Source: Methanolinea mesophila
GTDB lineage: Archaea; Halobacteriota; Methanomicrobia; Methanomicrobiales; Methanospirillaceae
DNA: 64,000 nucleotides
Assembly: GCF_017873855.1 (NCBI RefSeq)
Contig: NZ_JAGGKR010000001.1
Coordinates: 1,431,529-1,495,528, forward strand
Reading direction: 5' to 3'
The position numbers were made by a program, and so were the translations under genes. Under the pieces are notes generated by a model. That model was given only the letters and a program-made list of their open reading frames with translations. It was not told where the DNA came from and did not search any database. Shown here piece by piece: positions 1 through 64,000 of this stretch. Within the stretch, counting starts at the first letter, position 1, and every line of letters begins with the position of its first letter.

Positions 1-236
1 ATGCGGGCGTTGTGACCGAGGTGAGCGTGCTCATTCACCCGTACCTTGCCGGGGGCAGGCCGGAACCGACTCTGTTCGACCCGGATAGGGCTGGCTTCAA
101 GGACTTTTTGGTCCCCCTCGTTCACCGATCCACCGAGATGATGAGGAATGGTATCGTCTGGGTCAGGTACGCGGTAACGGCATCGTGCGATGCACAAGAC
201 CCGGAGAGGGGGGTATCGGTACCTGATCGGCCATAA
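1..236 (+). CDS. RibD C-terminal-type reductase (ArfC-like), 3' fragment
   Basis: The reading frame is open from the window edge (codons from base 3) to the stop at 234-236, so only about 77 C-terminal residues are present. The visible stretch VVTEVSVLIHPYLAGG followed by a PTLFD segment and a final GIVWVRYAV strand matches, from memory, the end of archaeal 2,5-diamino-6-(ribosylamino)-4(3H)-pyrimidinone 5'-phosphate reductases of the RibD C-terminal/DHFR-like fold. That enzyme acts in the cytoplasm early in riboflavin and F420 synthesis using NAD(P)H. The identity fits the next gene, cofH, whose substrate lies on the same pathway. The final ~20 residues are not recognised. Internal GTG codons at 12 or 21 could mislead a gene caller into a short hypothetical ORF; the frame is better read as continuing upstream. 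Confidence 0.65.
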   Translation, partial: AGVVTEVSVLIHPYLAGGRPEPTLFDPDRAGFKDFLVPLVHRSTEMMRNGIVWVRYAVTASCDAQDPERGVSVPDRP

Positions 237-246
237 TGCCAGCGAA

Positions 247-254
247 TTATATAT
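247..254 (+). promoter_or_regulatory. Candidate TATA box upstream of cofH
   Basis: An AT-only run (TTATATAT) stands out in GC-rich DNA about 90 bases before the cofH start. With the usual archaeal spacing the transcript would begin near base 275-280, giving a leader of roughly 60 bases. No BRE was scored. Confidence 0.35.
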
Positions 255-340
255 CACACGAAAATCTGCCGGTGGTTCAGATTGGGACCGCGGGCCTTCT
301 CCACTGAATTTATCTCTCCTCCCACCGATTCAGATCTACC

Positions 341-1465
341 GTGTCAACCTTTAGCAAGGCAGATGCAGGGTCTCCCTCGGGCAGGACCATACGGGAAATT
401 ATCGATACCGCGCGATCGGGCGGGCGATTGGAAGAGTCGGACCTTTTCGCGCTCATGCGCTGCAACGATCGTGATATCTGGGATATATGTGCGGCAGCAG
501 ACGAGCTCCGATCGCGGACCGTCGGGAACGCGGTGACGTATGTCCGGAACCAGAACATCAACGTGACCAATATCTGCGTAAACAATTGCGGTTTTTGCGG
601 GTTTTCCCGGAAAGCCGGCGATGAGGATGCATATTTTTACGGCGAGGACGTGATCCGGGAGCGGGCCGCCCAGGCCAGGGAACGCGGGGTCACCGAGATC
701 TGCACCGTATCCGGGCTTCACCCGGAGTTCAACGCCCGGTCGTACGTGCAGGTCTATTCCTGGCTCTGCGATGAGGCCCCCGGAGTTCATATCCATGCAT
801 CAAATCCCATGGAGGTCGCGTATGCCGCCCGGAGGTCCGGGATCTCTACCAAAGAGGTGATGGCGCAGTTCAGGGACGCGGGGCTTTCTTCAATGTGCGG
901 AACCGCAGCGGAGATTCTCTCGGACCCGGTGCGGCAGGTGATCTGTCCCGGGAAAATTTCCACCGCGGAATGGATCCGCATCATCGAGGAGGCCCACCGG
1001 ATGGGCATTCCCACAACCGCGACCATCATGTACGGGCACTGCGAGACGGTCGGGGACCGGGTGCGGCACCTCTCCATTCTCCGGGATATACAGGACCGGA
1101 CCGGGGGGTTCACCGAGTTCGTGCCGCTCTCCTTTATCCACATGAACACCCCCCTCTACCGCGAGGGACGTGCCCGTGCGGGTGCGACCGGGAGGGAGGA
1201 CCTCCTGATGGTCGCCGGGTCCAGACTTTTCCTCGACAATATCCCGCATATCCAGGTCTCATGGGTCAAACTCGGGCAGAAGATGGCCCAAATCTGCCTC
1301 ATGGCGGGTGGGGACGACCTCGGGGGGACCATGTTCGAAGAGCGGATATCCCGGGGTGCAGGGGCGCAGAATACCGATTACCTCGATCCTGACGAGATGC
1401 GGAGGATGGCGGAGGATATCGGGAGGGACCTTGTCCAGCGGACCACCCTCTACGGGCGGGCCTGA
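341..1465 (+). CDS. cofH: F0 synthase subunit 2 (5-amino-6-(D-ribitylamino)uracil--L-tyrosine 4-hydroxyphenyl transferase)
   Basis: CofH is a radical SAM enzyme that joins the 4-hydroxybenzyl group of tyrosine to 5-amino-6-(D-ribitylamino)uracil; CofG then closes the ring to F0, the chromophore of coenzyme F420. The 374-residue protein carries the radical SAM cluster motif CVNNCGFC (CX3CX2C) near residues 79-86, preceded by NVTNI, and the typical CofH segments HIHASNPMEV, GLSSMCGTAAEIL and FIHMNTPLY. Length matches the family. The start at 341 gives the normal N-terminus; a longer upstream extension is not open. CofG is not in the window. The upstream gene probably encodes a reductase of the same pyrimidine pathway, and ribC/ribH lie 7-8 kb downstream. 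Function is well supported; CofG/CofH confusion is unlikely because of the CVNNC motif. Confidence 0.93.
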   Translation: MSTFSKADAGSPSGRTIREIIDTARSGGRLEESDLFALMRCNDRDIWDICAAADELRSRTVGNAVTYVRNQNINVTNICVNNCGFCGFSRKAGDEDAYFYGEDVIRERAAQARERGVTEICTVSGLHPEFNARSYVQVYSWLCDEAPGVHIHASNPMEVAYAARRSGISTKEVMAQFRDAGLSSMCGTAAEILSDPVRQVICPGKISTAEWIRIIEEAHRMGIPTTATIMYGHCETVGDRVRHLSILRDIQDRTGGFTEFVPLSFIHMNTPLYREGRARAGATGREDLLMVAGSRLFLDNIPHIQVSWVKLGQKMAQICLMAGGDDLGGTMFEERISRGAGAQNTDYLDPDEMRRMAEDIGRDLVQRTTLYGRA

Positions 1466-1503
1466 CACCCCGAAATCTAATTGTTTTCCGGACACCACCC
1501 TCC

Positions 1504-1962
1504 ATGATGAGAAGAGGCGAGAGGGAACGGAACGACCCCGCCTGGATCGCAGAAGTTCTCCGCGATGCCAGGGTCTGCAGGGTGGCGTTCGCCGGCCCCG
1601 AACCATATGTCGTACCGCTCTGTTTCGGGTACGAAGAGAACCGGATTTATCTCCATTCAGCGCCGGAAGGAAAGAAGATGGACCTTTTTTCCGGGAACCC
1701 GAAGGTCTGCGTGGAGTTCGAAACGGGAGTGGAACTCGTCACGGGAGGTCCTCCCTGCGACTGGGGAATGAAGTACAGGACCGTGATCTCGTCCGGGACG
1801 GCGCGGCTTGTGGAGGACGAGGACGAGAAACTCCGGGCGCTCTCCCTAATCGCAAAACATTACGGGGCGAAAGGGACCATCACTCCCGGGATGGCCGGGA
1901 AGGTGGCGGTGATCCGAATCGACCTTGAAGAGGTCTCCGGCAAGACCGCAGGCTATTCCTGA
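1504..1962 (+). CDS. Pyridoxamine 5'-phosphate oxidase-like FMN-binding protein
   Basis: This 152-residue protein has the split-barrel flavin-binding fold of the PNPOx-like/NimA family. Recognisable elements are the N-terminal helix with VCRVAFAGPEPYVVPLCFGY, the IYLHSAPEGKKMDLF strand-turn-helix and the barrel strand around KYRTVISSGTARLVED. Members bind FMN or F420 and reduce small substrates; the exact substrate cannot be read from the sequence. It follows cofH by 38 bases on the same strand and may share its transcript, which would fit a flavin- or F420-using protein. ATG occurs twice in tandem (1504 and 1507); either may initiate. Confidence 0.8.
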   Translation: MMRRGERERNDPAWIAEVLRDARVCRVAFAGPEPYVVPLCFGYEENRIYLHSAPEGKKMDLFSGNPKVCVEFETGVELVTGGPPCDWGMKYRTVISSGTARLVEDEDEKLRALSLIAKHYGAKGTITPGMAGKVAVIRIDLEEVSGKTAGYS

Positions 1963-2027
1963 TTCCGGGATACTTACTTGAGATCGGGAGTGCATGGCAA
2001 GTAAATAACCTCCTTAGGGTGACCTCC

Positions 2028-3083
2028 ATGCAGAATGCCCTTCTCCGCCCCGTCGGATACGCCATCCTCGCCGCGTTCCTCTTCGGAGTCTCCACTCCCC
2101 TGGCCAAGGCACTCGTGGGAGAAATACACCCCCTGGTCCTGGCCGGGCTTCTCTATACCGGGATGGGGCTCGCGCTCCTCGCGGTCTGCCTTGTCTCCCG
2201 GGTAAGACACAGGTCCGGACCGGGGGAGGCCCCTCTCCGGAGGGGGGATGTCCCCTGGCTGGCGATGACCGTGCTCGCGGGGGGAGTGATTGCGCCCGTC
2301 CTGCTCATGGCAGGCCTGTCCACGACCCCTGCATCGACCGCTTCGCTCCTGCTCAATTTCGAAGCCGCGGCCACCATCCTGATCGCGTTCCTGGTCTTCC
2401 GTGAGTCGATGAGCCGCCGGGCATGGGGTGCGGTCGCCGTCATCGGCGTTGCCGCCGTAACCCTGTCCGTTGACTTTTCCGGCGAATTCATGGTTTCACT
2501 GGGGAGCCTTGCAGTGATCGGGGCGTGCGTGTTCTGGGGACTTGATAACAATACCACCAGGGTGATCTCCCTCCGGGACCCCGCCTCCATCGGGAGCATC
2601 AAAGGGCTGGTTGCAGGAGGAATAACCCTGGGACTTGCGGCAGCCCTCCACGCGCCGTTCCCCGGAGACCCTGCGGTGCTCGAAGCTCTGGCACTGGGAG
2701 CCGTATCCTACGGATTCTCCACCATTTTCTTCATCCTCGCGCTCAGGGGCCTCGGTACGGCCCGGACGGGTGCCTATTTCAGTGCAGCACCGTTCATAGG
2801 GGCGGGGGCCTCGTTCCTCATCTTCCTCACTCTTCCCTCACTCCGGTTCATCGCGGCCCTTCCCCTGATGGTCATCGGTGCATGGCTCCTCCTTTCCGAG
2901 GTGCACACCCACCGGCACGTTCACCCCCGAATCGTCCACGAGCACCGGCATCGGCACGACGACCTCCATCACCGGCACCAGCACCCGGAAGGAACCAGGG
3001 ATGAAGAGCATTCTCATGTCCACGAGCATCCTCATGAGGAGCACACCCACCCGCATACCCCGGATATTCACCACCGCCACTGA
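2028..3083 (+). CDS. EamA/DMT-family transporter with histidine-rich tail
   Basis: A 351-residue integral membrane protein with about ten hydrophobic segments forming the two EamA repeats of the drug/metabolite transporter superfamily (for example AILAAFLFGVSTPLAKAL near the start and GAYFSAAPFIGAGASFL in the second repeat). The last ~60 residues, after the final helix (ends LLLSEV), are soluble and extraordinarily rich in His, mostly as HxH pairs, a layout typical of metal-binding tails on metal transporters. I chose ATG 2028 because AGGGTGA lies 5 bases upstream; a GTG at 2019 sits inside that site. Substrate is unknown; the tail suggests divalent metal sensing or transport, which is an inference and not a property of ordinary EamA exporters. 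Confidence 0.85.
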   Translation: MQNALLRPVGYAILAAFLFGVSTPLAKALVGEIHPLVLAGLLYTGMGLALLAVCLVSRVRHRSGPGEAPLRRGDVPWLAMTVLAGGVIAPVLLMAGLSTTPASTASLLLNFEAAATILIAFLVFRESMSRRAWGAVAVIGVAAVTLSVDFSGEFMVSLGSLAVIGACVFWGLDNNTTRVISLRDPASIGSIKGLVAGGITLGLAAALHAPFPGDPAVLEALALGAVSYGFSTIFFILALRGLGTARTGAYFSAAPFIGAGASFLIFLTLPSLRFIAALPLMVIGAWLLLSEVHTHRHVHPRIVHEHRHRHDDLHHRHQHPEGTRDEEHSHVHEHPHEEHTHPHTPDIHHRH

Positions 3084-3166
3084 CCGTGAGTGAAGAGGAA
3101 ACGAAAACTCACCCGGGATCCTTTAATTGGTTTGGGAAATCTTCGGCGAAATGAAAAAAAGAAAAT

Positions 3167-3718
3167 CTAGTCCATCGGTTTCAGAAGTTCGACAATCTTC
3201 CGGCCGATCTTACCGGCATTCTTCATGGCGTGGGCATCATGTGCAACCTCGCCCGCCATGTAGCCCTTGCCCCGCACGTGACCCAGGTACGAGAATTCGT
3301 GGCTGTTTAAGAACCCCTCGATGGTTTGGATAGTCCGGTCTCCGCCTTTGTTCGCACAGACCGCCACTGCCACCGCTTTCCTCCCGGCGAGCTTCCTCTG
3401 GTGATAAAGGGAATAGCTCCTGTCGATGAAATTTTTCAGGTGCCCGGAGAGGTCGTAGTAGTAGGTGGGTGAGCCGATGACCAGCACTTCGGCGTCCAGC
3501 ACCTTCTCCATGATATCTCCCCAGTCATCATTCTGGATTACGCACCAGTCTTCTTCCTTGCACTTTTCGCATCCGAGGCAGGGACGGATCTCTTTTCCTG
3601 CGAGGGAGATGAACTCGGTGGGGATACCGGCCTCTTCACAGGGGGCAAGCACCGCCTTCACCAGAATGGAAGTGTTCCCGTTCTTCCTGGTGCTCCCCGA
3701 TATGCCAATGACCGTCAT
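3167..3718 (-). CDS. Iron-sulfur flavoprotein, NADPH-dependent FMN reductase family
   Basis: The 183-residue protein begins MTVIGISGSTRKNGNTS, the FMN phosphate-binding loop of flavodoxin-like reductases, and carries CLGCEKCKEEDWC at about residues 48-60. This CX2CX2CX5C pattern is the compact cysteine motif that binds a [4Fe-4S] cluster in the Isf proteins of methanogens. Such proteins are cytoplasmic electron carriers, in Methanosarcina linked to ferredoxin and to reduction of oxygen species. VLVIGSPTYYYDLSG is the second flavin loop. An open frame continues 82 codons upstream, but that part overlaps the DUF123 gene and does not look coding, so the start at 3718 is preferred. It heads away from a compact minus-strand block and may be its last gene. 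Confidence 0.87.
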   Translation of the reverse strand: MTVIGISGSTRKNGNTSILVKAVLAPCEEAGIPTEFISLAGKEIRPCLGCEKCKEEDWCVIQNDDWGDIMEKVLDAEVLVIGSPTYYYDLSGHLKNFIDRSYSLYHQRKLAGRKAVAVAVCANKGGDRTIQTIEGFLNSHEFSYLGHVRGKGYMAGEVAHDAHAMKNAGKIGRKIVELLKPMD

Positions 3719-3743
3719 GATATTACACTGGTCCCCGGATCTT

Positions 3744-4175
3744 TTATAGTGTTCTCTCGGTCCATGCAAGACCGAGCTCCCGGAACGCCCGCCGGATTTC
3801 GGGACCAGGGTGAGCGGCGAAAAAGAAGAGGTGGGAGGGGCACCTACAGTCACTCGACCCGAACCAGTGCACCTTACCGCCCCCGAGGGCACCGGCAAGG
3901 CTGCACTCTTTCCGTTCCCCTGTCTCCGCACAATATACCCCGGCCAGACGGAACGACGGGTCATGGAGGAGGTGATCGATGTGCCAGTGGGTCCTGGAAC
4001 CGGGTGTCGCCGCTACGCGGATATGTCTCCCGACCCGGGCCTGAAGGCCTCCGGAACCGAGCGCCGACCCGGCGTAGACGTAGTACCCTTCGGGAAAAAA
4101 ACGTTCTCCGAGGGCGCCTATTTGGACCGGGACCCCTCCCCCCGAGATTACCAGGCAGTAGATCCCTTTACCCAT
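3744..4175 (-). CDS. DUF123 (GIY-YIG-like) domain protein
   Basis: A 143-residue protein beginning GKGIYCLVISGGG and containing YVYAGSALGSGGLQARVGRH followed by HWHIDHLL, the signature of the DUF123 family, which is distantly related to GIY-YIG nucleases and often fused to or encoded near endonuclease III in archaea. The C-terminal part holds the family's conserved Cys/His region (SSDCRCPSHLF). Its start overlaps the end of the upstream MBL hydrolase gene by 8 bases, so the two are almost certainly cotranscribed. Biochemical role is unproven in the family; nuclease or nucleic-acid binding is a family-level guess. Confidence 0.85.
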   Translation of the reverse strand: MGKGIYCLVISGGGVPVQIGALGERFFPEGYYVYAGSALGSGGLQARVGRHIRVAATPGSRTHWHIDHLLHDPSFRLAGVYCAETGERKECSLAGALGGGKVHWFGSSDCRCPSHLFFFAAHPGPEIRRAFRELGLAWTERTL

Positions 4176-4770
4176 AACAACTCTTCAGGAGATCCCGGGC
4201 GGCGGCGATGTGACGTTCTCCGCCCTCTTCCACGGGGGTGCCGTGACCTGGGTAGAGGCCCCTGACCTCGAGCTCCGAGAGCCGGTCCAGCGACTCCCCC
4301 AATGATGCCCGGCTCCCTCCCGGAAAGTCGAACCGCCCGAATCCTCCGTCGGTAAAGACCGTGTCCCCGGAGATGAGGTCCCGCCCCTCCTCCGAGTAGA
4401 GGCAGATACTCCCCCGGGTGTGGCCCGGGGTATGCAGGACCAGGAGCCCTCCTACACGATCCCCCTCCTCCAGGACGAGATCCGGGACAATTCCCGGCGA
4501 CCGGCCGCCGAAGTTGAAGGCCAGGCTCTCCCTGTCGTCGACCAGCCCCGGCGCGTCCAGCCGGTGTATGGCAACCCTGGCATCGCACATATGGGCGATC
4601 TCTTTTACGTAGGCGATATGGTCGTAGTGGCAGTGGGTGAGGACAATATACTCGATCTGCGCTGAAAACCGCTCGACCGCCACCGGGCTCACGCCTGCGT
4701 CGACCAGGACGTTCCCCGCCACGAAGCCGTTGCCGAGGAATGACTCTCCCGGGATCCACCGGACAGACAT
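4168..4770 (-). CDS. MBL-fold metallo-hydrolase (glyoxalase II-like)
   Basis: About 200 residues with the metallo-beta-lactamase signature THCHYDH, then HTPGHTRGS, a metal-ligand Asp in SGDTVFTDGG and the final YPGHG histidine: the full set of binuclear metal ligands. The compact size and GFGRFDFPGG segment are like small glyoxalase II/thioesterase-type hydrolases; substrate unknown. Two starts are possible: 4788 (MCYYF...) is directly abutted by GGAGGG, too close to be a good site, while 4770 (MSVRWIPGES...) gives the usual family N-terminus and is given here. The gene is divergent from thiC with only about 35 bases between starts, so the two promoters must overlap or reach into coding DNA. 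Overlaps the DUF123 gene downstream. Confidence 0.85.
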   Translation of the reverse strand: MSVRWIPGESFLGNGFVAGNVLVDAGVSPVAVERFSAQIEYIVLTHCHYDHIAYVKEIAHMCDARVAIHRLDAPGLVDDRESLAFNFGGRSPGIVPDLVLEEGDRVGGLLVLHTPGHTRGSICLYSEEGRDLISGDTVFTDGGFGRFDFPGGSRASLGESLDRLSELEVRGLYPGHGTPVEEGGERHIAAARDLLKSCYG

Positions 4771-4805
4771 GCTAAAGTAATAACACATCCCTCCAAATCT
4801 CTTTT

Positions 4806-6080
4806 ATGCAATCCCTTATCCGGGAGTCCCTTTCCGGAGTCCCCACCGAGGTCCACGAGGCGGCACACCGGGAAGGCCTGGCCCCCCGCGACCTCGCCAG
4901 GCTGGTGGCCCGCGGCAGAGCGGTTATCCCGGTCAACCCGGCACGCCCCCACCCCCCGATCGCCATCGGGCAGGGGTGCCGGGTGAAGGTGAACGTGAAC
5001 GTGGGCACCTCCGGGGAACGGTGTGACGAGAACCTGGAGATGGCCAAGGCCAGGGCGGCGCTCGCGAACGGTGCGGATACCCTCATGGACCTCTCCACGG
5101 GGGGCGACCTGCCCCGCATGCGAAAGAAGATCCTGGACCTCCCCGTGCCGGTAGGGACGGTACCTGTCTACGAGGCGGTGCGGAGGGCGGGAAATGCCGC
5201 CGACGTGGACGCCGACCTGCTCTTCTCGGTGATCCGGGACCACTGCCGTGAGGGGGTGGACTTCCTCACCCTCCATTGCGGGGTGAACAGACAGGCGCTG
5301 GAGGCGCTCCATGCGGACCCGAGGATCATGCAGGTGGTCTCCCGCGGGGGGGCCTTCCACGTGGCCATGATGGTCCAGCGTGAGGAGGAAAACCCGCTTT
5401 ATGCCGAGTTCGACTACCTGCTCGAGATCCTCTCCGAGTACTCGGTAGTGGCGAGCCTCGGCGACGGGATGAGGCCGGGGTGTCTTCAGGACGCCGAGCG
5501 TCGGGCGAAGTCCGTGGAGTACCTCACTCTTGGCTCGCTCGCCCAGCGTTCACTCGAGGCCGGGGTGCAGCGGATGGTCGAGGGCCCGGGGCACATCCCC
5601 CTCACCCAGGTGGAGTATAACGTCAGAATGATCAAGGAGCTGACCGACGATGCCCCGCTCTACCTCCTCGGCCCCCTGGTCACCGACATCGCACCGGGCT
5701 ACGACCACGTGGTCTCCGCCATCGGGGGAGCGGTTGCCGCCATGCACGGGGCGGACTTCCTGTGCATGGTAAGCCCCAGCGAGCACCTTGCTCTGCCGCA
5801 GGAGGAAGACATCGTGGAAGGCACGCGTGTCGCAAAACTGGCCGCCCACGTGGGAGACCTCTGCAGGGGGCCGGACGGGCACAAGGATCCCCGCGAGCTC
5901 CAGATGGCCGAGGCGCGGGCACGGCTCGACTGGGAGGAGCAGTTCAGGCTGGCCCTCTCGGGTGACGCCGCCCGGAAGGTGCACCGGCGGGACGGGGAAC
6001 TCGAGACCTGTTCCATGTGCGGGGAGCTTTGTGCAGTCAAACTGGTCCGGGAACTTTTCGAAAAGGAGAGAAAGGGATAA
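4806..6080 (+). CDS. thiC: ThiC-family radical SAM enzyme (phosphomethylpyrimidine synthase or paralogue), copy 1
   Basis: ThiC converts aminoimidazole ribotide to hydroxymethylpyrimidine phosphate for thiamine synthesis. The 424-residue protein lacks the long N-terminal domain of bacterial ThiC and shows NVNVGTSGERCDENLEM, DLSTGGDLPRMR, FLTLHCGVNRQAL, a VEGPGHIPL helix and the C-terminal cluster motif CSMCGELC. The C-terminal spacing reads CX2CX3C, one residue shorter than the bacterial CX2CX4C. A second paralogue lies at 36492-37760, so one of the two may instead be a BzaF-type 5-hydroxybenzimidazole synthase. This copy, with its VEGPGHIP motif, looks the more canonical ThiC. No TPP riboswitch can fit in the 35-base upstream gap. 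A T-rich run follows the stop. Confidence 0.88.
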   Translation: MQSLIRESLSGVPTEVHEAAHREGLAPRDLARLVARGRAVIPVNPARPHPPIAIGQGCRVKVNVNVGTSGERCDENLEMAKARAALANGADTLMDLSTGGDLPRMRKKILDLPVPVGTVPVYEAVRRAGNAADVDADLLFSVIRDHCREGVDFLTLHCGVNRQALEALHADPRIMQVVSRGGAFHVAMMVQREEENPLYAEFDYLLEILSEYSVVASLGDGMRPGCLQDAERRAKSVEYLTLGSLAQRSLEAGVQRMVEGPGHIPLTQVEYNVRMIKELTDDAPLYLLGPLVTDIAPGYDHVVSAIGGAVAAMHGADFLCMVSPSEHLALPQEEDIVEGTRVAKLAAHVGDLCRGPDGHKDPRELQMAEARARLDWEEQFRLALSGDAARKVHRRDGELETCSMCGELCAVKLVRELFEKERKG

Positions 6081-6097
6081 TTAAAAAAACCCATCAA

Positions 6098-6117
6098 TTT
6101 TTCAGATTTTTTATTTT
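6098..6117 (+). terminator. T-rich run after thiC
   Basis: Two T-runs with short interruptions follow the thiC stop by about 20 bases, the usual form of an archaeal intrinsic terminator. No strong hairpin is seen. Confidence 0.4.
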
Positions 6118-6130
6118 CACAGACCTTCCC

Positions 6131-6207
6131 AGGGCTTTTGCCCCGTCAGGATATTCGTGGCGTTGACTGGCGTGCTGAGTGAGGGGGACTCCCTCTATCC
6201 GGTTGAC
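6131..6207 (+). repeat. Dispersed hairpin repeat, copy A (partial)
   Basis: Shares GGATATTCGTGGCGTTGACTG and the following GAGTGAGGGG-type segment with copy B, but the GC-rich head is shortened to GGGCTTTTGCCCC. Confidence 0.6.
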
Positions 6208-6322
6208 TTTACTCTTTCTCGGGAGAGAAAAAAGCCCGGCCCAGCGAGTGACAATCGGAGGGGCTTCCTGTCTATCCCCAGAGCGAGGAATAGGCAGGGG
6301 AGAGCGTTATATCATGAAGTGG

Positions 6323-6424
6323 TGACGCTCCGGGGGCTACGCCCCGCCGCCGGGGCGCCCCGACGGGATATTCGTGGCATTGACTGAGTTGTTGAGTGAG
6401 GGGATATCCCCTTTTCCTGTTCAC
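6323..6424 (+). repeat. Dispersed hairpin repeat, copy B (fullest)
   Basis: Begins GACGCTCCGGGGGCTACGCC, continues through GCCGCCGGGGCGCCCC and GGGATATTCGTGGCATTGAC. GGGGCTACGCCCC and GCCGCCGGGGCG can fold into consecutive hairpins. The 20-30 bases before it (GAGAG..TATATCATGAAGTG) are also shared with copy C, so the full unit may be about 150 bases. Confidence 0.7.
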
Positions 6425-6460
6425 TGCCTACCCTAAGGCGACGAGGAGGCGGGGGAGAGA

Positions 6461-6545
6461 GTAACATCATGAAGTGTAGACGCTCCAGGGGCTTCGCCCC
6501 GCCGCTGCGGCGCACCAACGGGATATTCGTAGCATTGACCGGACT
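6461..6545 (+). repeat. Dispersed hairpin repeat, copy C
   Basis: Same order as copy B with substitutions: ATCATGAAGTG, GACGCTCCAGGGGCTTCGCC, GCCGCTGCGGCGC, GGGATATTCGTAGCATTGAC. The GACGCTCC heads of B and C are 156 bases apart, in direct orientation. Confidence 0.7.
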
Positions 6546-6824
6546 GTTGTCTGCCCAATGTTCCTATTTGCTTATACGATTGGAAGGGATTTACTCTAAT
6601 TCATTGGAGTAATTTGAACCGCCGCCGGGGCGCCCATCGGGGGCGGCGGAACCATCCTGGGGGTAGGGAGAAAACAGCCTCATTCTTATAGCAAAAATTA
6701 TACCTGGATTATTCGAGTAGGAGGCTTTCAGAATTCGATGAAATCCCGCCATCCGTCGTTTAAAAATGTTTAGGGAAAGATACCTTTTGGAATTTCTGAA
6801 TTAGGAAAAAAAACCATTGAGAAT

Positions 6825-7220
6825 CTATTTCAATTCCAGTATCCTGATCGCGAGAAGCGCGGCGTTCTCCCCGTTGTCCACCCCGACGCAGGCGACCGGG
6901 ACCCCTTTCGGCATCTGCACGATGGAGAGGAGGGCGTCGAATCCCATCAGTTTCCCGGAAACCGGGACACCGATGACCGGTTTTTTCGTCTTGGACGCGA
7001 TGACCCCGGGGAGCGCGGCGGACAGTCCCGCGATTGCGATGAACACCCTGCAATCGGTGGCGCGGATATATTCGTCCAGTGCGTCGGGTTCCCTGTGTGC
7101 CGAGATAACCTGGAAATCGTAACTGATCCCGTGTTCTTTCAACAGTTTCCAGGCCTTTTCGGCCACCGGCTGATCTGAGGCGGATCCACAGATAATCGAT
7201 ACCTCTACCATGTTCGCCAT
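6825..7220 (-). CDS. purE: N5-carboxyaminoimidazole ribonucleotide mutase
   Basis: PurE rearranges or carboxylates aminoimidazole ribonucleotide in de novo purine synthesis. The 131-residue protein contains the phosphate-binding [15 protein letters not shown], the [13 protein letters not shown] loop with the catalytic His, and the glycine-rich [16 protein letters not shown] segment ending in [11 protein letters not shown]. Length is slightly short of the usual ~160 residues because the C-terminal helix is brief, as in many archaeal PurE. ATG 7211 (MVEVS...) is an alternative start. It is divergent from the aminotransferase gene at 7265 with a 44-base gap that holds AT-rich promoter-like sequence (TTATAAAAAT at 7241-7250). 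Confidence 0.93.
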
Positions 7221-7264
7221 CCAAGCTTATATTCCGTCATTATAAAAATAGTTGGGGCGATTTC

Positions 7265-8853
<1,589 letters not shown>

Positions 8854-8905
8854 CGCGGAGTATGGTTTTTAGTCGCATCAGGAAGAGGATAAAGGGAAGA
8901 TCATT

Positions 8906-9313
8906 ATGGCAATAAAACTTGGATTCGTGGTCTCGGAGTTCAACCGGGACATCACCTACATGATGGAGGTGGAAGGCAGGGAGCATGCAGCCTTCCTCGG
9001 CGCGGAAGTGACCGAGTGCATGTACGTCCCCGGGGCGTATGACATGCCGCTCGCTATCAAGAGAATGCTGAAGAAAGGTGCGGTGGACGCAGTGGTGACC
9101 ATCGGGTGCGTCATCGAGGGTGCAACCCAGCACGACGAGATCGTCGTCCAGCACGCCGCCCGGAAGATCATCGACCTCTCGCTCGAGTTCGACAAGCCGG
9201 TCTCGCTCGGGATCTCGGGACCGGGCATGACCAGGCTCGAGGCGAACGAGCGGATCGATTACGCACGCCGTGCGGTCGAGTCGGCAATCAAGATGGTCCA
9301 GCGGTTGAAATGA
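8906..9313 (+). CDS. ribH: 6,7-dimethyl-8-ribityllumazine synthase
   Basis: RibH condenses 5-amino-6-ribitylaminouracil with 3,4-dihydroxy-2-butanone 4-phosphate. The 135-residue protein has [14 protein letters not shown], the [15 protein letters not shown] binding loop, [15 protein letters not shown] with the catalytic His, and [11 protein letters not shown], all standard for archaeal RibH. It normally assembles into icosahedral or pentameric shells. Its stop overlaps the next aminotransferase start (ATGA at 9310-9313), indicating a coupled operon with ribC. Confidence 0.96.
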
Positions 9314-10446
9314 GACAATTGTCGGAGAAGGTCGCCGGCATCGCCGCCTCGGCCACCATGGAGATCACCAACCGGGCACGGCAGCTCCAGGCAGAGGGGG
9401 TCGACGTGATCAGCCTCTCTATCGGGGAACCTGACTTCGACACTCCCGAGCATATCAAGGAAGCCTGTATCAGGGCGCTCTGCCGGGGGGAGACCCACTA
9501 CGCGCCAAGCAACGGGATCCCAGAACTCCAGAAGGCTATCGCGGCAAAGATCGAGCGGGAGAACAATTTCCCCTGCCGTCCCGCCCAGGTGCTGGTGACG
9601 TGCGGGGGGAAGGACGCAATCTTCGACGCGGTGATGGGGGTGGTCAACCCCGGAGAAGAGGTGATCATCCTTGACCCTTCGTGGGTCTCCTACGAGCCCT
9701 GCGTCCAGATCGCGGGCGCGAAACCGATTCACCATGCGCTGAACCCCCGCACCTTCCAGCTCGACGATTCGCTGCTGGAGCGGGTAGGCCAGAAGAGCAA
9801 GATGATCATCGTGAACTCCCCCTCGAACCCGAGCGGGGCGGTACTCGACGAGAAGTCCCTCGGTTTGGTGGCGGATCTTTGCGAAGATTTCGATCTTTTC
9901 GCCATATCGGACGAGATCTATGAGAAACTGATCTACGGTAAGGTCCACCGCTCCCTTGCGTCCTTCTCGGACATGGCGGAACGGACCATCACGGTGAACG
10001 GCTTTTCCAAGGCCTACGCCATGACCGGGTGGCGGCTGGGATATGCCGTCGCCCCTCCGGCGATCATCCAGGCCATGTCAAAGCTCCAGCAACACTCCAT
10101 CAGCCACCCGACCACCTTTGCCATGTACGGGGCCGTCGCCGCCCTTGAGGGAGACCAGGGCTGCGTCGGGCAGATGCAGAAGGAGTTCGAGCGCCGGCGT
10201 GACTACCTGCTCCGGGAACTCTCCCTCATGGGGATGGAGACCGCCCCCGCGGACGGGGCGTTCTATGCATTCGTGAAGGTGGAAGGCGACGATATGGACG
10301 TGGCCGAACGGTGGCTGGACAAGGGGCATGTGGCTGTCACCCCGGGAACCGCGTTCCACTACCCCGGCTGGGAACGGATCTCCTACGCCACCTCGATGGA
10401 GAACCTGGAAAAGGCGGTGACCCGGATCCGCCGCTGCCGGGGCTGA
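9310..10446 (+). CDS. Class I/II aminotransferase, aspartate aminotransferase-like
   Basis: A 378-residue fold-type I enzyme starting [19 protein letters not shown]. Family landmarks are [45 protein letters not shown], the [10 protein letters not shown] Asp/Tyr pair and the PLP lysine in [16 protein letters not shown]. Arginine in the final segment ([17 protein letters not shown] is a variant of the usual RISYA) binds the substrate carboxylate. Most such archaeal enzymes use aspartate or aromatic amino acids with 2-oxoglutarate. An upstream open frame reaches 9106 but lies inside ribH; ATG 9310 overlapping the ribH stop is clearly right. Confidence 0.92.
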
Positions 10447-10496
10447 CCCGGGGAACCACCACCTTTTTCTCTATTGCTACAGGAAACCTGGTTACG

Positions 10497-10991
10497 ATGA
10501 CGCCTTCCGATGATTCGGTCTCTCATTATGACCGGGAGCTCACCCACATGGACCCCGATGTCCGCTGGATCGCGGTCACCGATCTGGAAGAGGAAGGCGG
10601 CCCTGAAGCGGTCCGGTATCTCATACGGGCCCTCCGGGACCCTGAATTCATCAGCATACGATGGCGATCGGCTATGGCACTCGGAAATCTTGGGGACCAT
10701 ACCGCGGTGGAACCCCTCATCGCGGCGCTCGGAGACGAGAACGATCACGTCCGGGAAGAAGCTGCGGATGCACTCGGACGTATCGGGGACCCCAGGGCAG
10801 TATCCTCACTGATCACGGCGCTGAAAGATCCCCAGCGGGGGGTCCGGCTCCGTGCGCTGAGTGCGCTGGTCAGGATCGGTGACGCGGCGAAGCCCGCGCT
10901 GGAGAACGCCATGGGGAGCGTGGAAGAGGCGTTTGCCCGCCTGGCGAGGGAAGCGCTCGACGATATCCAGAAGAAGGACACGAGGACCTGA
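10497..10991 (+). CDS. HEAT-repeat protein
   Basis: A 164-residue all-helical protein composed of HEAT/PBS-lyase-type repeats of about 31 residues: DPDVRWIAVTDLEEEG, DPEFISIRWRSAMALGNLGD, DENDHVREEAADALGRIGD and DPQRGVRLRALSALVRIGD. Such repeats form a curved scaffold for protein-protein contacts; the partner is unknown. No signal peptide or membrane segment. The start ATG 10497 precedes a short polar lead; the longer open frame from 10311 overlaps the upstream gene. The stop overlaps the next start (TGATG at 10989-10993), suggesting a functional link with the small phosphatase. Confidence 0.85.
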   Translation: MTPSDDSVSHYDRELTHMDPDVRWIAVTDLEEEGGPEAVRYLIRALRDPEFISIRWRSAMALGNLGDHTAVEPLIAALGDENDHVREEAADALGRIGDPRAVSSLITALKDPQRGVRLRALSALVRIGDAAKPALENAMGSVEEAFARLAREALDDIQKKDTRT

Positions 10992-11446
10992 TGGAAGGAA
11001 AAACAAGGGCTGGGGATTCCCTTTCCGGTAAGGACCGGTCCGGGGAGAAGCGATCGGTGCTGTTCGTCTGCAACAGAAATGCGGGCAGGTCACCCCTTGC
11101 CGAAGGGTTACTCAGGGGAATCTACGGCGACCGGTACGAGGTGTATAGCGCAGGGGTCCGTTCCTCTACGATCAACCCCCTCGTCGGCGAAGTCCTCGGG
11201 GAACAGGGAATAGAGGCCCGGGCCCTCTGTTCCAAGGCGCTCGACGACATTCCTCCCGGCCCCTTCGATCGCGTGGTGCTCCTCACGGCGCCGGAAGAAG
11301 GGTCCCCGTCTCTCCCGGAGGCCCGGGAATACCTTCGATACCCGTTCCCGGATCCCCGTTCGGGTGGGGGTGGCGGTGGCAGCGACCTCGAAGGGTTCCG
11401 CGCACTCAGAGACATGATGGCAGACTGGATAGTGAGAGAATTTTAG
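10991..11446 (+). CDS. Low-molecular-weight protein-tyrosine-phosphatase/ArsC-like protein
   Basis: The 151-residue protein contains VLFVCNRNAGRSPLAEGLLR at about residues 23-42; CNRNAGR is the CX5R phosphate-binding loop of low-molecular-weight phosphatases and thioredoxin-coupled arsenate reductases. YEVYSAGVRSS follows as usual. The DP motif containing the catalytic general acid is present as FPDPRSGGGGGG, with an unusual glycine run after it. The arsenate reductase class would need two further cysteines; one Cys (ALCSKAL) is present, so a phosphatase is somewhat more likely. Translationally coupled to the HEAT-repeat gene. Confidence 0.85.
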   Translation: MEGKTRAGDSLSGKDRSGEKRSVLFVCNRNAGRSPLAEGLLRGIYGDRYEVYSAGVRSSTINPLVGEVLGEQGIEARALCSKALDDIPPGPFDRVVLLTAPEEGSPSLPEAREYLRYPFPDPRSGGGGGGSDLEGFRALRDMMADWIVREF

Positions 11447-11559
11447 AGGTGACCGGAACAGCGTGTGCTCCGGTTTTGAAGGACTTCCCCTTTTCTTATT
11501 TTCTACTGCCGACGCCAGTGCTGCAGGCCTTCATATTCCCCCGGGACCTATCCCCTCCC

Positions 11560-11868
11560 ATGCATGAGAATCCCATGGAACTCTTTGTCCGGGAGTGCCC
11601 CGGACTTGCGAAGGCGCTTGAAGGAATAGTGGACGCCCAGCGGTCGCTGGAGGGAATGGGCGGTAAGACCCGGCAACTGGTGAACCTCGCGATCCAGACC
11701 GCCAACAGGAACCCGCGGGGGGTATTGTTCCACTCCCGCATGGCACGGGAGGCGGGCGCGAGCCGGGGCGAGGTGATCGGGGCCGTGGTGATGAACCTTC
11801 ACCTCTCCGGGCTCGCTCCGGTCCTCGACTGCCTTCCCGCGGCGGTGGAGGGATACGGATCCGACTAA
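11560..11868 (+). CDS. Carboxymuconolactone decarboxylase-like (AhpD-fold) protein without the CXXC
   Basis: A 102-residue helical protein whose central part, QLVNLAIQTANRNPRG then FHSRMAREAGASRGEVIGAV, aligns with the AhpD/CMD core. AhpD-type peroxidase partners have CXXC three residues before the His (CxxCxxxH); here these positions are Asn and Gly and the protein's only cysteines lie elsewhere, so thiol redox chemistry seems impossible. The His of FHSRMA is retained. Start ATG 11560 is chosen because the family's N-terminal helix begins there; the frame is open further up. Function unknown. Confidence 0.78.
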   Translation: MHENPMELFVRECPGLAKALEGIVDAQRSLEGMGGKTRQLVNLAIQTANRNPRGVLFHSRMAREAGASRGEVIGAVVMNLHLSGLAPVLDCLPAAVEGYGSD

Positions 11869-11929
11869 TAAATCAGGTTGAAACCTGGTGAATGCGGGGG
11901 CAACCCTACCCGGCACACGCGGGTCTTCG

Positions 11930-12919
11930 CTACCACCCGATATCCTGTCCGATTCCCAGGCGGAGGGCGTTCCGGTAACATTCCCATGCCGCCGCCACAT
12001 CCTGGACCGCGATCCCAACGGATTTGAAGAGGGTGATCGCCTCCGGGCTCTGCCTGCCCGGGACCCTCCCCTGGAGGAGTTCGCCAAGCTCTCCCTGCAC
12101 GTGAAGTTCCCCGATCACGCCCCGCGCGAGGGGGAGGATGAGGTCCCCCGCCTCTGAGAAGGCCGCCTCCCTGCTGTCGACATAAACCCGGGCCCGTGCC
12201 ACGGTCTCCGGGGGGATCTCTGCGTTGCCGGGAAGATACGATCCTACTGCGTTGATATGGGCCCCGGTGTTCAGGCAGTCGTCGGAAAACACCGGGGTCG
12301 AAGAGGTGGTGGCGGTACAGACAATATCCGCCCCCTTCAGCGCGTCTCCCGGTGAAGAGGCCGGGACGATCCGCTCCGGGAGGCTATCCCTCCCCGCACA
12401 TTCCCTGATGAACGCCGCGACATGCGCACGGTGTGGCGAGAATACCCGTAGTTCTTCTATCCGGCGCACCGCACATACCCCGAGTGCCTGGGCCCTCGCC
12501 TGCGTTCCCGTGCCGAATATGGCCAGAACACGACTCCCGGGCCGGGAGAGGAGCCGGGTCGCGAGCCCCGACGCGGCGCCGGTGCGAATCGCGGTAAGGG
12601 CCCCGCCCTCCAGGAGCGCGAGAGGGGCTCCCGTAGCGCCGTCGGCGAGGAGTACCGAGGCGTGCACCGTGGGGATCCCGCGGCCGGCATTTCCGGGATT
12701 CACCCCCAACGTCTTCACCGCCACCGGGGAAACCGTCCCGGAACGATACGAAGCGGGCATGAAAAGCAAATCGGTCGATTCCTCGGGGACTTTCATCCTG
12801 GTGCGGGGCGGGCATACGGACTTTCCCGAGGAGAACGCGGAAAAGGCATCTTCCATCGCCGAGATCGCCAGGTCCATGGGCAGGGCCTTCCGGACCTCAC
12901 CGGCAGTAAGGATCCTCAT
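11930..12919 (-). CDS. Ornithine cyclodeaminase/mu-crystallin family dehydrogenase
   Basis: A 329-residue Rossmann enzyme. The substrate half contains PPRTRMKVPE and the lysine in VAVKTLGVNPGN; the nucleotide half has LAIFGTGTQARAQALGVCAV, and the conserved NAVGSYLPGNAEIP loop with the acidic residue follows. In archaea members act as NAD-dependent alanine dehydrogenase (Archaeoglobus Ala) or as ornithine cyclodeaminase; these cannot be separated by eye. Length is normal. It is convergent with the AhpD-like gene and divergent from the cupin gene at 13144; the 224-base divergent gap must carry both promoters. Confidence 0.9.
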   Translation of the reverse strand: MRILTAGEVRKALPMDLAISAMEDAFSAFSSGKSVCPPRTRMKVPEESTDLLFMPASYRSGTVSPVAVKTLGVNPGNAGRGIPTVHASVLLADGATGAPLALLEGGALTAIRTGAASGLATRLLSRPGSRVLAIFGTGTQARAQALGVCAVRRIEELRVFSPHRAHVAAFIRECAGRDSLPERIVPASSPGDALKGADIVCTATTSSTPVFSDDCLNTGAHINAVGSYLPGNAEIPPETVARARVYVDSREAAFSEAGDLILPLARGVIGELHVQGELGELLQGRVPGRQSPEAITLFKSVGIAVQDVAAAWECYRNALRLGIGQDIGW

Positions 12920-13143
12920 CGATTATCTCCATGGAACTGATCGGGACAGGAGGGGGATTAACCCTCCCATACCTCTCCACGCGGAGGCAGGAGTCGGGTT
13001 TTCCCGAGTAAATGGTCCCTGTAAAGGGCAATATAATGCACTGTGATCATATCCTTCGTCCCGGGCAGAGGACAAAGGCCCCGATGCACGATTCGCGCCT
13101 TTTTTTCCTTTGGGGTTGAAACCTTAGTATCGGGTGTTGCGGC

Positions 13144-13512
13144 ATGATCGTCAGGAAGCTCTCGGAACTCCCCCGGACTGTGGTACTCGACGGATCGCAC
13201 CTGGTGGAGTACCTGCACCCGGAACGGGGACCAAACCCTCCGGCGATTGGCTACAGTCTTGCCCACGCCATTGTCGGCGCCGGCGAAAGTACCCTGCCCC
13301 ACAGGCTGAAGTCTTCGAGCGAGGTCTACGTGCTCCTGAACGGAAAAGGGGTGATCCACGTGGATGATGTGCAGGCAGAGGTGTGCCCCGGGATGGCGGT
13401 CGTGGTGCCTCCCGGGGAACGGCAGTGGATCGAGAACACCGGGGATACCGACCTCGAGTTCCTGGTGATCGTGGAGCCATACTGGAGGGAAGAGGATGAA
13501 GACACGGAATGA
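13144..13512 (+). CDS. Cupin-domain protein
   Basis: A 122-residue single-domain cupin. Motif 1 reads GAGESTLPHRLKSSSEVYVLLNGKG, giving one clear His and a Glu as metal ligands, and motif 2 is PPGERQWIENTGDTDLEFLVI, where the usual second-motif His is replaced by Gln/Trp. Such proteins are small metal-binding enzymes or sugar/regulator modules; no specific function is evident. The end overlaps the deaminase gene by 17 bases, so the two are cotranscribed and may act on related compounds. Confidence 0.85.
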   Translation: MIVRKLSELPRTVVLDGSHLVEYLHPERGPNPPAIGYSLAHAIVGAGESTLPHRLKSSSEVYVLLNGKGVIHVDDVQAEVCPGMAVVVPPGERQWIENTGDTDLEFLVIVEPYWREEDEDTE

Positions 13513-13960
13513 GGACCCTGAAATGCATGGAAAATTCATGGACGCAGCCCTTGACGAGGCCCGTACAGGCCTTTCGGAAGGAGGAATTCCCATCGGTTCG
13601 GTGCTGGTCCGAAATGGCACGGTGATTGGCAGGGGCCATAACCGGCGGGTCCAGGAGGACGACCCTATGCTGCACGCGGAGATCGACTGCTTAAGGAACG
13701 CCGGGCGGCAAGCGCAGTATCGCGACTGCATCCTCTATTCGACCCTGATGCCCTGCTACCTGTGTGCCGGTGCCGTGGTCCAGTTCCGGATCCCGGTGGT
13801 CGTGGCCGGAGAGTCGCGAAATTTCACCGGAGCGCAGGAGTTTCTCGCCGACCAGGGAATAAGGGTGATCGATCTCGACCGGGATGACTGCAGATCGCTT
13901 CTTGCCGGGTTTATCGCGGAACATCCCGCGCTGTGGAACGAGGACATCGGGGAGATCTGA
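13496..13960 (+). CDS. Cytosine deaminase-like zinc deaminase (fungal Fcy1 type)
   Basis: A 154-residue CDA-fold deaminase with the zinc-binding HAEIDCLRNAG (His plus proton-shuttling Glu) and PCYLCAGAVV (two Cys ligands). The overall pattern GGIPIGSVLV, GRGHNRR, LYSTLMPCYLC, a NF motif near VVAGESRNFTGAQEFL, and the C-terminal WNEDIGE closely follows what I recall of yeast cytosine deaminase Fcy1, which ends in a similar WFEDIGE tail closing the active site. That suggests cytosine to uracil salvage, not tRNA adenosine deamination. Two internal Mets allow a later start at 13523. Overlaps the cupin gene and is followed 18 bases later by acetolactate decarboxylase. Confidence 0.85.
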   Translation: MKTRNEDPEMHGKFMDAALDEARTGLSEGGIPIGSVLVRNGTVIGRGHNRRVQEDDPMLHAEIDCLRNAGRQAQYRDCILYSTLMPCYLCAGAVVQFRIPVVVAGESRNFTGAQEFLADQGIRVIDLDRDDCRSLLAGFIAEHPALWNEDIGEI

Positions 13961-13978
13961 CCCCGGGAAAAGGATACT

Positions 13979-14821
13979 ATGGCATACTCCACCACTGTAT
14001 ACGCGGCGGCATTGCTTGCGGTGGGACTGGTCATCGGGATAGCGGCAGGCATTACGCTCATTCCTTCCCAGGCGGGAACGCCCCCCGACCGCGACGCCCT
14101 GTACCAGGTCTCGACGATAGACACGCTGCTCCTCGGCGCGTTCGACGGCGTCTATAACTTCAGCACCCTGGAAACCAAAGGAGACTTCGGTATCGCCGTA
14201 TTCGATCGTCTTGACGGCGAGATTATCGGATTCGACGGGACGTTTTACCAGATCAGGTCGGACGGGACGGTGCACGAGGTCCGGGGGGACGCGACAACTC
14301 CCTTCGCCACGGTCACCTGGTTTGAACCCGATACCCGGGTATGGATTGCCAGGGCGGACAATATCTCCGATTTCACTACCCAGCTCGAAGCGGCGCTTCC
14401 TTCTTCGAACCTTTTTTATGCGGTCCGTATCCAAGGGACATTCCCTGAGATGAAGACCCGGGCCGTCTCCCGGCAGGAGAAGCCGTATCCCAGGCTGGTC
14501 GACGCCTGCAAGGAGCAGTCCGTGTTCATGCTGAACAACACCCGCGGGACAATTGCCGGGTTTTATACGCCCGAGATGGTGGAAGGACTCAATATTCCCG
14601 GGCTCCATATCCACTACCTCACCGATGACCGTGCGGCCGGCGGGCATATTCTTGACTTTTCGGTTGAGAATGCCACGGTTGAACTGGACTCCACATCCCG
14701 GTTCACCATGTGGCTGCCTGAAGGGGACCAGTATGCAGGATATGACCTTTCGGAGGACCTTTCAGGGGAGCTCTCGGTGGTAGAGAAGGGCGGGCCCTCC
14801 ACCACTCCGGCGTCCGGGTGA
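13979..14821 (+). CDS. Acetolactate decarboxylase with N-terminal membrane anchor or signal
   Basis: The enzyme converts alpha-acetolactate to acetoin. In the 280-residue protein the catalytic set is complete: a Glu in DRLDGEIIGFDG, an Arg in FYAVRIQGTF, and the three zinc His in LHIHYLTDDRAAGGHILDF, whose spacing (H-x-H-x10-H) equals that of the Brevibacillus enzyme. Unusually, residues 5-30 (VYAAALLAVGLVIGIAAGIT) form a hydrophobic segment followed by a short linker, so the domain is probably exported and anchored or released. The start has ATG at 13979 directly after AAAGGATACT. It follows the cytosine deaminase by 18 bases, perhaps in one transcript with no obvious metabolic link. Confidence 0.9.
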   Translation: MAYSTTVYAAALLAVGLVIGIAAGITLIPSQAGTPPDRDALYQVSTIDTLLLGAFDGVYNFSTLETKGDFGIAVFDRLDGEIIGFDGTFYQIRSDGTVHEVRGDATTPFATVTWFEPDTRVWIARADNISDFTTQLEAALPSSNLFYAVRIQGTFPEMKTRAVSRQEKPYPRLVDACKEQSVFMLNNTRGTIAGFYTPEMVEGLNIPGLHIHYLTDDRAAGGHILDFSVENATVELDSTSRFTMWLPEGDQYAGYDLSEDLSGELSVVEKGGPSTTPASG

Positions 14822-15033
14822 ACGTGGCTTCCCGGCGGTTGCTGCGAAGGGCGTATAAGGGATCGGAAACTACTTTTTATTTACAAGTGGGAGGATGGTC
14901 CGGGTGAAACAGGCCCGACACCATGATTTATTTTGCCTTCCGGGGTGAAATAAACGGAGAGCGGAGAGAAAACAAGGAATTCTCAGGCCCGCTGCAGGGA
15001 AAGGGCCGGTAGTTCGAGGAGAGGGAGACCCGG

Positions 15034-15041
15034 GAGGTGAG
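15034..15041 (+). promoter_or_regulatory. Ribosome binding site of corA
   Basis: GAGGTGAG lies four bases before the ATG at 15045 and fits the archaeal 16S 3' end, fixing the corA start. Confidence 0.6.
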
Positions 15042-15044
15042 ATC

Positions 15045-15977
15045 ATGATCACCATTTACAAGACGACGGCCGAAGGGCTGGAGCAGATCAATGAATACGA
15101 GAGCGGCTGCTGGATCCACGTGGTCAGCCCCCGGCTGGAAGAGGTGGAACAGCTCGTTTCCTGGTTCAATATTCCCTCCGATTTCCTCACCGACCCGCTC
15201 GACGTGGACGAGCGTGCCAGGGTCGAGCGGGAGGAAGGGAGCACCCTGATCCTCCTCCGCACCCCGAAGCGGGAGGCACCCGATGCGGACATCCCTTTCA
15301 CCACCCTCCCCGTGGGGATCATCCTCACCCAGAACGTGATGATCACCGTCTCCCTCACCGAGGTGGACGTGATTCGCGAGGTCCTCGGAGGCCGGACCAA
15401 GAACTTCTCCACCCCGAACCGTACAGGCTGTATCCTGACCCTTTTCCTCCGGACCGCCCTGCTGTTCATGCGCTACTTAAAAGAGATCAACCGCATGAGC
15501 AACGAGGTGGAGAAGAACCTCCACAAGGCCCTGAAGAACGAACAGCTGATCAAGCTGCTCAACCTGGAAAAGAGCCTGGTCTTCTTCATCACCTCCCTTC
15601 GCAGCAACGCCCTGATGATGGAGAAGTTCAACACCATCGAGTACAACAAGATGACCGAGGACGAGCGGGACATCATGGAGGAGGTGATGATCGAGAACAA
15701 GCAGGCCATCGAGATGACGAACATCTACACCACCATCCTCTCCGGGATGATGGATGCCTTCGCATCGGTCATCTCCAACAACCTCAACGTGGTCATGAAA
15801 CTGCTCACCACGGTGACCATCATCCTCATGATCCCCACCCTGGTCGCAAGCGTCTACGGGATGAACGTGGAACTTCCCTACCAGCACAGCCCCTATGCGT
15901 TCCTGATTACCATGGCGATATCCGGGGTGCTGGCGGCAATAGGGATCCTGATCTTCTGGCGGAAAGAATTCTTCTGA
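15045..15977 (+). CDS. corA: CorA-family magnesium/cobalt transporter
   Basis: The 310-residue protein has the large cytoplasmic domain (beta-alpha head, then the long willow helices with many charged residues, including MSNEVEKNLHKALKNE) followed by two C-terminal membrane helices. The first helix ends with the selectivity motif YGMN at about residue 273 followed by VELPYQHSP, the second ends IGILIFWRKEFF. It forms pentameric Mg2+ channels in the cytoplasmic membrane. A GAGGTGA site precedes the start. A T-rich terminator follows after a CCGGCCGG palindrome. Confidence 0.95.
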   Translation: MITIYKTTAEGLEQINEYESGCWIHVVSPRLEEVEQLVSWFNIPSDFLTDPLDVDERARVEREEGSTLILLRTPKREAPDADIPFTTLPVGIILTQNVMITVSLTEVDVIREVLGGRTKNFSTPNRTGCILTLFLRTALLFMRYLKEINRMSNEVEKNLHKALKNEQLIKLLNLEKSLVFFITSLRSNALMMEKFNTIEYNKMTEDERDIMEEVMIENKQAIEMTNIYTTILSGMMDAFASVISNNLNVVMKLLTTVTIILMIPTLVASVYGMNVELPYQHSPYAFLITMAISGVLAAIGILIFWRKEFF

Positions 15978-15979
15978 AG

Positions 15980-16018
15980 AAAGCCGGCCGGAAAAAACTG
16001 GTTGCTTTTTCTTTTTCT
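15980..16018 (+). terminator. Palindrome plus T-rich run after corA
   Basis: CCGGCCGG at 15984-15991 is followed by TGCTTTTTCTTTTTC at about 16003-16017. The T-runs are the archaeal termination signal. Confidence 0.5.
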
Positions 16019-16085
16019 GTATTCTCTATAGAATATATGAAGAATGTTGATAGATGATGAACGTCTAATTTAAGATGATTAACTT

Positions 16086-16784
16086 ATGGCAAATGGGGTA
16101 ATGGAAGTTCTGATTCGGCCGGATGCCTTCTTCTCCAGGATTTTTGCGGGGGAAGTCAGCCTGAAGGTTCCGGGGCTGATCGCGATCGTCGGTGCGATCG
16201 TCACCGCGATCTCGGCATACGTCATATCCGGCCCGACCGTGAAGCTGATATCCGGAGCGGCAGGGTCTTCGGCATCTGGTGCGATGGGGCTTATCGGCGC
16301 ATTTGGGGCAATCGGCGGTTTTTTTGCATTTTTGATCGGGTACTGGATTATCATTGCGGGAATATTTCATGTGATATCGGTCATATTCAAGGGGAAAGGG
16401 TCATTTCATCGGACTTTGACCGCAGGAGGATACGGGTTGATCCCTATCATTATAGGCGGAATTATCAGCGCCCTCCTTGCCCTCTACTACATCCCCCTGG
16501 TGAAGGTGCCGGTGATAAGCTCCTTTTCGGATCCCACCGCGGTCACCCGGGCCATCGCCCAACTATATGCAGATCCCGCAATGAGGGAATTCACCCAGAT
16601 ATCAGGTATTATTTCCATTATTTTTCTCATATGGAGTGCAAATATCTGGATCTTCGGTATAAAACATGCCAGGGAACTGAGCATACGTAATGCGGTCATC
16701 ACCGTGGGAATCCCGGTGGTTCTGCTCATCGTTTATATTGTCGTAACCACGGTATTCGGAGTGGGAATCCCGGGGGCAGCCTGA
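16086..16784 (+). CDS. Yip1-domain integral membrane protein
   Basis: A 232-residue protein starting with a short amphipathic lead (VLIRPDAFFSRIFAGEVSLK) typical of Yip1/YIF1-related archaeal proteins, then five hydrophobic segments, among them IGGFFAFLIGYWIIIAGIFH and GYGLIPIIIGGIISALLALY. Function of prokaryotic members is unknown. Its stop overlaps the next start (TGATG), and the next three genes form an ABC export unit, so it may be an accessory membrane component of that system. An AT-rich stretch (TATAGAATATATG, about 16027-16040) upstream is a plausible promoter for the operon. Confidence 0.85.
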   Translation: MANGVMEVLIRPDAFFSRIFAGEVSLKVPGLIAIVGAIVTAISAYVISGPTVKLISGAAGSSASGAMGLIGAFGAIGGFFAFLIGYWIIIAGIFHVISVIFKGKGSFHRTLTAGGYGLIPIIIGGIISALLALYYIPLVKVPVISSFSDPTAVTRAIAQLYADPAMREFTQISGIISIIFLIWSANIWIFGIKHARELSIRNAVITVGIPVVLLIVYIVVTTVFGVGIPGAA

Positions 16785-17944
16785 TGCGAACGTTAAACCT
16801 GGTCCTGGCAGTTCTCCTGCTGCTCACCGGGTGTGCGATATCCGGGGTTTCTGCCCAGACCTCCTCGGACGCTGCCGCGCAGGTCACCGTAACCGGTGTC
16901 ACCCTCGACCCCGGGGTATTCATCGAGGAGGACGTGGGGACCATCACGGTGGAGATCACCAACAACGGGGCCGAGAGCGTCCCTATCCGGAGGGTCACCA
17001 TGTACGATGCGGATATCAGTATCCTCTCGAGTTCCTACGACACCAGCATGTACCTGGGTGCGGGGAACACCATGACGTTTGTATTCACCGTCCAGGCAGG
17101 GGTCCCCCAGGGTATCTATTACCCCACATTCTCGGTTGATTTCCGTAACGCAGGCTATCTCCGCTACCCGGTCGAGCTCCGGGTGGAGAACGATCCCCTG
17201 AAGATCTCGGTCCTGTCCAAACCGGACACGTTCGCCGCGGGAAAGAAGGACACCGTGGTCATCGCGGTGGGAAACCCCCGTTCCGACATGGTGAACGGCG
17301 TCGTGGTTGACCCGTCCGGCAACGGGCTGGACATCACCCCGTCCAGTTATTTCGTCGGGAACCTGGGGTCCGACGAATCGGTTCAGGTTCCGCTCACCAT
17401 CACCCCGTCGGATAATTCGGTCCTCACCATCCTCGTCAACTACAAGAACGGGGTGAACAACCACCAGTCATCCCTGCAGGTGCCCATCCGGCTCGGGGCG
17501 AGCAAACTTCAGGCGAACCCAATACTCTCCAACATCCAGGTCGTGTACGAGAACGGAAAATATTCCGTCACCGGGGATGTAACCAACGCGGGCCTCCAGG
17601 TGGCAAACTCAGTGGTGGTCACCAGCGGTGACGGTGCCACCCCGGTCGCACCCTATCAGCAGTACGTGGTGGGATCGCTCCAGCCCGACGACTTCTCCAG
17701 TTTCGAGGTGACCTTCACCGCCCCCGACAATACCTCCACCATCCCCCTGGCGGTCCAGTTCAAGGACGCGGACGGGAACCAGTTCGAACAGACCACCATG
17801 GTGGAGATCCCGCCGGCATCGACCGGAGGTGGCGAAGCGCCGGGATTCCCGCTCCCGGTGATTGTGCTCCTGGTGGTTCTTGCGGTCGTCATCGCCGGAG
17901 TGGTCTGGTACTCCTGGAGAAAGAGCCATGAGCCAAGCCCCTGA
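16784..17944 (+). CDS. Secreted/membrane-anchored CARDB (S-layer-like) protein
   Basis: The 386-residue protein has an N-terminal signal peptide (LVLAVLLLLTGCAISGVSAQ), about three immunoglobulin-like beta domains with CARDB/NPCBM-type features (TVEITNNGAESVPIRR, FAAGKKDTVVIAVGNP, YSVTGDVTNAGLQVAN), and a C-terminal helix (FPLPVIVLLVVLAVVIAGVVW) with a basic tail. The fold is extracellular. The gene overlaps the Yip1 gene upstream and the ABC ATPase gene downstream by 17 bases, so it most likely works as the external adaptor of the MacB-type transporter, similar in position to membrane-fusion proteins in bacterial MacA-MacB operons. The LTGC could act as a lipobox. Confidence 0.82.
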   Translation: MRTLNLVLAVLLLLTGCAISGVSAQTSSDAAAQVTVTGVTLDPGVFIEEDVGTITVEITNNGAESVPIRRVTMYDADISILSSSYDTSMYLGAGNTMTFVFTVQAGVPQGIYYPTFSVDFRNAGYLRYPVELRVENDPLKISVLSKPDTFAAGKKDTVVIAVGNPRSDMVNGVVVDPSGNGLDITPSSYFVGNLGSDESVQVPLTITPSDNSVLTILVNYKNGVNNHQSSLQVPIRLGASKLQANPILSNIQVVYENGKYSVTGDVTNAGLQVANSVVVTSGDGATPVAPYQQYVVGSLQPDDFSSFEVTFTAPDNTSTIPLAVQFKDADGNQFEQTTMVEIPPASTGGGEAPGFPLPVIVLLVVLAVVIAGVVWYSWRKSHEPSP

Positions 17945-18686
17945 ACGGGAGATCATCATCCGGTTCGAGGACGTGACCAAGATCTACCCCCTCCCCGCAG
18001 GGGATGTCACCGCCTTAAACCATGTCAGTCTCGATGTGCGCCGGGGCGAGTTCATCGCCATCATGGGACCCTCGGGCTCGGGAAAATCGACCCTGCTGAA
18101 CCTCATGGGGAGCCTTGACACCCCGACCGGCGGGGAGCTGTATATCGAGGGAAAACGGGTCAGGGGAATGAGCGACGAGGAGCTGACCAGCCTTCGCCGC
18201 GACCATATCGGGTTCATCTTCCAGCAGTTCAACCTGATCCCCCTCTTCACCGCCATCGAGAATGTCCAGTACCCGTATATCCTCAAGACCGGGGACCGGA
18301 GTAGCCTCGATCGGTGCAAGGAGGTGCTCGCGTCGATGGACCTGGAAGAGTCCCTCTTCTCCCACAAGCCGAGCGAACTCTCCGGGGGCCAGCAGCAGCG
18401 GGTGGCCATCGCGAGAGCGCTGGTCAATGACCCCGAGATCCTTATGGCCGACGAACCGACGGGAAACCTTGACACCAAAACCGGAAAGGCCATCATGGAG
18501 CTCCTGCGTGACCTCAACAAGACCCGCGGGAAGACCATCATCATGGTCACCCATGACCCGAACATCGCCCGTTACGCAGACCGGACCATCCGCATCGTGG
18601 ACGGCAGGATCAAGACGGACGAGCAGGAATCCGCACCCGGGCCGGGAACCCCCGGGACAACCCCTCCGGAAGGGCAGGCCGCGTGA
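17928..18686 (+). CDS. MacB/LolD-type ABC transporter ATPase
   Basis: A 252-residue ABC ATPase with Walker [10 protein letters not shown] (about residues 44-52), Q-loop [10 protein letters not shown], signature [15 protein letters not shown], Walker [13 protein letters not shown] and the H-loop [12 protein letters not shown]. The [12 protein letters not shown] form is diagnostic of the LolD/MacB subfamily, which couples to FtsX-like permeases rather than to channel-forming importers. ATG 17928 overlaps the CARDB gene; the frame's earlier start is out of family. A Pro-rich C-terminal tail follows the domain. The permease follows after 73 bases. Confidence 0.94.
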
Positions 18687-18759
18687 TGAGACCGGACACG
18701 GGAGATCCCCTGCGGCACGGGACGCCCGGGATAGGGAATGACGAGGGGGAGGATGTTCC

Positions 18760-19929
18760 GTGAATTCGATCGTATTCTTTGAATTCGCAAAAAGGAACGT
18801 GAAAATACACTGGCTGCGCTCCCTGCTCGCCACACTCGGGATCATCATCGGGGTGGCCACCATCACCTCCATGGGTATCCTGGGTAACGGCCTGGTGCTC
18901 TCGATCAGTGACAGCCTCTCCACGGTGGGGGACACGATCATCGTATCCCCCCACTCGGGAGGAGGGATACGGGTCGGCGGCGCGTCGACCGACTATATCA
19001 CCGACCGCCAGGTGGAGCAGATCACCCGGGCAGTGACACCGAATCTCGCCATCCCGATATATTCAGGCGGGTCCAGGATGAAGGTGGGATCCAAGGATAC
19101 TGCCGGGGTGATCTACGGTATCCCGAGCAGCGATATCCCCTCCCTCCTGGAGCTCGACCAGGGAGCCTACATCCGGGGGTCGTCCGGGGCCATGGTCGGG
19201 GCGCAGTTCGCGAGGGAGAACAACCTCATCGTCGGTTCGCGTATAACCGTCGGGGACAAGGGAACGCTCCGGGTGGTCGGGATCCTGAAGGAACGGGGGA
19301 TGGGCTTCGACATCAACCCGGACTACGGCATCGTGGTGGACAGCAAGTGGTTCGAACAAGCCTACAACCGGACCAGCGGCTACGACATGGTCATCGTCAA
19401 GGTAGGAGACATCAACACTATCGAGGAGGTCAAGGACTCCGTCGACAAGGCCCTGAACCGGCGGGAGACGGTCGTGGACGTGATCGATACCAAGGCGATC
19501 CTCGAGACCATCCTCACCGCGTTCTCCCAGATCAGCACCTTTACCCTGGCTATCGGGGGGATCTCGCTCATCGTGGCCGGGGTCTCCATCTTAAACATCA
19601 TGATGATGTCGGTTACCGAGCGGATCAAGGAGATCGGGATCATCAGGAGCATCGGGACCCAGCGGAGGGAGGTCCTGATGATGTTCCTCTACGAGGCGCT
19701 GATCCTCGGGGTGATAGGAGCCGCGATCGGGGGAGGGCTCTCCCTCCTCGGGGGTTGGGCGATAAGCGCCCTCCTGCTCAATACCACCCAGTACCTCCTG
19801 GTGCCCTCGAGCCTGGTCTATATCCTCTACGGTATGGGGTTCGGTATCGCCACCGCACTCCTCTCCGGATTTTATCCCGCCTGGAAGGCCTCGAACTTAA
19901 ACCCCATCGAAGCCCTGCGGCACGAGTAA
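18760..19929 (+). CDS. MacB/FtsX-type ABC transporter permease
   Basis: The 389-residue protein shows the FtsX/MacB layout: N-terminal membrane helix (WLRSLLATLGIIIGVATITSM), a large MacB periplasmic domain (about 60-260), then three C-terminal helices starting at FTLAIGGISLIVAGVSILNI and including the conserved RIKEIGIIRSIGTQRREVLMMFLYEAL coupling segment. It starts with GTG at 18760; GGGGGAGG a few bases upstream supports this. With the ATPase and the CARDB protein it should make a mechanotransmission-type exporter or envelope remodelling machine; no cargo can be predicted. Confidence 0.92.
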   Translation: MNSIVFFEFAKRNVKIHWLRSLLATLGIIIGVATITSMGILGNGLVLSISDSLSTVGDTIIVSPHSGGGIRVGGASTDYITDRQVEQITRAVTPNLAIPIYSGGSRMKVGSKDTAGVIYGIPSSDIPSLLELDQGAYIRGSSGAMVGAQFARENNLIVGSRITVGDKGTLRVVGILKERGMGFDINPDYGIVVDSKWFEQAYNRTSGYDMVIVKVGDINTIEEVKDSVDKALNRRETVVDVIDTKAILETILTAFSQISTFTLAIGGISLIVAGVSILNIMMMSVTERIKEIGIIRSIGTQRREVLMMFLYEALILGVIGAAIGGGLSLLGGWAISALLLNTTQYLLVPSSLVYILYGMGFGIATALLSGFYPAWKASNLNPIEALRHE

Positions 19930-20042
19930 TTCCCCGGGACAACTTCCCTTTTTTTCCTTGGCCATTCACAGGCATAGAATACATGGAACCGGGGTCATTG
20001 TCGATTCATGCAGCTCTCCATTTTCTCCCTGGCCGGCGGTGA

Positions 20043-20194
20043 AATGCGCAAGCGTTTCCACGAGGGAGGAGTGATAATGCGGAGCGTTTCCACGAAGTGA
20101 TAATGCGCAAGCGTTTCCACGAGGGAGGAGTGATAATGCGCAAGCGTTTCCACGAAGTGATAATGCGCAAGCGTTTCCACGAGGGAGGAGTGAT
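20043..20194 (+). repeat. Alternating 33/27-base tandem repeat
   Basis: Five consecutive units all containing AATGCGCAAGCGTTTCCACG: long units end AGGGAGGAGTGAT (33 bases) and short ones AAGTGAT (26-27 bases), in the order long-short-long-short-long. A super-unit is therefore about 60 bases. Copies are nearly identical; the second unit alone has GCGGAGCG for GCGCAAGCG. It is intergenic, ending 40 bases before the DUF3784-like gene. No spacers, so not CRISPR. Confidence 0.85.
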
Positions 20195-20234
20195 AACCCT
20201 GCAGGTGCAATAGGTTATAAAGCGGGGTGCGTTC

Positions 20235-20564
20235 ATGGCGTCTTTCATCCTCCTCATCATCACCGAGTTCCTCTTCCTCGTGTTTGCCGTGCTCGGCTAC
20301 ACCATCAGGATCAAAAAACGAGTCGACGTTATCGCCGGGTACCAGAAAGGGACCATAAGGGACCCGGACGGGCTCTCCCGGTGGGTGGGGAACAACCTCT
20401 TCTTCCTCGCCGGATGCTCCCTCGCCGCGATGGTGGGAATCCTGGTCTTCCCGGACCAGGAAGTGGTAATCTTCATGGTCCTCATCACACTGGTCCCGAT
20501 CGTGAGCGTGATCACCGCACTCAGGTCGAAAAGGTTCGAACAACCGCCGGAGAAGAAGAAATAA
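20235..20564 (+). CDS. Small DUF3784-like membrane protein
   Basis: A 109-residue protein with three predicted membrane helices: FILLIITEFLFLVFAVLGYT at the N-terminus, LFFLAGCSLAAMVGILVF in the middle and VIFMVLITLVPIVSVIT near the end, followed by a Lys/Glu-rich tail. The loop IKKRVDVIAGYQKGTIRDPD resembles the conserved loop of DUF3784 proteins. Function unknown. It lies just after the tandem repeat; AT-rich GGTTATAAAGC at about 20211-20221 could be its TATA box, which would start the transcript very near the ATG. Confidence 0.65.
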   Translation: MASFILLIITEFLFLVFAVLGYTIRIKKRVDVIAGYQKGTIRDPDGLSRWVGNNLFFLAGCSLAAMVGILVFPDQEVVIFMVLITLVPIVSVITALRSKRFEQPPEKKK

Positions 20565-20714
20565 CGGCCTGGTTGAGATCATTTTTCCCGTGACTTCTTT
20601 CGGCTCCTTCCGACACCGTCGTCGGCCACCCGTACGCCGTACGATATCTTTGAAAAAGGTAGCACAGGGCCTGTAACGGCAGAGTAATCTGCCGGACACA
20701 TAAGAGCGAGCGTA

Positions 20715-20966
20715 TCAATCCGGCGAGAAGGATATATCCCGCATCCTGATCTCTTCCAAAAGGGGAAGGATGTCCGCCGGGGCGAATCCGTCATCGAACG
20801 GAGTGAAGTATACCTCACCACCCTCGAGGACCAGCAGGCAGAGAGGGGTGTTCCGGCCGGCAAAATGCCGGGGGCCACGGTGCCGTTCCCCACGGCTGAC
20901 GAGATAGATCTCCCGGTCTCCGGCGAGAAAAGGTCCATTAACCTCGTAGTCGAAATCCCAGGTCAT
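20715..20966 (-). CDS. Small hypothetical protein coupled to DUF2953 gene
   Basis: An 83-residue acidic protein starting MTWDFDYEVNGPFLAG with no recognised domain. It has a strand-rich N-terminal half and a C-terminal helix (DILPLLEEIRMRD). Its start overlaps the stop of the DUF2953 gene by 4 bases, giving good evidence that it is real and translated by coupling. No signal peptide or membrane segment. Confidence 0.65.
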   Translation of the reverse strand: MTWDFDYEVNGPFLAGDREIYLVSRGERHRGPRHFAGRNTPLCLLVLEGGEVYFTPFDDGFAPADILPLLEEIRMRDISFSPD

Positions 20967-21670
20967 TCTGATCCTCCCTGTCGGAATGCGGCTACGAGTT
21001 CCCGGAACTCCGGGGTTAGGGCAAGGCCGATGGCGAGGATCACGAGAGTCAGGGGACGTGAAACCCTGATCCTGCAGTCAGCCTTCCCTTCGAGCACTGG
21101 ATGGGTAAAGACCGGGGTAACCTCGACCGATACGTCCGGGACCAAGAAGAGGAAGGGACGGAGCGCGGAGTACGCCCCGAAGAAACGGCCAGTCTCGGCG
21201 GCACCGGAGAGGCCGACGGTAACGTCGCAGTCCAGGCGTTCAAGCGAGGTCGCATGCCACATGGCGCGTAAAAGCGAACGAGCCCGGGTACCGAACCGGA
21301 GGAGAACCCCGAGTGTCCTGACCAGCCCTCCCAGGCGCCATGCCTCCCGTCCTGTTTTTAACCATTCCTCTTCCGGGTGTTTCGCTTCGTGCCGCTCCGG
21401 GGGCATTCCGGGAATGAACCCCGGGGCAGTTCCGGTGAAAGGGGCGGTATAAACCTGCTTTTTCCCCACGAGGACGGAGAACAGGAGCTCGCCTCCGGTC
21501 CAGGCCATCAGTATTCCCGCGAGGCCCCACCCGACACGGAATTCCGCCCGGGCATATTCGCCGTAGCGTTCGGCAAGGAGCCCGATCACCAGGGGGATTC
21601 TCCACAGGAGATAGTAAAAGAGGCATATCGCGCCGATGAGTGCAAAAAGGACTGGGAGGTAGGGATCCAT
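20963..21670 (-). CDS. DUF2953-domain membrane-associated protein (YtfI-like)
   Basis: A 235-residue protein with an N-terminal membrane helix (LPVLFALIGAICLFYYLLW) and the DUF2953 pattern: a strand-rich region near YARAEFRVGWGLAG, a central helical part, and a C-terminal LERLDCDVTVGLSGAAETG followed by the G-Y-like FFGAYSALRPFLFL region. In Bacillus the DUF2953 protein YtfI is encoded next to YtfJ (GerW family). Here too the gerW homologue lies 36 bases upstream on the same strand, and a small gene overlaps the 3' end. Function is unknown. Confidence 0.8.
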   Translation of the reverse strand: MDPYLPVLFALIGAICLFYYLLWRIPLVIGLLAERYGEYARAEFRVGWGLAGILMAWTGGELLFSVLVGKKQVYTAPFTGTAPGFIPGMPPERHEAKHPEEEWLKTGREAWRLGGLVRTLGVLLRFGTRARSLLRAMWHATSLERLDCDVTVGLSGAAETGRFFGAYSALRPFLFLVPDVSVEVTPVFTHPVLEGKADCRIRVSRPLTLVILAIGLALTPEFRELVAAFRQGGSE

Positions 21671-21706
21671 CGTCTTCCCCGGCGGAGTCTTCGGGAAGAG
21701 GACGGA

Positions 21707-22117
21707 TTACTTGCCTTCCTCGCTCTTCGTGTCAGGCGTGCGCTTCGCGTCCATGGCCTTCAGGGCCTCGATCACCCGCGGGGCGAGCGACTCGGAGAGG
21801 GCGGAGATGACCTGCGCGACCGGGTTGTCCTTCCGGAGCGAGAGGACCTGGATCCCCTCCACACCGCGGACGTCCTTGTGCACGATCACCAGGGCCACCG
21901 GGGAGATCCCTCCGCCGCCGCCGGCTCCCGCTCCTTCTCCAGCACCTTCCTTTCCGCGGCAGTGCCCCGCACCGAACCCGAACCCGAACTCTGCGACGGG
22001 TATCACCACCTTGTCTCCCAGGTCGATGGCGTCCCCCATAATATGGGACGGAGAGAGGAGGCGGTCAAGTTCGTCGGCCGTTGTTTTGAGCATTTCTTCT
22101 CCGGTCATGACATTCAC
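21707..22117 (-). CDS. GerW (YtfJ)-family protein
   Basis: The 136-residue protein matches the GerW/YtfJ family: an N-terminal helix (LKTTADELDRLLSP), VIPVAEFGFGFGAG, a Gly-rich loop of about 25 residues, then ISPVALVIVHKDVRGVEGIQVLSL and a C-terminal helix. In Bacillus it is a sporulation protein needed for germination; methanogens do not sporulate, so the archaeal role differs and is unknown. It probably forms one operon with DUF2953 and the small gene downstream. Confidence 0.88.
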   Translation of the reverse strand: MNVMTGEEMLKTTADELDRLLSPSHIMGDAIDLGDKVVIPVAEFGFGFGAGHCRGKEGAGEGAGAGGGGGISPVALVIVHKDVRGVEGIQVLSLRKDNPVAQVISALSESLAPRVIEALKAMDAKRTPDTKSEEGK

Positions 22118-22184
22118 GAGTCAACTAGGGAGAGCTAGTATAAGTATATTCTCCAGAAACCGGTAATCCCGGGATGAATTGAGT

Positions 22185-23108
22185 ATGCCAGTCAGGAACA
22201 ACCGAAAGGAGGCAGGCAGTGCGGATTACTGGGGAGAGGACGATCCCTGTGCGGGAGCGGACTGGAACGCCGTATGGAGGGTGCGGCACCTTCGCCACCA
22301 GTCATCGGAGGGCTTCCTGGACAGCCTTCACGTCTGGGACCGGGAGGAGAATGCAGAGCGCTATGACCGGATTGCGAGGAGTGAATATTCCCGGCGGGTC
22401 GGAGAGACTCTCGCCGGGCTCCCCCTCAATCCAACGTCCAGGGTGCTCGACATCGGTGCGGGACCGGGTACGCTGGCCATCCCCCTCGCCCCCCTGGTGC
22501 GGGAGATCACCACGGTAGAGCCTGCGGCGGGAATGACCCGCGTGCTCCGCCGGAAACTGGAAGAGGACGGGATAGGGAACGTACAGGTGGTGCCCCGCAC
22601 CTGGGAGGACGTGGACCCCGGACGGGACCTTTCTGGCCCTTACGACCTGGTGATCGCCTCCCTCTCCCTCTCGATGCCCGATATCAGGGAGGCGGTGGAA
22701 AAGATGGTATCGGTCTGTTCGGGATCGGTACACATCTTCTGGTTTGCAGACCCGCCGTTCTGGGAAAGGAGTTATCTCGCTACCTGGCCGGCCCTCCACG
22801 GGGTGCCGTTCTCTCCCGGACCGAAGGCTGACTGCCTGTACATGGTACTTTGCCAGATGGGGATCTATCCCGACGTGGAGATGCGGGTACTCGACAAGCG
22901 GTACCGGTTTGCCTCGCGTGATGAGATGTACGGACATTTCCGCTTCCGGTTCGGGGTGGAAAACCCGGACCAGGAACAGGTCATGCGGAAATATCTCGAC
23001 GGGGTTGCGGAAGAGGAGGGGGGATCCCTGACCATTTCCGGCGATTCGCGCTATGCCTGGATTCACTGGGAACCGGGTGCGGCAAGGTCGGGAGCGCTCG
23101 CGAAATAG
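22185..23108 (+). CDS. Class I SAM-dependent methyltransferase
   Basis: About 307 residues with the SAM-binding motif VLDIGAGPGTLAIPLA near residue 86, the acidic end of strand 2 in ITTVEPAAGM, and VPRTWEDVDPG and YDLVIASLSLSMPD as motifs for the third and fourth strands. An N-terminal helical extension (ADWNAVWRVRHLRHQS, HVWDREENAERYD) resembles archaeal methyltransferases of this COG, whose substrates are unknown. TTG at 22179 is an alternative start two codons upstream. Single gene between divergent and convergent neighbours. Confidence 0.87.
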   Translation: MPVRNNRKEAGSADYWGEDDPCAGADWNAVWRVRHLRHQSSEGFLDSLHVWDREENAERYDRIARSEYSRRVGETLAGLPLNPTSRVLDIGAGPGTLAIPLAPLVREITTVEPAAGMTRVLRRKLEEDGIGNVQVVPRTWEDVDPGRDLSGPYDLVIASLSLSMPDIREAVEKMVSVCSGSVHIFWFADPPFWERSYLATWPALHGVPFSPGPKADCLYMVLCQMGIYPDVEMRVLDKRYRFASRDEMYGHFRFRFGVENPDQEQVMRKYLDGVAEEEGGSLTISGDSRYAWIHWEPGAARSGALAK

Positions 23109-23110
23109 AG

Positions 23111-24562
23111 CTACCAGCCAAGGAACAGGCTTTTAGTCCGGGTATAGGAGTGGTATGCCTCCACGCCGTTCTCCCTTCCGATCCCGCTCTCCTTCACCCC
23201 GCCGAAGGGGACCTCGGGGGGGACGGTGAGGTGGCGGTTCACCCATATCACCCCGGCGCGGACCCGGGAGAATACTTCTTTCGCGACCCCGAGGTCCCTG
23301 GTCCAGACAGATGCTCCGAGGCCGTAGGGAGACCGGTTCGCCTCCGAGATGGCTGCGTCGAGATCGGGGATGCACATCACGGGGAGCACCGGGCCAAAGA
23401 CCTCCCGGCAGAGGAGCGCCGATCCCGGGTGGGGGTCCGTCACGATAGTAGGAGCATAATAATAACCCCTGGAAAGGTCTCCCTCGACCGGAACATACCC
23501 CCCCGCCACGATTTTCCCTTCGTCCCTGGCACGCAACTCGTCCATCAGGGAGACGATCCGCTCTCTTTGGAAATTTCCCGCGAGGGGACCCATATCCACT
23601 CCAGGGACCATCCCGTTTCCCACCCGGAGCGCATTTACCTTCGCCATGAGCAGCCGCATGAATTCAGGGGCTACCGACTGGTGCACGAAGAGCCGCTTCA
23701 CCGCGGTACAGGTCTGCCCCGAGTTGTAGAACCTTCCCCTGACCGCTCCTGCCGCCGCCTTTTCCAGGTCCGCATCTTTCCACACGATCATCGGATCGGA
23801 ACCCCCGAGCTCAAGGGTGAGTGCCTTCAACCCCCCGGCTGCAAGCTCCCGTATCCGGCATCCGGTCGCGGTATCCCCGGTGAAGGAGACTTTCGCGATT
23901 CCAGGGTGGCGGGCGATAGCCTCCCCCACCGCCTCGCCGGGCCCGGTGACCAGGTTCAGCACACCGGGAGGGAGGCCGGCATGCTCCATCAGGGCCGTTA
24001 TCTTCAACGCGGTGATCGGGGTCTGGGAGGCAGGCTTGAAGACCATCGTATTCCCCGCAAGCAGGGCCGGACCCACTTTCCACCCCATGATCAGCGCCGG
24101 CATGTTCCAGGGAACGATCGCCCCGCAGACCCCCAGCGGTTCCCGGGTCACGAGGCAATCGCCGAGAGGACCCAGGGGGAGAAGATCTCCCCGAATCCCG
24201 GCGGATATACCGGCATAAAATTCAAGGATGTTTGCAAATCCCCTGATCTCGTCGGTCGCCTCCCGGATGGGTTTTCCCTGCTCGGCGGTAAGGGTCCGGG
24301 CGAGCGCCTCGTGATCCTCCCTGACCAGGTGGGCGGCCCGGAACAGCACCATCCCCCGTTCACGAACCGTCTTTTTTGCCCACCCGTCGAAAGCATCGCC
24401 TGCCGCACGAACGGCGAGGTCGACCTCTGTGGCGGACCCGCGGGGTACCCGGTCGATCTCGACCCCGGTCGCCGGGTTGATCACCGGCATCCAGCGGTCT
24501 TCCGCGGACGCGATCTCCTCTCCCCCGATTCTCATATGCATGGGGAAGCATAGCGCAGCCAT
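23111..24562 (-). CDS. NAD(P)-dependent aldehyde dehydrogenase
   Basis: A full-length 483-residue ALDH: the Rossmann loop FKPASQTPITAL, SFTGDTATGCRI, the general-base Glu in LTLELGGSDPM, the nucleophilic Cys in NSGQTCTAVKRLFV, and the EVFGPVLPVM and VWVNRH-like (VIWVNRHLTVPPEVPFGG) C-terminal motifs. It resembles succinate-semialdehyde/lactaldehyde dehydrogenases. In methanogens a lactaldehyde dehydrogenase (CofA) makes lactate for F420; assignment to that role is only a possibility. Later Mets at 24541 or 24535 may be the true start. Confidence 0.9.
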   Translation of the reverse strand: MAALCFPMHMRIGGEEIASAEDRWMPVINPATGVEIDRVPRGSATEVDLAVRAAGDAFDGWAKKTVRERGMVLFRAAHLVREDHEALARTLTAEQGKPIREATDEIRGFANILEFYAGISAGIRGDLLPLGPLGDCLVTREPLGVCGAIVPWNMPALIMGWKVGPALLAGNTMVFKPASQTPITALKITALMEHAGLPPGVLNLVTGPGEAVGEAIARHPGIAKVSFTGDTATGCRIRELAAGGLKALTLELGGSDPMIVWKDADLEKAAAGAVRGRFYNSGQTCTAVKRLFVHQSVAPEFMRLLMAKVNALRVGNGMVPGVDMGPLAGNFQRERIVSLMDELRARDEGKIVAGGYVPVEGDLSRGYYYAPTIVTDPHPGSALLCREVFGPVLPVMCIPDLDAAISEANRSPYGLGASVWTRDLGVAKEVFSRVRAGVIWVNRHLTVPPEVPFGGVKESGIGRENGVEAYHSYTRTKSLFLGW

Positions 24563-24642
24563 CCGGGATAACCGATACGGATCTCTGCAGGGGCCATCGG
24601 GGTAATCCGGGAGAAAAAAAAGAGGAATTTTTCAAAAAGGTG

Positions 24643-26235
24643 TTATTCCTTTCTCCGAAGCAGGAGGGCTGCGGAGAGTCCGAGCGCACAAAGACCCGCG
24701 AAGGGAAGGGCTCCCGCCTTCGTGGTGGGGCTCGGAGTCGGGGTCGGGGTCGGCGTGAAGGTCGCGCTGACCGTGGTGGTCTGGCCCGCGGTCACCTGCA
24801 CGGTGGACTGCCAGTCGGCGTAACCGCCGAGGGTGAGCATCACCACGTGGGAACCGGGAGAGATGCCCTGCAGGGTAAGGGGAGAGTATCCCCGGTAGGC
24901 GTTATCCACGTACACTTCGGCCCCGGACGGGTTCGAATCGATATAGAGCGTTCCCGAGGTGGGGGGCTGGGGATTCTGGGAGAGCGTGACCGCGACGGTG
25001 GTAACCTGCCCGGCATACACGGTCACGGTGGTGGTGTAGTCCTGGTACCCGGAGAGCTGGAGCATAACCGTGTGGCTCCCGGGCACGATACCGTTGATGT
25101 CAAAGGAGTCCCCGGGGATGGTCCTCCCGTAATACGATCCGTCCACGTAGATCGCCGCTCCGGCAGGGACGGAGCTCACGGCGATATCACCGGTCTGCGC
25201 AGCCTGGTTCGGGGTCAGGGTGGGGTAAATCGAGGTGGTCTGGCCGGGGTTTATGGTCACGGTGCTGCTGTAGGGCTGGTACCCGGCGAGCCTCAGGGTG
25301 ACCGAGTGCTGGCCGTACGCAAGGTTCCCCACGGTCCTCGGGGTGCTCCCGTAGTAGGACCCGTCGATGTAGAGGTCCGCGCCCGAGGGAGAGGAGCTGA
25401 CCTGGAGGTTTCCGGTGGTGGTGCTCGGGGTCAGGAACGCGTTAAGGGTGGTGACCTGGCCCGAATTTACGGTCACTTGTGCGTAATAGGTCTGGTACCC
25501 TGAGAGGTAGATTGAGATCGAGTGGCTCCCCGAAGAGACCCCGCTGAAGGTGCAGGGAGTGGTCTGGGTATATCCGTTGTCGAGTGTGCAGCGCGCGCCG
25601 GATGGGTTCGAGGTTACGTACACTGAACCGCTGGTCTGGGCGGGCTGCAGGTTCGCCTGCACGTAAATGGTCTGGCCCGGCTGGGGATTCTGGTTGTAGG
25701 TCTGGGTCCAGGTCTGGTATCCCGGGTAGGAGATGCTGATCGTGTGCCGGGGTGTCGCCTGAGTGTATACCGTAACCGTTACCGGGGTCTCGCCCTTGTA
25801 CTGGCCGTCAAAGGTCACTTCGCCACCGCTCGGGGAGGACTGGATATCGAAATAGCCCGTATCCCCGCCGACCGGGGTGGTCACGGTGGGGATGGTGATG
25901 GTCACCGTGGGAGTGACCGGACTCGGCGTGAGCACCGCGTTGAACTGGGTGGTCGTGCCGGGTTCGGGGTTCCCGGGGACATACTCTGTCCAGGTCTCGT
26001 ACCCCTCGAGCGATACCTCGATGGTATGACCGGGAGTGCCGGACACGGGAATGGTCGCGATCACGGGGGTTGTGCCTTCGTACTTACCGTCGATCGTCAC
26101 GCTGGCACCCATAGGTGCCGAGGAGATCGAGTAATAGGCGACGTCTCCGCCGACCTGGTTCGCGCTCACAAGCCCGATACAGGTTCCGATCAGGATGAAA
26201 AGCGCAAATATCGTGATAAATGTCTTTAGACGCAT
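24643..26235 (-). CDS. Large PEGA-domain surface protein with C-terminal membrane tag
   Basis: A 530-residue exported protein: signal peptide (FITIFALFILIGTCIGLVSA), then about six PEGA domains of roughly 70-75 residues each, recognisable by pairs such as GASVTIDGKYEGTTP ... GYETWTEYV and GADLYIDGSYYGSTP ... GYQPYSSTV, joined by Thr/Pro linkers. The C-terminus has a PTPTPTPSPTTKAG linker, a hydrophobic helix and RRKE, like a sorting signal. PEGA domains are short beta modules on archaeal cell surfaces. GGTGACAGACT just before the ATG supports the start. Internal repeats differ, so they are not recent duplications. Confidence 0.9.
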   Translation of the reverse strand: MRLKTFITIFALFILIGTCIGLVSANQVGGDVAYYSISSAPMGASVTIDGKYEGTTPVIATIPVSGTPGHTIEVSLEGYETWTEYVPGNPEPGTTTQFNAVLTPSPVTPTVTITIPTVTTPVGGDTGYFDIQSSPSGGEVTFDGQYKGETPVTVTVYTQATPRHTISISYPGYQTWTQTYNQNPQPGQTIYVQANLQPAQTSGSVYVTSNPSGARCTLDNGYTQTTPCTFSGVSSGSHSISIYLSGYQTYYAQVTVNSGQVTTLNAFLTPSTTTGNLQVSSSPSGADLYIDGSYYGSTPRTVGNLAYGQHSVTLRLAGYQPYSSTVTINPGQTTSIYPTLTPNQAAQTGDIAVSSVPAGAAIYVDGSYYGRTIPGDSFDINGIVPGSHTVMLQLSGYQDYTTTVTVYAGQVTTVAVTLSQNPQPPTSGTLYIDSNPSGAEVYVDNAYRGYSPLTLQGISPGSHVVMLTLGGYADWQSTVQVTAGQTTTVSATFTPTPTPTPSPTTKAGALPFAGLCALGLSAALLLRRKE

Positions 26236-26385
26236 AGTCTGTCACCAGTTGTTTCGATACAGATGGTGGAGACGGAAGCACATAAATCAATTCTTATCAA
26301 TCCGGGCCTGCACGGGCGAAATGATTATGAGGGCGGAGGGGACCCATTCACGTAACACCTGGGGATCCGACCCCGGGGGCGAACG

Positions 26386-27285
26386 ATGTCCAAAGTCTAC
26401 CTCATACAAACTTCAGACCGGGCGGAGGGAATCCGGGCCCTCTTCCGGGAGCCTGTGGTTCCTGACCTGAAAGGGAAGCCGGTGGTCATAAAGGCGAACT
26501 ATAACAGCGACGACCCGTTTCCCGCTTCAACCCATCCGGAAACACTGAGGGTGCTGGTGGAGGAACTCGGGGCAAGGGAGCCCGCAAAAATGACGCTTCT
26601 GGAACGGAGCGGGATGGGAAACACGCGTCAGGTGCTCACCAACCGGAAAGTGTTCGCCACGATGGACCGGCCCGGATGCGAGGCGGTGGTCCTTGACGAA
26701 CTGCCCCGCGAGGCGTGGGTGGAGTTCCCTCCCGGGAACACCCACTGGAAGCACGGGTTTTACCTCCCGAAACTTCTCCTCGACGCCGGGGTGGTGGTGA
26801 ACACCTGCTGCTGCAAGACCCACAGGTTCGGGGGGCATTTTACCATGTCCCTCAAGAATTCCGTCGGGCTGGTGGCAAAACGGCTCCCGGGCGGGCTGCA
26901 CAACTACATGTGGGAACTGCATGCTTCCCGCGACCAGCGGAGAATGATCGGGGAGATCAACGCCCATTACCGGGCCGACCTGGTGGTGATGGACGCCCTG
27001 GAGGCCTTTGTCAGGGGAGGCCCCGAACAGGGGGAGCGGGTCGCCCCCGGGCTGCTGCTTGCCTCGACCGACCGTGTGGCGGTGGATGCGGTGGGCGTCT
27101 CACTCCTCCGGTTCTACGGGACTACCCGCGAGGTGACGAAGGGGAGCGTCTTTTCCCAGGAGCAGATCGAGACCGCCGCGGGGTTGGGGGTCGGGGCAGC
27201 CTCATCGGATGAGGTGGAGATAGTCCCGCTCAACGAATCGGCCGGGGAAACGGCGGAGAAGATAAGGGGAATCCTTGCCGGATAG
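26386..27285 (+). CDS. DUF362-domain protein
   Basis: A 299-residue protein of the DUF362 family: KGKPVVIKANYNSDDPFPASTHPETL at the N-terminus, KMTLLERSGMGNTRQVL, VVVNTCCCKTHRFGGHFTMSLKNSVGL with three adjacent cysteines, and VVMDALEAFVRGGP. No ferredoxin-type CX2CX2CX3C cluster is attached, unlike many DUF362 proteins. Family function is unknown; links to iron-sulfur or electron-transfer proteins are common. The start lies after CGAACG; no obvious operon partner. Confidence 0.87.
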   Translation: MSKVYLIQTSDRAEGIRALFREPVVPDLKGKPVVIKANYNSDDPFPASTHPETLRVLVEELGAREPAKMTLLERSGMGNTRQVLTNRKVFATMDRPGCEAVVLDELPREAWVEFPPGNTHWKHGFYLPKLLLDAGVVVNTCCCKTHRFGGHFTMSLKNSVGLVAKRLPGGLHNYMWELHASRDQRRMIGEINAHYRADLVVMDALEAFVRGGPEQGERVAPGLLLASTDRVAVDAVGVSLLRFYGTTREVTKGSVFSQEQIETAAGLGVGAASSDEVEIVPLNESAGETAEKIRGILAG

Positions 27286-27632
27286 ATCTTTCCTTTTTTC
27301 CTCCGGGGAATTCCTTACGCACTCTTTTGAGTGGACTGACAAAGAAAATTGTGTAAAATCAGCAGGAATTACCAAAATGAAATGATTTTTGGCGTTTTTT
27401 AAGGTATATGACGCTCCAGGGGCTCAGCCCCGCCGCTGCGGCGCCCCGACAGGATATGCCTGAACTGTCGTGGGTCCAGGATCTTTTTTAATTATTTGAT
27501 ATTGAACGAAATCAGTCAGGTTAAACCATTAATTGTCGGAGAGCCGCACCTGTGGCCCAGGGTAAATGGGAGGCGTAGCCCGGGAAAGCAACGAAAAACA
27601 GGTTTTTAGAAACGTTAAATAAAATTTAGTTC
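27286..27632. other. 347-base non-coding gap with repeat copy
   Basis: Both flanking genes point into this gap (convergent). It holds a short T-rich run after the DUF362 stop (27290-27300), one copy of the dispersed hairpin repeat, and otherwise AT-rich sequence with no gene. Confidence 0.7.
27410..27480 (+). repeat. Dispersed hairpin repeat, copy D
   Basis: GACGCTCCAGGGGCTCAGCC, CGCCGCTGCGGCGCCCCGAC, AGGATATGCCTGA. Head is nearly identical to copy C at 6.5 kb; the tail after GGATAT diverges (GCC for TCG). Confidence 0.7.
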
Positions 27633-28016
27633 CTAGAAGCACCCCTTCGACCGGAGCAGTTCCAGGAGGAGGGCGGCCCGGGTCTTCACGATCTCGTCGG
27701 GGTCGTCCCGCAATCGCTCCAGCACCGGGACCACGTTATTCACCGCGACCGCCTCTGCCTCGCCACGTTCCACCAGGGCCCTGAGGAGCGCCACCGCGGC
27801 CCCCCGTACGCGGGGGCTCCCGGCAGAGAGGCAGCTCGCCACCGCGGGGAGTCCGCCGCCGTCGATAAGCATCTTCGGGGACCAGGCGGGGTCCCAGGTG
27901 CTGGTGACCAGCGCCTCCACCGCGTTCAACCGTTCCTCCTCATCCTCGCTCGACATGAGGCGGATATTCCGGGTGAGCATCTCGGATTCCAGTGTGTTCT
28001 TTGCCATATCCTTCAC
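27633..28016 (-). CDS. Small ARM/HEAT-like repeat protein
   Basis: A 127-residue, fully helical acidic protein with armadillo-like pairs: ERLNAVEALVTS, GGLPAVASCLSAGSPRVRGAAVALLRALVERG and NNVVPVLERLRDDPDEIVKTRAALLLELLR. The GG-LP-V start of the second repeat is typical for armadillo rather than HEAT. ATG 28007 (MAKNTLE...) is an alternative start. It lies 40 bases downstream of a second protein of the same kind on the same strand, probably in one transcript. No catalytic features. Confidence 0.75.
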   Translation of the reverse strand: MKDMAKNTLESEMLTRNIRLMSSEDEEERLNAVEALVTSTWDPAWSPKMLIDGGGLPAVASCLSAGSPRVRGAAVALLRALVERGEAEAVAVNNVVPVLERLRDDPDEIVKTRAALLLELLRSKGCF

Positions 28017-28056
28017 CTTCTTCTCAATGTACCCTCACCGGCAGGGTGAGCCCCGG

Positions 28057-28440
28057 TTACAGGATCTGCTGCAGGGTGTGGCCTGCCATATCCCTGACCG
28101 CCTCGTACGGGTCGGAACCCTTGAGGATCGCCAGGGGAGCGGCGGCACCTGCCTGCCGGAGCTCATCCCCGAAACCCTGGACCGCCAGGCGGGAAAGGGC
28201 ATGGATCGTGTGGAGCCGAATTTTCTCGTCGGGGTCGTCGAGTCCCTGGACGAGGAATGCGACCCCGCCGGCGTCCACGAATCTCCGGGCAAACCCGGGG
28301 TCGGTAAAGAGTCGTGCGACCACCCGGTCGACAAGGTTCCTGCGGGTACGGGAATCGCAGGTCTTCATCGCCGCGGTGATCGCCGAGAGGATAGCCTCGT
28401 TCTCGCCTTCGCCTGTGTTCATTCCGGCCTGTTCCGTCAC
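28057..28440 (-). CDS. Small ARM/HEAT-like repeat protein
   Basis: Another 127-residue helical repeat protein: RRNLVDRVVARLFTD, RRFVDAGGVAFLVQGLDDPDEKIRLHTIHALSRLA and LRQAGAAAPLAILKGSDPYEAVRDMAGHTLQQIL. The AGG-hydrophobic-L-LDDPDEKIR pattern again resembles armadillo repeats. ATG 28422 (MNTGEG...) may be the true start. It is the upstream member of a pair with the 27633-28016 gene and divergent from the phosphodiesterase. Confidence 0.75.
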   Translation of the reverse strand: MTEQAGMNTGEGENEAILSAITAAMKTCDSRTRRNLVDRVVARLFTDPGFARRFVDAGGVAFLVQGLDDPDEKIRLHTIHALSRLAVQGFGDELRQAGAAAPLAILKGSDPYEAVRDMAGHTLQQIL

Positions 28441-28561
28441 CTGTTACACCTCGCGGGTTTGTGTGCCATATGAGAATCCGGGAGATAAATGTTGCGCGTG
28501 ATCGGTCATGGCCAACGCTTTTATTCCCGGCCTCCCAGATCGGGTATCGGAGGAGCAGGAG

Positions 28562-29077
28562 ATGCGGATCGGAATTGTCGGGGACAGTCACGACCACCTT
28601 CACAACGTCATCCGGACGGTGGCCTTCTTAAACGCCGAGGGGGTGGACCTGGTGCTCCACACCGGGGATTACATCGCACCCTTCGTGATTCCCGAGTTTG
28701 CCCGGTGCACCGCCCCGGTAATCGGGGTATTCGGGAACAACGACGGGGACCGTGGACTGCTCACCGCACGCTGCGGTGAATTCCGGAACATCGAAATCAG
28801 GGGGAATTTCTGTGAACTGGACCCGGACGGCCTGAAAGTCGCTCTTCTCCACGGTCATGAGGCCGCACTCCTGCACGACCTGGTGGAGAGCGGGTTCTTC
28901 GACCTTGTGGTGCACGGCCATACCCACCGGTCGGAAATATCCCGCAGGGGAAGGACGCTGGTGATCAATCCGGGAGAGATATGCGGGTATCTCACCGGCG
29001 AACCCACCTGCGCCCTCTTCGATACCCTCACAAAGGAGGCAAGGATCGTGCCTCTCTCCGCTTCACGGTCGCCATGA
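28562..29077 (+). CDS. YfcE/MJ0936-type metallophosphodiesterase
   Basis: A 171-residue calcineurin-like phosphoesterase with the complete metal-ligand set: GDSHDH near the start, LHTGDYI, GNND in FGNNDGDRG, LLHGHEAALLHDL and VVHGHTHRSE, ending INPGEICGYLTGEPT. It resembles M. jannaschii MJ0936, which hydrolyses artificial phosphodiesters with Ni or Mn; the natural substrate is unknown. ATG 28562 has a GGAG/AGGAG site a few bases upstream and fits the family start; an open frame extends to 28508. Confidence 0.92.
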   Translation: MRIGIVGDSHDHLHNVIRTVAFLNAEGVDLVLHTGDYIAPFVIPEFARCTAPVIGVFGNNDGDRGLLTARCGEFRNIEIRGNFCELDPDGLKVALLHGHEAALLHDLVESGFFDLVVHGHTHRSEISRRGRTLVINPGEICGYLTGEPTCALFDTLTKEARIVPLSASRSP

Positions 29078-29150
29078 GGCCGGACCGGTCCATTTATGGG
29101 ATTTGCGGAAAATTCAGTGCGTACGGGGAGTAACCACAGGGCGAAAGAGT

Positions 29151-29990
29151 ATGACGAACACGATACGCCACGAAGTCTACGAGATCCTGGAAGGACCTCA
29201 CATCGGGAAAGGGAGGGGGAAGTGGGCCGCCATCTTCTTCTCGGTGCTGATCGCGGTGAACGTGGGGGCGGCGGTGCTCGAGACCGATCCCACGTATTTC
29301 CAGGAATATTTCCCGTTTTTTTCCACCCTGACCATCTTTTCGGTGGGGATTTTCTCTCTCGAGTACATCCTGCGATTGTGGGTCTGCGTCGAAAACCCGG
29401 CCTATGCAGGGTCCCGGTGGGGCAGGCTCCGTTACGCGGCGACACCCCTGGCGCTCATCGACCTGGTCACCCTCGTCCCGTTTTACACCGTGTTCTTCAT
29501 ATCGAACCCGGATATCGCATTCCTGGTAAGGTTCTCGAGGATCCTGTGGATCCTGAAACTGGGGCATTATACCCCGGCCCTGGATACCATGGCGAAGGTG
29601 GTCAGAGTGAAGAAGGAAGAGCTCTCGGTAGCCTTTTTCTTCCTCTTCCTGGTCCTCATACTCTCTTCGAGCCTGATGTATTATGCCGAGCATGCCGCCC
29701 AGCCCACCAAGTTCACCAGCATCCTCGCTTCGATGTGGTGGGGGGTAGAGACCCTCTCCACCGTGGGATACGGTGATATCGTGCCGGTGACCCCGCTCGG
29801 GAAACTGATCGGGAGCGTGGTGGCCATCAGCGGTATCGCACTCTTCGCCCTTCCTGCGGGTATCCTCGCATCCGGGTTCGTGGCCGAACTGCGAAAGGAG
29901 AAAGAGGAGAAGCAGATGGGAAGCGGCGAGATCGTCTGCCCCAACTGCGGAGAAGTAATAAAGATCGAAGAGGTCGAAGGCCGGAAGTGA
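29151..29990 (+). CDS. Voltage-gated-type potassium channel with zinc-ribbon-like tail
   Basis: A 279-residue six-helix channel. Segments S1-S4 include FFSVLIAVNVGAAVLE and a Leu/Arg-containing FLVRFSRILWILKL, and the pore loop has the K+ filter TVGYGDIVP after MWWGVETLS. S6 (GSVVAISGIALFALPAGILA) is followed by a charged helix and CPNCGEVIKI, half of a zinc ribbon with only two Cys. ATG 29151 is preferred over 29103 since it leaves a normal intracellular lead. A second, shorter K+ channel gene is at 62854. Confidence 0.88.
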   Translation: MTNTIRHEVYEILEGPHIGKGRGKWAAIFFSVLIAVNVGAAVLETDPTYFQEYFPFFSTLTIFSVGIFSLEYILRLWVCVENPAYAGSRWGRLRYAATPLALIDLVTLVPFYTVFFISNPDIAFLVRFSRILWILKLGHYTPALDTMAKVVRVKKEELSVAFFFLFLVLILSSSLMYYAEHAAQPTKFTSILASMWWGVETLSTVGYGDIVPVTPLGKLIGSVVAISGIALFALPAGILASGFVAELRKEKEEKQMGSGEIVCPNCGEVIKIEEVEGRK

Positions 29991-30001
29991 TCTTACCCAC
30001 C

Positions 30002-31309
30002 CTAACCCGTCCCTGTGACGTCCCGGATGAACGCTTCCATCCGGGAGAGGATGGCCAGAGCCTGCGATCCCTGCAGCGAATCGGAACATATTCCCGCGGA
30101 GAAGGTGATCCTCTCCGAGAATGTGCTGACCGCCAGCCCGAAGCCGGGAGGATATTCCACCGGAGGAAGGATCCAGGCGTCACGGACTACCGGTTCGCCA
30201 AAATCAAGGAGTTCCTCGGACAGTATTCCGGTATTGGAGAAGAAAGGATTCATCTTTTCGTTGCCCTCCTCACTCGAAATTTCAAGGTCCCGCAGCCGGG
30301 TCCTGACCGCATAGAAACCTTCGGCGAACTCCTCCACCTGGCGCATCGCAACTCCGAGGCCGGTTCGATCCGCTTTATGGGCTGCCATCCCGGAATTGAC
30401 CGCGGCTACGAGTGATTCTCCGGCCAAGCCCCGGGGTATCCCGACCTCGAATGCCACCGACCCGTTGGCGCATTCGGCCATGGCCCCGGGGGCGAGCTGG
30501 CGGAGGTCCATGGCACAGAGTACGGGGAGGGGCCCGGGGGCATCGCCGTAAAAAGGCGAGAGAGCGTGGAAATACGCGGCGAGAAACAGGTCGTTGAGGG
30601 TAAACCCCCTGCCTTTGCACCATTTCCGCACCGGATGGAACAGATCCCTCTCGAGCGTCCTTGAGACGAACCTCGTGCCACCCCGTGTCTTCCCCATAGG
30701 GACCCCCCAGACCCGGGTCGTCTCTCCTGCGGCCCGTCGTGCCAGCTGCAATGTATCCGGGTCGAAACGGTCGAACAATCCGGAAAAACCGCGGGAACCC
30801 GGGTCGGGATCGGGGATAGGGCGTTCCGGTTCCCGGTAAAACCGGGCGAGCAGCCCCGCCAGGTATTTCATCCCCCTGGCGTCGCAGAGCGTATGGTTCA
30901 CGGAGAGGACCAGGGTATCGGATCCCGGACCGATCCGGGTGATACGGACCATGGGACCTTCCGCGGCATCGGGGCCGGGAGCGGCCAGGGCCAGTTCGAG
31001 ATCTCCTTCACCCGGCGGGAGCGAGACCAGTGTACCGGCGCGTTCCCGGTACTCTCCGGGCAGGAAGACGGGAACTTCGCCCTCAACGAACCGGGAGCCC
31101 GCGAGGGGCTCTGCGAGGAGGAGACACCCGGCCGCTTTGTTGAGCCGCTCCCACGCGAGCGGCTCGTCGAACCTGATCACCAGGTGCGCCACCTGGCTCC
31201 ATATCCCGGAGAGCAGGTAGTTCCACTGGTCGGGGACCGCGGCGGGAACGGGCGTCTTGTCTTTTGGGATCTCCTCTCCGGGGAACATTCTCCTGATTAT
31301 TAGTACCAT
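30002..31309 (-). CDS. Condensation-domain/acyltransferase-like protein
   Basis: A 435-residue stand-alone protein of the CoA-dependent acyltransferase fold. The family's catalytic HHxxxDG appears as SVNHTLCDARG (HTLCD keeps the HxxxD spacing; the first His is Asn). DFGEPVVRDAWILPP near the C-terminus corresponds to the DFG-W element of such enzymes (PapA, alcohol acetyltransferases, NRPS condensation domains). No carrier protein or NRPS gene is nearby. It is divergent from the MBL gene at 31382 (72-base gap). ATG 31288 is an alternative start. Substrate unknown; a lipid or peptide acyl transfer is an inference. Confidence 0.75.
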   Translation of the reverse strand: MVLIIRRMFPGEEIPKDKTPVPAAVPDQWNYLLSGIWSQVAHLVIRFDEPLAWERLNKAAGCLLLAEPLAGSRFVEGEVPVFLPGEYRERAGTLVSLPPGEGDLELALAAPGPDAAEGPMVRITRIGPGSDTLVLSVNHTLCDARGMKYLAGLLARFYREPERPIPDPDPGSRGFSGLFDRFDPDTLQLARRAAGETTRVWGVPMGKTRGGTRFVSRTLERDLFHPVRKWCKGRGFTLNDLFLAAYFHALSPFYGDAPGPLPVLCAMDLRQLAPGAMAECANGSVAFEVGIPRGLAGESLVAAVNSGMAAHKADRTGLGVAMRQVEEFAEGFYAVRTRLRDLEISSEEGNEKMNPFFSNTGILSEELLDFGEPVVRDAWILPPVEYPPGFGLAVSTFSERITFSAGICSDSLQGSQALAILSRMEAFIRDVTGTG

Positions 31310-31381
31310 GAGGGATATAACTCTTCAAGCACGCGCCCGGGCCGAAAATGCCGGCAGGTCCCGGGCAGCAGAAGGGACGGG

Positions 31382-33085
31382 ATGAAGATCGAACACCAGG
31401 TATGGCAGAAGGTACCCGGGACGAAGGGGCTCAAGCTCTATCCCTACATCCGGAAAGTGGACATCAACTCCTCGAATTCCTACCTCATCTCCTCGGAGCG
31501 TTTCATCATCCTCATCGACCCGGGCGGCCTGGAACCCCAGACCGAGGTCCTGCTTGAGGAGATCGCCCGCCTCCGGGAGGAGAATGACCGGCCGGTCCTG
31601 GTCTGCCTGACCCACATCCACCTCGATCACTGCCGTGAACTCCTCTTCAACCCCCGTCTCCGCGCCCTGCCCCGGATGGCGGTGGCGGTCCAGGACTCGG
31701 GAGCGGAGGCGCTGGCCCTGAAAAACCGGGCGGCAACCATCGCGGACATGCTCCATGTCGAGCTCCCGGACGGTGTCTCGGTGGATATACGTCTCGTAAT
31801 CTCCGAGGAGGGAGACCGGGAGTACGCCATGTGCGGGGAGCGGATCATCACCTGCTGCGACCCGGTCATCCTGGAGAACGATGACTCGTTCCCCCGCCAG
31901 GTGCTCCCCCTGGGAGGAGGGGACACCCTCGAGTTCTTCCATACCCCGGGCCATTCCCCGGACAGCGTCTGTATCAGGGCCGGGGAGTTCTTCATCATCG
32001 GGGACCTTCTCTTCGGCACCGCCCCGGTCATCGCCGGCATTTACGGCTGGTCGGCAGGGGAACTGGTGACCTCCATCGACAGGGTGACAGGGTTCATCGC
32101 GCAGGGAGGAGTGACCACCTTCCTGCCTGGTCACGGGAATGCGCTCGATACCCCCACTATGATCCGGGCCCTGTCCGGGATGCGGCGCGAGACGATGTCC
32201 CTCTCGGGGATCGACATGATCGATGCGGAGTGGGTGAGCGAGACCGCAGGATATGGCCAGGAGCTGATGGCCGAAGTCGAGCGCCTCTTCACGGTCATCG
32301 CCGGCAGGCTGGTGTACGTGGCCCACGTGCTCGACGAGATCGAGGAAAGCGGCGAGGCGGACCGGCTCAGGGGCCTGATCAACGCCGACCTGGTGGACGA
32401 ACTGATCGCCGATTTCAACTCATTCTCCCGGGACCTGCACGAAGGGAACATCGCGGAGCTCCACCTGGCATTGAAAGCAGGGCAGATCGTCTCCAAGCTG
32501 AACCGCATCTACCAGGAGGAGACGCTCTCCGAGGTACTCGACCTCTCGCTCGCCCGCCGGGCGGGCAGACTCCTCGAGGACTACGGGGCGAGGTTCCGGG
32601 GGTACCGCCCCCGGACGACCCTTATTCCTGCCGACCTGAACGAGGTGCTGGAAGCGGTTCTTACCGAACTCTCGGGCCCCGCCTACGGGGAGGAGGACAT
32701 CCTCGACGTGGAGGACGAAGCGCAGTTCGTCCGGGCCCTGGTGGTGAGGATCGCGTCGGTGAACATCTTCGAGGGGGTGTCCCTGCGGTTCACCCCGGCC
32801 CCGGGTATGATCCCGGCGGAGATGGACCGGGAGCGGTTCGGGGAGACCATGGCCTATCTGCTGGAGAAGCTGGTCTCTTCGGGAATGAAATCCGTTACCT
32901 TCACGAGCGCGCTCCTCCCGGAGGGCGGAGAACTCCGGGCTGCCTGGACGGGGGGCTCCGCCCTCGGGCCCACGCCCCTCCGATTCGGGACCAGGCTCGC
33001 CGGGCTTGCGGGTGCACGGCTCGAGGTGGAGCCGTGCCCGGAGGGAGGGATGTTCCGGATGATCTTCCACGCTCCCCCCCTGTAA
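31382..33085 (+). CDS. MBL-fold hydrolase fused to a long helical C-terminal region
   Basis: The N-terminal half (1-250) is a metallo-beta-lactamase-fold hydrolase with THIHLDH, HTPGHSPDS, IGDLLFG (Asp ligand) and LPGHG, and NSYLISS as the usual lead. Residues ~280-567 are not an MBL element: a long helical stretch with acid-rich helices (LMAEVERLFTVIAGRLVYVAHVLDE, DELIADFNSFSRDLHEGN) that could be a DHp-like bundle, then a mixed region (RTTLIPADLNEVLEAVLTEL ... DRERFGETMAYLLEKLVSSG ... GTRLAGLAGARLEVEPCPEGG) whose order recalls a histidine-kinase ATPase lacking N-box Asn and DxGxG. The STAS gene follows after 47 bases. The kinase-like reading is inference. Confidence 0.75.
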   Translation: MKIEHQVWQKVPGTKGLKLYPYIRKVDINSSNSYLISSERFIILIDPGGLEPQTEVLLEEIARLREENDRPVLVCLTHIHLDHCRELLFNPRLRALPRMAVAVQDSGAEALALKNRAATIADMLHVELPDGVSVDIRLVISEEGDREYAMCGERIITCCDPVILENDDSFPRQVLPLGGGDTLEFFHTPGHSPDSVCIRAGEFFIIGDLLFGTAPVIAGIYGWSAGELVTSIDRVTGFIAQGGVTTFLPGHGNALDTPTMIRALSGMRRETMSLSGIDMIDAEWVSETAGYGQELMAEVERLFTVIAGRLVYVAHVLDEIEESGEADRLRGLINADLVDELIADFNSFSRDLHEGNIAELHLALKAGQIVSKLNRIYQEETLSEVLDLSLARRAGRLLEDYGARFRGYRPRTTLIPADLNEVLEAVLTELSGPAYGEEDILDVEDEAQFVRALVVRIASVNIFEGVSLRFTPAPGMIPAEMDRERFGETMAYLLEKLVSSGMKSVTFTSALLPEGGELRAAWTGGSALGPTPLRFGTRLAGLAGARLEVEPCPEGGMFRMIFHAPPL

Positions 33086-33132
33086 CCTCTTTAACGGTCG
33101 CGGACTAACCTACCATAGCACAAGGGATTTTG

Positions 33133-33453
33133 ATGGCGGACCAGGTTGAAGTGGTGAAGGTTGAAGGGAGGATCGATGCGAGCTCGGCTCCCGGTATGGA
33201 GGCGGCGATCAACGCCCCCCTGGAGCGTGGGGTGAAGAAGATCGTGGTGGACCTCTCCGGCGTGGAATATATGAGCAGTGCAGGCCTCCGGGTGCTGCTG
33301 GCCTCCCTGAAGAAGGTCCGTTCCCTGGGCGGGGAGATGCGGCTTGCAGGGATGCAGCCGTTCGTAAAAGAGGTCTTCGATATGACCGGGTTCTCCCGGC
33401 TCTTCTCGGTCTCTGCAACGGTGGAAGAGGCGGTAAAAAGCCTCTCCTCATAA
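33133..33453 (+). CDS. STAS-domain anti-sigma factor antagonist-like protein
   Basis: A 106-residue STAS domain with the canonical order: VEVVKVEGRIDASSAPGMEA, KKIVVDLSGVEYMSSAGLRVLL and the C-terminal VKEVFDMTGFSRLFSV. The SSAG serine pair (about S48-S49) is at the site phosphorylated in SpoIIAA/RsbV-type antagonists. In bacteria such proteins switch partners between a kinase and a regulator, and PP2C phosphatases reset them; archaea lack sigma factors, so the target must be something else. A TTG at 33130 is an alternative start. Downstream of and probably cotranscribed with the MBL-fused gene. An A/T-run terminator follows. Confidence 0.9.
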   Translation: MADQVEVVKVEGRIDASSAPGMEAAINAPLERGVKKIVVDLSGVEYMSSAGLRVLLASLKKVRSLGGEMRLAGMQPFVKEVFDMTGFSRLFSVSATVEEAVKSLSS

Positions 33454-33470
33454 AAAAAACATTATTTTTT
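33453..33470 (+). terminator. A-run/T-run terminator after STAS gene
   Basis: AAAAAAAACATTATTTTTT overlaps the stop codon; A- and T-runs can pair and the T-run ends the transcript. Confidence 0.6.
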
Positions 33471-33516
33471 ACGGGAATTTTCCAGTGAAGGCGTTATCCC
33501 CATGCCGCCTTGAATC

Positions 33517-33525
33517 AACATATAA
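33517..33525 (+). promoter_or_regulatory. Candidate TATA box of trpB2
   Basis: ACATATAAC lies about 45 bases before the trpB2 ATG and about 25 bases upstream of the TGTACA box, so that transcription would start at or just after the box. Confidence 0.45.
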
Positions 33526-33544
33526 CGACAACAATGTATTTATT

Positions 33545-33550
33545 TGTACA
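33545..33550 (+). promoter_or_regulatory. TGTACA element (possible TRP box) before trpB2
   Basis: TGTACA is palindromic and sits 15 bases before the ATG, within an AT-rich stretch (TTATTTGTACAGAATAATGT). TrpY of Methanothermobacter binds TGTACA boxes to repress trp genes including trpB2. The match to an identical core in the expected promoter position is suggestive, but a six-base palindrome alone is weak evidence. Confidence 0.45.
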
Positions 33551-33565
33551 GAATAATGTAACTTC

Positions 33566-34927
33566 ATGCAACCCAAGACCAAGATTCTCCTCGATGAGGA
33601 CCAGATGCCCCGTCAGTGGTACAACATCCTCACCGACCTTCCCTCTCCCATGGACCCTCCGCTCCACCCGGGGACTCACAAGCCCCTGGTTCCGGACGAT
33701 CTCACCCCTATCTTTCCTATGGAATTGATCCGGCAGGAAATGAGCGACAAGAGGATGATCGACATCCCGGAGGATGTGCGGGACGTGCTCCGGCTCTGGA
33801 GGCCGAGCCCACTCTACCGTGCGACCCGGCTGGAAAAACACCTGAAGACCCCGGCGAAGATCTACTACAAGTGGGAAGGGGTGAGCCCGGCCGGGAGCCA
33901 CAAGCCCAACACTTCGGTCGCCCAGGCGTATTACAACATGAAAGCGGGGGTGGAACGGATCGCCACCGAGACGGGAGCAGGCCAGTGGGGTTCGGCGCTC
34001 GCGTTCGCCACCATGCTCTACGGGCTGGACTGCACGGTCTACATGGTCCGGTCGAGCTACACCCAGAAACCCTACCGGAAGTCGATGATGCAGGTATGGG
34101 GGGCCGAGTGCATCCCCAGCCCGAGCACCAAGACGAACTCCGGAAAAGCGGTGCTCGCAAAGGACCCGGACACCCCGGGGAGCCTCGGCATCGCAATCTC
34201 GGAGGCGGTGGAGGACGCGGCCACCCATGCCAACACCAACTACGCCCTCGGGTCGGTGCTCAATCACGTCTGTCTCCACCAGACGGTCATCGGTCTGGAA
34301 AGCAGGGAGCAGCTCGCCATGGTGGACGATTACCCCGACGTGGTGATCGGGTGCGTGGGCGGGGGGTCCAATTTCGCCGGGATATCGTTCCCCTTCGCCG
34401 GGGACAAGATGACCGGGAAGCATCCCGGAGTGGACATCGTGGGAGTGGAACCCGCGTCGTGCCCGACCCTTACGAAGGGGCTCTATACCTATGACTTCGG
34501 CGACGTCGCCGGGCTGACCCCGCTCATGAAGATGTTCACCCTGGGCCACGATTTCGTCCCGCCCTCGATCCATGCGGGGGGGCTCCGGTACCACGGCGAC
34601 TCGCCCATCGTCTCCAAGCTCGTGCACGACGGGGTGATGCGGGCGGTCTCCTACCACCAGAGCGAGGTTTTTGAAGCGGCCCAGACCTTCGCCCGGACGG
34701 AGGGGATCATCGTTGCACCGGAGACCTCCCACGCGGTGAAGGCAGCGATCGACTGCGCCCTGAAATGCAGGGAGACCGGAGAGGCGAAGACCATTCTCTT
34801 CAACTGCTCGGGACACGGGAACTTCGACATGTCCGCCTACGACGCATTCTACGCGGGGCAGCTGGTGGACTACGAGTATCCCGACGCATTGATCAAGGAG
34901 GCCCTTGGAAGGCTCCCGAAGGTGTGA
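33566..34927 (+). CDS. trpB2: Tryptophan synthase beta-like protein, TrpB2 type
   Basis: A 453-residue PLP enzyme of the TrpB2 class, which is longer than TrpB1 and usually lacks a TrpA partner. The N-terminus [20 protein letters not shown] is characteristic of TrpB2; the PLP lysine is in [13 protein letters not shown], the phosphate loop is [11 protein letters not shown] and the indole-site region [14 protein letters not shown] is present. TrpB2 makes tryptophan from serine and indole, or salvages indole. No trpA or other trp gene is nearby, in keeping with this class. Confidence 0.93.
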
Positions 34928-35270
34928 ACGCCCCTCCACACCTCTCGTTAACAGTAACCTTTCCTTTCGTTTTTTTCCGGAAAATCTTTACAATAAAGGG
35001 CTCTGTTGACGTCCTCGATCTCCCTCATGTATGATCATATTCTCAGGGCTTCGACAGAGGTAGTTCAGGAAAAAACGATAATTTATGAAGCTTCCGGGAC
35101 TCCGCCCCGCCGATGTGACGCCCCGAGGGATATGCCCGACCTGTTATAGGTCCGCCACACGCACCGCCGCATTGCGGGAGCCGGGTCCCAATCACAATGA
35201 AGCCCGCCGGCCGGTGCCCACGTCCGCCAGACCAGCAACCACAAGTCCTCCGGCTCCCCTACTCTTCCTG
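34928..35270. other. 343-base gap with repeat copy E
   Basis: Holds a T-rich run after trpB2 (TTTCGTTTTTTTCC, about 34965-34978), a copy of the dispersed repeat, and then proline-rich-coding-like sequence that is open in the frame of the next gene but gives no domain. No gene is assigned. Confidence 0.6.
35089..35155 (+). repeat. Dispersed hairpin repeat, copy E (divergent)
   Basis: GCTTCCGGGACTCCGCCCCG, CGATGTGACGCCCCGAGGGA, TATGCCCGACCTGTTATAGG. The most diverged copy: the second hairpin is lost, but CGCCCCGCCG and the CCCCGA.GGGATAT block align with B-D, and the tail shares TATGCC and CTGT.T...GGTCC with copy D. Confidence 0.55.
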
Positions 35271-36413
35271 ATGATACGCCGGATCGGATTCCTGGTAAAT
35301 CCTGTGGCCGGGATGGGAGGGGCCGTGGGACTGAAGGGAACCGACGGGCTGGTCGAGGAAGCGCGTGCCCGCGGGGCAGTCCCCCGGGCGGGTGCGAGGG
35401 CTGCGGAGGTGCTGGGGCGCCTCCGTGGCTCCCCTTACGAGTTCCTCACCTGTGCGGGGCCGATGGGAGAGGATTCGCTTCGGGAGGCCGGTATCGCCGC
35501 GTTTCGAGTGGTATACACCCCCCCGCCGGGGACATCCCGCGAGGACACCCTCGCTGCCTGCCGGGTGTTCGTCGCGGAGGGCGCGGACCTGGTCCTCTTC
35601 TGCGGGGGCGACGGCACTGCACGAGATATCTACGAGGTAACGGGGGACACGGTCCCCATCCTCGGGATCCCCGCCGGGGTGAAGATGTTCTCCGCGGTCT
35701 TCGCGCTCACGCCGGAGGCTGCGGCGGAGATCCTGATCCACGACCCGGCCTCGCTCCACCTCCGTGACGCGGAGGTGATGGACGTGGACGAGGAGGCCTA
35801 CCGGGAAGGGGCGCTCCGCACCCGGTTGATCGGGTACGCCCGGAGCCCCTACCTCCCCGGGCTGGTGCAGGGGGCCAAAAGGGTCTTCATCGACCAGGAC
35901 GAGGACCGTGCGCGGCACGAAATCGCCAGGTTCATCGCCGAGGTGATCCTGGGGACCCCGGAGACCGTGTATATTCTGGGCCCTGGCACCACTACGGGAG
36001 AGGTCGCGAGGGAGCTCGGGGTGGAAAAGACCCTGCTCGGGTTCGACGCGGTGAAATCAGGCAGATTGGTGGGCAGGGACCTGAACGAACGGGGAATGCG
36101 GGCCCTGCTCGCAGGACCCGGCCCCGCCCGTCTGGTGATATCGGTGCTCGGGGCCCAGGGCTCGGTGCTCGGGAGGGGGACCCAGCAGGTCAGCCCCGCG
36201 GTGCTCCGGAGGATCGGGGTCGGGAACGTGATCGTGATTGCCACCCCGCATAAACTCGCCGCCACCCCGGTCCTCTTCGTGGACACCGGGGAACCTGCCC
36301 TCGATGCGGCATTCGGGGAGACCGTGCAGGTCATTTCCGGGTATCACATCGCCCAGAGGATGAAACTAGCGCATCCGCGCCGGGTGGGAGACGGGTCCAC
36401 CCCGGGGGGATAG
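35271..36413 (+). CDS. ATP-NAD kinase-like (AcoX-type) protein
   Basis: The 380-residue protein opens MIRRIGFLVNPVAGMGGAVG and has the ATP-NAD/diacylglycerol kinase-fold motif LVLFCGGDGTARDI. These match AcoX-like NAD kinase homologues, common in archaea and annotated as ATP-NAD kinase family; members may phosphorylate NAD or another polyol. ATG 35271 fits the family's start, with the long upstream extension in the same frame being proline-rich and unlikely. It is convergent with nothing; the second ThiC follows after 78 bases and may share the transcript. Confidence 0.87.
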   Translation: MIRRIGFLVNPVAGMGGAVGLKGTDGLVEEARARGAVPRAGARAAEVLGRLRGSPYEFLTCAGPMGEDSLREAGIAAFRVVYTPPPGTSREDTLAACRVFVAEGADLVLFCGGDGTARDIYEVTGDTVPILGIPAGVKMFSAVFALTPEAAAEILIHDPASLHLRDAEVMDVDEEAYREGALRTRLIGYARSPYLPGLVQGAKRVFIDQDEDRARHEIARFIAEVILGTPETVYILGPGTTTGEVARELGVEKTLLGFDAVKSGRLVGRDLNERGMRALLAGPGPARLVISVLGAQGSVLGRGTQQVSPAVLRRIGVGNVIVIATPHKLAATPVLFVDTGEPALDAAFGETVQVISGYHIAQRMKLAHPRRVGDGSTPGG

Positions 36414-36491
36414 GAACCGTGGAGTTCGTCTTTTCTCATCACTTTCACCGCACCATGATGAACCGTGCCACCCAATACGTACCGTAGAACC

Positions 36492-37760
36492 ATGATCACG
36501 GAGATCGAAGCGGCGCAGGCGGGAACGATCACTGACGCGGTGCGGCGGGTCGCCGCATCAGAAGGGAGGGACCCCGGGGAGCTCTCCCGGAGCGTGGCCG
36601 AAGGCCGGGTAGTGATTATGAAACGGGGGGATGTATCCCTCGGTATCGGTGACGGCCTGTCCACCAAGGTGAACGCGAACATCGGGACCTCCCCCGCCTG
36701 CTGCAACCCGGAAGACGAGGTGGAGAAAGCCCGGATTGCAGAATCCCTCGGGGCGCATACCATCAGCGACCTCTCCATGGGAGGGGACATCACCCTGATG
36801 AGGAGCCGGATCCTTGCCGCGACCGCCCTGCCCCTCACCACCGTCCCCACCTACCAGGCGGTCGCCGAGACAGGGCTCGAACACCTGAGCGACGAGGACC
36901 TCTTCGGGAACCTCAGGCGGCAGGCAGAGGAGGGGATCAGTTCCTTTGTCCTGCACCTCGTCTCCGGGAAGCTCCTCGATGGGGTCCGCCGCTCGCCCCG
37001 CATCATGGGCGTGGTGTCCAAGGGCGGGTCGATGATGGCCGCCCACATGGTCCTCCGGGGGTGTGAGAACCCTTACCTCGCACGTTTCGATGAACTGCTC
37101 GATATCCTGCACCGGCACGATATCGTGCTCTCTCTCGGGAACACCATGCGGAGCGGGTGCATCCACGATGCCCGGGACCGCCCCCAGGTCATGGAGATGC
37201 GGGAGAATGTCGCCCTGGCACGACGGGCTCATGAAGCGGGGGTCCAGGTGATCCTCGAGGGGGTCGGCGGGCACGTGCATCCCCGAAGGATCCCGGGATA
37301 TATCAGTGACTATAAGAAAAAAAGCGGGTTCCCCCTCTTCGTCGCAGGACCGCTCCCCACCGATATCGCCATGGGGAACGACCATATCGCCGGGTGCGTG
37401 GGGGCGGCGCTCGCCTCCGGGGCGGGAGCCGACTATCTCTGTTACATCACCCCGGCGGAGCACATGGGCCTGCCCACCCCCGCCCAGGTACGGGAAGGCC
37501 TCGCGGCGTTCCTGATCGCCGCCCATATCGGGGACCTGATCAAGTACGGCAGGGACGACCGGGATGAGGCGCTTGCGATCCGGCGGGCGGCGCTTGACTG
37601 GAAAGGCCAGGCTGCACTCGCCCTGGACCACGAGAAAGCCTGCATCGCGAACCCCGACGGAGACCCCTGCACTATGTGCGGTTCATTCTGCGCGCTCCGG
37701 ATCATGCAGGAGTTTTGCTCCGGTCCGGATGGCCGGGACACGGTGGAAAGGTCCCGGTAA
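36492..37760 (+). CDS. ThiC-family radical SAM enzyme, copy 2 (ThiC or BzaF-like)
   Basis: A 422-residue ThiC homologue: VNANIGTSPACCNPEDEVEKA, TISDLSMGGDI, PLTTVPTYQAV, the VLHLVSGKL strand, SLGNTMRSGCIHDA, and the C-terminal cluster motif CTMCGSFC. It differs from copy 1 in that the VEGPGHIP segment reads LEGVGGHVHP, so substrate handling is likely changed. ThiC paralogues of the BzaF class make 5-hydroxybenzimidazole, the lower ligand of methanogen cobamides; this copy is a candidate, which is inference. ATG 36492 gives the family N-terminus. C-terminal Cys spacing CX2CX3C equals copy 1. Confidence 0.82.
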   Translation: MITEIEAAQAGTITDAVRRVAASEGRDPGELSRSVAEGRVVIMKRGDVSLGIGDGLSTKVNANIGTSPACCNPEDEVEKARIAESLGAHTISDLSMGGDITLMRSRILAATALPLTTVPTYQAVAETGLEHLSDEDLFGNLRRQAEEGISSFVLHLVSGKLLDGVRRSPRIMGVVSKGGSMMAAHMVLRGCENPYLARFDELLDILHRHDIVLSLGNTMRSGCIHDARDRPQVMEMRENVALARRAHEAGVQVILEGVGGHVHPRRIPGYISDYKKKSGFPLFVAGPLPTDIAMGNDHIAGCVGAALASGAGADYLCYITPAEHMGLPTPAQVREGLAAFLIAAHIGDLIKYGRDDRDEALAIRRAALDWKGQAALALDHEKACIANPDGDPCTMCGSFCALRIMQEFCSGPDGRDTVERSR

Positions 37761-38031
37761 GGCGGACCGCATTCATCCCGAACTATCTCTTATTTCGAAC
37801 TACATCCCCACGCTCCTCGCGTGACAGACCTTCATCGCCTGACCGTGTAATGCAGGAAAGGAAGTCGAGGGCGCTCACACCGGTTTGCCCTTTTTTCCCT
37901 GGAAGAGTGGAATGAGGTCGGATTAACACACAGAGCGCCACGAGGACTCCAGGGGATTTATACCGATTAATCATGATAGATTCATCAGCTCCCCCGCTCA
38001 ACCTTTTAGTTCGTATCAGAAGGCGAAAAGA

Positions 38032-39234
38032 ATGGCAACACCAGCTCCCTATCACTTCTCCCGGAGGATCCGGGCCACGCCCCGGTCCTTTATCCGGGAG
38101 ATCCTCAAGGTCACCGAGAAGCCGGATATCATCTCTTTTGCGGGCGGGCTCCCCAGCCCTGCATTCCTGGATGCCGGGGGAGTAGCCCTGGCCACGGGAG
38201 AGGTGCTCCGGAAGGAGGGGCGGTCCGCGCTGCAGTATTCCACCACCGAGGGCTGTCTGCCGCTCCGGAGGTGGATCGCCGACAGGTATGCGAGGAGATA
38301 CTCCCTCGAGGTCTCCCCCGAGGAGATCCTGATCACCAACGGGTCGCAGCAGACCCTGGACCTCGTGGGCAGGATCTTCCTCAACGAAGGGGACCCGGTG
38401 GGGATCGAGGCACCCGGGTATCTTGGCGCAATCCAGGCGTTCTCCCAGTCCATGCCCAGGTTTTGCCCGGTCTCCCTGGAGCCGGACGGCCCGGACACGG
38501 CGGCCCTTGCCCGGGTGGTCCGGGAAGACCGGCCGGTCTTCTTCTATTGCATCCCCAACTCCCAGAACCCTTCGGGGATCACCTATTCCCCGGGGAGGAG
38601 GAAAGAGGTCGTAGGCCTGCTCTCAGGGGAAGAGACCCTGGTGGTAGAGGACGACGCGTACGGGGAGATCCGGTTCGACGGGAAGGCGCTCCGGCCCCTG
38701 AAGTGCGACCTTCCGGACCGGACCGTGCTCTGCGGGACGTTCTCCAAGATCGTGGCCCCGGGCCTCCGCCTGGGGTGGATGTGCGCCCCGAAGGAGATCA
38801 TCGAGATGGCGATTACGGCCAAGCAGGCCTCCGACCTTCACACCAGCATCTTCTCCCAGCTGGTCCTCGCCCGGTACCTGGAGGAGCAGGATATCGACGC
38901 CCATATCAGGGAGATCAACCGGGCATATGCCGCCCGGTGCACTCTCATGGTCTCCCTCATGGAGGAACTGTTCCCGCGCGAGGTCACCTTCACCCGGCCG
39001 GCCGGAGGGATGTTCGTCTGGCTCACCCTTCCCCCGGGGGTGTCGTCGATGGAGCTCTGGAGAAGGGCCCTGGAGGAGAAGGTGGCGATCCTCCCCGGGA
39101 CGCCGTTCTACACCGATGGAAACGGGGACCGGGGGGTCCGGCTCAACTTCTCCAACGCGGACCCGGAGACGATCCGGACCGGTATCACCCGCCTCGCCGG
39201 GGTCCTGGAGAAGTACCTCCGGGATATCGCCTGA
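38032..39234 (+). CDS. PLP aminotransferase, 2-aminoadipate/aromatic (LysN/KAT II-like) type
   Basis: A 400-residue class I/II aminotransferase of the MocR/LysN-like group without a DNA-binding domain. Landmarks: ISFAGGLPSPAF, LQYSTTEGCLPLRRWIADRY, ITNGSQQTLDLVGRIF, the Asn in PNSQNPSGITY, EDDAYGEIRF, and the PLP lysine in CGTFSKIVAPGLRLGWM. Substrates of this group are 2-aminoadipate, branched or aromatic amino acids. ATG 38032 is the natural start; upstream AT-rich GATTTATACCGATTAATCAT (37956-37975) may be its promoter. Confidence 0.92.
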   Translation: MATPAPYHFSRRIRATPRSFIREILKVTEKPDIISFAGGLPSPAFLDAGGVALATGEVLRKEGRSALQYSTTEGCLPLRRWIADRYARRYSLEVSPEEILITNGSQQTLDLVGRIFLNEGDPVGIEAPGYLGAIQAFSQSMPRFCPVSLEPDGPDTAALARVVREDRPVFFYCIPNSQNPSGITYSPGRRKEVVGLLSGEETLVVEDDAYGEIRFDGKALRPLKCDLPDRTVLCGTFSKIVAPGLRLGWMCAPKEIIEMAITAKQASDLHTSIFSQLVLARYLEEQDIDAHIREINRAYAARCTLMVSLMEELFPREVTFTRPAGGMFVWLTLPPGVSSMELWRRALEEKVAILPGTPFYTDGNGDRGVRLNFSNADPETIRTGITRLAGVLEKYLRDIA

Positions 39235-39456
39235 CCTGCGGGCGCGACGCATGACCGGAAAGGTTCTCTTTGTATGGAGAACTCTTTCCGGCGGTCCTTA
39301 GCCTCCGGGAGTGCCCCCCCGGGTGCTGGGTATTCTGCAGTCCGAGAGAAATTCCCGGATTCCCGGCACGGAGAGGCGGTTTATACCCCCCTTTCTTTCC
39401 CAGGTTCAGGCCGGGCTGTCGCGTCGCCCGGGAGACTCCTTCCCGTGTTCCGACAT

Positions 39457-40863
39457 TCAATAGGTCGTATGCTCCCACGAGTTCCATTTCCGTTCGCTCC
39501 GGGGCAAAAGGAACAGCACGGGGACCGCGAGTACTACGGCCGAGAACGCCCAGAGCGGGTTTGCAAACGAGAGCGCGATCAGGACGAGCAGCACAGGCGA
39601 AAGCGCGAGGAAGAACAGCCCCAGCACCCTGGGATTATAGATCAGCACGTTCGGGGAGAGCCCTGCGAGCCAGGTGATGACCGCGAGGGCGTAAAACGAG
39701 ACCCCCAGGCAGAGGACCAGCCCGGGGACGAGATAGAGCACCTGCCCCGATCCCATTGCCACCAATGACAGGAACGCGACCGGGATCGCCTGCATGACGG
39801 TAAACGTGGTCACCTTGCTCCGCATCACCGAGCCGGCGTCGAGGGGGAGGAACGCGTAGGTGGAGAAGGTGTCGAACTCGGTGATCCAGGTATACATGGT
39901 GGACGCCACTACACCGGTGAGCAGTGAGAAGACCAGGAAGACTCCCGGCCCGGGTATCAGGGCCGAGAGGAGGGAGAGGAACAGCCAGATCAGGCCCAGG
40001 GGGAGGAGGAACGAGAAGATCGTCTGTCCGACACCGCCGCCGCTCCGGGAGAGGTCGATTAAGTCTTTCGCGGTGAGCGCAGGGGATCGGAAAAATCCGA
40101 GGCGGGCCTGCAGGGAAGTGAACCGGTCGCGGAACCGTTTCTGTGCCTCATGATATTCGGTAGTGATGGCGGCGATGGAGACCGCGAACGGCACGAGTAT
40201 CACGAGGAGCGAGACGACCAGCCAGGAGGCCGTGAACTGCAAAAAGAGCCGGAGCGGTGGGTAGAGGCTCCCCGGGTCATGGTATCCCCCGGTATAGACC
40301 GCAGCCGCACCTGCGAGCAGCACGACTGCCGCCGCCGCCAGCAGCCACCTGGACCACGCGTAAAGCGTGGAGAAAAAGAATGCAAAGGAGAGCCCGGTCA
40401 GGAAGGAGAGGGAGAGGGTGAGCGCGAGAACGAAGGGGGTCCCCGGCGATACGCCGATGAACGGCGAGGCGGCACCGAACCCGATGACGAAGGGGAGGAT
40501 CCAGAGGATGAAGTAATAGACCACGTCCTTGACGATGAACGTGGAAAAGATGTGCCGCTCGGAGAGGGGGAGGCTCCGGGAGGAATACGCGATCAGGCTC
40601 ACCTGGCCGAACCTGCGGTTCATCACCTCTTTCCCCAGAAGCCCGAACGCCCCGACCATCAGGCCCAGGAGAGCGAAAAGGGCGAATGCGAGCGTCGCGA
40701 GGGTCCCGGGCGGGATGACCGCCCGGAAGATGGGGAGAAGGAACGACCCCATGAAGGCGATGGCGAAGATCAGGACCGGAAAGAGGGCGAAACTGGAGTT
40801 CCCGAAGAGCGTTGCGTGGAGACGCCACTCCTCCCTGACCATCGCGACGAAGAGCTCAAACAT
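39457..40863 (-). CDS. ABC-2-type transporter permease
   Basis: A 468-residue membrane protein with about ten hydrophobic segments, including FALFPVLIFAIAFMGSFLLP, LATLAFALFALLGLMVGAFG and FLLPLGLIWLFLSLLSAL, plus a helical soluble part around QKRFRDRFTSLQARLGFF. It is encoded directly after an ABC ATPase (8-base overlap), so it is the permease of that exporter. The family of large archaeal ABC-2 permeases exports unknown cargo or acts on membrane lipids. The start lies inside the ATPase 3' end. Confidence 0.85.
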   Translation of the reverse strand: MFELFVAMVREEWRLHATLFGNSSFALFPVLIFAIAFMGSFLLPIFRAVIPPGTLATLAFALFALLGLMVGAFGLLGKEVMNRRFGQVSLIAYSSRSLPLSERHIFSTFIVKDVVYYFILWILPFVIGFGAASPFIGVSPGTPFVLALTLSLSFLTGLSFAFFFSTLYAWSRWLLAAAAVVLLAGAAAVYTGGYHDPGSLYPPLRLFLQFTASWLVVSLLVILVPFAVSIAAITTEYHEAQKRFRDRFTSLQARLGFFRSPALTAKDLIDLSRSGGGVGQTIFSFLLPLGLIWLFLSLLSALIPGPGVFLVFSLLTGVVASTMYTWITEFDTFSTYAFLPLDAGSVMRSKVTTFTVMQAIPVAFLSLVAMGSGQVLYLVPGLVLCLGVSFYALAVITWLAGLSPNVLIYNPRVLGLFFLALSPVLLVLIALSFANPLWAFSAVVLAVPVLFLLPRSERKWNSWEHTTY

Positions 40864-41581
40864 GCGACTCCTTCCTCACCAGGGAGAGGAAAAACTCGTT
40901 CAGGTGCTGTTCGCGGTCCCGGAGCTCGCGCACGGTCCCTGTGTGGATCAGCCTTCCCTGGTGGAGGATGGCAAACGCGGTGCAGATCTCCTCCGCGATC
41001 TCCAGGATGTGGGTTGAAATAAAGACCGTGCCGCCCTTCTCCACGTATTCCGAGAGGTACCCTTTCACCTTCTCCTGCATCACCGGGTCGAAGTTGATCA
41101 GCGGCTCGTCGATCAGGGCCAGTTCAGGACGGTGGAGGAAGGCCTGGGAGAACATCAGTTTCTGCCGCGTTCCCCGGGAGAGGTCCCTGCAGAGCACGTC
41201 TTTTTTATCCGAAAACTCCAGGAAATCGAACCACCAGTCGGCCACCGCCCCGATATCCCCGATCTTTCTCACGCTCCCCACGAAACGGAGATACTCTTCG
41301 GCGGTGAGGAAACTGGGCGGCGTCTCCTGCTCGGGGATGATCCCCACCCGGGCCCGCACCCCGACCGGGTCCTTTCCGGGGTCGAGCCCGAACACTGTCG
41401 CAAAACCCCCGGTCGGGCGGATCTGGCCGGTGAGCATCCGGATCATGGTGGTCTTCCCCGAGCCGTTCGGGCCCAGCAGCCCGTAGAGTTCCCCTTTCTT
41501 CACCGAGAGGCTCACATGGTCCACCGCGACGGTGGAACCGAAGGTCCTGGTGAGCCCTTCCGTGGCGATCATCGTCTCCAT
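40856..41581 (-). CDS. ABC transporter ATP-binding protein (exporter type)
   Basis: A 241-residue ABC ATPase: Walker A GLLGPNGSGKTTMIRML, Q-loop region IIPEQETPPSFL, signature DLSRGTRQKLMFSQAFL (LSRGT in place of LSGGQ, typical of ABC-2 exporters), Walker B PELALIDEPLINFDP, and the H-loop FISTHILEIAEE. It belongs to the CcmA/Nod-type exporter group. Start METMIATEGLTRTFG at 41581; a second Met at 41572 is possible. It overlaps the permease gene and is divergent from the phosphatase gene at 41818. Confidence 0.93.
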   Translation of the reverse strand: METMIATEGLTRTFGSTVAVDHVSLSVKKGELYGLLGPNGSGKTTMIRMLTGQIRPTGGFATVFGLDPGKDPVGVRARVGIIPEQETPPSFLTAEEYLRFVGSVRKIGDIGAVADWWFDFLEFSDKKDVLCRDLSRGTRQKLMFSQAFLHRPELALIDEPLINFDPVMQEKVKGYLSEYVEKGGTVFISTHILEIAEEICTAFAILHQGRLIHTGTVRELRDREQHLNEFFLSLVRKESHV

Positions 41582-41817
41582 GTTCGCATCAGCCCTTCCT
41601 GTATAGAAGGAAAAGTTCGGGCCGAGGAGAAATAGTTACCCGTTCGCAGAGGGTTTCCCGGCGGTTTCCGGGCAGTTGCCGGGTTGTCGCGAACAGGTAC
41701 TCCCGGGGGGAGGGACCCGGCACCTGCACCCGGTCCCGACTCCCACCATTTATCAGGGCCCTTTACCAAGTTCCTGGTAGGGATCACGACTCTTTCGTCG
41801 CATTCGTAACTACCATC

Positions 41818-43746
41818 ATGCCCCGCCGGTCCTCTCTCTCGCTGGAACGCCTCTCGCTCCGTGCCTACCTCACGGTCTTCATCGTGATCATCATCATCGC
41901 GGTCGCGGCATTTCTCACCACAGTCTCCTATGTGAGCACCAGGGACCAGCTGATCACCCAGAACGAGAACCTCCAGGCATATATCGAGGAAAACGTCCTC
42001 GAATCGGTCAAACTGGTCGATACCGGGCTCCGGCTCTACGACAGCACCCTCAACCGGCAGATGCAGGACGCCTTTCCCCTCTACCTGGATGCGTACGACG
42101 CATCCGGCGGGGATATCGCGGCGATCAATCTCACCGCACTCAAATCCACCCTCCAGCCCGGGTTTTCCGGCACCCTCGACCTCTACGCGATCAACGAGTC
42201 CGGGGTGATCGTCGCCTCTACGGTCCCGGCGGTAATGGGGCTCGACTTCCAGCAGTATCCCGACTATTACCAGTCCATCACCCGCCTTCGGGAAGGGTCA
42301 AGTTTTGCCGCGGACCGGGTGGTCCGTTCGATTCCCAGCACGGAAGAGGGCACGGTGACCGGGACGCTCCGCAAGTTCGCTTACTTCCCCACGCCCGACC
42401 ACCGCTACCTCCTGGAGATGGGCCTTGAATCGGACGCGTTCTTCCAGGAAAGGACCGATCTCTCCTACGCGACGATTGCCGAACGGACTCTCCAGCTCGA
42501 CCCCAACCTGGTCTCGGTCCGGATCGTCGACACCAACAGGGTTCTCGTCTCAGTCCCCACGGGGACGAACGGCACCCTGGTCGAGGACCCGGGGATCGAC
42601 AGGGCGCTTGCCACGAGGCAGACCTTCTCCGTCGCCGACCCTGCCGGGGGGACCGTCACGACCTACCTCTTCGCCGACTTAAAAGACCCTGCCGCGGCTT
42701 CCGACCCGAGCCTGGTCATCGAGATGGTCAATTCCGGAGCCCTCCTCGAGGCAGAGCTCCATCAGATACTTGTCCTGCACTTCCTGGTAGCCCTAATCGC
42801 GGTGGGGATGGGGGTGGTCCTGGCCTATGGTACCGCCCGGATGCTCACCCGGCCGATCCGGGAGATCATCGAGGACGTGGACACCATCGCCCGCGGCGAC
42901 CTCGACCATCCCATCCGGGGGATGGAGAACCCCGAGTTCACCATGCTCGAGAACAGCATCACCATCATGATCCAGCGGATCAGGGAGTATTCGGAAGCTC
43001 TCGAGCGGGAGAAGGCCGAGCTCCGGATCGCCTCCCACATCCAGCTCTCGTTCCTGCCCCGGAAAGTGCCCCGGATCGAGGGGTTCGATATCGCCGCGGT
43101 GAGCACCCCCGCCCGGGAAGTGGGCGGAGACTTCTACGACATCATCGACCTCGGAAAGGAACGGACGGGCCTGGTCATCGCGGACGTGGCCGGGAAGGGG
43201 GTTCCCGCCGCCCTGTTCATGGTGCTCTCCCGGACGACCGTCCGGACCAGCGCCCGGATGAAGGAACCGGTGGCAGCGGCGGTGACGGATGCGAACCGGA
43301 TGATCTCCGCGGATGCCGACCAGGGGATGTTCGTCACCCTGGTGCTCGGGATCCTCGACCACCGGGCCCGTGAGTTCACCTACGGGAACGCCGGCCACAA
43401 CCCCCCGCTCCACTACCGGGACTCGACCGGGGAGATCATCCCCCTCTCTCCCACGGGAATGGCGCTCGGAGTGGACGAGGACGCCATATACACCCAGGCG
43501 GCGGTGACCCTCGACCCGGGCGACCTCCTGGTCTTCTATACCGACGGGGTGGTCGAGGCGGAAGACGCAGCCCATGGGCAGTTCGGTGAGGACCGCCTGG
43601 TCGCGGTAATCCGGCAGCACCACGATCTCACCGCGGCCGGTGTCCTCGCGAAGATCCAGGAGGCGATCGGAGAGTTCATCGCCGGAGCGCCGCAATACGA
43701 CGACCTTACCATCCTGGTGCTCAGGGCTACCCCGAAACCCGAATGA
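41818..43746 (+). CDS. Membrane PP2C (SpoIIE-type) phosphatase with sensor domain and HAMP
   Basis: A 642-residue protein: membrane helix (YLTVFIVIIIIAVAAFLTTVSY, about 18-39), a large extracytoplasmic dCache-like sensor (about 45-320), second helix (VALIAVGMGVVLAYGTAR), a HAMP linker (LTRPIREIIEDVDTIARGDLDHPI), and a C-terminal SpoIIE/RsbU phosphatase domain with STPAREVGGDFYDIIDL, VIADVAGKGVPAALFM, NAGHNPPLHY and YTDGVVEAEDA, covering the metal-binding Asp residues. Such proteins dephosphorylate STAS antagonists when stimulated. The only STAS gene in the window is at 33133; a link is an inference. Ends 42 bases before the hemerythrin gene. Confidence 0.92.
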   Translation: MPRRSSLSLERLSLRAYLTVFIVIIIIAVAAFLTTVSYVSTRDQLITQNENLQAYIEENVLESVKLVDTGLRLYDSTLNRQMQDAFPLYLDAYDASGGDIAAINLTALKSTLQPGFSGTLDLYAINESGVIVASTVPAVMGLDFQQYPDYYQSITRLREGSSFAADRVVRSIPSTEEGTVTGTLRKFAYFPTPDHRYLLEMGLESDAFFQERTDLSYATIAERTLQLDPNLVSVRIVDTNRVLVSVPTGTNGTLVEDPGIDRALATRQTFSVADPAGGTVTTYLFADLKDPAAASDPSLVIEMVNSGALLEAELHQILVLHFLVALIAVGMGVVLAYGTARMLTRPIREIIEDVDTIARGDLDHPIRGMENPEFTMLENSITIMIQRIREYSEALEREKAELRIASHIQLSFLPRKVPRIEGFDIAAVSTPAREVGGDFYDIIDLGKERTGLVIADVAGKGVPAALFMVLSRTTVRTSARMKEPVAAAVTDANRMISADADQGMFVTLVLGILDHRAREFTYGNAGHNPPLHYRDSTGEIIPLSPTGMALGVDEDAIYTQAAVTLDPGDLLVFYTDGVVEAEDAAHGQFGEDRLVAVIRQHHDLTAAGVLAKIQEAIGEFIAGAPQYDDLTILVLRATPKPE

Positions 43747-43788
43747 ACTGCCCCAACCTTTTTAACCCTCCGGACGGATGAGTCCCAC

Positions 43789-44424
43789 ATGGCAGAACCG
43801 GTAGACGGGATCCGGGTGATTCACAATGCGTTCCGGAACGACCTGTCACAGATCGATTCGGCGGCGCTTGACGCTGCCCGGGGAACTGCAGGTCGTGACC
43901 ATACCATCGGGCGGTATAAATTCCTCAACGAGGTGCTCGACTGGCACGCAAAGGGAGAAGAGCTGGCGGTCTTCCCCGCCGTCGAGAAGGTTGCCCCCCT
44001 TGTTGCAGAATCGTACTTAAAAGACCACCACGGGCTGGACGCGGCATATGCCGGGCTCGACCGGGCGTATTCGGCCCGCGATTCCCTGGAAACTGCCCGG
44101 GCCACCGCAGCGTTCCGGTTCCACCTTTTCATGCACCTAGGCAAGGAGGATTCGCATCTCTACCGAATCTTCCGGGAACGGATCCCGCTTCCCGAACAGG
44201 TACAGGCCATGAACGTAATGGCCGGACAGGTCCCGAAGGAGCGTTTCGCCGACCTTACTGCCTGGCTCTACCCCCTGGTCTCGGCCACTGACCGGGAGAC
44301 CATGACCAGGATCTGGCAGGTGGCGCTGCCTCCCCCCCTCTTCATCTCGATGAAGGAAGTCATTCATACCGCCATCGGCAACGACGACTGGGCCGAGCTC
44401 ACCCGCAGGATCCCCGGGCTTTGA
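43789..44424 (+). CDS. Hemerythrin HHE-domain protein
   Basis: A 211-residue helical protein with hemerythrin-like iron-ligand signals: IHNAFRNDL, LNEVLDWHAKGEELAVFPAV, LKDHHGLDAAY and FRFHLFMHLGKEDSHLY, giving the H...HxxxE...H...HxxxD/E pattern of a diiron site. A C-terminal helical extension (FADLTAWLYPLVSATDRETM ... SMKEVIHTAIGNDDW) is beyond the canonical domain. Roles include oxygen binding or sensing, which an anaerobe would use in defence. Short gap to the phosphatase gene suggests cotranscription. Confidence 0.87.
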   Translation: MAEPVDGIRVIHNAFRNDLSQIDSAALDAARGTAGRDHTIGRYKFLNEVLDWHAKGEELAVFPAVEKVAPLVAESYLKDHHGLDAAYAGLDRAYSARDSLETARATAAFRFHLFMHLGKEDSHLYRIFRERIPLPEQVQAMNVMAGQVPKERFADLTAWLYPLVSATDRETMTRIWQVALPPPLFISMKEVIHTAIGNDDWAELTRRIPGL

Positions 44425-44601
44425 AACAAGGCCATCCTGAAAACTCATAAACGGTGGTATACGGTCCGAACCGGGGGAACATGCTCCATACCGCCCTCCC
44501 CCCTGCTCCAGGTCCCCCCGCATCCGGAAAATGCGGGGTGTATTCCGAGTTGCGGGAAGACACAGGTGTCTCCCCCCTTTACGGAAAAAAACCGGTGGTA
44601 T

Positions 44602-45234
44602 TTAGATATTCCTCTTCGACAGGATGATGATCGCCGCTGCTATACCGGCAATGGCGGGGATAAAGGATAATCCGGCTTTTGTCGGGGTAGGAGATACGGT
44701 GTGGGGGACGGTTTCCACGGTGGTGATCGTCTCCGGAGGGGAGGTGGGAGGTCCGGCGATCGTCCGGGTCACGGTCTGTGTGGAGCCTCCGACAAGCTGG
44801 CCCTGGTTGTTCAGCTCCTGGACCTGGAGCATAGTCAGGGTGGTCCCGCCCGGGGAATCGGGCACGACTCCCTCGACCCTGACTTCCACTGCAACATCGC
44901 GGTCGGTGGGATAGGAGAGCAGGTAGCCGTTCACGTACACGATGTTCCCCGCTTTCGGGATCACGGCAGCCTGGATCCCGTTGACCGTGACCACCACGTT
45001 CCACTGGGCGGCATCGAGCCCCGTCGAGAGGACCAGGGTGTAGCCCTCGATGAATGTCGTGGGGCCACTGGGAATGATTGCGACCGTGGCGGAGGTGGTT
45101 GCCTGAGAGAGAGGGACCAGGTTCTCTCCCGAAGGGGTCACCATCACGTCCTGGAGGGTATACTGGGCGCTGACGGTGCCGGTGAACAGGACCGCCGCGA
45201 GTGCCAGGATGATGAACAGGCGCTTCGTACTCAT
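44602..45234 (-). CDS. Secreted surface protein with C-terminal membrane tag
   Basis: A 210-residue protein with a signal peptide (RLFIILALAAVLFTGTVSAQ), a beta-rich middle region (ATVAIIPSGPTTFIEGYTLVLS, VVVTVNGIQAAVIPKAGNIVYVNGY), a Thr/Pro-rich linker (TTVETVPHTVSPTPTKAG) and a C-terminal hydrophobic helix with a SKRNI tail. No family recognised. ATG 45234 begins the signal peptide; the frame is open upstream but unrelated. The C-terminal tag T-K-A-G recurs in two PEGA proteins of this window. Confidence 0.8.
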   Translation of the reverse strand: MSTKRLFIILALAAVLFTGTVSAQYTLQDVMVTPSGENLVPLSQATTSATVAIIPSGPTTFIEGYTLVLSTGLDAAQWNVVVTVNGIQAAVIPKAGNIVYVNGYLLSYPTDRDVAVEVRVEGVVPDSPGGTTLTMLQVQELNNQGQLVGGSTQTVTRTIAGPPTSPPETITTVETVPHTVSPTPTKAGLSFIPAIAGIAAAIIILSKRNI

Positions 45235-45542
45235 ACCCAGAGATCGGATGCAGAGATAAAAAAGAATAGGTGACGGGGAACCGGATCGGGATCCGAAACG
45301 GCGGGCACTCAAAATCCGGCACTCCCAGGGTCCGGGGAAATGCAGGTCATGGTTCACACTTTTATTTGGGAAGAACCGCCTTTTCGCGGTCTTCCGACCG
45401 GAAATAATAGATCTTCGGCCGAAATTCCGCGCTGAACGGCAGGATCTCCCTGATGAGGAAAAATTTATAATATTTAAGTTTATATTGCCGGATGCTTCCT
45501 TGACGTACCCTCCCGGTGCGCCACGGCAAAGGAGTGATAGAG
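45235..45542. other. 308-base divergent promoter region of Hsp20 and surface protein
   Basis: Mostly non-coding: it carries the Hsp20 TATA box and A/T-rich tracts. A short sequence at 45355-45395 is rich in Phe/Lys-like codons but not a gene. Confidence 0.6.
45464..45474 (+). promoter_or_regulatory. TATA box of the Hsp20 gene
   Basis: TTTATAATATT in a strongly AT-rich island (45458-45485) within GC-rich DNA. Expected start of the transcript is about 45495-45500, giving a ~45-base leader and a ribosome site GGAGTGAT just before the ATG. Confidence 0.6.
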
Positions 45543-46013
45543 ATGAGAAGACGATATCGTTCGATCTATGATGATTTGGACGAGATGCGGGCATACATGG
45601 ACTACGTGTTCGGGCGAACGGGCGGACCCGGGGAACTGATGCTCCTCCCGGGAGAGACCCCGGCGGACCTCACCCCGGTCTCCAGGGGAGGACTCCGCGT
45701 GGACGTCGCCACCCACGATAACGAGGTGATCGTGACGGCGGATATCATGCCCGGCGTGGAGAAGGGCGAGATCTCCCTCGACCTGGTCGACCCGCAGGCA
45801 CTGCAGATCGGGTATGAGCGGAAAGAGGAGAAGAAAGAGGAGAAAGAGGGCTATTACATGCAGGAACGGCGGTTCGGATCGGTCTGCAGGGTGATCCCTC
45901 TTCCCGAACCGGTCACTGAGGAAGGAGCGACGGCCACCTTTAAAAACGGAGTCCTGGAGGTCCACCTGAAAAAGTCCACGGAAAAACTGAAACAACAGAT
46001 CAGGATCGAATAA
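45543..46013 (+). CDS. Hsp20/alpha-crystallin small heat-shock protein
   Basis: A 156-residue protein with an N-terminal helical lead (YDDLDEMRAYMDYVFGRTGG), an alpha-crystallin domain from about residue 47 (GLRVDVATHDNEVIVTADIMPG ... YYMQERRFGSVCRVIPLPEPV) and the conserved A/G-x-L motif as GVLEVHLKK, followed by a short tail. A ~10-residue Lys/Glu insert (RKEEKKEEKE) sits in the domain loop. Small heat-shock proteins hold unfolding proteins. ATG 45543 is preferred, since GGAGTGAT precedes it at 45531-45538; a GTG at 45516 is earlier. Confidence 0.9.
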   Translation: MRRRYRSIYDDLDEMRAYMDYVFGRTGGPGELMLLPGETPADLTPVSRGGLRVDVATHDNEVIVTADIMPGVEKGEISLDLVDPQALQIGYERKEEKKEEKEGYYMQERRFGSVCRVIPLPEPVTEEGATATFKNGVLEVHLKKSTEKLKQQIRIE

Positions 46014-46226
46014 CTCTTTTTTCGGGGAGGACGCGTTACAGACCCCCTCGATTATTACACCCAAAGGCGACGTTGACGGACCCGCCGATTCACACGTTTC
46101 CACCTGCAATGAAGGACCAGGATGTCCGACGGATCGTAAGGGGAAAAAATGTCGGACCGTCCCCTCCCTCCGGTGCCAGGCCGGGATCGACCGCGTGCCG
46201 GATATTAGAATATTCCCGGGTTCCTG

Positions 46227-47636
46227 TTACCGTCCAGGCCCGGGATCCTCGACATTCACCCGAGAGACCCCCTGCGCGGCCATGTACTTCCCGAGCCCGG
46301 CAAGGATGAGCAGTCCCGCAAGGCCGGTCACCAGGACCGTGACCAGGAGCTCGGGGTCTCTCCACGAGATCGCCGCCACCACGAACGCCGCGGCAAGGTT
46401 CCGCTGGGCGGTGCCCAGTGCCGATGCCCTGCGCACCCGCGCCACTCCGCCTTCCCCGGCCAGGAACCCGATGACGAATGCTACGACGATAAACAGTATG
46501 AGGGCCAGGATCGCACCGGTGACGAAGATCGCGGGCAGGTTCTGGTAATAACTCAGGAAGTACGCCGCAAAGAGCACAATCATGGCGATGAAGGATACTT
46601 TCGAGAGAGTTCCCGTCAGCCGCACCGCGACGTTCTCGTACCGGGAACGGATGAACACGCCGATTCCCAGCGGGATCGCAAGCAGAAGCACGAGGGGGAC
46701 CGCGATATCCAGGGCGTCAACCTCGCCGTGGATTAAGAAGGGGAGCAGCAGGGGTATGGTGACGATGCTTGCGGCGATCATGATCACCGCGGTACCTTCC
46801 GCAGGGTCAGGGTCCGCACGGGCAATCCGGTCGAGCCGGGGGAGGAATGTGGCCCCGGCCGCCAGCCCCATCAGGACCAGGCCTGCACCCATCCCGGCGG
46901 AAAGCCCTGCAGCAGCGGCCAGGAGCCAGGCCACTATGGGCACGGCGATGAAATTTGCCGCCAGGGCAGGAACGAACAGCCGCAGGTTCCTTATGGGGAG
47001 GACGAGCCGGGAGCGCGGCATCGAGAACCCGATCGAGAGCATTCCCGCGACAACGAAGATTACTACTCCGGCGTTCCCGGCGAAGGAGAGCAGGTGATCG
47101 ATGTCCTGGATCCGGTTCGCGAACACAAGCACGAAACCGGCCGCGATCACGAACCCCAGCGTCGTGAAGAGGAGGGAAGGCACGCGTTTCCAGCGAAGTA
47201 TCCAGGAGATGACCGGGGTGCCGTAGAGCCCGATCCCCGGGATCCAGGCGATCATTATACAGGAGACCGCCCCGTATCGTTTGATAAACGGATGTTTCTC
47301 GGTTTTCTGCTCAAGCCTGGCGATCCATGCACGTACCCGGGTCGAGACCAGGGCGAGTGCGTCACAGGCTTCCCGGATGGCGACGACGATACCCAGGGCG
47401 AAGAACGCCATGATCAGCAGGATGAACCAGGGCGAGAGGCCGAAGGCAAGACCGATCGGGGGGGAGGCGGCCTGGAGGGCGAAAGTGGCCCCGATGAACG
47501 CGAGTATCACCGCCGCATCAACCCCGAGGACCGCACCGAAGATAAGAGGGACCGCAAGCGAGAGCACAATCAGGAAGAGCAGAGCGAGCATGATCCTCTG
47601 TGCCACCTCCCTGCGATTCACGGGTTGTCCTGCCAT
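46227..47636 (-). CDS. Fusion of small-multidrug-export-like and bile-acid:sodium symporter (BASS)-like domains
   Basis: A 469-residue membrane protein. Residues ~1-190 hold five or six helices with PFIKRYGAVSCIMIAWIPGIGLYGTP, resembling the small multidrug-export (PF06695) family. From about residue 195 the pattern (MLSIGFSMPR, NFIAVPIVAWLLAAAAGL, MGLAAGATFLPRLDRIARAD, LGTAQRNLAAAFV) is that of BASS/ACR3-type transporters, with the conserved LGTAQRN close to the C-terminus. The two halves form one polypeptide with no sign of a stop. Substrate unknown. ATG 47636 leaves a normal cytoplasmic lead; the frame extends upstream. Confidence 0.75.
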   Translation of the reverse strand: MAGQPVNRREVAQRIMLALLFLIVLSLAVPLIFGAVLGVDAAVILAFIGATFALQAASPPIGLAFGLSPWFILLIMAFFALGIVVAIREACDALALVSTRVRAWIARLEQKTEKHPFIKRYGAVSCIMIAWIPGIGLYGTPVISWILRWKRVPSLLFTTLGFVIAAGFVLVFANRIQDIDHLLSFAGNAGVVIFVVAGMLSIGFSMPRSRLVLPIRNLRLFVPALAANFIAVPIVAWLLAAAAGLSAGMGAGLVLMGLAAGATFLPRLDRIARADPDPAEGTAVIMIAASIVTIPLLLPFLIHGEVDALDIAVPLVLLLAIPLGIGVFIRSRYENVAVRLTGTLSKVSFIAMIVLFAAYFLSYYQNLPAIFVTGAILALILFIVVAFVIGFLAGEGGVARVRRASALGTAQRNLAAAFVVAAISWRDPELLVTVLVTGLAGLLILAGLGKYMAAQGVSRVNVEDPGPGR

Positions 47637-47812
47637 GTATTGGCGTAGATTAGCGCTCCGACTACTTATTGCTGCATGGTTGGCTCCGGTTCGGGGGAAG
47701 CGCGTGCGGTCCTGCAGCTCCCCGGTCTCCGGGTCCGGGGGGTACCGTACATGGAGCGGATCCGAAGTGAGTTCCTCCCAATATTTTTCATTCCCCCGGG
47801 CCTTCACAGTCT

Positions 47813-48241
47813 ATGGATGTCCGGTTCTGCGCTCGCTACCGGGGAGACGGAAACCCGCCCTCAAACCGGTTTTGCCGCTCATGCCCCGCACGCGGGGAGG
47901 CCTGTGATCTTCTCTGGGAACAGGTGGTCACCCTCTCCCGGTCGAACGGGGGAAAACCGGTCCTCCTCCCCCCGACCAGGGCGGTGATGCTCCCCCATCC
48001 GAAAAATCCCGACTTTGTGCGATTGCGGATCAATTGTGAGTGGACGTTGCCGGTAGAAGATTTCCTGCACTTCATCGCCACCGGGCACGCGGGTATGGGT
48101 AGAAAGGGGCGGCGGCAGGACCCGTCCGCCTCCCCGAGCATGACCCGGCAGGAACCGTACGTGCAGGCGATCGTCGAGGCGCTGGGCGGGTGGGAGATCC
48201 CCGAGATCGTGAAGGTGAAACACGTTCAGCGGGGGCGGTAA
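47813..48241 (+). CDS. Hypothetical protein with Cys-rich N-terminus
   Basis: A 142-residue protein with no recognised domain. Codon choice (GC-rich third positions) is like its neighbours, which supports it being a gene. The N-terminal 31 residues hold a Cys-rich cluster (CARYRGDG ... NRFCRSCPARGEAC), which could bind zinc or a metal cluster. The rest is mixed. No operon partner: upstream gene is divergent, downstream gene is convergent. Rated lower because there is no homology evidence. Confidence 0.5.
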   Translation: MDVRFCARYRGDGNPPSNRFCRSCPARGEACDLLWEQVVTLSRSNGGKPVLLPPTRAVMLPHPKNPDFVRLRINCEWTLPVEDFLHFIATGHAGMGRKGRRQDPSASPSMTRQEPYVQAIVEALGGWEIPEIVKVKHVQRGR

Positions 48242-48402
48242 GTCCGGGTTCAAGAAAGGACAGGGGGAGTTGAACCTGGAAACGTGCCCTGATTACCGGG
48301 GCAGGATCTATGGAAAAAAAATCGAAAAACGGTCCGTGTATCCTTGGGAGAATGGACTTGAGCGAATCCCCGGATGGCCGGTATGATCAGGAGTCACCGG
48401 AA

Positions 48403-48627
48403 TTAATCCTCCAGTACCACGTCCCCGCCTTCTTCGTCCGCGAAACTGAAGAGCTGGTCGATGGTGGTCCCCAGTTCTTTTGCCACCGTGTGGGCGAGCC
48501 GGAGCGAGGGGTTATACTTTCCCTTCTCCAGGAAGACGATGGTCTCCCTCCGGACACCCACCGCGTCGGCCAGGTCCGCCTGGGTCATGTTCCTCCTCGC
48601 CCGGAACTCCTTGATACGGGTCTGCAT
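48403..48627 (-). CDS. XRE-family transcriptional regulator
   Basis: A 74-residue single-domain helix-turn-helix protein: [52 protein letters not shown] is the entire HTH_3 domain, with recognition helix [11 protein letters not shown], followed by a short acidic tail. It is typical of small regulators (YozG-like) encoded next to DUF2178 membrane proteins. It lies 15 bases after the DUF2178 gene and probably regulates that operon through the inverted repeat at 49099-49135. An earlier start (48636) is possible. Confidence 0.9.
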
Positions 48628-48642
48628 GAACGTCACCCGGGT

Positions 48643-49062
48643 TTACCCGACATCTCCCTTCCGGAAGAACCACCACTGGAACCCCTTGGCAGAGACCCCC
48701 ATCAGGAGGATGAGAAACACCGCAAGGGTGCTGACATCCGGGGTGAACAGCCCAAGGACGTTCAGCCAGAAGATCGCGAACAGGGCGATGAACGTCAGGA
48801 ACCATGACCAGGAGAGACCGTAGGCCCCGATCTTCCTTGTTCGTTCGTCCTGCTGGTATCTCCCCTTTCCGGAAAGACGGAATGCAGAGATGATCATAAG
48901 TACCGAACCGGCGGAGATGCAGGACAGTGAAACACCCCCCTGCAGGGAAGCAGGACCAAGTATGAGCATCAGGAGGCCGGCGCCGAAGACAAGTATCCCG
49001 GCGACAAACAGGCCAGTGATCCACGTCTGTGATCCTGATTTATCCGTTGAAGTTTCTTTCAT
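48643..49062 (-). CDS. DUF2178-type membrane protein
   Basis: A 139-residue protein with four hydrophobic segments (WITGLFVAGILVFGAGLLML, CISAGSVLMIISAF, FLTFIALFAIFWLNVLGLF and LAVFLILLMGVSAKG) and the conserved loop GRYQQDERTRKIGAYGLSWSW, diagnostic of DUF2178 with its DER motif. ATG 49062 has GGGAAA upstream; 49104 is an earlier possible start. It is usual for DUF2178 to be encoded together with a small XRE regulator, as here. Function unknown. Confidence 0.8.
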   Translation of the reverse strand: MKETSTDKSGSQTWITGLFVAGILVFGAGLLMLILGPASLQGGVSLSCISAGSVLMIISAFRLSGKGRYQQDERTRKIGAYGLSWSWFLTFIALFAIFWLNVLGLFTPDVSTLAVFLILLMGVSAKGFQWWFFRKGDVG

Positions 49063-49098
49063 GTAATTTCCCTGATTTTCCAGTTGTTGTGAGATATT

Positions 49099-49135
49099 TC
49101 TCATATATGTTAGATATGTATAACATTATATGAGA
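49099..49135 (-). promoter_or_regulatory. Large AT-rich inverted repeat, likely XRE operator
   Basis: TCTCATATATGTTA (49099-49112) and TAACATTATATGAGA (49121-49135) are near-perfect reverse complements differing by one inserted T, separated by eight bases (GATATGTA). A shorter TGAGA/TCTCA repeat (49090-49103) adjoins it. It lies 37-73 bases upstream of the DUF2178 start and overlaps TATA-like sequence, the expected place for autorepression by the XRE protein. Confidence 0.6.
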
Positions 49136-49456
49136 TAAAGGTAACTATTTTCAGAAGAAGGCGTGCAATTTCTTTCAGGGTCAGCAAATGAAGAGGAGAA
49201 GCGGGTATTGTTCATGATGAAATGCCGGATATCTTAAACTCAGTAAAGATCTCCTTTCCGGTTCCTTGTCATCGAGGGGGATCCCGGAACGCCTGACCTG
49301 ATCATGCCCATGGAACCGCGGAGGGGGCAAACCCCGGAAGTCTCTCTACCGGAATATTTGAGGGCCGGAGACCTCCTATCTCAGGTTATGACTCCTGGTG
49401 GTTCGGGACAATGATGTATTCAATGTTATACTGACAGGAAGGATTTTATAACAAAA

Positions 49457-49474
49457 TGTAAAATATACTTTACA
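49457..49474 (+). promoter_or_regulatory. Palindrome around the TATA box of the repeat-protein gene
   Basis: TGTAAA-ATATAC-TTTACA is a perfect inverted repeat around an ATATAC core about 40 bases before the ATG, consistent with operator and TATA box in one site. Confidence 0.5.
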
Positions 49475-49514
49475 CCGGAAGGCAACCCTTCCGGATACAC
49501 CAGACCAGGATGAA

Positions 49515-50195
49515 ATGATGAAGAAAAGAACCGGAATATTGGTGGGGATCACCGCGTTGTTCTGCGTGTGCGCCCTGCTGGCTGCACCGGTCGCTGCGGC
49601 GGTCCAGAATGCCGGCCAGAACGGCGGGCCCAATGGGGACCGCCTGACCGGGATGCTGGACAAACTTATCACCGAAGGGTACGACGTCGCGGCGATCCAG
49701 GCGGCAGTAGCGGCCGGGGACCTTGAGACGGCTCATACGCTGATGCAGGAGTTCATCGCGGCCAACCCCGATGCAGTTCCCGCCCGCGGAGACAGACAGG
49801 GAGCCCCGACCGGTGAGATGATCACCAGGCTCCTGGACAAGCTTGCATCAGATGGGTACGACGTCTCTGCGATCCAGGCGGCAGTAGCGGCCGGGGACCT
49901 CGAGACGGCTCATACGCTGATGCAGGAGTTCATCGCCGCCAACCCCGATGCAGTTCCCGCCCGTGGAGACAGACCGGGAGCACCGAGCGGTGAGATGATC
50001 ACCGGGCTCCTGGACAAGCTCACCACTGAAGGGTACGACGTCTCTGCGATCCAGGCGGCGGTAGCGGCCGGGGACCTTGAGACGGCTCATACGCTGATGC
50101 AGGAGTTCATCGCGGCAAACCCCGACGCGATGCCCGCCCGTGGAGACGGACCGGGACATGCGGGATGCAGGAGCGTGGAAGAGACTACTGAATGA
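49515..50195 (+). CDS. Secreted protein of three near-identical 59-residue repeats
   Basis: A 226-residue protein. The first 33 residues are a signal peptide (GILVGITALFCVCALLAAPVAAA). After a short Asn/Gly-rich spacer come three copies of a 59-residue unit: L(T)GxLDKLxxEGYDVSAIQAAVAAG, DLETAHTLMQEFIAANPDA, and a PARGDxxGAPxGEM linker. Unit period is 177 bases exactly and copies are almost identical at DNA level, indicating recent duplication or conversion. The units look helical and Ala-rich; function unknown. A second Met at 49518 may be the true start given AGGATGA spacing. C-terminal tail has no recognised anchor. Confidence 0.8.
   Translation: MMKKRTGILVGITALFCVCALLAAPVAAAVQNAGQNGGPNGDRLTGMLDKLITEGYDVAAIQAAVAAGDLETAHTLMQEFIAANPDAVPARGDRQGAPTGEMITRLLDKLASDGYDVSAIQAAVAAGDLETAHTLMQEFIAANPDAVPARGDRPGAPSGEMITGLLDKLTTEGYDVSAIQAAVAAGDLETAHTLMQEFIAANPDAMPARGDGPGHAGCRSVEETTE
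49635..50150 (+). repeat. Three tandem 177-base coding repeats
   Basis: Copies at about 49635-49811, 49812-49988 and 49989-50150 (last truncated). Markers such as GCGATCCAGGCGGC recur at 49692, 49869 and 50046, exactly 177 bases apart. Confidence 0.9.
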
Positions 50196-50584
50196 AATTC
50201 ATCACCGATCAGAAGTAATCCGAATCCAATCTCATTGCCACCAACACCAGGATTGAAAAAGGAGAATCATCTCCTCCTTACAGTCTTTTTTCAGGCGTAA
50301 TTCCCACCTCCCCGGAAGTTCCCGGCTCCAGAAGTGTAAAGGGATTATCGTAACCAACCCGGGGAAGAACCGAATCGGTCAATAGTGTAGTTATCGGAGA
50401 GACTTTCCCCGAATATAAAAGTACGGAATATTCAGCGATTTTAATCCGTCACTCTCCCATGAAACCATTATTACCCGGCCATGCAAGGATTCTTTTGGTG
50501 GGTTCTATGCGGGGGCTTTTTTCGAGGGGGGCAGATGATTCTCTGTACCTCAGCCGGATAGGATACGCCTTCATTCAAAGGTCG
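50196..50584. other. 389-base intergenic region with terminator and TATA box
   Basis: Holds the terminator and, at about 50411-50420, GAATATAAAA, a good TATA candidate 170 bases before the beta-helix gene. Short open frame upstream of that gene has no domain. No other feature seen. Confidence 0.6.
50259..50291 (+). terminator. Hairpin and T-run after the repeat-protein gene
   Basis: GGAGA-ATCA-TCTCC forms a short stem and is followed, after CTTACAG, by TCTTTTTT. Confidence 0.5.
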
Positions 50585-51856
50585 ATGCGTATGAATTCCG
50601 ACGTAACTCATGAAAATAGACATTTCCTTTACCTGGCATGCGTTCTTGCAATCTGCATGCTGGCACTTGCGGGGACCGTGGCGGCGAAACCCATCCCGAT
50701 CACCGGTCCCACAGTGATCACCCAGCCGGGACAGTATTATATTGCGAACCCCGTCACCAACAGCACCGCACCGGTGTACATCGAGGTCCGGACCTCGGGC
50801 GTGGTAATCGACGGAAAAAATAAGGTGATCGACGGGTCCGACGACCCGAACAGCGTGGGGGTCAAGATCGTGAATACCGCCATGTCCATCGTGAACGTGG
50901 TGGTGAAGAACATGGTCCTCACCGACTGGGGCACCGGGCTATGGCTTACCGACGTGAAAGACAGCCTGATCGACAAGGTGACCGTCTCGAGCTCGACGGC
51001 AAACGGGATCCTCCTCCAGAATTCCCGGGGAATCACGGTGCAGAACTCGGTCGTCAAGGATAACGGAGGCTGTGGTATGATCCTCTTCGGTGGGAGTGCA
51101 TCAAATATTCTGCAGAAGAATACCGCTCAGGGGAACACACTGGACGGTATCAGGATCAGGTTCTCCTATAATAACCTCGTCGAGAACAACAAGATCCTGA
51201 ACAACAAGGGCGTCGGACTCAATTTCAACGAACAGGGGAACTATAATACCGTGCAGAAGAACACGATTACCGGTAACAGCGCCGAGGGCATCCTGCTCTA
51301 CAAGTCCTCCGACAACCAGATCACTCAGAACACCCTGAAGAACAACAACAACGGGATCTACCTGAATTCCGAGTGCTACAACAACGATCTCTACCAGAAT
51401 ACCGTGACCTGCAGTACCTACAACGCGATATTCTTAAACGGAGGGTCGGATGACAACGTGATCCGCGGCAATATCGTTGACAATAACCTCCAGACGGGAC
51501 TCAGGATCAGGCAGTCCGATGCAAACATCTTCTACGACAACAAGGTCCGGAACAATGCCTGGGAGGGGGTCTGGCTCTGGGACTCTTCCAATAACGTGTT
51601 CTATAACAATTATTTCTTCAATGTCAACAACACCAACCTCATCGGCACCCCTTCGAACACATGGAACCTCAGCCTGTCTGAAGTAAAAAGCATCACCGGC
51701 GGCAAGTTCTCCGGCGGGAACAGCTGGGGCCAGCCCAACGGGCAGGGATTCTCCCAGATCACGCCGGATTCCAATCGTGACGGGATCTGTGACAGCAGCT
51801 TCGTAATCGCCACGAACAATGTAGACTGGCTCCCCCTGAAGTGGAAGAAGGTCTGA
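50585..51856 (+). CDS. Secreted right-handed beta-helix (NosD/pectate-lyase-like) protein
   Basis: A 423-residue exported protein: signal peptide (YLACVLAICMLALAGTVAAK), then about ten parallel beta-helix coils with the Asn-ladder pattern (GITVQNSVVKDNGG, NILQKNTAQGN, YNNLVENNKILNNKGVG, YNTVQKNTITGNSAEGILLYKS, DNQITQNTLKNNNNGIYL), characteristic of the NosD/PbH1 family. The C-terminal region (SITGGKFSGGN to RDGICDSSFVI) has an NRDGICDSSF end like Ca-binding dockerin-type loops. Probably surface-exposed carbohydrate binding or adhesion; no catalytic residues assigned. ATG 50591 is an alternative start. Confidence 0.82.
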   Translation: MRMNSDVTHENRHFLYLACVLAICMLALAGTVAAKPIPITGPTVITQPGQYYIANPVTNSTAPVYIEVRTSGVVIDGKNKVIDGSDDPNSVGVKIVNTAMSIVNVVVKNMVLTDWGTGLWLTDVKDSLIDKVTVSSSTANGILLQNSRGITVQNSVVKDNGGCGMILFGGSASNILQKNTAQGNTLDGIRIRFSYNNLVENNKILNNKGVGLNFNEQGNYNTVQKNTITGNSAEGILLYKSSDNQITQNTLKNNNNGIYLNSECYNNDLYQNTVTCSTYNAIFLNGGSDDNVIRGNIVDNNLQTGLRIRQSDANIFYDNKVRNNAWEGVWLWDSSNNVFYNNYFFNVNNTNLIGTPSNTWNLSLSEVKSITGGKFSGGNSWGQPNGQGFSQITPDSNRDGICDSSFVIATNNVDWLPLKWKKV

Positions 51857-52014
51857 TCCCCCATCTTTTTTTTATTCGAAACAACGGTACGAGGCGGGCC
51901 ATCATGCCGCAGGGTTATCAGGACCCTTACCCGTTCCGATTCTCAGTGGTAATTAAAAATATTTTACAAAAAGATTTTAATAACATATTGTGTATAACAG
52001 TTCGGGGTGATTTC

Positions 52015-52239
52015 ATGGAGAACATCCGGGACCAGAACATAGAATCACTGTACCTCATTGCGAAAAGGGCCTGTTGCGACATCGGCATCGAGTGCGAGCA
52101 GCGTGAAGCGGTGCACCTTCTCGGGGAGATCGCAAGACAGGGCAACAAGGAGGCGGATACCGCGCTGCACATGCTCTTCCGGGCGCCGTTCCTCCATCCA
52201 CTCCTCCGGGAGATGGTCGCGTCGGATCTCACAACCTGA
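52015..52239 (+). CDS. Small helical (HEAT-like) protein
   Basis: A 74-residue protein with a strong ribosome site (GGGGTGATTTC) right before the ATG and a TATA-like TAATAACATATTGTGTATAAC region 20-40 bases upstream. ESLYLIAKRACCDIGIECEQ, VHLLGEIARQGNKEADTALHMLF and HPLLREMVASDL resemble short HEAT-like helix pairs. No function can be assigned. It is alone between the beta-helix gene and livK. Confidence 0.65.
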   Translation: MENIRDQNIESLYLIAKRACCDIGIECEQREAVHLLGEIARQGNKEADTALHMLFRAPFLHPLLREMVASDLTT

Positions 52240-52371
52240 GATCATTCCATCCGAGCTCCGGCCTGCACCAGGGATCGTTTCCCGGTTCGCGCCCGGGGCG
52301 GTCACCTCTCTCTTCTCCGGAGTATGTCCTAAATAACAACATTTATTGGGAGCACTTTCCTAACATTGTCA

Positions 52372-52386
52372 TGCTATAACATAGCA
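52372..52386 (+). promoter_or_regulatory. Palindrome before livK
   Basis: TGCTAT-AAC-ATAGCA is a perfect inverted repeat 14 bases before the livK ATG and overlaps the ribosome-site region AGGATG; it may be an operator or a translational hairpin. Confidence 0.5.
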
Positions 52387-52399
52387 AGGATGCCGATTC

Positions 52400-53728
52400 A
52401 TGAAACGATCTCTGATTCTCCTCGCTTTCGCGCTGATCGCAGCGCTTTTCCTTGCCGGATGCACGACCATGTCCGGGACCGCAAACCCACCCTCACAGGA
52501 TGGTTCCCTGAAGATCGGGGTGGTAGCCTCCATGACCGGGCCGGCAAGCACTACCGGAAAGGACATCTGGCAGTCCGCACAACTCGCCGCCGATGAAATA
52601 AACGCCAAAGGAGGGGTCTATGTCGCGAGCCTCCATAAGAGTGTGCCCATCGTTCTGGTCCAGGGCGACGACGAGTCCACCCGTGAAGGGGGGCAGAAGG
52701 CCGTCTCTAGGATGATCACCCAGGATAACGTCGACCTCCTCGTAGGAGGATTCTCCAGCGCAGTGGTCTCCGCCCACCAGTCAATCGTGGCCGAGCACAA
52801 CGTCCCCTATATCATCACCGGCGCATCCACGCCGGTCATTACCCGGAGGGACGACGTGAACACCACCTATATGTTCCACCACGCTCCCACGTGCGACGAC
52901 TCCGGCGGGCAGATCACCCTGTTCCTTGACGATACCGTCCGCCCGGCGATCAACCAGAAGTTCGGGTTCCCCGCCGACAGGCCGCTCCGGCTCGCGATCC
53001 TCTACCAGGACAGCCCCTACGGGAAGGGACACCAGACCGCGATCGCCAACACCATCGCCGCGAATAACTTAAACATCGACGTGGTGGCGGAGGAGGCCTT
53101 CAAGATGGGCGAGAGCGATTACCGCACCGTGCTCACCAGCATCAAGAACGCGAATCCCGACGTGATCTATGTTGCGGCATTCCTCAACGAACAGATCCCC
53201 ATCGAGACCCAGGGCAGGCGTGAAGTCGGCCTGGACAAGATCTTCGTCGCGGTAGAGCCCAACGACGATCCGGACTTCTACAAGGGTGTGGGCAGCTACG
53301 CCGACTATTCAATCGTGCAGAGCAGGTTCTCCCCCTACGCAGTCCCCAAGGGACCGATCGAGGCAGCGGTGAACAAGTTCAATAAGGACTTCGACACCAA
53401 GTTCGGCGGGTTCCCGGGGATGATGGGCGCCGCCACCTATGAAGGGGTCTATATTGCCGCCGCCGCCGTGGAGCAGGCAGGGACGCTCGATAAGGATCAG
53501 GTGCGCCAGGCCCTGGGTACCGTCCAGGTGCCCCAGATGGTCGAGGCCATGCAGGGCCAGGTCATCCGGTTCTCGCCGGACTTCAGGGAGAGCAAGTTCC
53601 AGCTCTACATGTCCCAGTTGCACTGGGATAACTCGCTCGGAGAGACCCGCCCGGTGATCGTCTGGCCGTCCAACTTAAAGGAAGCCGATTTCCAGCTTCC
53701 CGACTGGTTCGTGCCTGGCCAGGCATAA
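52400..53728 (+). CDS. livK: Branched-chain amino acid-type ABC substrate-binding lipoprotein
   Basis: A 442-residue periplasmic-binding-protein fold type I receptor. It starts with a lipoprotein signal (LILLAFALIAALFLAGCTT, Cys about 21), then LKIGVVASMTGPASTTGKDI and the family features VDLLVGGFSSAVVSAHQSIVAEHNVPYI, LRLAILYQDSPYGKG and DQVRQALGTVQV. The class binds amino acids, urea, amides or related compounds; ligand specificity is not visible. Permease genes follow. The gene is preceded by a palindrome and by an AGGATG site. Confidence 0.9.
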   Translation: MKRSLILLAFALIAALFLAGCTTMSGTANPPSQDGSLKIGVVASMTGPASTTGKDIWQSAQLAADEINAKGGVYVASLHKSVPIVLVQGDDESTREGGQKAVSRMITQDNVDLLVGGFSSAVVSAHQSIVAEHNVPYIITGASTPVITRRDDVNTTYMFHHAPTCDDSGGQITLFLDDTVRPAINQKFGFPADRPLRLAILYQDSPYGKGHQTAIANTIAANNLNIDVVAEEAFKMGESDYRTVLTSIKNANPDVIYVAAFLNEQIPIETQGRREVGLDKIFVAVEPNDDPDFYKGVGSYADYSIVQSRFSPYAVPKGPIEAAVNKFNKDFDTKFGGFPGMMGAATYEGVYIAAAAVEQAGTLDKDQVRQALGTVQVPQMVEAMQGQVIRFSPDFRESKFQLYMSQLHWDNSLGETRPVIVWPSNLKEADFQLPDWFVPGQA

Positions 53729-53783
53729 TCTTTTCATTTTTCCCGCGAGAATAGCAATACCGCAAGTGTGAGGAGGAACGACT

Positions 53784-54665
53784 ACGGACGTCAACCCCGA
53801 TATTTTACTTCAGGTCCTGTTCTGGGGCCTGTACGCCGGATGCATCTACATCCTCCTGGCCACGGGCCTGAACCTGATCTTCGGGGTGATGAAGGTGGTC
53901 AACTTCGCCCACGGGCAGCTCCTGATGATCGGGGCATATGTCACCTTCACCTTCTTCATCCTCTCGGGGTTCAACCCCTACGTGCTTCTGGCTGCCTCGA
54001 TCCCTATCCTGATCCTCGTCGGGGTGACCATCGAGCGGCTCTGTTTCCGCCCCATCCTCGGCACGGGTAAACTGAACGAGATCTTCATCTCCATCGGGCT
54101 GATCTACATCCTCGAGAACGTCGCCGCGCTGATATGGGGCGACGAGTGGCGGGTCATCCACAGCCCCTACGAGGCGATCACCGTCACCGTCGGGGGGTTG
54201 AAGATCCCGGTCGATTACCTGATCATCATCTTCACCACGGTCGTGATCCTGGTGGGATTGTACGTTTTCCTGAAACGGACCAGCCTCGGCCGGGCGATGC
54301 GGGCCACCAGCCAGAACCGGAAGGGGGCCATGCTGATGGGGATCAACGTGGAGAAGATGGACATGCTCTCCTTCGGGATCGGCGCCGGGCTCGCCGGTGC
54401 CGCCGGGACCCTCTGGGTGGTGAGCGGCCAGGTGTTCAACCCCTATATGGGGTCGATCCCGGCGATCAAGGCGTTCGCCATCGTGATCATCGGCGGCCTC
54501 GGGAGCATCCCGGGTGCTATCGTGGGAGGCCTGATCCTGGGCATTGCCGAGAACTTCGCCATCTTCACGGTCGGCGGAGCGTGGAAGGACGCCATCGCGT
54601 TCATCATCCTGATCATCGTGCTGATCGTCCGGCCCACGGGCCTGTTCGGGGAGAAGGGGGAGTAG
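53784..54665 (+). CDS. livH: Branched-chain amino acid-type ABC permease (LivH) with apparent ACG start
   Basis: A ~293-residue permease of eight or more helices: GLNLIFGVMKVVNFAHGQLLMIGAYVTF is the LivH N-terminal hallmark, and LMGINVEKMDMLSFGIGAGLAGAAGTL holds the conserved EAA-like loop. Only from 53886 does the frame have an ATG, but that would delete the first helix. The coding pattern is intact from DVNPDILLQVLFWGLYAGCIYILLATG, and AGGAGG sits 7 bases before an ACG at 53784 (then GAC GTC AAC). No ATG, GTG or TTG exists in frame between the upstream stop and 53886, so the start is probably ACG or the sequence carries an error. Confidence 0.85.
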   Translation, partial: TDVNPDILLQVLFWGLYAGCIYILLATGLNLIFGVMKVVNFAHGQLLMIGAYVTFTFFILSGFNPYVLLAASIPILILVGVTIERLCFRPILGTGKLNEIFISIGLIYILENVAALIWGDEWRVIHSPYEAITVTVGGLKIPVDYLIIIFTTVVILVGLYVFLKRTSLGRAMRATSQNRKGAMLMGINVEKMDMLSFGIGAGLAGAAGTLWVVSGQVFNPYMGSIPAIKAFAIVIIGGLGSIPGAIVGGLILGIAENFAIFTVGGAWKDAIAFIILIIVLIVRPTGLFGEKGE

Positions 54666-54668
54666 GAG

Positions 54669-55628
54669 ATGGAGAAAGAGAAACTCGTCCGCTACGGGAT
54701 CCTTGCCGCCCTCGCCATCGCGGTGATCGTCCCCATCCTCACCGGCTTCAATGCCTACTACCTGACGGTGATGATCCTGATGCTGATCTTCATCATATTC
54801 GCCTCGGCCTGGAACTTCCTCACCTATACCGGGCAGGGCTCGCTCGGGCACGCGGCCTTCTTCGGTATAGGCGGCTACGTATCGGCGCTCACCGCAGCGG
54901 CGAGCGGGCTCTCCCCCTACTTCACCATCTTCGTCGGCGGTGGCGGAGCGGCGATCGCCGGGGTGTTCATCGCCATCATCTGCGTCCGGTTAAAGGAATG
55001 GTTCCTCGCGATGGTCACTTTCGGATTCGCCATCATCGTCCAGGTGCTGGTGGTGACCCAGTTCGCTACCATCACCGGCGGATGGGACGGGATCGCCGCA
55101 CCGCCCCTGATATCCAGTTCGGTGCCCGGGTACCTGCTGTGGATCTATTACTCCATTCTGGTGATTACGGTCCTGGTGATCGTGCTCTTCTGGTTCATCC
55201 TCAAATCACGCGTGGGGCTCGCGTACGCGGCTATCAGGGAGAACGAGCTCGAAGCACGGGCGGCGGGGATCGACCCGGTCCGCTACAAGCTCTCCGCGTT
55301 CGCCATAAGCGCGTACTTCGCCGGGGTGGCGGGAGCGCTCGAGATCCACTATTTGGGCTACATCACCCCGGAGATTTTCGGGGTGGACATCTCCTTCTGG
55401 CCGATCATCTACTCCATTTCCGGCGGGCTCGGGACCCTCGCCGGTCCGGTAATCGGGACGATCGTGATCACCCTCCTCTGGGACGGGCTCCAGGGGCTCG
55501 GGCTCTCCTACGGCAGGTTCATCATCATCGGGGTGCTGCTGGTGCTGATCATCATCTTCCTCCCGAAGGGGATGGTCTCCCTCCCGGACCGTATCCGGGA
55601 ATGGCAGGAGAAGAAGAAGCGGACGTGA
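54669..55628 (+). CDS. livM: Branched-chain amino acid-type ABC permease (LivM)
   Basis: A 319-residue permease with about nine helices. FASAWNFLTYTGQGSLGHAAFFGIGGY is the LivM signature, AIRENELEARAAGIDPVRYKLSAFAISA is the conserved cytoplasmic loop that contacts the ATPase, and SGGLGTLAGPVIGTI is the family's late motif. It starts three bases after livH. The two ATPase genes that normally follow (livG, livF) are absent; the next gene is on the other strand. A T-run follows the stop. Confidence 0.93.
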   Translation: MEKEKLVRYGILAALAIAVIVPILTGFNAYYLTVMILMLIFIIFASAWNFLTYTGQGSLGHAAFFGIGGYVSALTAAASGLSPYFTIFVGGGGAAIAGVFIAIICVRLKEWFLAMVTFGFAIIVQVLVVTQFATITGGWDGIAAPPLISSSVPGYLLWIYYSILVITVLVIVLFWFILKSRVGLAYAAIRENELEARAAGIDPVRYKLSAFAISAYFAGVAGALEIHYLGYITPEIFGVDISFWPIIYSISGGLGTLAGPVIGTIVITLLWDGLQGLGLSYGRFIIIGVLLVLIIIFLPKGMVSLPDRIREWQEKKKRT

Positions 55629-55652
55629 AAAAACCCCGCCCGAACCGTCATA

Positions 55653-55662
55653 TTTTTTTTTT
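55653..55662 (+). terminator. T-run after livM
   Basis: Ten T residues follow the livM stop by about 25 bases; typical archaeal terminator, and the ATPase-less operon ends here. Confidence 0.5.
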
Positions 55663-55726
55663 AAAAATTCAGATACTCGCTATCGGGAATGTTGAGCGTG
55701 CCTCGGCATGGGGCCCTCCCGTGGTC

Positions 55727-56920
55727 TCACTCGACGAGCATGAGCCCCGGGTGATGCCCGGTGATGCTCCTGCCTCCCTGGGGCGTCACCACGAACGTAT
55801 TCTCGATACCCACCATCCCGATATCCTTTATCCCTTTCTTGGGTTCGAGGGCGAGGACCATGCCTTCCTCGAGCGGGTCGTCGGATCCCTTCGCGATCAC
55901 CGGGAACTCGTCCACCTGGAGGCCCGTCCCGTGGCCGAGGAAGGACGCCCGCCGGGTGCCGAATCCCATGAAATTTTCCAGGAATCCGGACGGGAGACTC
56001 TCGTATATCGCGGTGTAAATCTGCGAGGGAGTGATACCCGGCTTCAGCATCGCGGCCATCCGGCCTTGTATATCGACGCACTCCATATGGGCGACAACCG
56101 CCTCCTCCGGCAGGGATTCCTTGAACATGTAGGTCATCGTCTTGTCGGTCTGGTATCCTTCGAACCCGCAGGCATTATCGATGAATACGAGGTCCCCCCT
56201 CCGGAGCGTGCGGCTCTGGCTCCCGAGCACCGGGGCTGCCGGCCCGATGCCCCTGCAGCCGCCCGGCCCGTCGAACGCCGCCGGGTAGATCGAGCTGTCG
56301 CCGAACCCGAGCTGCCCCACCTCGATCTCGGTCTGGAACATGCCGAACCGGACAATCCCGTGATGCCCCTCCTTTACCATCTGCAAATAGACCCCGGCCC
56401 CGAACTCCGCCTCGGTCATCCCTTCCCGGAGCATTCCCGGGATGCCCTCTTCCAGCACCGAGCGGTGGATGGCGCCGGCCCGTTCCATCTGTCGGATCTC
56501 GTACATGCTCTTCAGAGATCGCGTCTTTGCGATCTCGGAATCCACGGAGTGCACGTCATTTACCGGGAAATATTTCCGGAACCTTTGGAGGAGGGCGAGG
56601 GGGACGACTTCCGTCTCAAGGTATACCGATTCCGGGACCGCCCCGGTGACTGCCGCGGCATCGCGGTAACTGCCCATCGGCCGGATCGCGGGGAACAGGG
56701 ATTCATCGAGTGCCCGTTCGTAGCTCCGGCGCACGAAGAGTTCCGGCGCTCCATCGCGGGGGATGAAGAGCATCCCGTCCTGCATCGTGCCGGTGAAATA
56801 ATACTGGTTGATCCGGGAGAAGACGACGCAGAGTGCCCAGTCTGGGTGGGCCGCGTCCATCCGGGTCCTGAATCGTTCCACGCGGGCAGACAATTCAGAC
56901 AGGGGAACCTTCGGGATCAT
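55727..56920 (-). CDS. M24-family metallopeptidase (Xaa-Pro aminopeptidase-like)
   Basis: A 397-residue pita-bread enzyme. The N-terminal creatinase-like domain (1-150) is followed by the catalytic domain with all five metal ligands: the two Asp in DNACGFEGYQTDKTM, His in GHGTGLQVDEFP, Glu in ALEPKKG and Glu in GIENTFVV. Such enzymes remove residues in front of proline. The gene overlaps no neighbour; livM ends about 100 bases downstream on the other strand (convergent). ATG 56920 agrees with family start. Confidence 0.92.
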   Translation of the reverse strand: MIPKVPLSELSARVERFRTRMDAAHPDWALCVVFSRINQYYFTGTMQDGMLFIPRDGAPELFVRRSYERALDESLFPAIRPMGSYRDAAAVTGAVPESVYLETEVVPLALLQRFRKYFPVNDVHSVDSEIAKTRSLKSMYEIRQMERAGAIHRSVLEEGIPGMLREGMTEAEFGAGVYLQMVKEGHHGIVRFGMFQTEIEVGQLGFGDSSIYPAAFDGPGGCRGIGPAAPVLGSQSRTLRRGDLVFIDNACGFEGYQTDKTMTYMFKESLPEEAVVAHMECVDIQGRMAAMLKPGITPSQIYTAIYESLPSGFLENFMGFGTRRASFLGHGTGLQVDEFPVIAKGSDDPLEEGMVLALEPKKGIKDIGMVGIENTFVVTPQGGRSITGHHPGLMLVE

Positions 56921-57130
56921 ATCCTTAGTGTTGATTACAGGATTATTTACTCCTGGTGACCCGGTCCCGCGAGGTTCTTTCGGTCACGACCCTCTCATGG
57001 TATCCCTATCTTGCTTGTACTGTGGGATGCCGCATAGTTCCGGGAGTTCATCCCGCGCCCCGGGCGACGTGGCCTCAGTCTTTACCTATATCCCCGATGA
57101 GCGCCAAGAGCCTCTTATCGAGCAGTGCTT

Positions 57131-58063
57131 ATGAACCACACCACCCCCCTTATCCTGGCGGCAGGGCTCCTCCTCATTATCGGGCTCTGTGTCCTGCCGG
57201 TACAGGCCATCAGCGTGACGACCGGCGGGGCGGTCGGGTATTTCATGATCACGAGTGACCCCCCCGGGGGGACCATCTATTTCGACGGGGTGGACCAGGG
57301 AGCCGCCCCGGTGACGGTATGGGTCTACACCACCGGCCCGCCGGTGCACACGGTGGTCGTCGAGAAGGACGGGTACCAAACCCTGGTGCAACAGATCACC
57401 AGGAACCCGTCCAGGGACCAGACCGTCGAGGTGAATGCGGTGCTGGTGCCCGGGATCACGTACGGGGTACTCCGGGTTGAATCGGATATCCCGGGGGTCC
57501 GGGTCACCCTGGACGGGAACGAGACCATGCCCGTTCCTGCAGTATTCTCTCCGGTCGTAACCGGGTATCACACCGTGTCGTCGCTGGTGCCCGGGTACCT
57601 TCCCTATTCGGGGAAGGTGCTGGTGACGGAGACCGGGACCACGACGCTGCAGGTGAACTTTACTCCCGCGACAGAGACAGGAACGCTCAGGGTAACCTCG
57701 ATCCCCGCGGGAGCGGACCTCTCAATTAACGACGTCTCCCTGGGAAAGACCCCCTTCACGTCCGCCGGCATTGCCGCGGGGATGTACGATCTCCGGATCA
57801 GTCACCCCGGCTACGTGGAATGGACCGGGACCGCGACAGTGGCAGAGAACCAGGTGGAGACGGTCAACGCCGAACTGGCCCCCCTGGTCACATTCCCGAT
57901 AACCCCGGGCACCTCCCCGACGACCGGCGCGACCACGGAGACCCTGCCTGCCACTCCGGCTCCCACCACCCGCGCGGGAGGTTCCCAGGTTATTGTTCCG
58001 GGTGCACTGGGCGCGATTAGCGTAATGCTCCTGATAAGGAACCGGATACGGCCACGGAAGTAA
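57131..58063 (+). CDS. PEGA-domain surface protein with C-terminal membrane tag
   Basis: A 310-residue exported protein: signal peptide (LILAAGLLLIIGLCVLPVQA), three PEGA-like modules (GGTIYFDGVDQGAAPVTVWV ... GYQTLVQQI; PGVRVTLDGNETMPVP ... GYLPYSGKV; GADLSINDVSLGKTPF ... GYVEWTGTA), a Thr/Pro-rich linker with APTTRAGG and a C-terminal helix ending in basic residues. It resembles a shorter form of the protein at 24643-26235. GTG 57125 is an alternative start. Surface role unknown. Confidence 0.87.
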   Translation: MNHTTPLILAAGLLLIIGLCVLPVQAISVTTGGAVGYFMITSDPPGGTIYFDGVDQGAAPVTVWVYTTGPPVHTVVVEKDGYQTLVQQITRNPSRDQTVEVNAVLVPGITYGVLRVESDIPGVRVTLDGNETMPVPAVFSPVVTGYHTVSSLVPGYLPYSGKVLVTETGTTTLQVNFTPATETGTLRVTSIPAGADLSINDVSLGKTPFTSAGIAAGMYDLRISHPGYVEWTGTATVAENQVETVNAELAPLVTFPITPGTSPTTGATTETLPATPAPTTRAGGSQVIVPGALGAISVMLLIRNRIRPRK

Positions 58064-58087
58064 TTTCCCGGAATTAGTTATCCCGGA

Positions 58088-58093
58088 TATAAA
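58088..58093 (+). promoter_or_regulatory. Candidate TATA box of the broken zinc-ribbon gene
   Basis: TATAAA within GGATATAAACCCTTTTT, about 85 bases before ATG 58174. Confidence 0.35.
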
Positions 58094-58173
58094 CCCTTTT
58101 TATCATTCAACGCCCGTCCCGATATCTGCCGAAAAAATTTTCGGCATGGTCGGTCTATCGCATACCAGAGACT

Positions 58174-58288
58174 ATGAAGTCGGTAACCTGCCCGGGCTCT
58201 CGGATATACGTGGGAGAAGAAGTCGACCGCGACCCGGCTCTGCTGCCCGAAATGCAAGAAAGGGTTCAAGAAGGCAGAGAAAAAGTAA
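58174..58288 (+). pseudogene. Frameshifted small zinc-ribbon protein
   Basis: Translation from ATG 58174 gives MKSVTCPGS and then drifts out of frame; one frame over, the same stretch continues GYTWEKKSTATRLCCPKCKKGFKKAEKK to a stop at 58286-58288. Joined across a one-base shift near 58199-58202, it would read as a ~37-residue zinc ribbon with CPG(C) and CPKC halves, a form common in methanogens. The stretch CCCGGGCTCTCGGA holds one base more than a continuous frame would. Real indel or sequencing error cannot be told apart. Confidence 0.6.
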
Positions 58289-59139
58289 GTTTCCCCAAGA
58301 CCGGAAGGTACGGGGGGGCCCGGAGCGGTAGAGGTCTCCCATGAGGGAAAATCCGGTGTCCAGGACGTAATTACGCCGGTTATCCCGGGATACGGATTAT
58401 CCGTGATAAAGGAAGTGTTACGGAGTGCATCAGGGGAACGCACTAAAAAAGGGTCGGTTCGTTATTCTTTCAGACACGAGTCATAGGAGGATACCACAAC
58501 TGTTTCTTTCAGCGTGGGGAGGATACATGACGACACGATCGTGGCATCGCGCCGGCATTTCATCACGTCTGTCTCTTTATCTTCGCTTCTCTGGTCGCCT
58601 GGTCCTTTTCTTTTCTGTCTTCTCTTTCCGGTTCCCGCTCATTCCGGCCGGCAGTCTTCGACTGCACGTCACGTATAGTCTCTTGTAATAGTCCCTTCAC
58701 CCACCACCGGGTGACGAGAAAAATCATGAAACTATTACAGCTCCCACATACCGTTTCTATGACTTAAACCTTGGCATCACCGGGATCCGGAATGGCCCCC
58801 GCAAATCGGGGTTAGCCAGTAAATCCTTTTAATAGACCTGTTTTATCTAACCGGCACGAATACAACGGAATTTCACAGGTCGGTCCCGGGTCCCCTGCGG
58901 TCCGCTTTCCCGGACATTTGCGAGGGCCGGTGGTATTCCCCACACCGGAGACCCGGTGACCCGGACCCTCCCCACGTTCGGGGTGTGCCAGGGCGTACGG
59001 GTCGAACCATGCGGTCGAACATCTCCACCCGGATGAATTCGAGGACGAAATTCGCTTCTTCCAGCGAACGACCCTGCTCCCTGGCAGGGGCGGTGATCAG
59101 GAACGCCGTGAACAACAGGATGCCAAATCGGCCAGAAAA
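58289..59139. other. 851-base region without a clear gene
   Basis: Contains a pyrimidine-rich tract at about 58557-58650, an AT-poor middle and a few short open frames without domains. On the minus strand, 58873-59115 reads FLITAPAREQGRSLEEANFV and could be an eroded or very small protein next to the kinase gene, but it lacks a start codon in a good context. Nothing firm. Confidence 0.5.
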
Positions 59140-62100
59140 TCAGAGAATGCTCGGTTCGGTAATGGTCACCGGTTCTTTTGGGATAGTGAATGCGAACGTC
59201 GCCCCGGCTTCGCTTTTGGGTTCCACCCATATCTTTCCGCCGTGCCGCTCCACAATCTTCCTCACGATGGAGAGCCCGATCCCCGTCCCGGGATATTTGT
59301 CCCGGTTATGCAGCCGCTTGAATATCTCGAATATCTGCTCGTTGAATGCGGGATCGATACCGATACCGTTGTCGCTCACGGAGAAGACCCATTCCCGCTC
59401 TCCCCCCGCAACCGAGACCCTGACCCTCGGAGGGAGATCGCTCCGGTATTTCAGACTGTTCCCGATCAGGTTCTGGAAGACCTGGATCATCTGCCACCGG
59501 TCGGCCCAGATCACGGGGAGTTCCGCGATATCGATCGAGGCGTCGTTCTCCGCGATCTGGAGGGCGAGGTTCGTGACGACCTCGGTGAGTACACCGTTCA
59601 TATCGGTCTCCTCGAAGGGTTTGGCCTTTGAGCTGACCCGGGAGAATTCCAGAAGGTCGTCGATGAGCGCACCCATGCGGGTCCCGCCTTCCACGATGTA
59701 GTGGATGAACTCGTCGGCGTCCTCGTCAAGTCGCCCCTTGTAATTTTTTGCCAGCAGCTGGGAGAAGACCGTGACCATCCTGAGCGGCTCCCGAAGGTCG
59801 TGGCTCGCGACATACGCGAACTGTTCGAGTTCCTTGTTACTCCGCTTCAGGCTTTCGGCGTAATTTTTCAGGGTCTCTTCCGCTTTCCGCCGGTCAGTGA
59901 TGTCCTCGAAGAGTGTATAGACCTGGTAAGGGAGCGCCTCACCGGGATGGAAGAGCGGCATGGCGGACTGGACGTTGATCCATCGGTACCCGGCCTCGCG
60001 GGGGTTGTAGACCCCCATTATGACATTCTGCACCTCTTTCCCGGTGGAAAGGGCGACCATCGCGGGATGTTTCGATTCCGGGAACCGTGAACCGTCCTCA
60101 TGCACGGTGTGGCTCTCCTCGTCGAGCGGCGTCCTTCCGAGAAGTTCTCCGGGACTTTTCCCGAGGATCCGCTCTGCGGCCGGGTTCATCGAGATGTAGA
60201 TCCCCTCAGAGTCCTGGTAGACCACTCCCTGCACCATGGTGTCGTGAAGAGCCCGGAACTTCTGCTCGGAGGTCCGGATTGCCACCTCGAAATTTTTCCG
60301 TTCGGTGATGTCGATGCAGATGCCCGACATCCGCAGCGGCCGACCGGACTCATCGTATATCGTCTTTCCGAGTGCCTGGATCCAGCGCAGCCCGCCACCC
60401 GGCACGATAATGCGGTACTCGCTCGACAGCGGTGCATGGTCCCTTATTGCATCATCGATCTTCTCTTCTGCGATCCTGGCATCTTCGGGATGGAGGATCG
60501 ATCGCCACAGATCGAAGGTTGCGGTCCGGGTAGGGTCCAGACCGTAGATCCGGTAGAGTTCGGGCGACCAGGTGAGCGCCCCCTCAGCAATGTCCCAGTC
60601 CCATATGCCGGCTCCTGCCGAATCCTGGGCCAGGATCAGCCGCTCGTTCGTGATCGCCAGTGCCATGGCCGTCTTTTTCCGCTCCGTGATGTCCTGGCCC
60701 TGGGCTATGGTGGAGAGGACGGTCTGGTTGTCCGGCTTGAACAGGGTCGCCGAGTTCCAAAGCACGGTCCTGACCTCCCCGCTAACGTGCAGGATGGGAA
60801 TCTCCACTGCCTCCCACCGTTCGCCGGCCTGCGTCCGCTGGATCAGGTCCATGGAGGCACTCCGTGAGCTTTCCGGGAAGAGGATGTCGAGGGATTTGCC
60901 AATAACCGAGGGTGCATGCCTCCCGGTCAGGCGCTCGAACGCGTGGTTGAACCGCGTGATTCGGAACTCCGGGTCCCAGACGATAATGGGGGCGTTTGCG
61001 TAGGTGATCAGGTTGTCCAGGTACAGGCTGGTCTCCCGGAGTCCCCGCTCGCTCTTCCCGAGATCCTTCAGGTTCTGCCTGAGTACCTCCTCCTTTTCCG
61101 CGAGGTCTTCATTCAGGGTTATGAGTTCCGCATTCGTCTGGGAGAGCGCCCGTTCCGCTCGTTTCCGCTCCGTGATGTCCTGGCCCTGTGCGATGGTAGA
61201 GAGGACGGTCTGCCCGTCCGATTTGTACAGGGTCGCCGAGTTCCAAAGCACGGTCCTGACCTCCCCGCTGACATGCAGGATGGGAATCTCCACTGCCTCC
61301 CACCGTTCACCCATCTTGGTCCTCCGGATAAGGTTCATAGAGGCGGTCCGGGACGATACCGGGAAGAGAATCTCGAGGGACCGGCCGAGGACAGATGCCG
61401 CCGTCCTCCCGGTCAGGCGCTCGAACGCGTGGTTGAACCGGGTGATCCGGAACTCCGGGTCCCAGACGATGATGGGAGCGTTCGCATAGGTGATCAGGTT
61501 GTCCAGGTACTGGCCGGTCTCCCGGAGCATACTCTCGTGTTGGAGGAGTTCGTCGTTGGTATGCCGGAGTTCCTCCTCGATGACCCGCTGCTCTTCGTGT
61601 ACCCTCTGAAGGTCTATGTTCTTTCTGGCCAGATCGTCCTTCACCTGCTCCTGCTCTGTAATATCCGAAAAAACCGTGGAAAACCATCCCTGGCGGGCCG
61701 AGGTGCAGGAGATGGCGAACTGGCGGTTCAACGGAGGGAAGAACCGGGTGAACGACACCGGGGTCCCGGTCGCAGCCACCCGGGCATACTCGTCGAGGAA
61801 CGGGGGCGGGCTCACCCCGTAGAGTTCGCTCGCGAGCGCTTCCACGGCTCTCTCCGCAGGGATCCCGGTGTGCCGCTCGAATGCGAGGTTCACTTCGGTG
61901 ATCTTGTAATCGATCGGATTCCCTTCGGCATCGGAGATGATCTGGTGCAGGGCAACGCCCTCGTTCATCGACTGGAACAGCGTCCTGTACCGCAGTTCGG
62001 AATCGTGGACCGCCGCATCGATCTTCTTCCTAGTGGTGTTCTCGAGGATCTGCCATTCGCCGTCCCGTTTGATCAGGGCGAACTCGTGGTTCTCGATGAC

Positions 62101-62607
62101 GTCTATGATCTCTTTTGCACCGCATTTTACGAGCGAATATGTGCAAAGGGCGATCATCCTCTGGGACCCGATAACTTCGTTCACCATCTCCTCGTACCGG
62201 GTGAAGTCGTCCCAGTCCCCGGGTTCGAGCCAGAACGTATTCCCGGTGAGCCGGAGTCCTTCGAACCCATTCCTCCTGGCTTCTGCGAGCTTGTCGGACC
62301 AATCTTTGAGCACGTCCCCGGCATCGAATGTGCCGGTCTTTGTGTACCACCCGGTAGAGTCGAGGATCTCGATCTGACCTTTCTTTATCCGTGCGTCCAG
62401 GTCGGGTACCACCGCCCGGAGCGCCTTTTTTGCCTGTGCGACCTTGAGGGGTGCGGAAGTCACCCACAGGCAGAACTCGTTCGAGAGGAGCCCCTCCCTG
62501 AAATACGGTACCAGGGTGTCGAGGAGATCCCGGTCCGTTTCGTAGAACTGGCAGAAATGAGTCCCCCACCGGACCTTGCCCACCACTGGAATGCCGGTCT
62601 GCCGCAT
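59140..62607 (-). CDS. MEDS-domain multi-PAS sensor histidine kinase
   Basis: A 1155-residue soluble sensor kinase. Residues ~10-170 match the MEDS domain of methanogen/methylotroph sensors (HFCQFYETDRDLLDTLVPYF, LWVTSAPL). Five PAS domains follow (about 210-320, 365-480, 530-645, 655-780, 785-905); the second and third are near-duplicates (both start LITYANAPIIVWDPEFRI). The kinase core has H936 in YVASHDLREPLRM, N-box NLIGNSLKYRS, SDNGIGIDP and GTGIGLSIVRKI. There is no membrane segment and no response regulator nearby. MRQTGIPVVGKV at 62607 begins the MEDS domain. Confidence 0.93.
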   Translation of the reverse strand: MRQTGIPVVGKVRWGTHFCQFYETDRDLLDTLVPYFREGLLSNEFCLWVTSAPLKVAQAKKALRAVVPDLDARIKKGQIEILDSTGWYTKTGTFDAGDVLKDWSDKLAEARRNGFEGLRLTGNTFWLEPGDWDDFTRYEEMVNEVIGSQRMIALCTYSLVKCGAKEIIDVIENHEFALIKRDGEWQILENTTRKKIDAAVHDSELRYRTLFQSMNEGVALHQIISDAEGNPIDYKITEVNLAFERHTGIPAERAVEALASELYGVSPPPFLDEYARVAATGTPVSFTRFFPPLNRQFAISCTSARQGWFSTVFSDITEQEQVKDDLARKNIDLQRVHEEQRVIEEELRHTNDELLQHESMLRETGQYLDNLITYANAPIIVWDPEFRITRFNHAFERLTGRTAASVLGRSLEILFPVSSRTASMNLIRRTKMGERWEAVEIPILHVSGEVRTVLWNSATLYKSDGQTVLSTIAQGQDITERKRAERALSQTNAELITLNEDLAEKEEVLRQNLKDLGKSERGLRETSLYLDNLITYANAPIIVWDPEFRITRFNHAFERLTGRHAPSVIGKSLDILFPESSRSASMDLIQRTQAGERWEAVEIPILHVSGEVRTVLWNSATLFKPDNQTVLSTIAQGQDITERKKTAMALAITNERLILAQDSAGAGIWDWDIAEGALTWSPELYRIYGLDPTRTATFDLWRSILHPEDARIAEEKIDDAIRDHAPLSSEYRIIVPGGGLRWIQALGKTIYDESGRPLRMSGICIDITERKNFEVAIRTSEQKFRALHDTMVQGVVYQDSEGIYISMNPAAERILGKSPGELLGRTPLDEESHTVHEDGSRFPESKHPAMVALSTGKEVQNVIMGVYNPREAGYRWINVQSAMPLFHPGEALPYQVYTLFEDITDRRKAEETLKNYAESLKRSNKELEQFAYVASHDLREPLRMVTVFSQLLAKNYKGRLDEDADEFIHYIVEGGTRMGALIDDLLEFSRVSSKAKPFEETDMNGVLTEVVTNLALQIAENDASIDIAELPVIWADRWQMIQVFQNLIGNSLKYRSDLPPRVRVSVAGGEREWVFSVSDNGIGIDPAFNEQIFEIFKRLHNRDKYPGTGIGLSIVRKIVERHGGKIWVEPKSEAGATFAFTIPKEPVTITEPSIL
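60672..61516 (-). repeat. 486-base direct duplication of a PAS domain within the kinase gene
   Basis: DNA at about 60672-61030 and 61158-61516 is very similar. The marker GTCCTGGCCCTG recurs at 60691 and 61177 (486 bases, 162 codons apart). The copies differ at many third positions and some codons, so the duplication is not brand new. Confidence 0.85.
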
Positions 62608-62853
62608 GGATGCTCGAAATCCCCCTGTCCCACCCTGATCGAGGTGGAAAAACGTGTAACAGGTGCTATAGCCTCCAATTCGTATAAAATGTTAGGTAGT
62701 GCAAAGGGGCGGCTTTCAGATACCTGCAGGGGGAGACCTGCCCTGCGGGATATTGCGGCGGGTCCTGCGATACGGGACTCCACCGCGGGTATCACTCCTG
62801 GAGGGATCGCGTAAAACGAGCCCTCGCGGGTGAGAGGAGGGAGCCCGGGGCAG

Positions 62854-63657
62854 TCAGGGCTTTGTCGCCGGGTCATGGGGATCGGAACGCTCGTTGAGCG
62901 CCCGTTCGAGCCGTTCCAGCCGGGCGAGTATCTCCTTCTCCCTGGCTTCGCTCTCTTTCACGAACCGATCCAGTCCGGGCGGCTCCTGCGTGCCGGAGAC
63001 TTCGTCCTCCTTTTTTTCCTTTACCTTCGTCGGGGAGAGGAGCTTATGGCCGATGTACCCCGCGAAGGTGGCGAACACCCCGACCCCCGTGGTCATCACC
63101 AGGATCCCCACTATCCTCCCCTCGTTGGTGATCGGGTAAAGGTCCCCGTAGCCCACCGTGGTGATGGTCACGTAGGCCCACCACATGGCATCGCTCGCGC
63201 TGACGATATTTGCGGAGGGATCGGGACGTTCGGCGTAGAGCACACCGATCGATCCGAACTCGATGATCAGGATCACCACGAATACCAGCAGGTACACGGC
63301 AGATTCTGCACGCCGGTCTGAGAGCTCCCGTCGTATGTTGCCCGTCCCGTAACGGGAAATGAAACGGTACGCCTTTGCCACCCTTATCAACCGCAGGATC
63401 CGGAAGAACGGGGCGATCGCCAGGAGATCCGCCCATCCCCAGTCATGGACCATATAGTAGGACCGCGACGGGGTGGTAAAGAACCGGTAGAGGAAGTCGC
63501 CGACGAAGGCGGCGGTAAGAAAGATATTGATGGTGAGGACCACGTACACGGTCGCGATGTCCGTGCCGGGAAGCAACTCGTAGATCAGGTTGAACACGGA
63601 AAGTATGGAAACCCCGGCGATGAACATCTCGTAGCCGGGATCCTTCATGTTCTGCAT
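62854..63657 (-). CDS. Voltage-gated-type potassium channel (second)
   Basis: A 267-residue six-helix channel. FIAGVSILSVFNLIYELLP and VYVVLTINIFLTAAFVGDFLY are S1-S2, an Arg-containing FFRILRLIRVAKAYRFISRY is S4, and the selectivity filter TTVGYGDLYP follows MWWAYVTI. After S6 (VGVFATFAGYIGHKLL) a long charged helix with a coiled-coil-like LARLERLERALNE segment ends the protein. It starts at MQNMKDPGY (63657) or MKDPGY (63648). Shorter than the channel at 29151, and without the CxxC tail. Confidence 0.9.
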   Translation of the reverse strand: MQNMKDPGYEMFIAGVSILSVFNLIYELLPGTDIATVYVVLTINIFLTAAFVGDFLYRFFTTPSRSYYMVHDWGWADLLAIAPFFRILRLIRVAKAYRFISRYGTGNIRRELSDRRAESAVYLLVFVVILIIEFGSIGVLYAERPDPSANIVSASDAMWWAYVTITTVGYGDLYPITNEGRIVGILVMTTGVGVFATFAGYIGHKLLSPTKVKEKKEDEVSGTQEPPGLDRFVKESEAREKEILARLERLERALNERSDPHDPATKP

Positions 63658-64000
63658 CTCGCGGGGAACGGTCAGGAAAAGCCCTCCGTATGAATTGAGT
63701 ATGCAGCATGACCCGATATAACTGGTTCGGTGAATTGGGGTGTACTACGACCCCGGTCACGTAAGACGGACGGAACGTTACCATCGGGGAGCTGGGTTCT
63801 GGTGCACCACGGAACCCTGCCCCCCCGAGGAGGAGATCCCTCTCCACCTGGTCTGCTGCCGACTAAATTCCGGGTCCCGCGTCCCCCCAATAATCGGATA
63901 GAACCGGCCAGGAATCGCCTGCGGACGTCACGGGTCTCCGCCGGGAAGGAGCGTTCGCAAAGGTCCCGGGTCTCCTGCGAATACGGCGGGTTCATGTAGT
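63658..64000. other. 343 bases at the window edge without an assigned gene
   Basis: Open frames exist on both strands but they are Arg/Pro-rich, carry no domain and differ from the neighbouring genes' usage. The last bases may belong to the promoter or end of a gene beyond the edge. Confidence 0.4.

Follow-up and report, generated by a model that had tools for sequence, protein, structure and literature searches.

A metallo-beta-lactamase-fold hydrolase with a pseudokinase tail as a candidate target of sigma-free partner switching in Methanomicrobiales

Among the closest described relatives of the locus presented here are the bacterial partner switches SpoIIAA-SpoIIAB-sigmaF and RsbV-RsbW-sigmaB, with which it shares a STAS protein, a GHKL kinase and a SpoIIE/RsbU-type phosphatase, including their active residues. 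The archaeal version differs in that its presumed target is an enzyme, that docking presumably takes place on a DHp-CA pseudokinase and not on SpoIIAB, and that no sigma factor was seen among its nameable recurrent neighbours. The same combination of STAS antagonist, GHKL Ser kinase and SpoIIE phosphatase is on record for the Methanomicrobiales themselves: Anderson et al. 2009 report SpoIIAA-, SpoIIAB- and SpoIIE-like proteins ("sigma-factor regulators") in this order, note that archaea are without bona fide sigma factors and state that the genome does not allow their targets to be identified (PMC2686161). The word "lactamase" is absent from the text of that paper. The Methanoculleus marisnigri genome paper finds such proteins surprising and assumes that they serve a new function (PMC3035220), and in the portions of the open-access literature consulted we found no paper naming a target of these archaeal regulators. 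Archaeal anti-sigma and anti-anti-sigma proteins without sigma factors have been a puzzle on record since 2009, a record that an earlier sequence-only reading of this DNA had missed.

Partner switching is also not confined to sigma factors in bacteria. Bacterial partner switches act on diguanylate cyclases through STAS-type binding, for example in SiaABCD of Pseudomonas aeruginosa (also HsbD/HsbA and BgrR/BgrV), where unphosphorylated SiaC binds and activates SiaD (PMC8457831). SiaABCD has in common with the archaeal set the phosphatase, the kinase and the STAS-type enzyme controller; while there it is the stalk of a diguanylate cyclase (SiaD) that is bound, the presumed target in our case is an archaeal hydrolase of the metallo-beta-lactamase (MBL) superfamily with a pseudokinase tail derived from a histidine kinase.

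The window, by which we mean the whole 64-kb stretch analysed out of a 2.66-Mb genome, encodes this hydrolase on the plus strand as an ORF of 567 aa (31382-33085), which is not a chance reading frame because full-length relatives occur across the order. Pfam recognizes Lactamase_B (1.7e-14) in its N-terminal half only, corresponding to an MBL domain of residues 1-272 (31382..32197), and gives zero matches in the C-terminal half. Seven metal ligands (H78, H80, D82, H83, H191, D208 and H251) are invariant among 45 aligned homologs and make up an intact site of the type HxHxDH...H...D...H that characterizes the superfamily; judged by these residues, the head should be active as a hydrolase. Foldseek with the full-length AF2 model returned MBL structures alone among the matches listed, GloB-like and other MBL enzymes being matched by the head. 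The fold and the HxHxDH-H-D-H site are common to GloB/lactonase-like hydrolases, from which the window protein is set apart by its C-terminal pseudokinase and its linkage to a partner switch. A reading as an oxygen-sensing diiron MBL protein is disfavoured by the motif, which is HxHxDH and not the HxExDH that we take to be the mark of that group. A link to acyl-homoserine lactones (Methanosaeta FilI) is a lead only.

With the full-length Foldseek listing showing MBL matches only, the C-terminal half was modelled separately. AF2 predicted the whole protein (45 homologs) with a mean pLDDT of 91.2 and a pTM of 0.86, and the C-terminal half alone (58 rows) with 89.9 and 0.87. The model of this half consists of a DHp-like helical bundle (residues 283-405; 32228..32596) and a CA (HATPase)-like domain (residues 413-567; 32618..33082) with strands and helices in GHKL order, in which the ATP lid is missing. 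A family-specific insert within the CA fold (residues 434-460; 32681..32761) forms two helices in the model (437-441 and 446-458), is conserved among homologs and aligns to a gap in histidine kinases. All 50 PDB matches listed by Foldseek are of the sensor-kinase type, mostly DHp-CA cores of histidine kinases, with a best E of 2e-7 and a target TM of at most 0.65 (for the CA domain alone) among the matches listed. The top match of a sequence profile against the PDB was weak (the histidine kinase ZraS, E 0.026, the printed alignment lying in the CA region), and hhalign against a profile of 15 histidine kinases, thirteen from the same genome and two from other archaea, gave a probability of 95.4 and a P of 1.7e-8 over the CA domain.

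The fold is hence that of HisKA plus HATPase_c, but neither the ATP boxes nor a conserved acceptor His are there. In a motif count over 58 aligned relatives not one retains the N-box, DxGxG or G2 in canonical form, Asn is absent from the residues listed for its N-box column, and every column of the DHp-like part has His in at most 25 of the 58 rows, so that none is conserved. On this count the C-terminal half is, as far as sequence and model can tell, an ancestral pseudokinase (pHK), a histidine-kinase core that lost its ATP site. In one relative (G189, L046:3527-4456) most of the MBL domain is gone while the N-terminal start and pHK are kept, with a STAS gene upstream.

In the window, the gene for a STAS antagonist of 106 aa follows (33133..33453, plus strand; Pfam STAS 2.4e-23), which is also above the NCBIfam cut-off for the anti-sigma antagonist superfamily (TIGR00377). 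Its start is likely, from the sequence context, the ATG at 33133, favoured over a TTG at 33130; the ATG is preceded by an AGGG stretch and lies 47 nt 3' of the hydrolase gene. An alignment of 17 STAS proteins shows no variation at D15 or at S49 (codon 33277-33279). S49 coincides with SpoIIAA Ser58, giving the domain a putative acceptor Ser at the Ser58/Ser56 position of SpoIIAA/RsbV antagonists. A candidate sensor phosphatase with a membrane part, HAMP and a PP2C-type SpoIIE domain (Pfam SpoIIE 5.7e-53) is encoded 8.4 kb away (41818..43746, plus strand); it can be tied to the set because it shares 44% identity over 629 aa with the SpoIIE protein of an MBL-pHK/STAS/RsbW cluster in another genome (G132). 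The sequence-only reading had described a normal MBL head, a C-terminal half recalling DHp plus ATPase without ATP-binding residues, a STAS antagonist next to it and a SpoIIE-type phosphatase about 8 kb off. That description holds throughout: seven of seven metal ligands are kept, AF2, Foldseek and hhalign agree on a histidine-kinase fold and not an unrelated one, the motif count shows the ATP-binding residues to be lost, and both neighbouring ORFs as well as the phosphatase are present.

Can the association also be seen in other genomes? By hand count, the STAS gene is fused to MBL-pHK or lies within 335 nt of it in 49 of 65 distinct loci, so that the earlier reading survives its refuting condition that the two genes are not neighbours in relatives. 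It may follow the hydrolase gene, the order seen in the window, precede it, mostly with an overlap, or run divergently, and in five cases it is part of an MBL-pHK-STAS fusion (694-aa class, with one of the five truncated at a contig end) that the earlier reading had not seen. In a tree of 88 STAS domains the five fusions group on a single branch (100/97) nested among the downstream STAS of the window type, which by this tree marks a single origin of the fusion; the linked STAS as a whole are spread over several distinct clades, the deep forks being without resolution. In 23 of the 65 loci a SpoIIE gene is found no more than about 1 kb from MBL-pHK. Among loci without an adjoining STAS gene, one is cut by a contig end and three others have a STAS-DUF gene plus SpoIIE within about 3.4 kb. 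Unsupervised clustering of the neighbours of 67 loci recovered STAS in 38, a 140-aa RsbW-type kinase in 29, SpoIIE in 15 and STAS-DUF in 13, and a PAS-type cluster of 10 adds some further SpoIIE. Further recurrent neighbours, found in at most eight loci, look like local synteny. No sigma factor was seen among the recurrent clusters that could be named. The STAS-DUF protein of 435 aa (L035:7949-9253, L047:6156-7418, L066:7652-8983), encoded in the window's genome too, has an N-terminal STAS domain and a 300-aa C-terminal part with zero Pfam or NCBIfam matches.

The set also includes an RsbW-type kinase, overlooked in the earlier reading, which is encoded elsewhere in the window's genome and beside MBL-pHK in relatives. 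PF13581 has matches in 204 of the 232 genomes when E 0.001 is applied and in 190 above the cut-off, but many of these matches are histidine kinases. Counting clear cases, an RsbW-type kinase is encoded in 108 of the 117 genomes with MBL-pHK versus 23 of the 115 without it (Fisher p 2e-31, too small a value given that the genomes are related and phylogeny is uncorrected); the nine MBL-pHK genomes without a clear kinase are mostly incomplete or have partial matches. Kinase and MBL-pHK share a contig in 76 genomes, within 5 kb in 58 of them and 11-21 kb apart in 17, the latter being the Methanoculleus-type arrangement. In seven aligned RsbW-type kinases, E and N of the N-box, D, G and F of G1 and GGLG of G2 are invariant; a motif regex recognized the full trio in 44 of the 76 small ORFs, the others with few exceptions failing on G1 alone, both regexes used being too strict when judged against that alignment. 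The clearest clustered cases are two genomes (G374 and G410) in which the STAS search detected one STAS each, adjoining MBL-pHK and SpoIIE; in G410 the kinase follows SpoIIE (L116:8668-9081). In a further genome (G498) SpoIIE and the kinase domain form one fused protein, followed by STAS, with MBL-pHK divergent. Since the kinase also occurs in 23 genomes that have no MBL-pHK, the switch must have further targets.

The window's own genome encodes both an intact GHKL Ser kinase (PF13581) and SpoIIE/PP2C phosphatases, with five STAS matches, five SpoIIE-domain matches and one strong PF13581 kinase (C1:1010746; L065:6720-7280; 107 bits, motifs intact). This kinase has its own STAS beside it, about 450 kb from the window, and only the STAS gene is next door to the hydrolase. 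The counterpart of the pair in Methanolinea (L296) is ordered STAS-SpoIIE-RsbW. In the window's genome SpoIIE is missing between the two (L065:6720-7754) and the STAS sits on a very long branch; from these two loci, it seems that SpoIIE was lost from the operon. The separate operon rules out the fused STAS as the sole substrate of the kinase in Methanolinea, and because it exists besides the fusion, the specificity of the kinase for the linked STAS can only be presumed.

How widespread is the hydrolase itself? A protein search at E 0.001 matched 152 of 232 genomes of Methanomicrobiales, MBL-domain-only matches included, and a hand tally of strong matches (best E below 1e-20) gave 117 genomes, mostly with full-length proteins or contig-edge fragments; the genomes with linked genes are mostly MAGs. 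Full-length relatives also occur outside the order in a family (f22) that named Methanothrix records suggest to be Methanotrichaceae. Among the named records matched, those of Methanolinea are closest to the window's genome. Bacterial members are rare, being found in 3 of 113 genomes of Desulfotomaculales (the order of a Pelotomaculum record) and in a Geobacter and a Hydrogenedentes MAG, which rules out a family confined to archaea. In the three Desulfotomaculales loci (L292, L293, L141) a STAS gene precedes the hydrolase in a setting of common bacterial genes (by sequence resembling Ku and TrpS), and in two of the three frameshifts split the hydrolase gene, through decay or sequencing error. 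As Pelotomaculum is a syntroph of methanogens, gene transfer of the pair is possible.

Taken together, the archaeal partner-switching set proposed by the sequence-only reading stands, with kinase, phosphatase and STAS present and linked or fused across genomes. We consider it probable that the locus forms the output side of a sigma-free switch, in which the membrane SpoIIE sensor phosphatase and a SpoIIAB/RsbW-type Ser kinase would set the phosphorylation of STAS at S49. Unphosphorylated STAS would then dock on the pHK of the MBL hydrolase and, via pHK, switch its activity. These three steps, S49 phosphorylation, docking and control of the hydrolase, we infer; what counts for the explanation as a whole is the fold, the STAS linkage, the co-occurrence of the kinase, the gene fusion, the conserved S49 and kinase motifs, and the diguanylate-cyclase precedent. 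The distant kinase-STAS pair of the window's genome, the separate operon of Methanolinea, the genomes with the kinase but no MBL-pHK and the Methanoculleus-type loci, which have no STAS next door, count against this explanation. MBL-pHK is nevertheless the best candidate target of the Methanomicrobiales switch proteins and, to judge by the papers found, a first concrete candidate for what the switch controls in archaea, one whose domains suggest a mechanism and for which a gene fusion occurs naturally. If the explanation is true, a dead two-component kinase has been reused as docking platform for another signalling system.

Doubtful by comparison is the suggestion of the sequence-only reading that takes the hydrolase, or its product, for the signal. 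Output is the more likely role on our analysis because bacterial switches control diguanylate cyclases and the sensors of the set appear to be the SpoIIE phosphatases, whose sensor parts are HAMP or 5TMR-LYT. An input role, where the enzyme or what it makes would be sensed and pHK would capture or release STAS and feed a different, unlinked target, could draw on the placement of pHK where the kinase sits in a sensor, on a 1167-aa 5TMR-LYT membrane protein of Methanospirillum-type genomes that ends in pHK, and on the other targets shown by kinase-bearing genomes without MBL-pHK. We regard it as unlikely: besides the SpoIIE sensors, the linked enzymes of the bacterial precedents are outputs, and the STAS-DUF protein is the sole other widely conserved linked gene that could serve as one.

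DHp-like bundles commonly dimerise, and one may ask if pHK only serves a metabolic hydrolase as a tail for dimerisation or stability, its neighbourhood being historical. This is quite improbable in view of STAS genes linked in several arrangements and by fusion, apparently from different STAS clades, of the strong co-occurrence with the kinase, and of a linkage seen again in Methanothrix relatives and, as far as STAS is concerned, in the three Desulfotomaculales bacteria. Least credible of all is a working divergent kinase or phosphotransfer module, which the histidine-kinase fold would allow but which is contradicted by the loss of N-box, DxGxG and G2 in all 58 relatives, the missing ATP lid and the lack of a conserved acceptor His.

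The pHK-terminated membrane protein of about 1167 aa in Methanospirillum-type genomes (L031:375-3875, L032:2685-6140, L033:16891-19500) combines an Nramp-like N-terminal part (NCBIfam Nramp_1 above the cut-off in L031) with 5TMR-LYT regions and is a possible second target of the switch. More tentatively, pHK might be a portable STAS-docking domain that rewired the sigma switch of bacteria onto archaeal enzymes, namely the MBL hydrolase in Methanomicrobiales and Methanothrix relatives and the Nramp-like/5TMR-LYT protein in Methanospirillum-type genomes. If true, this would provide a sigma-free switch that works on metabolism or a small-molecule signal.

The locus is flanked in the window by an uncharacterised protein with a weak condensation-domain match (30002-31309, minus strand), a TrpB-like gene (33566-34927) and an NAD-kinase-like gene (35085-36413), which are shared with a Methanolinea locus (L120) and constitute local synteny. 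Further away, an ORF of 1155 aa (59140-62607, minus strand) carries HATPase_c, one of 34 such matches in the genome.
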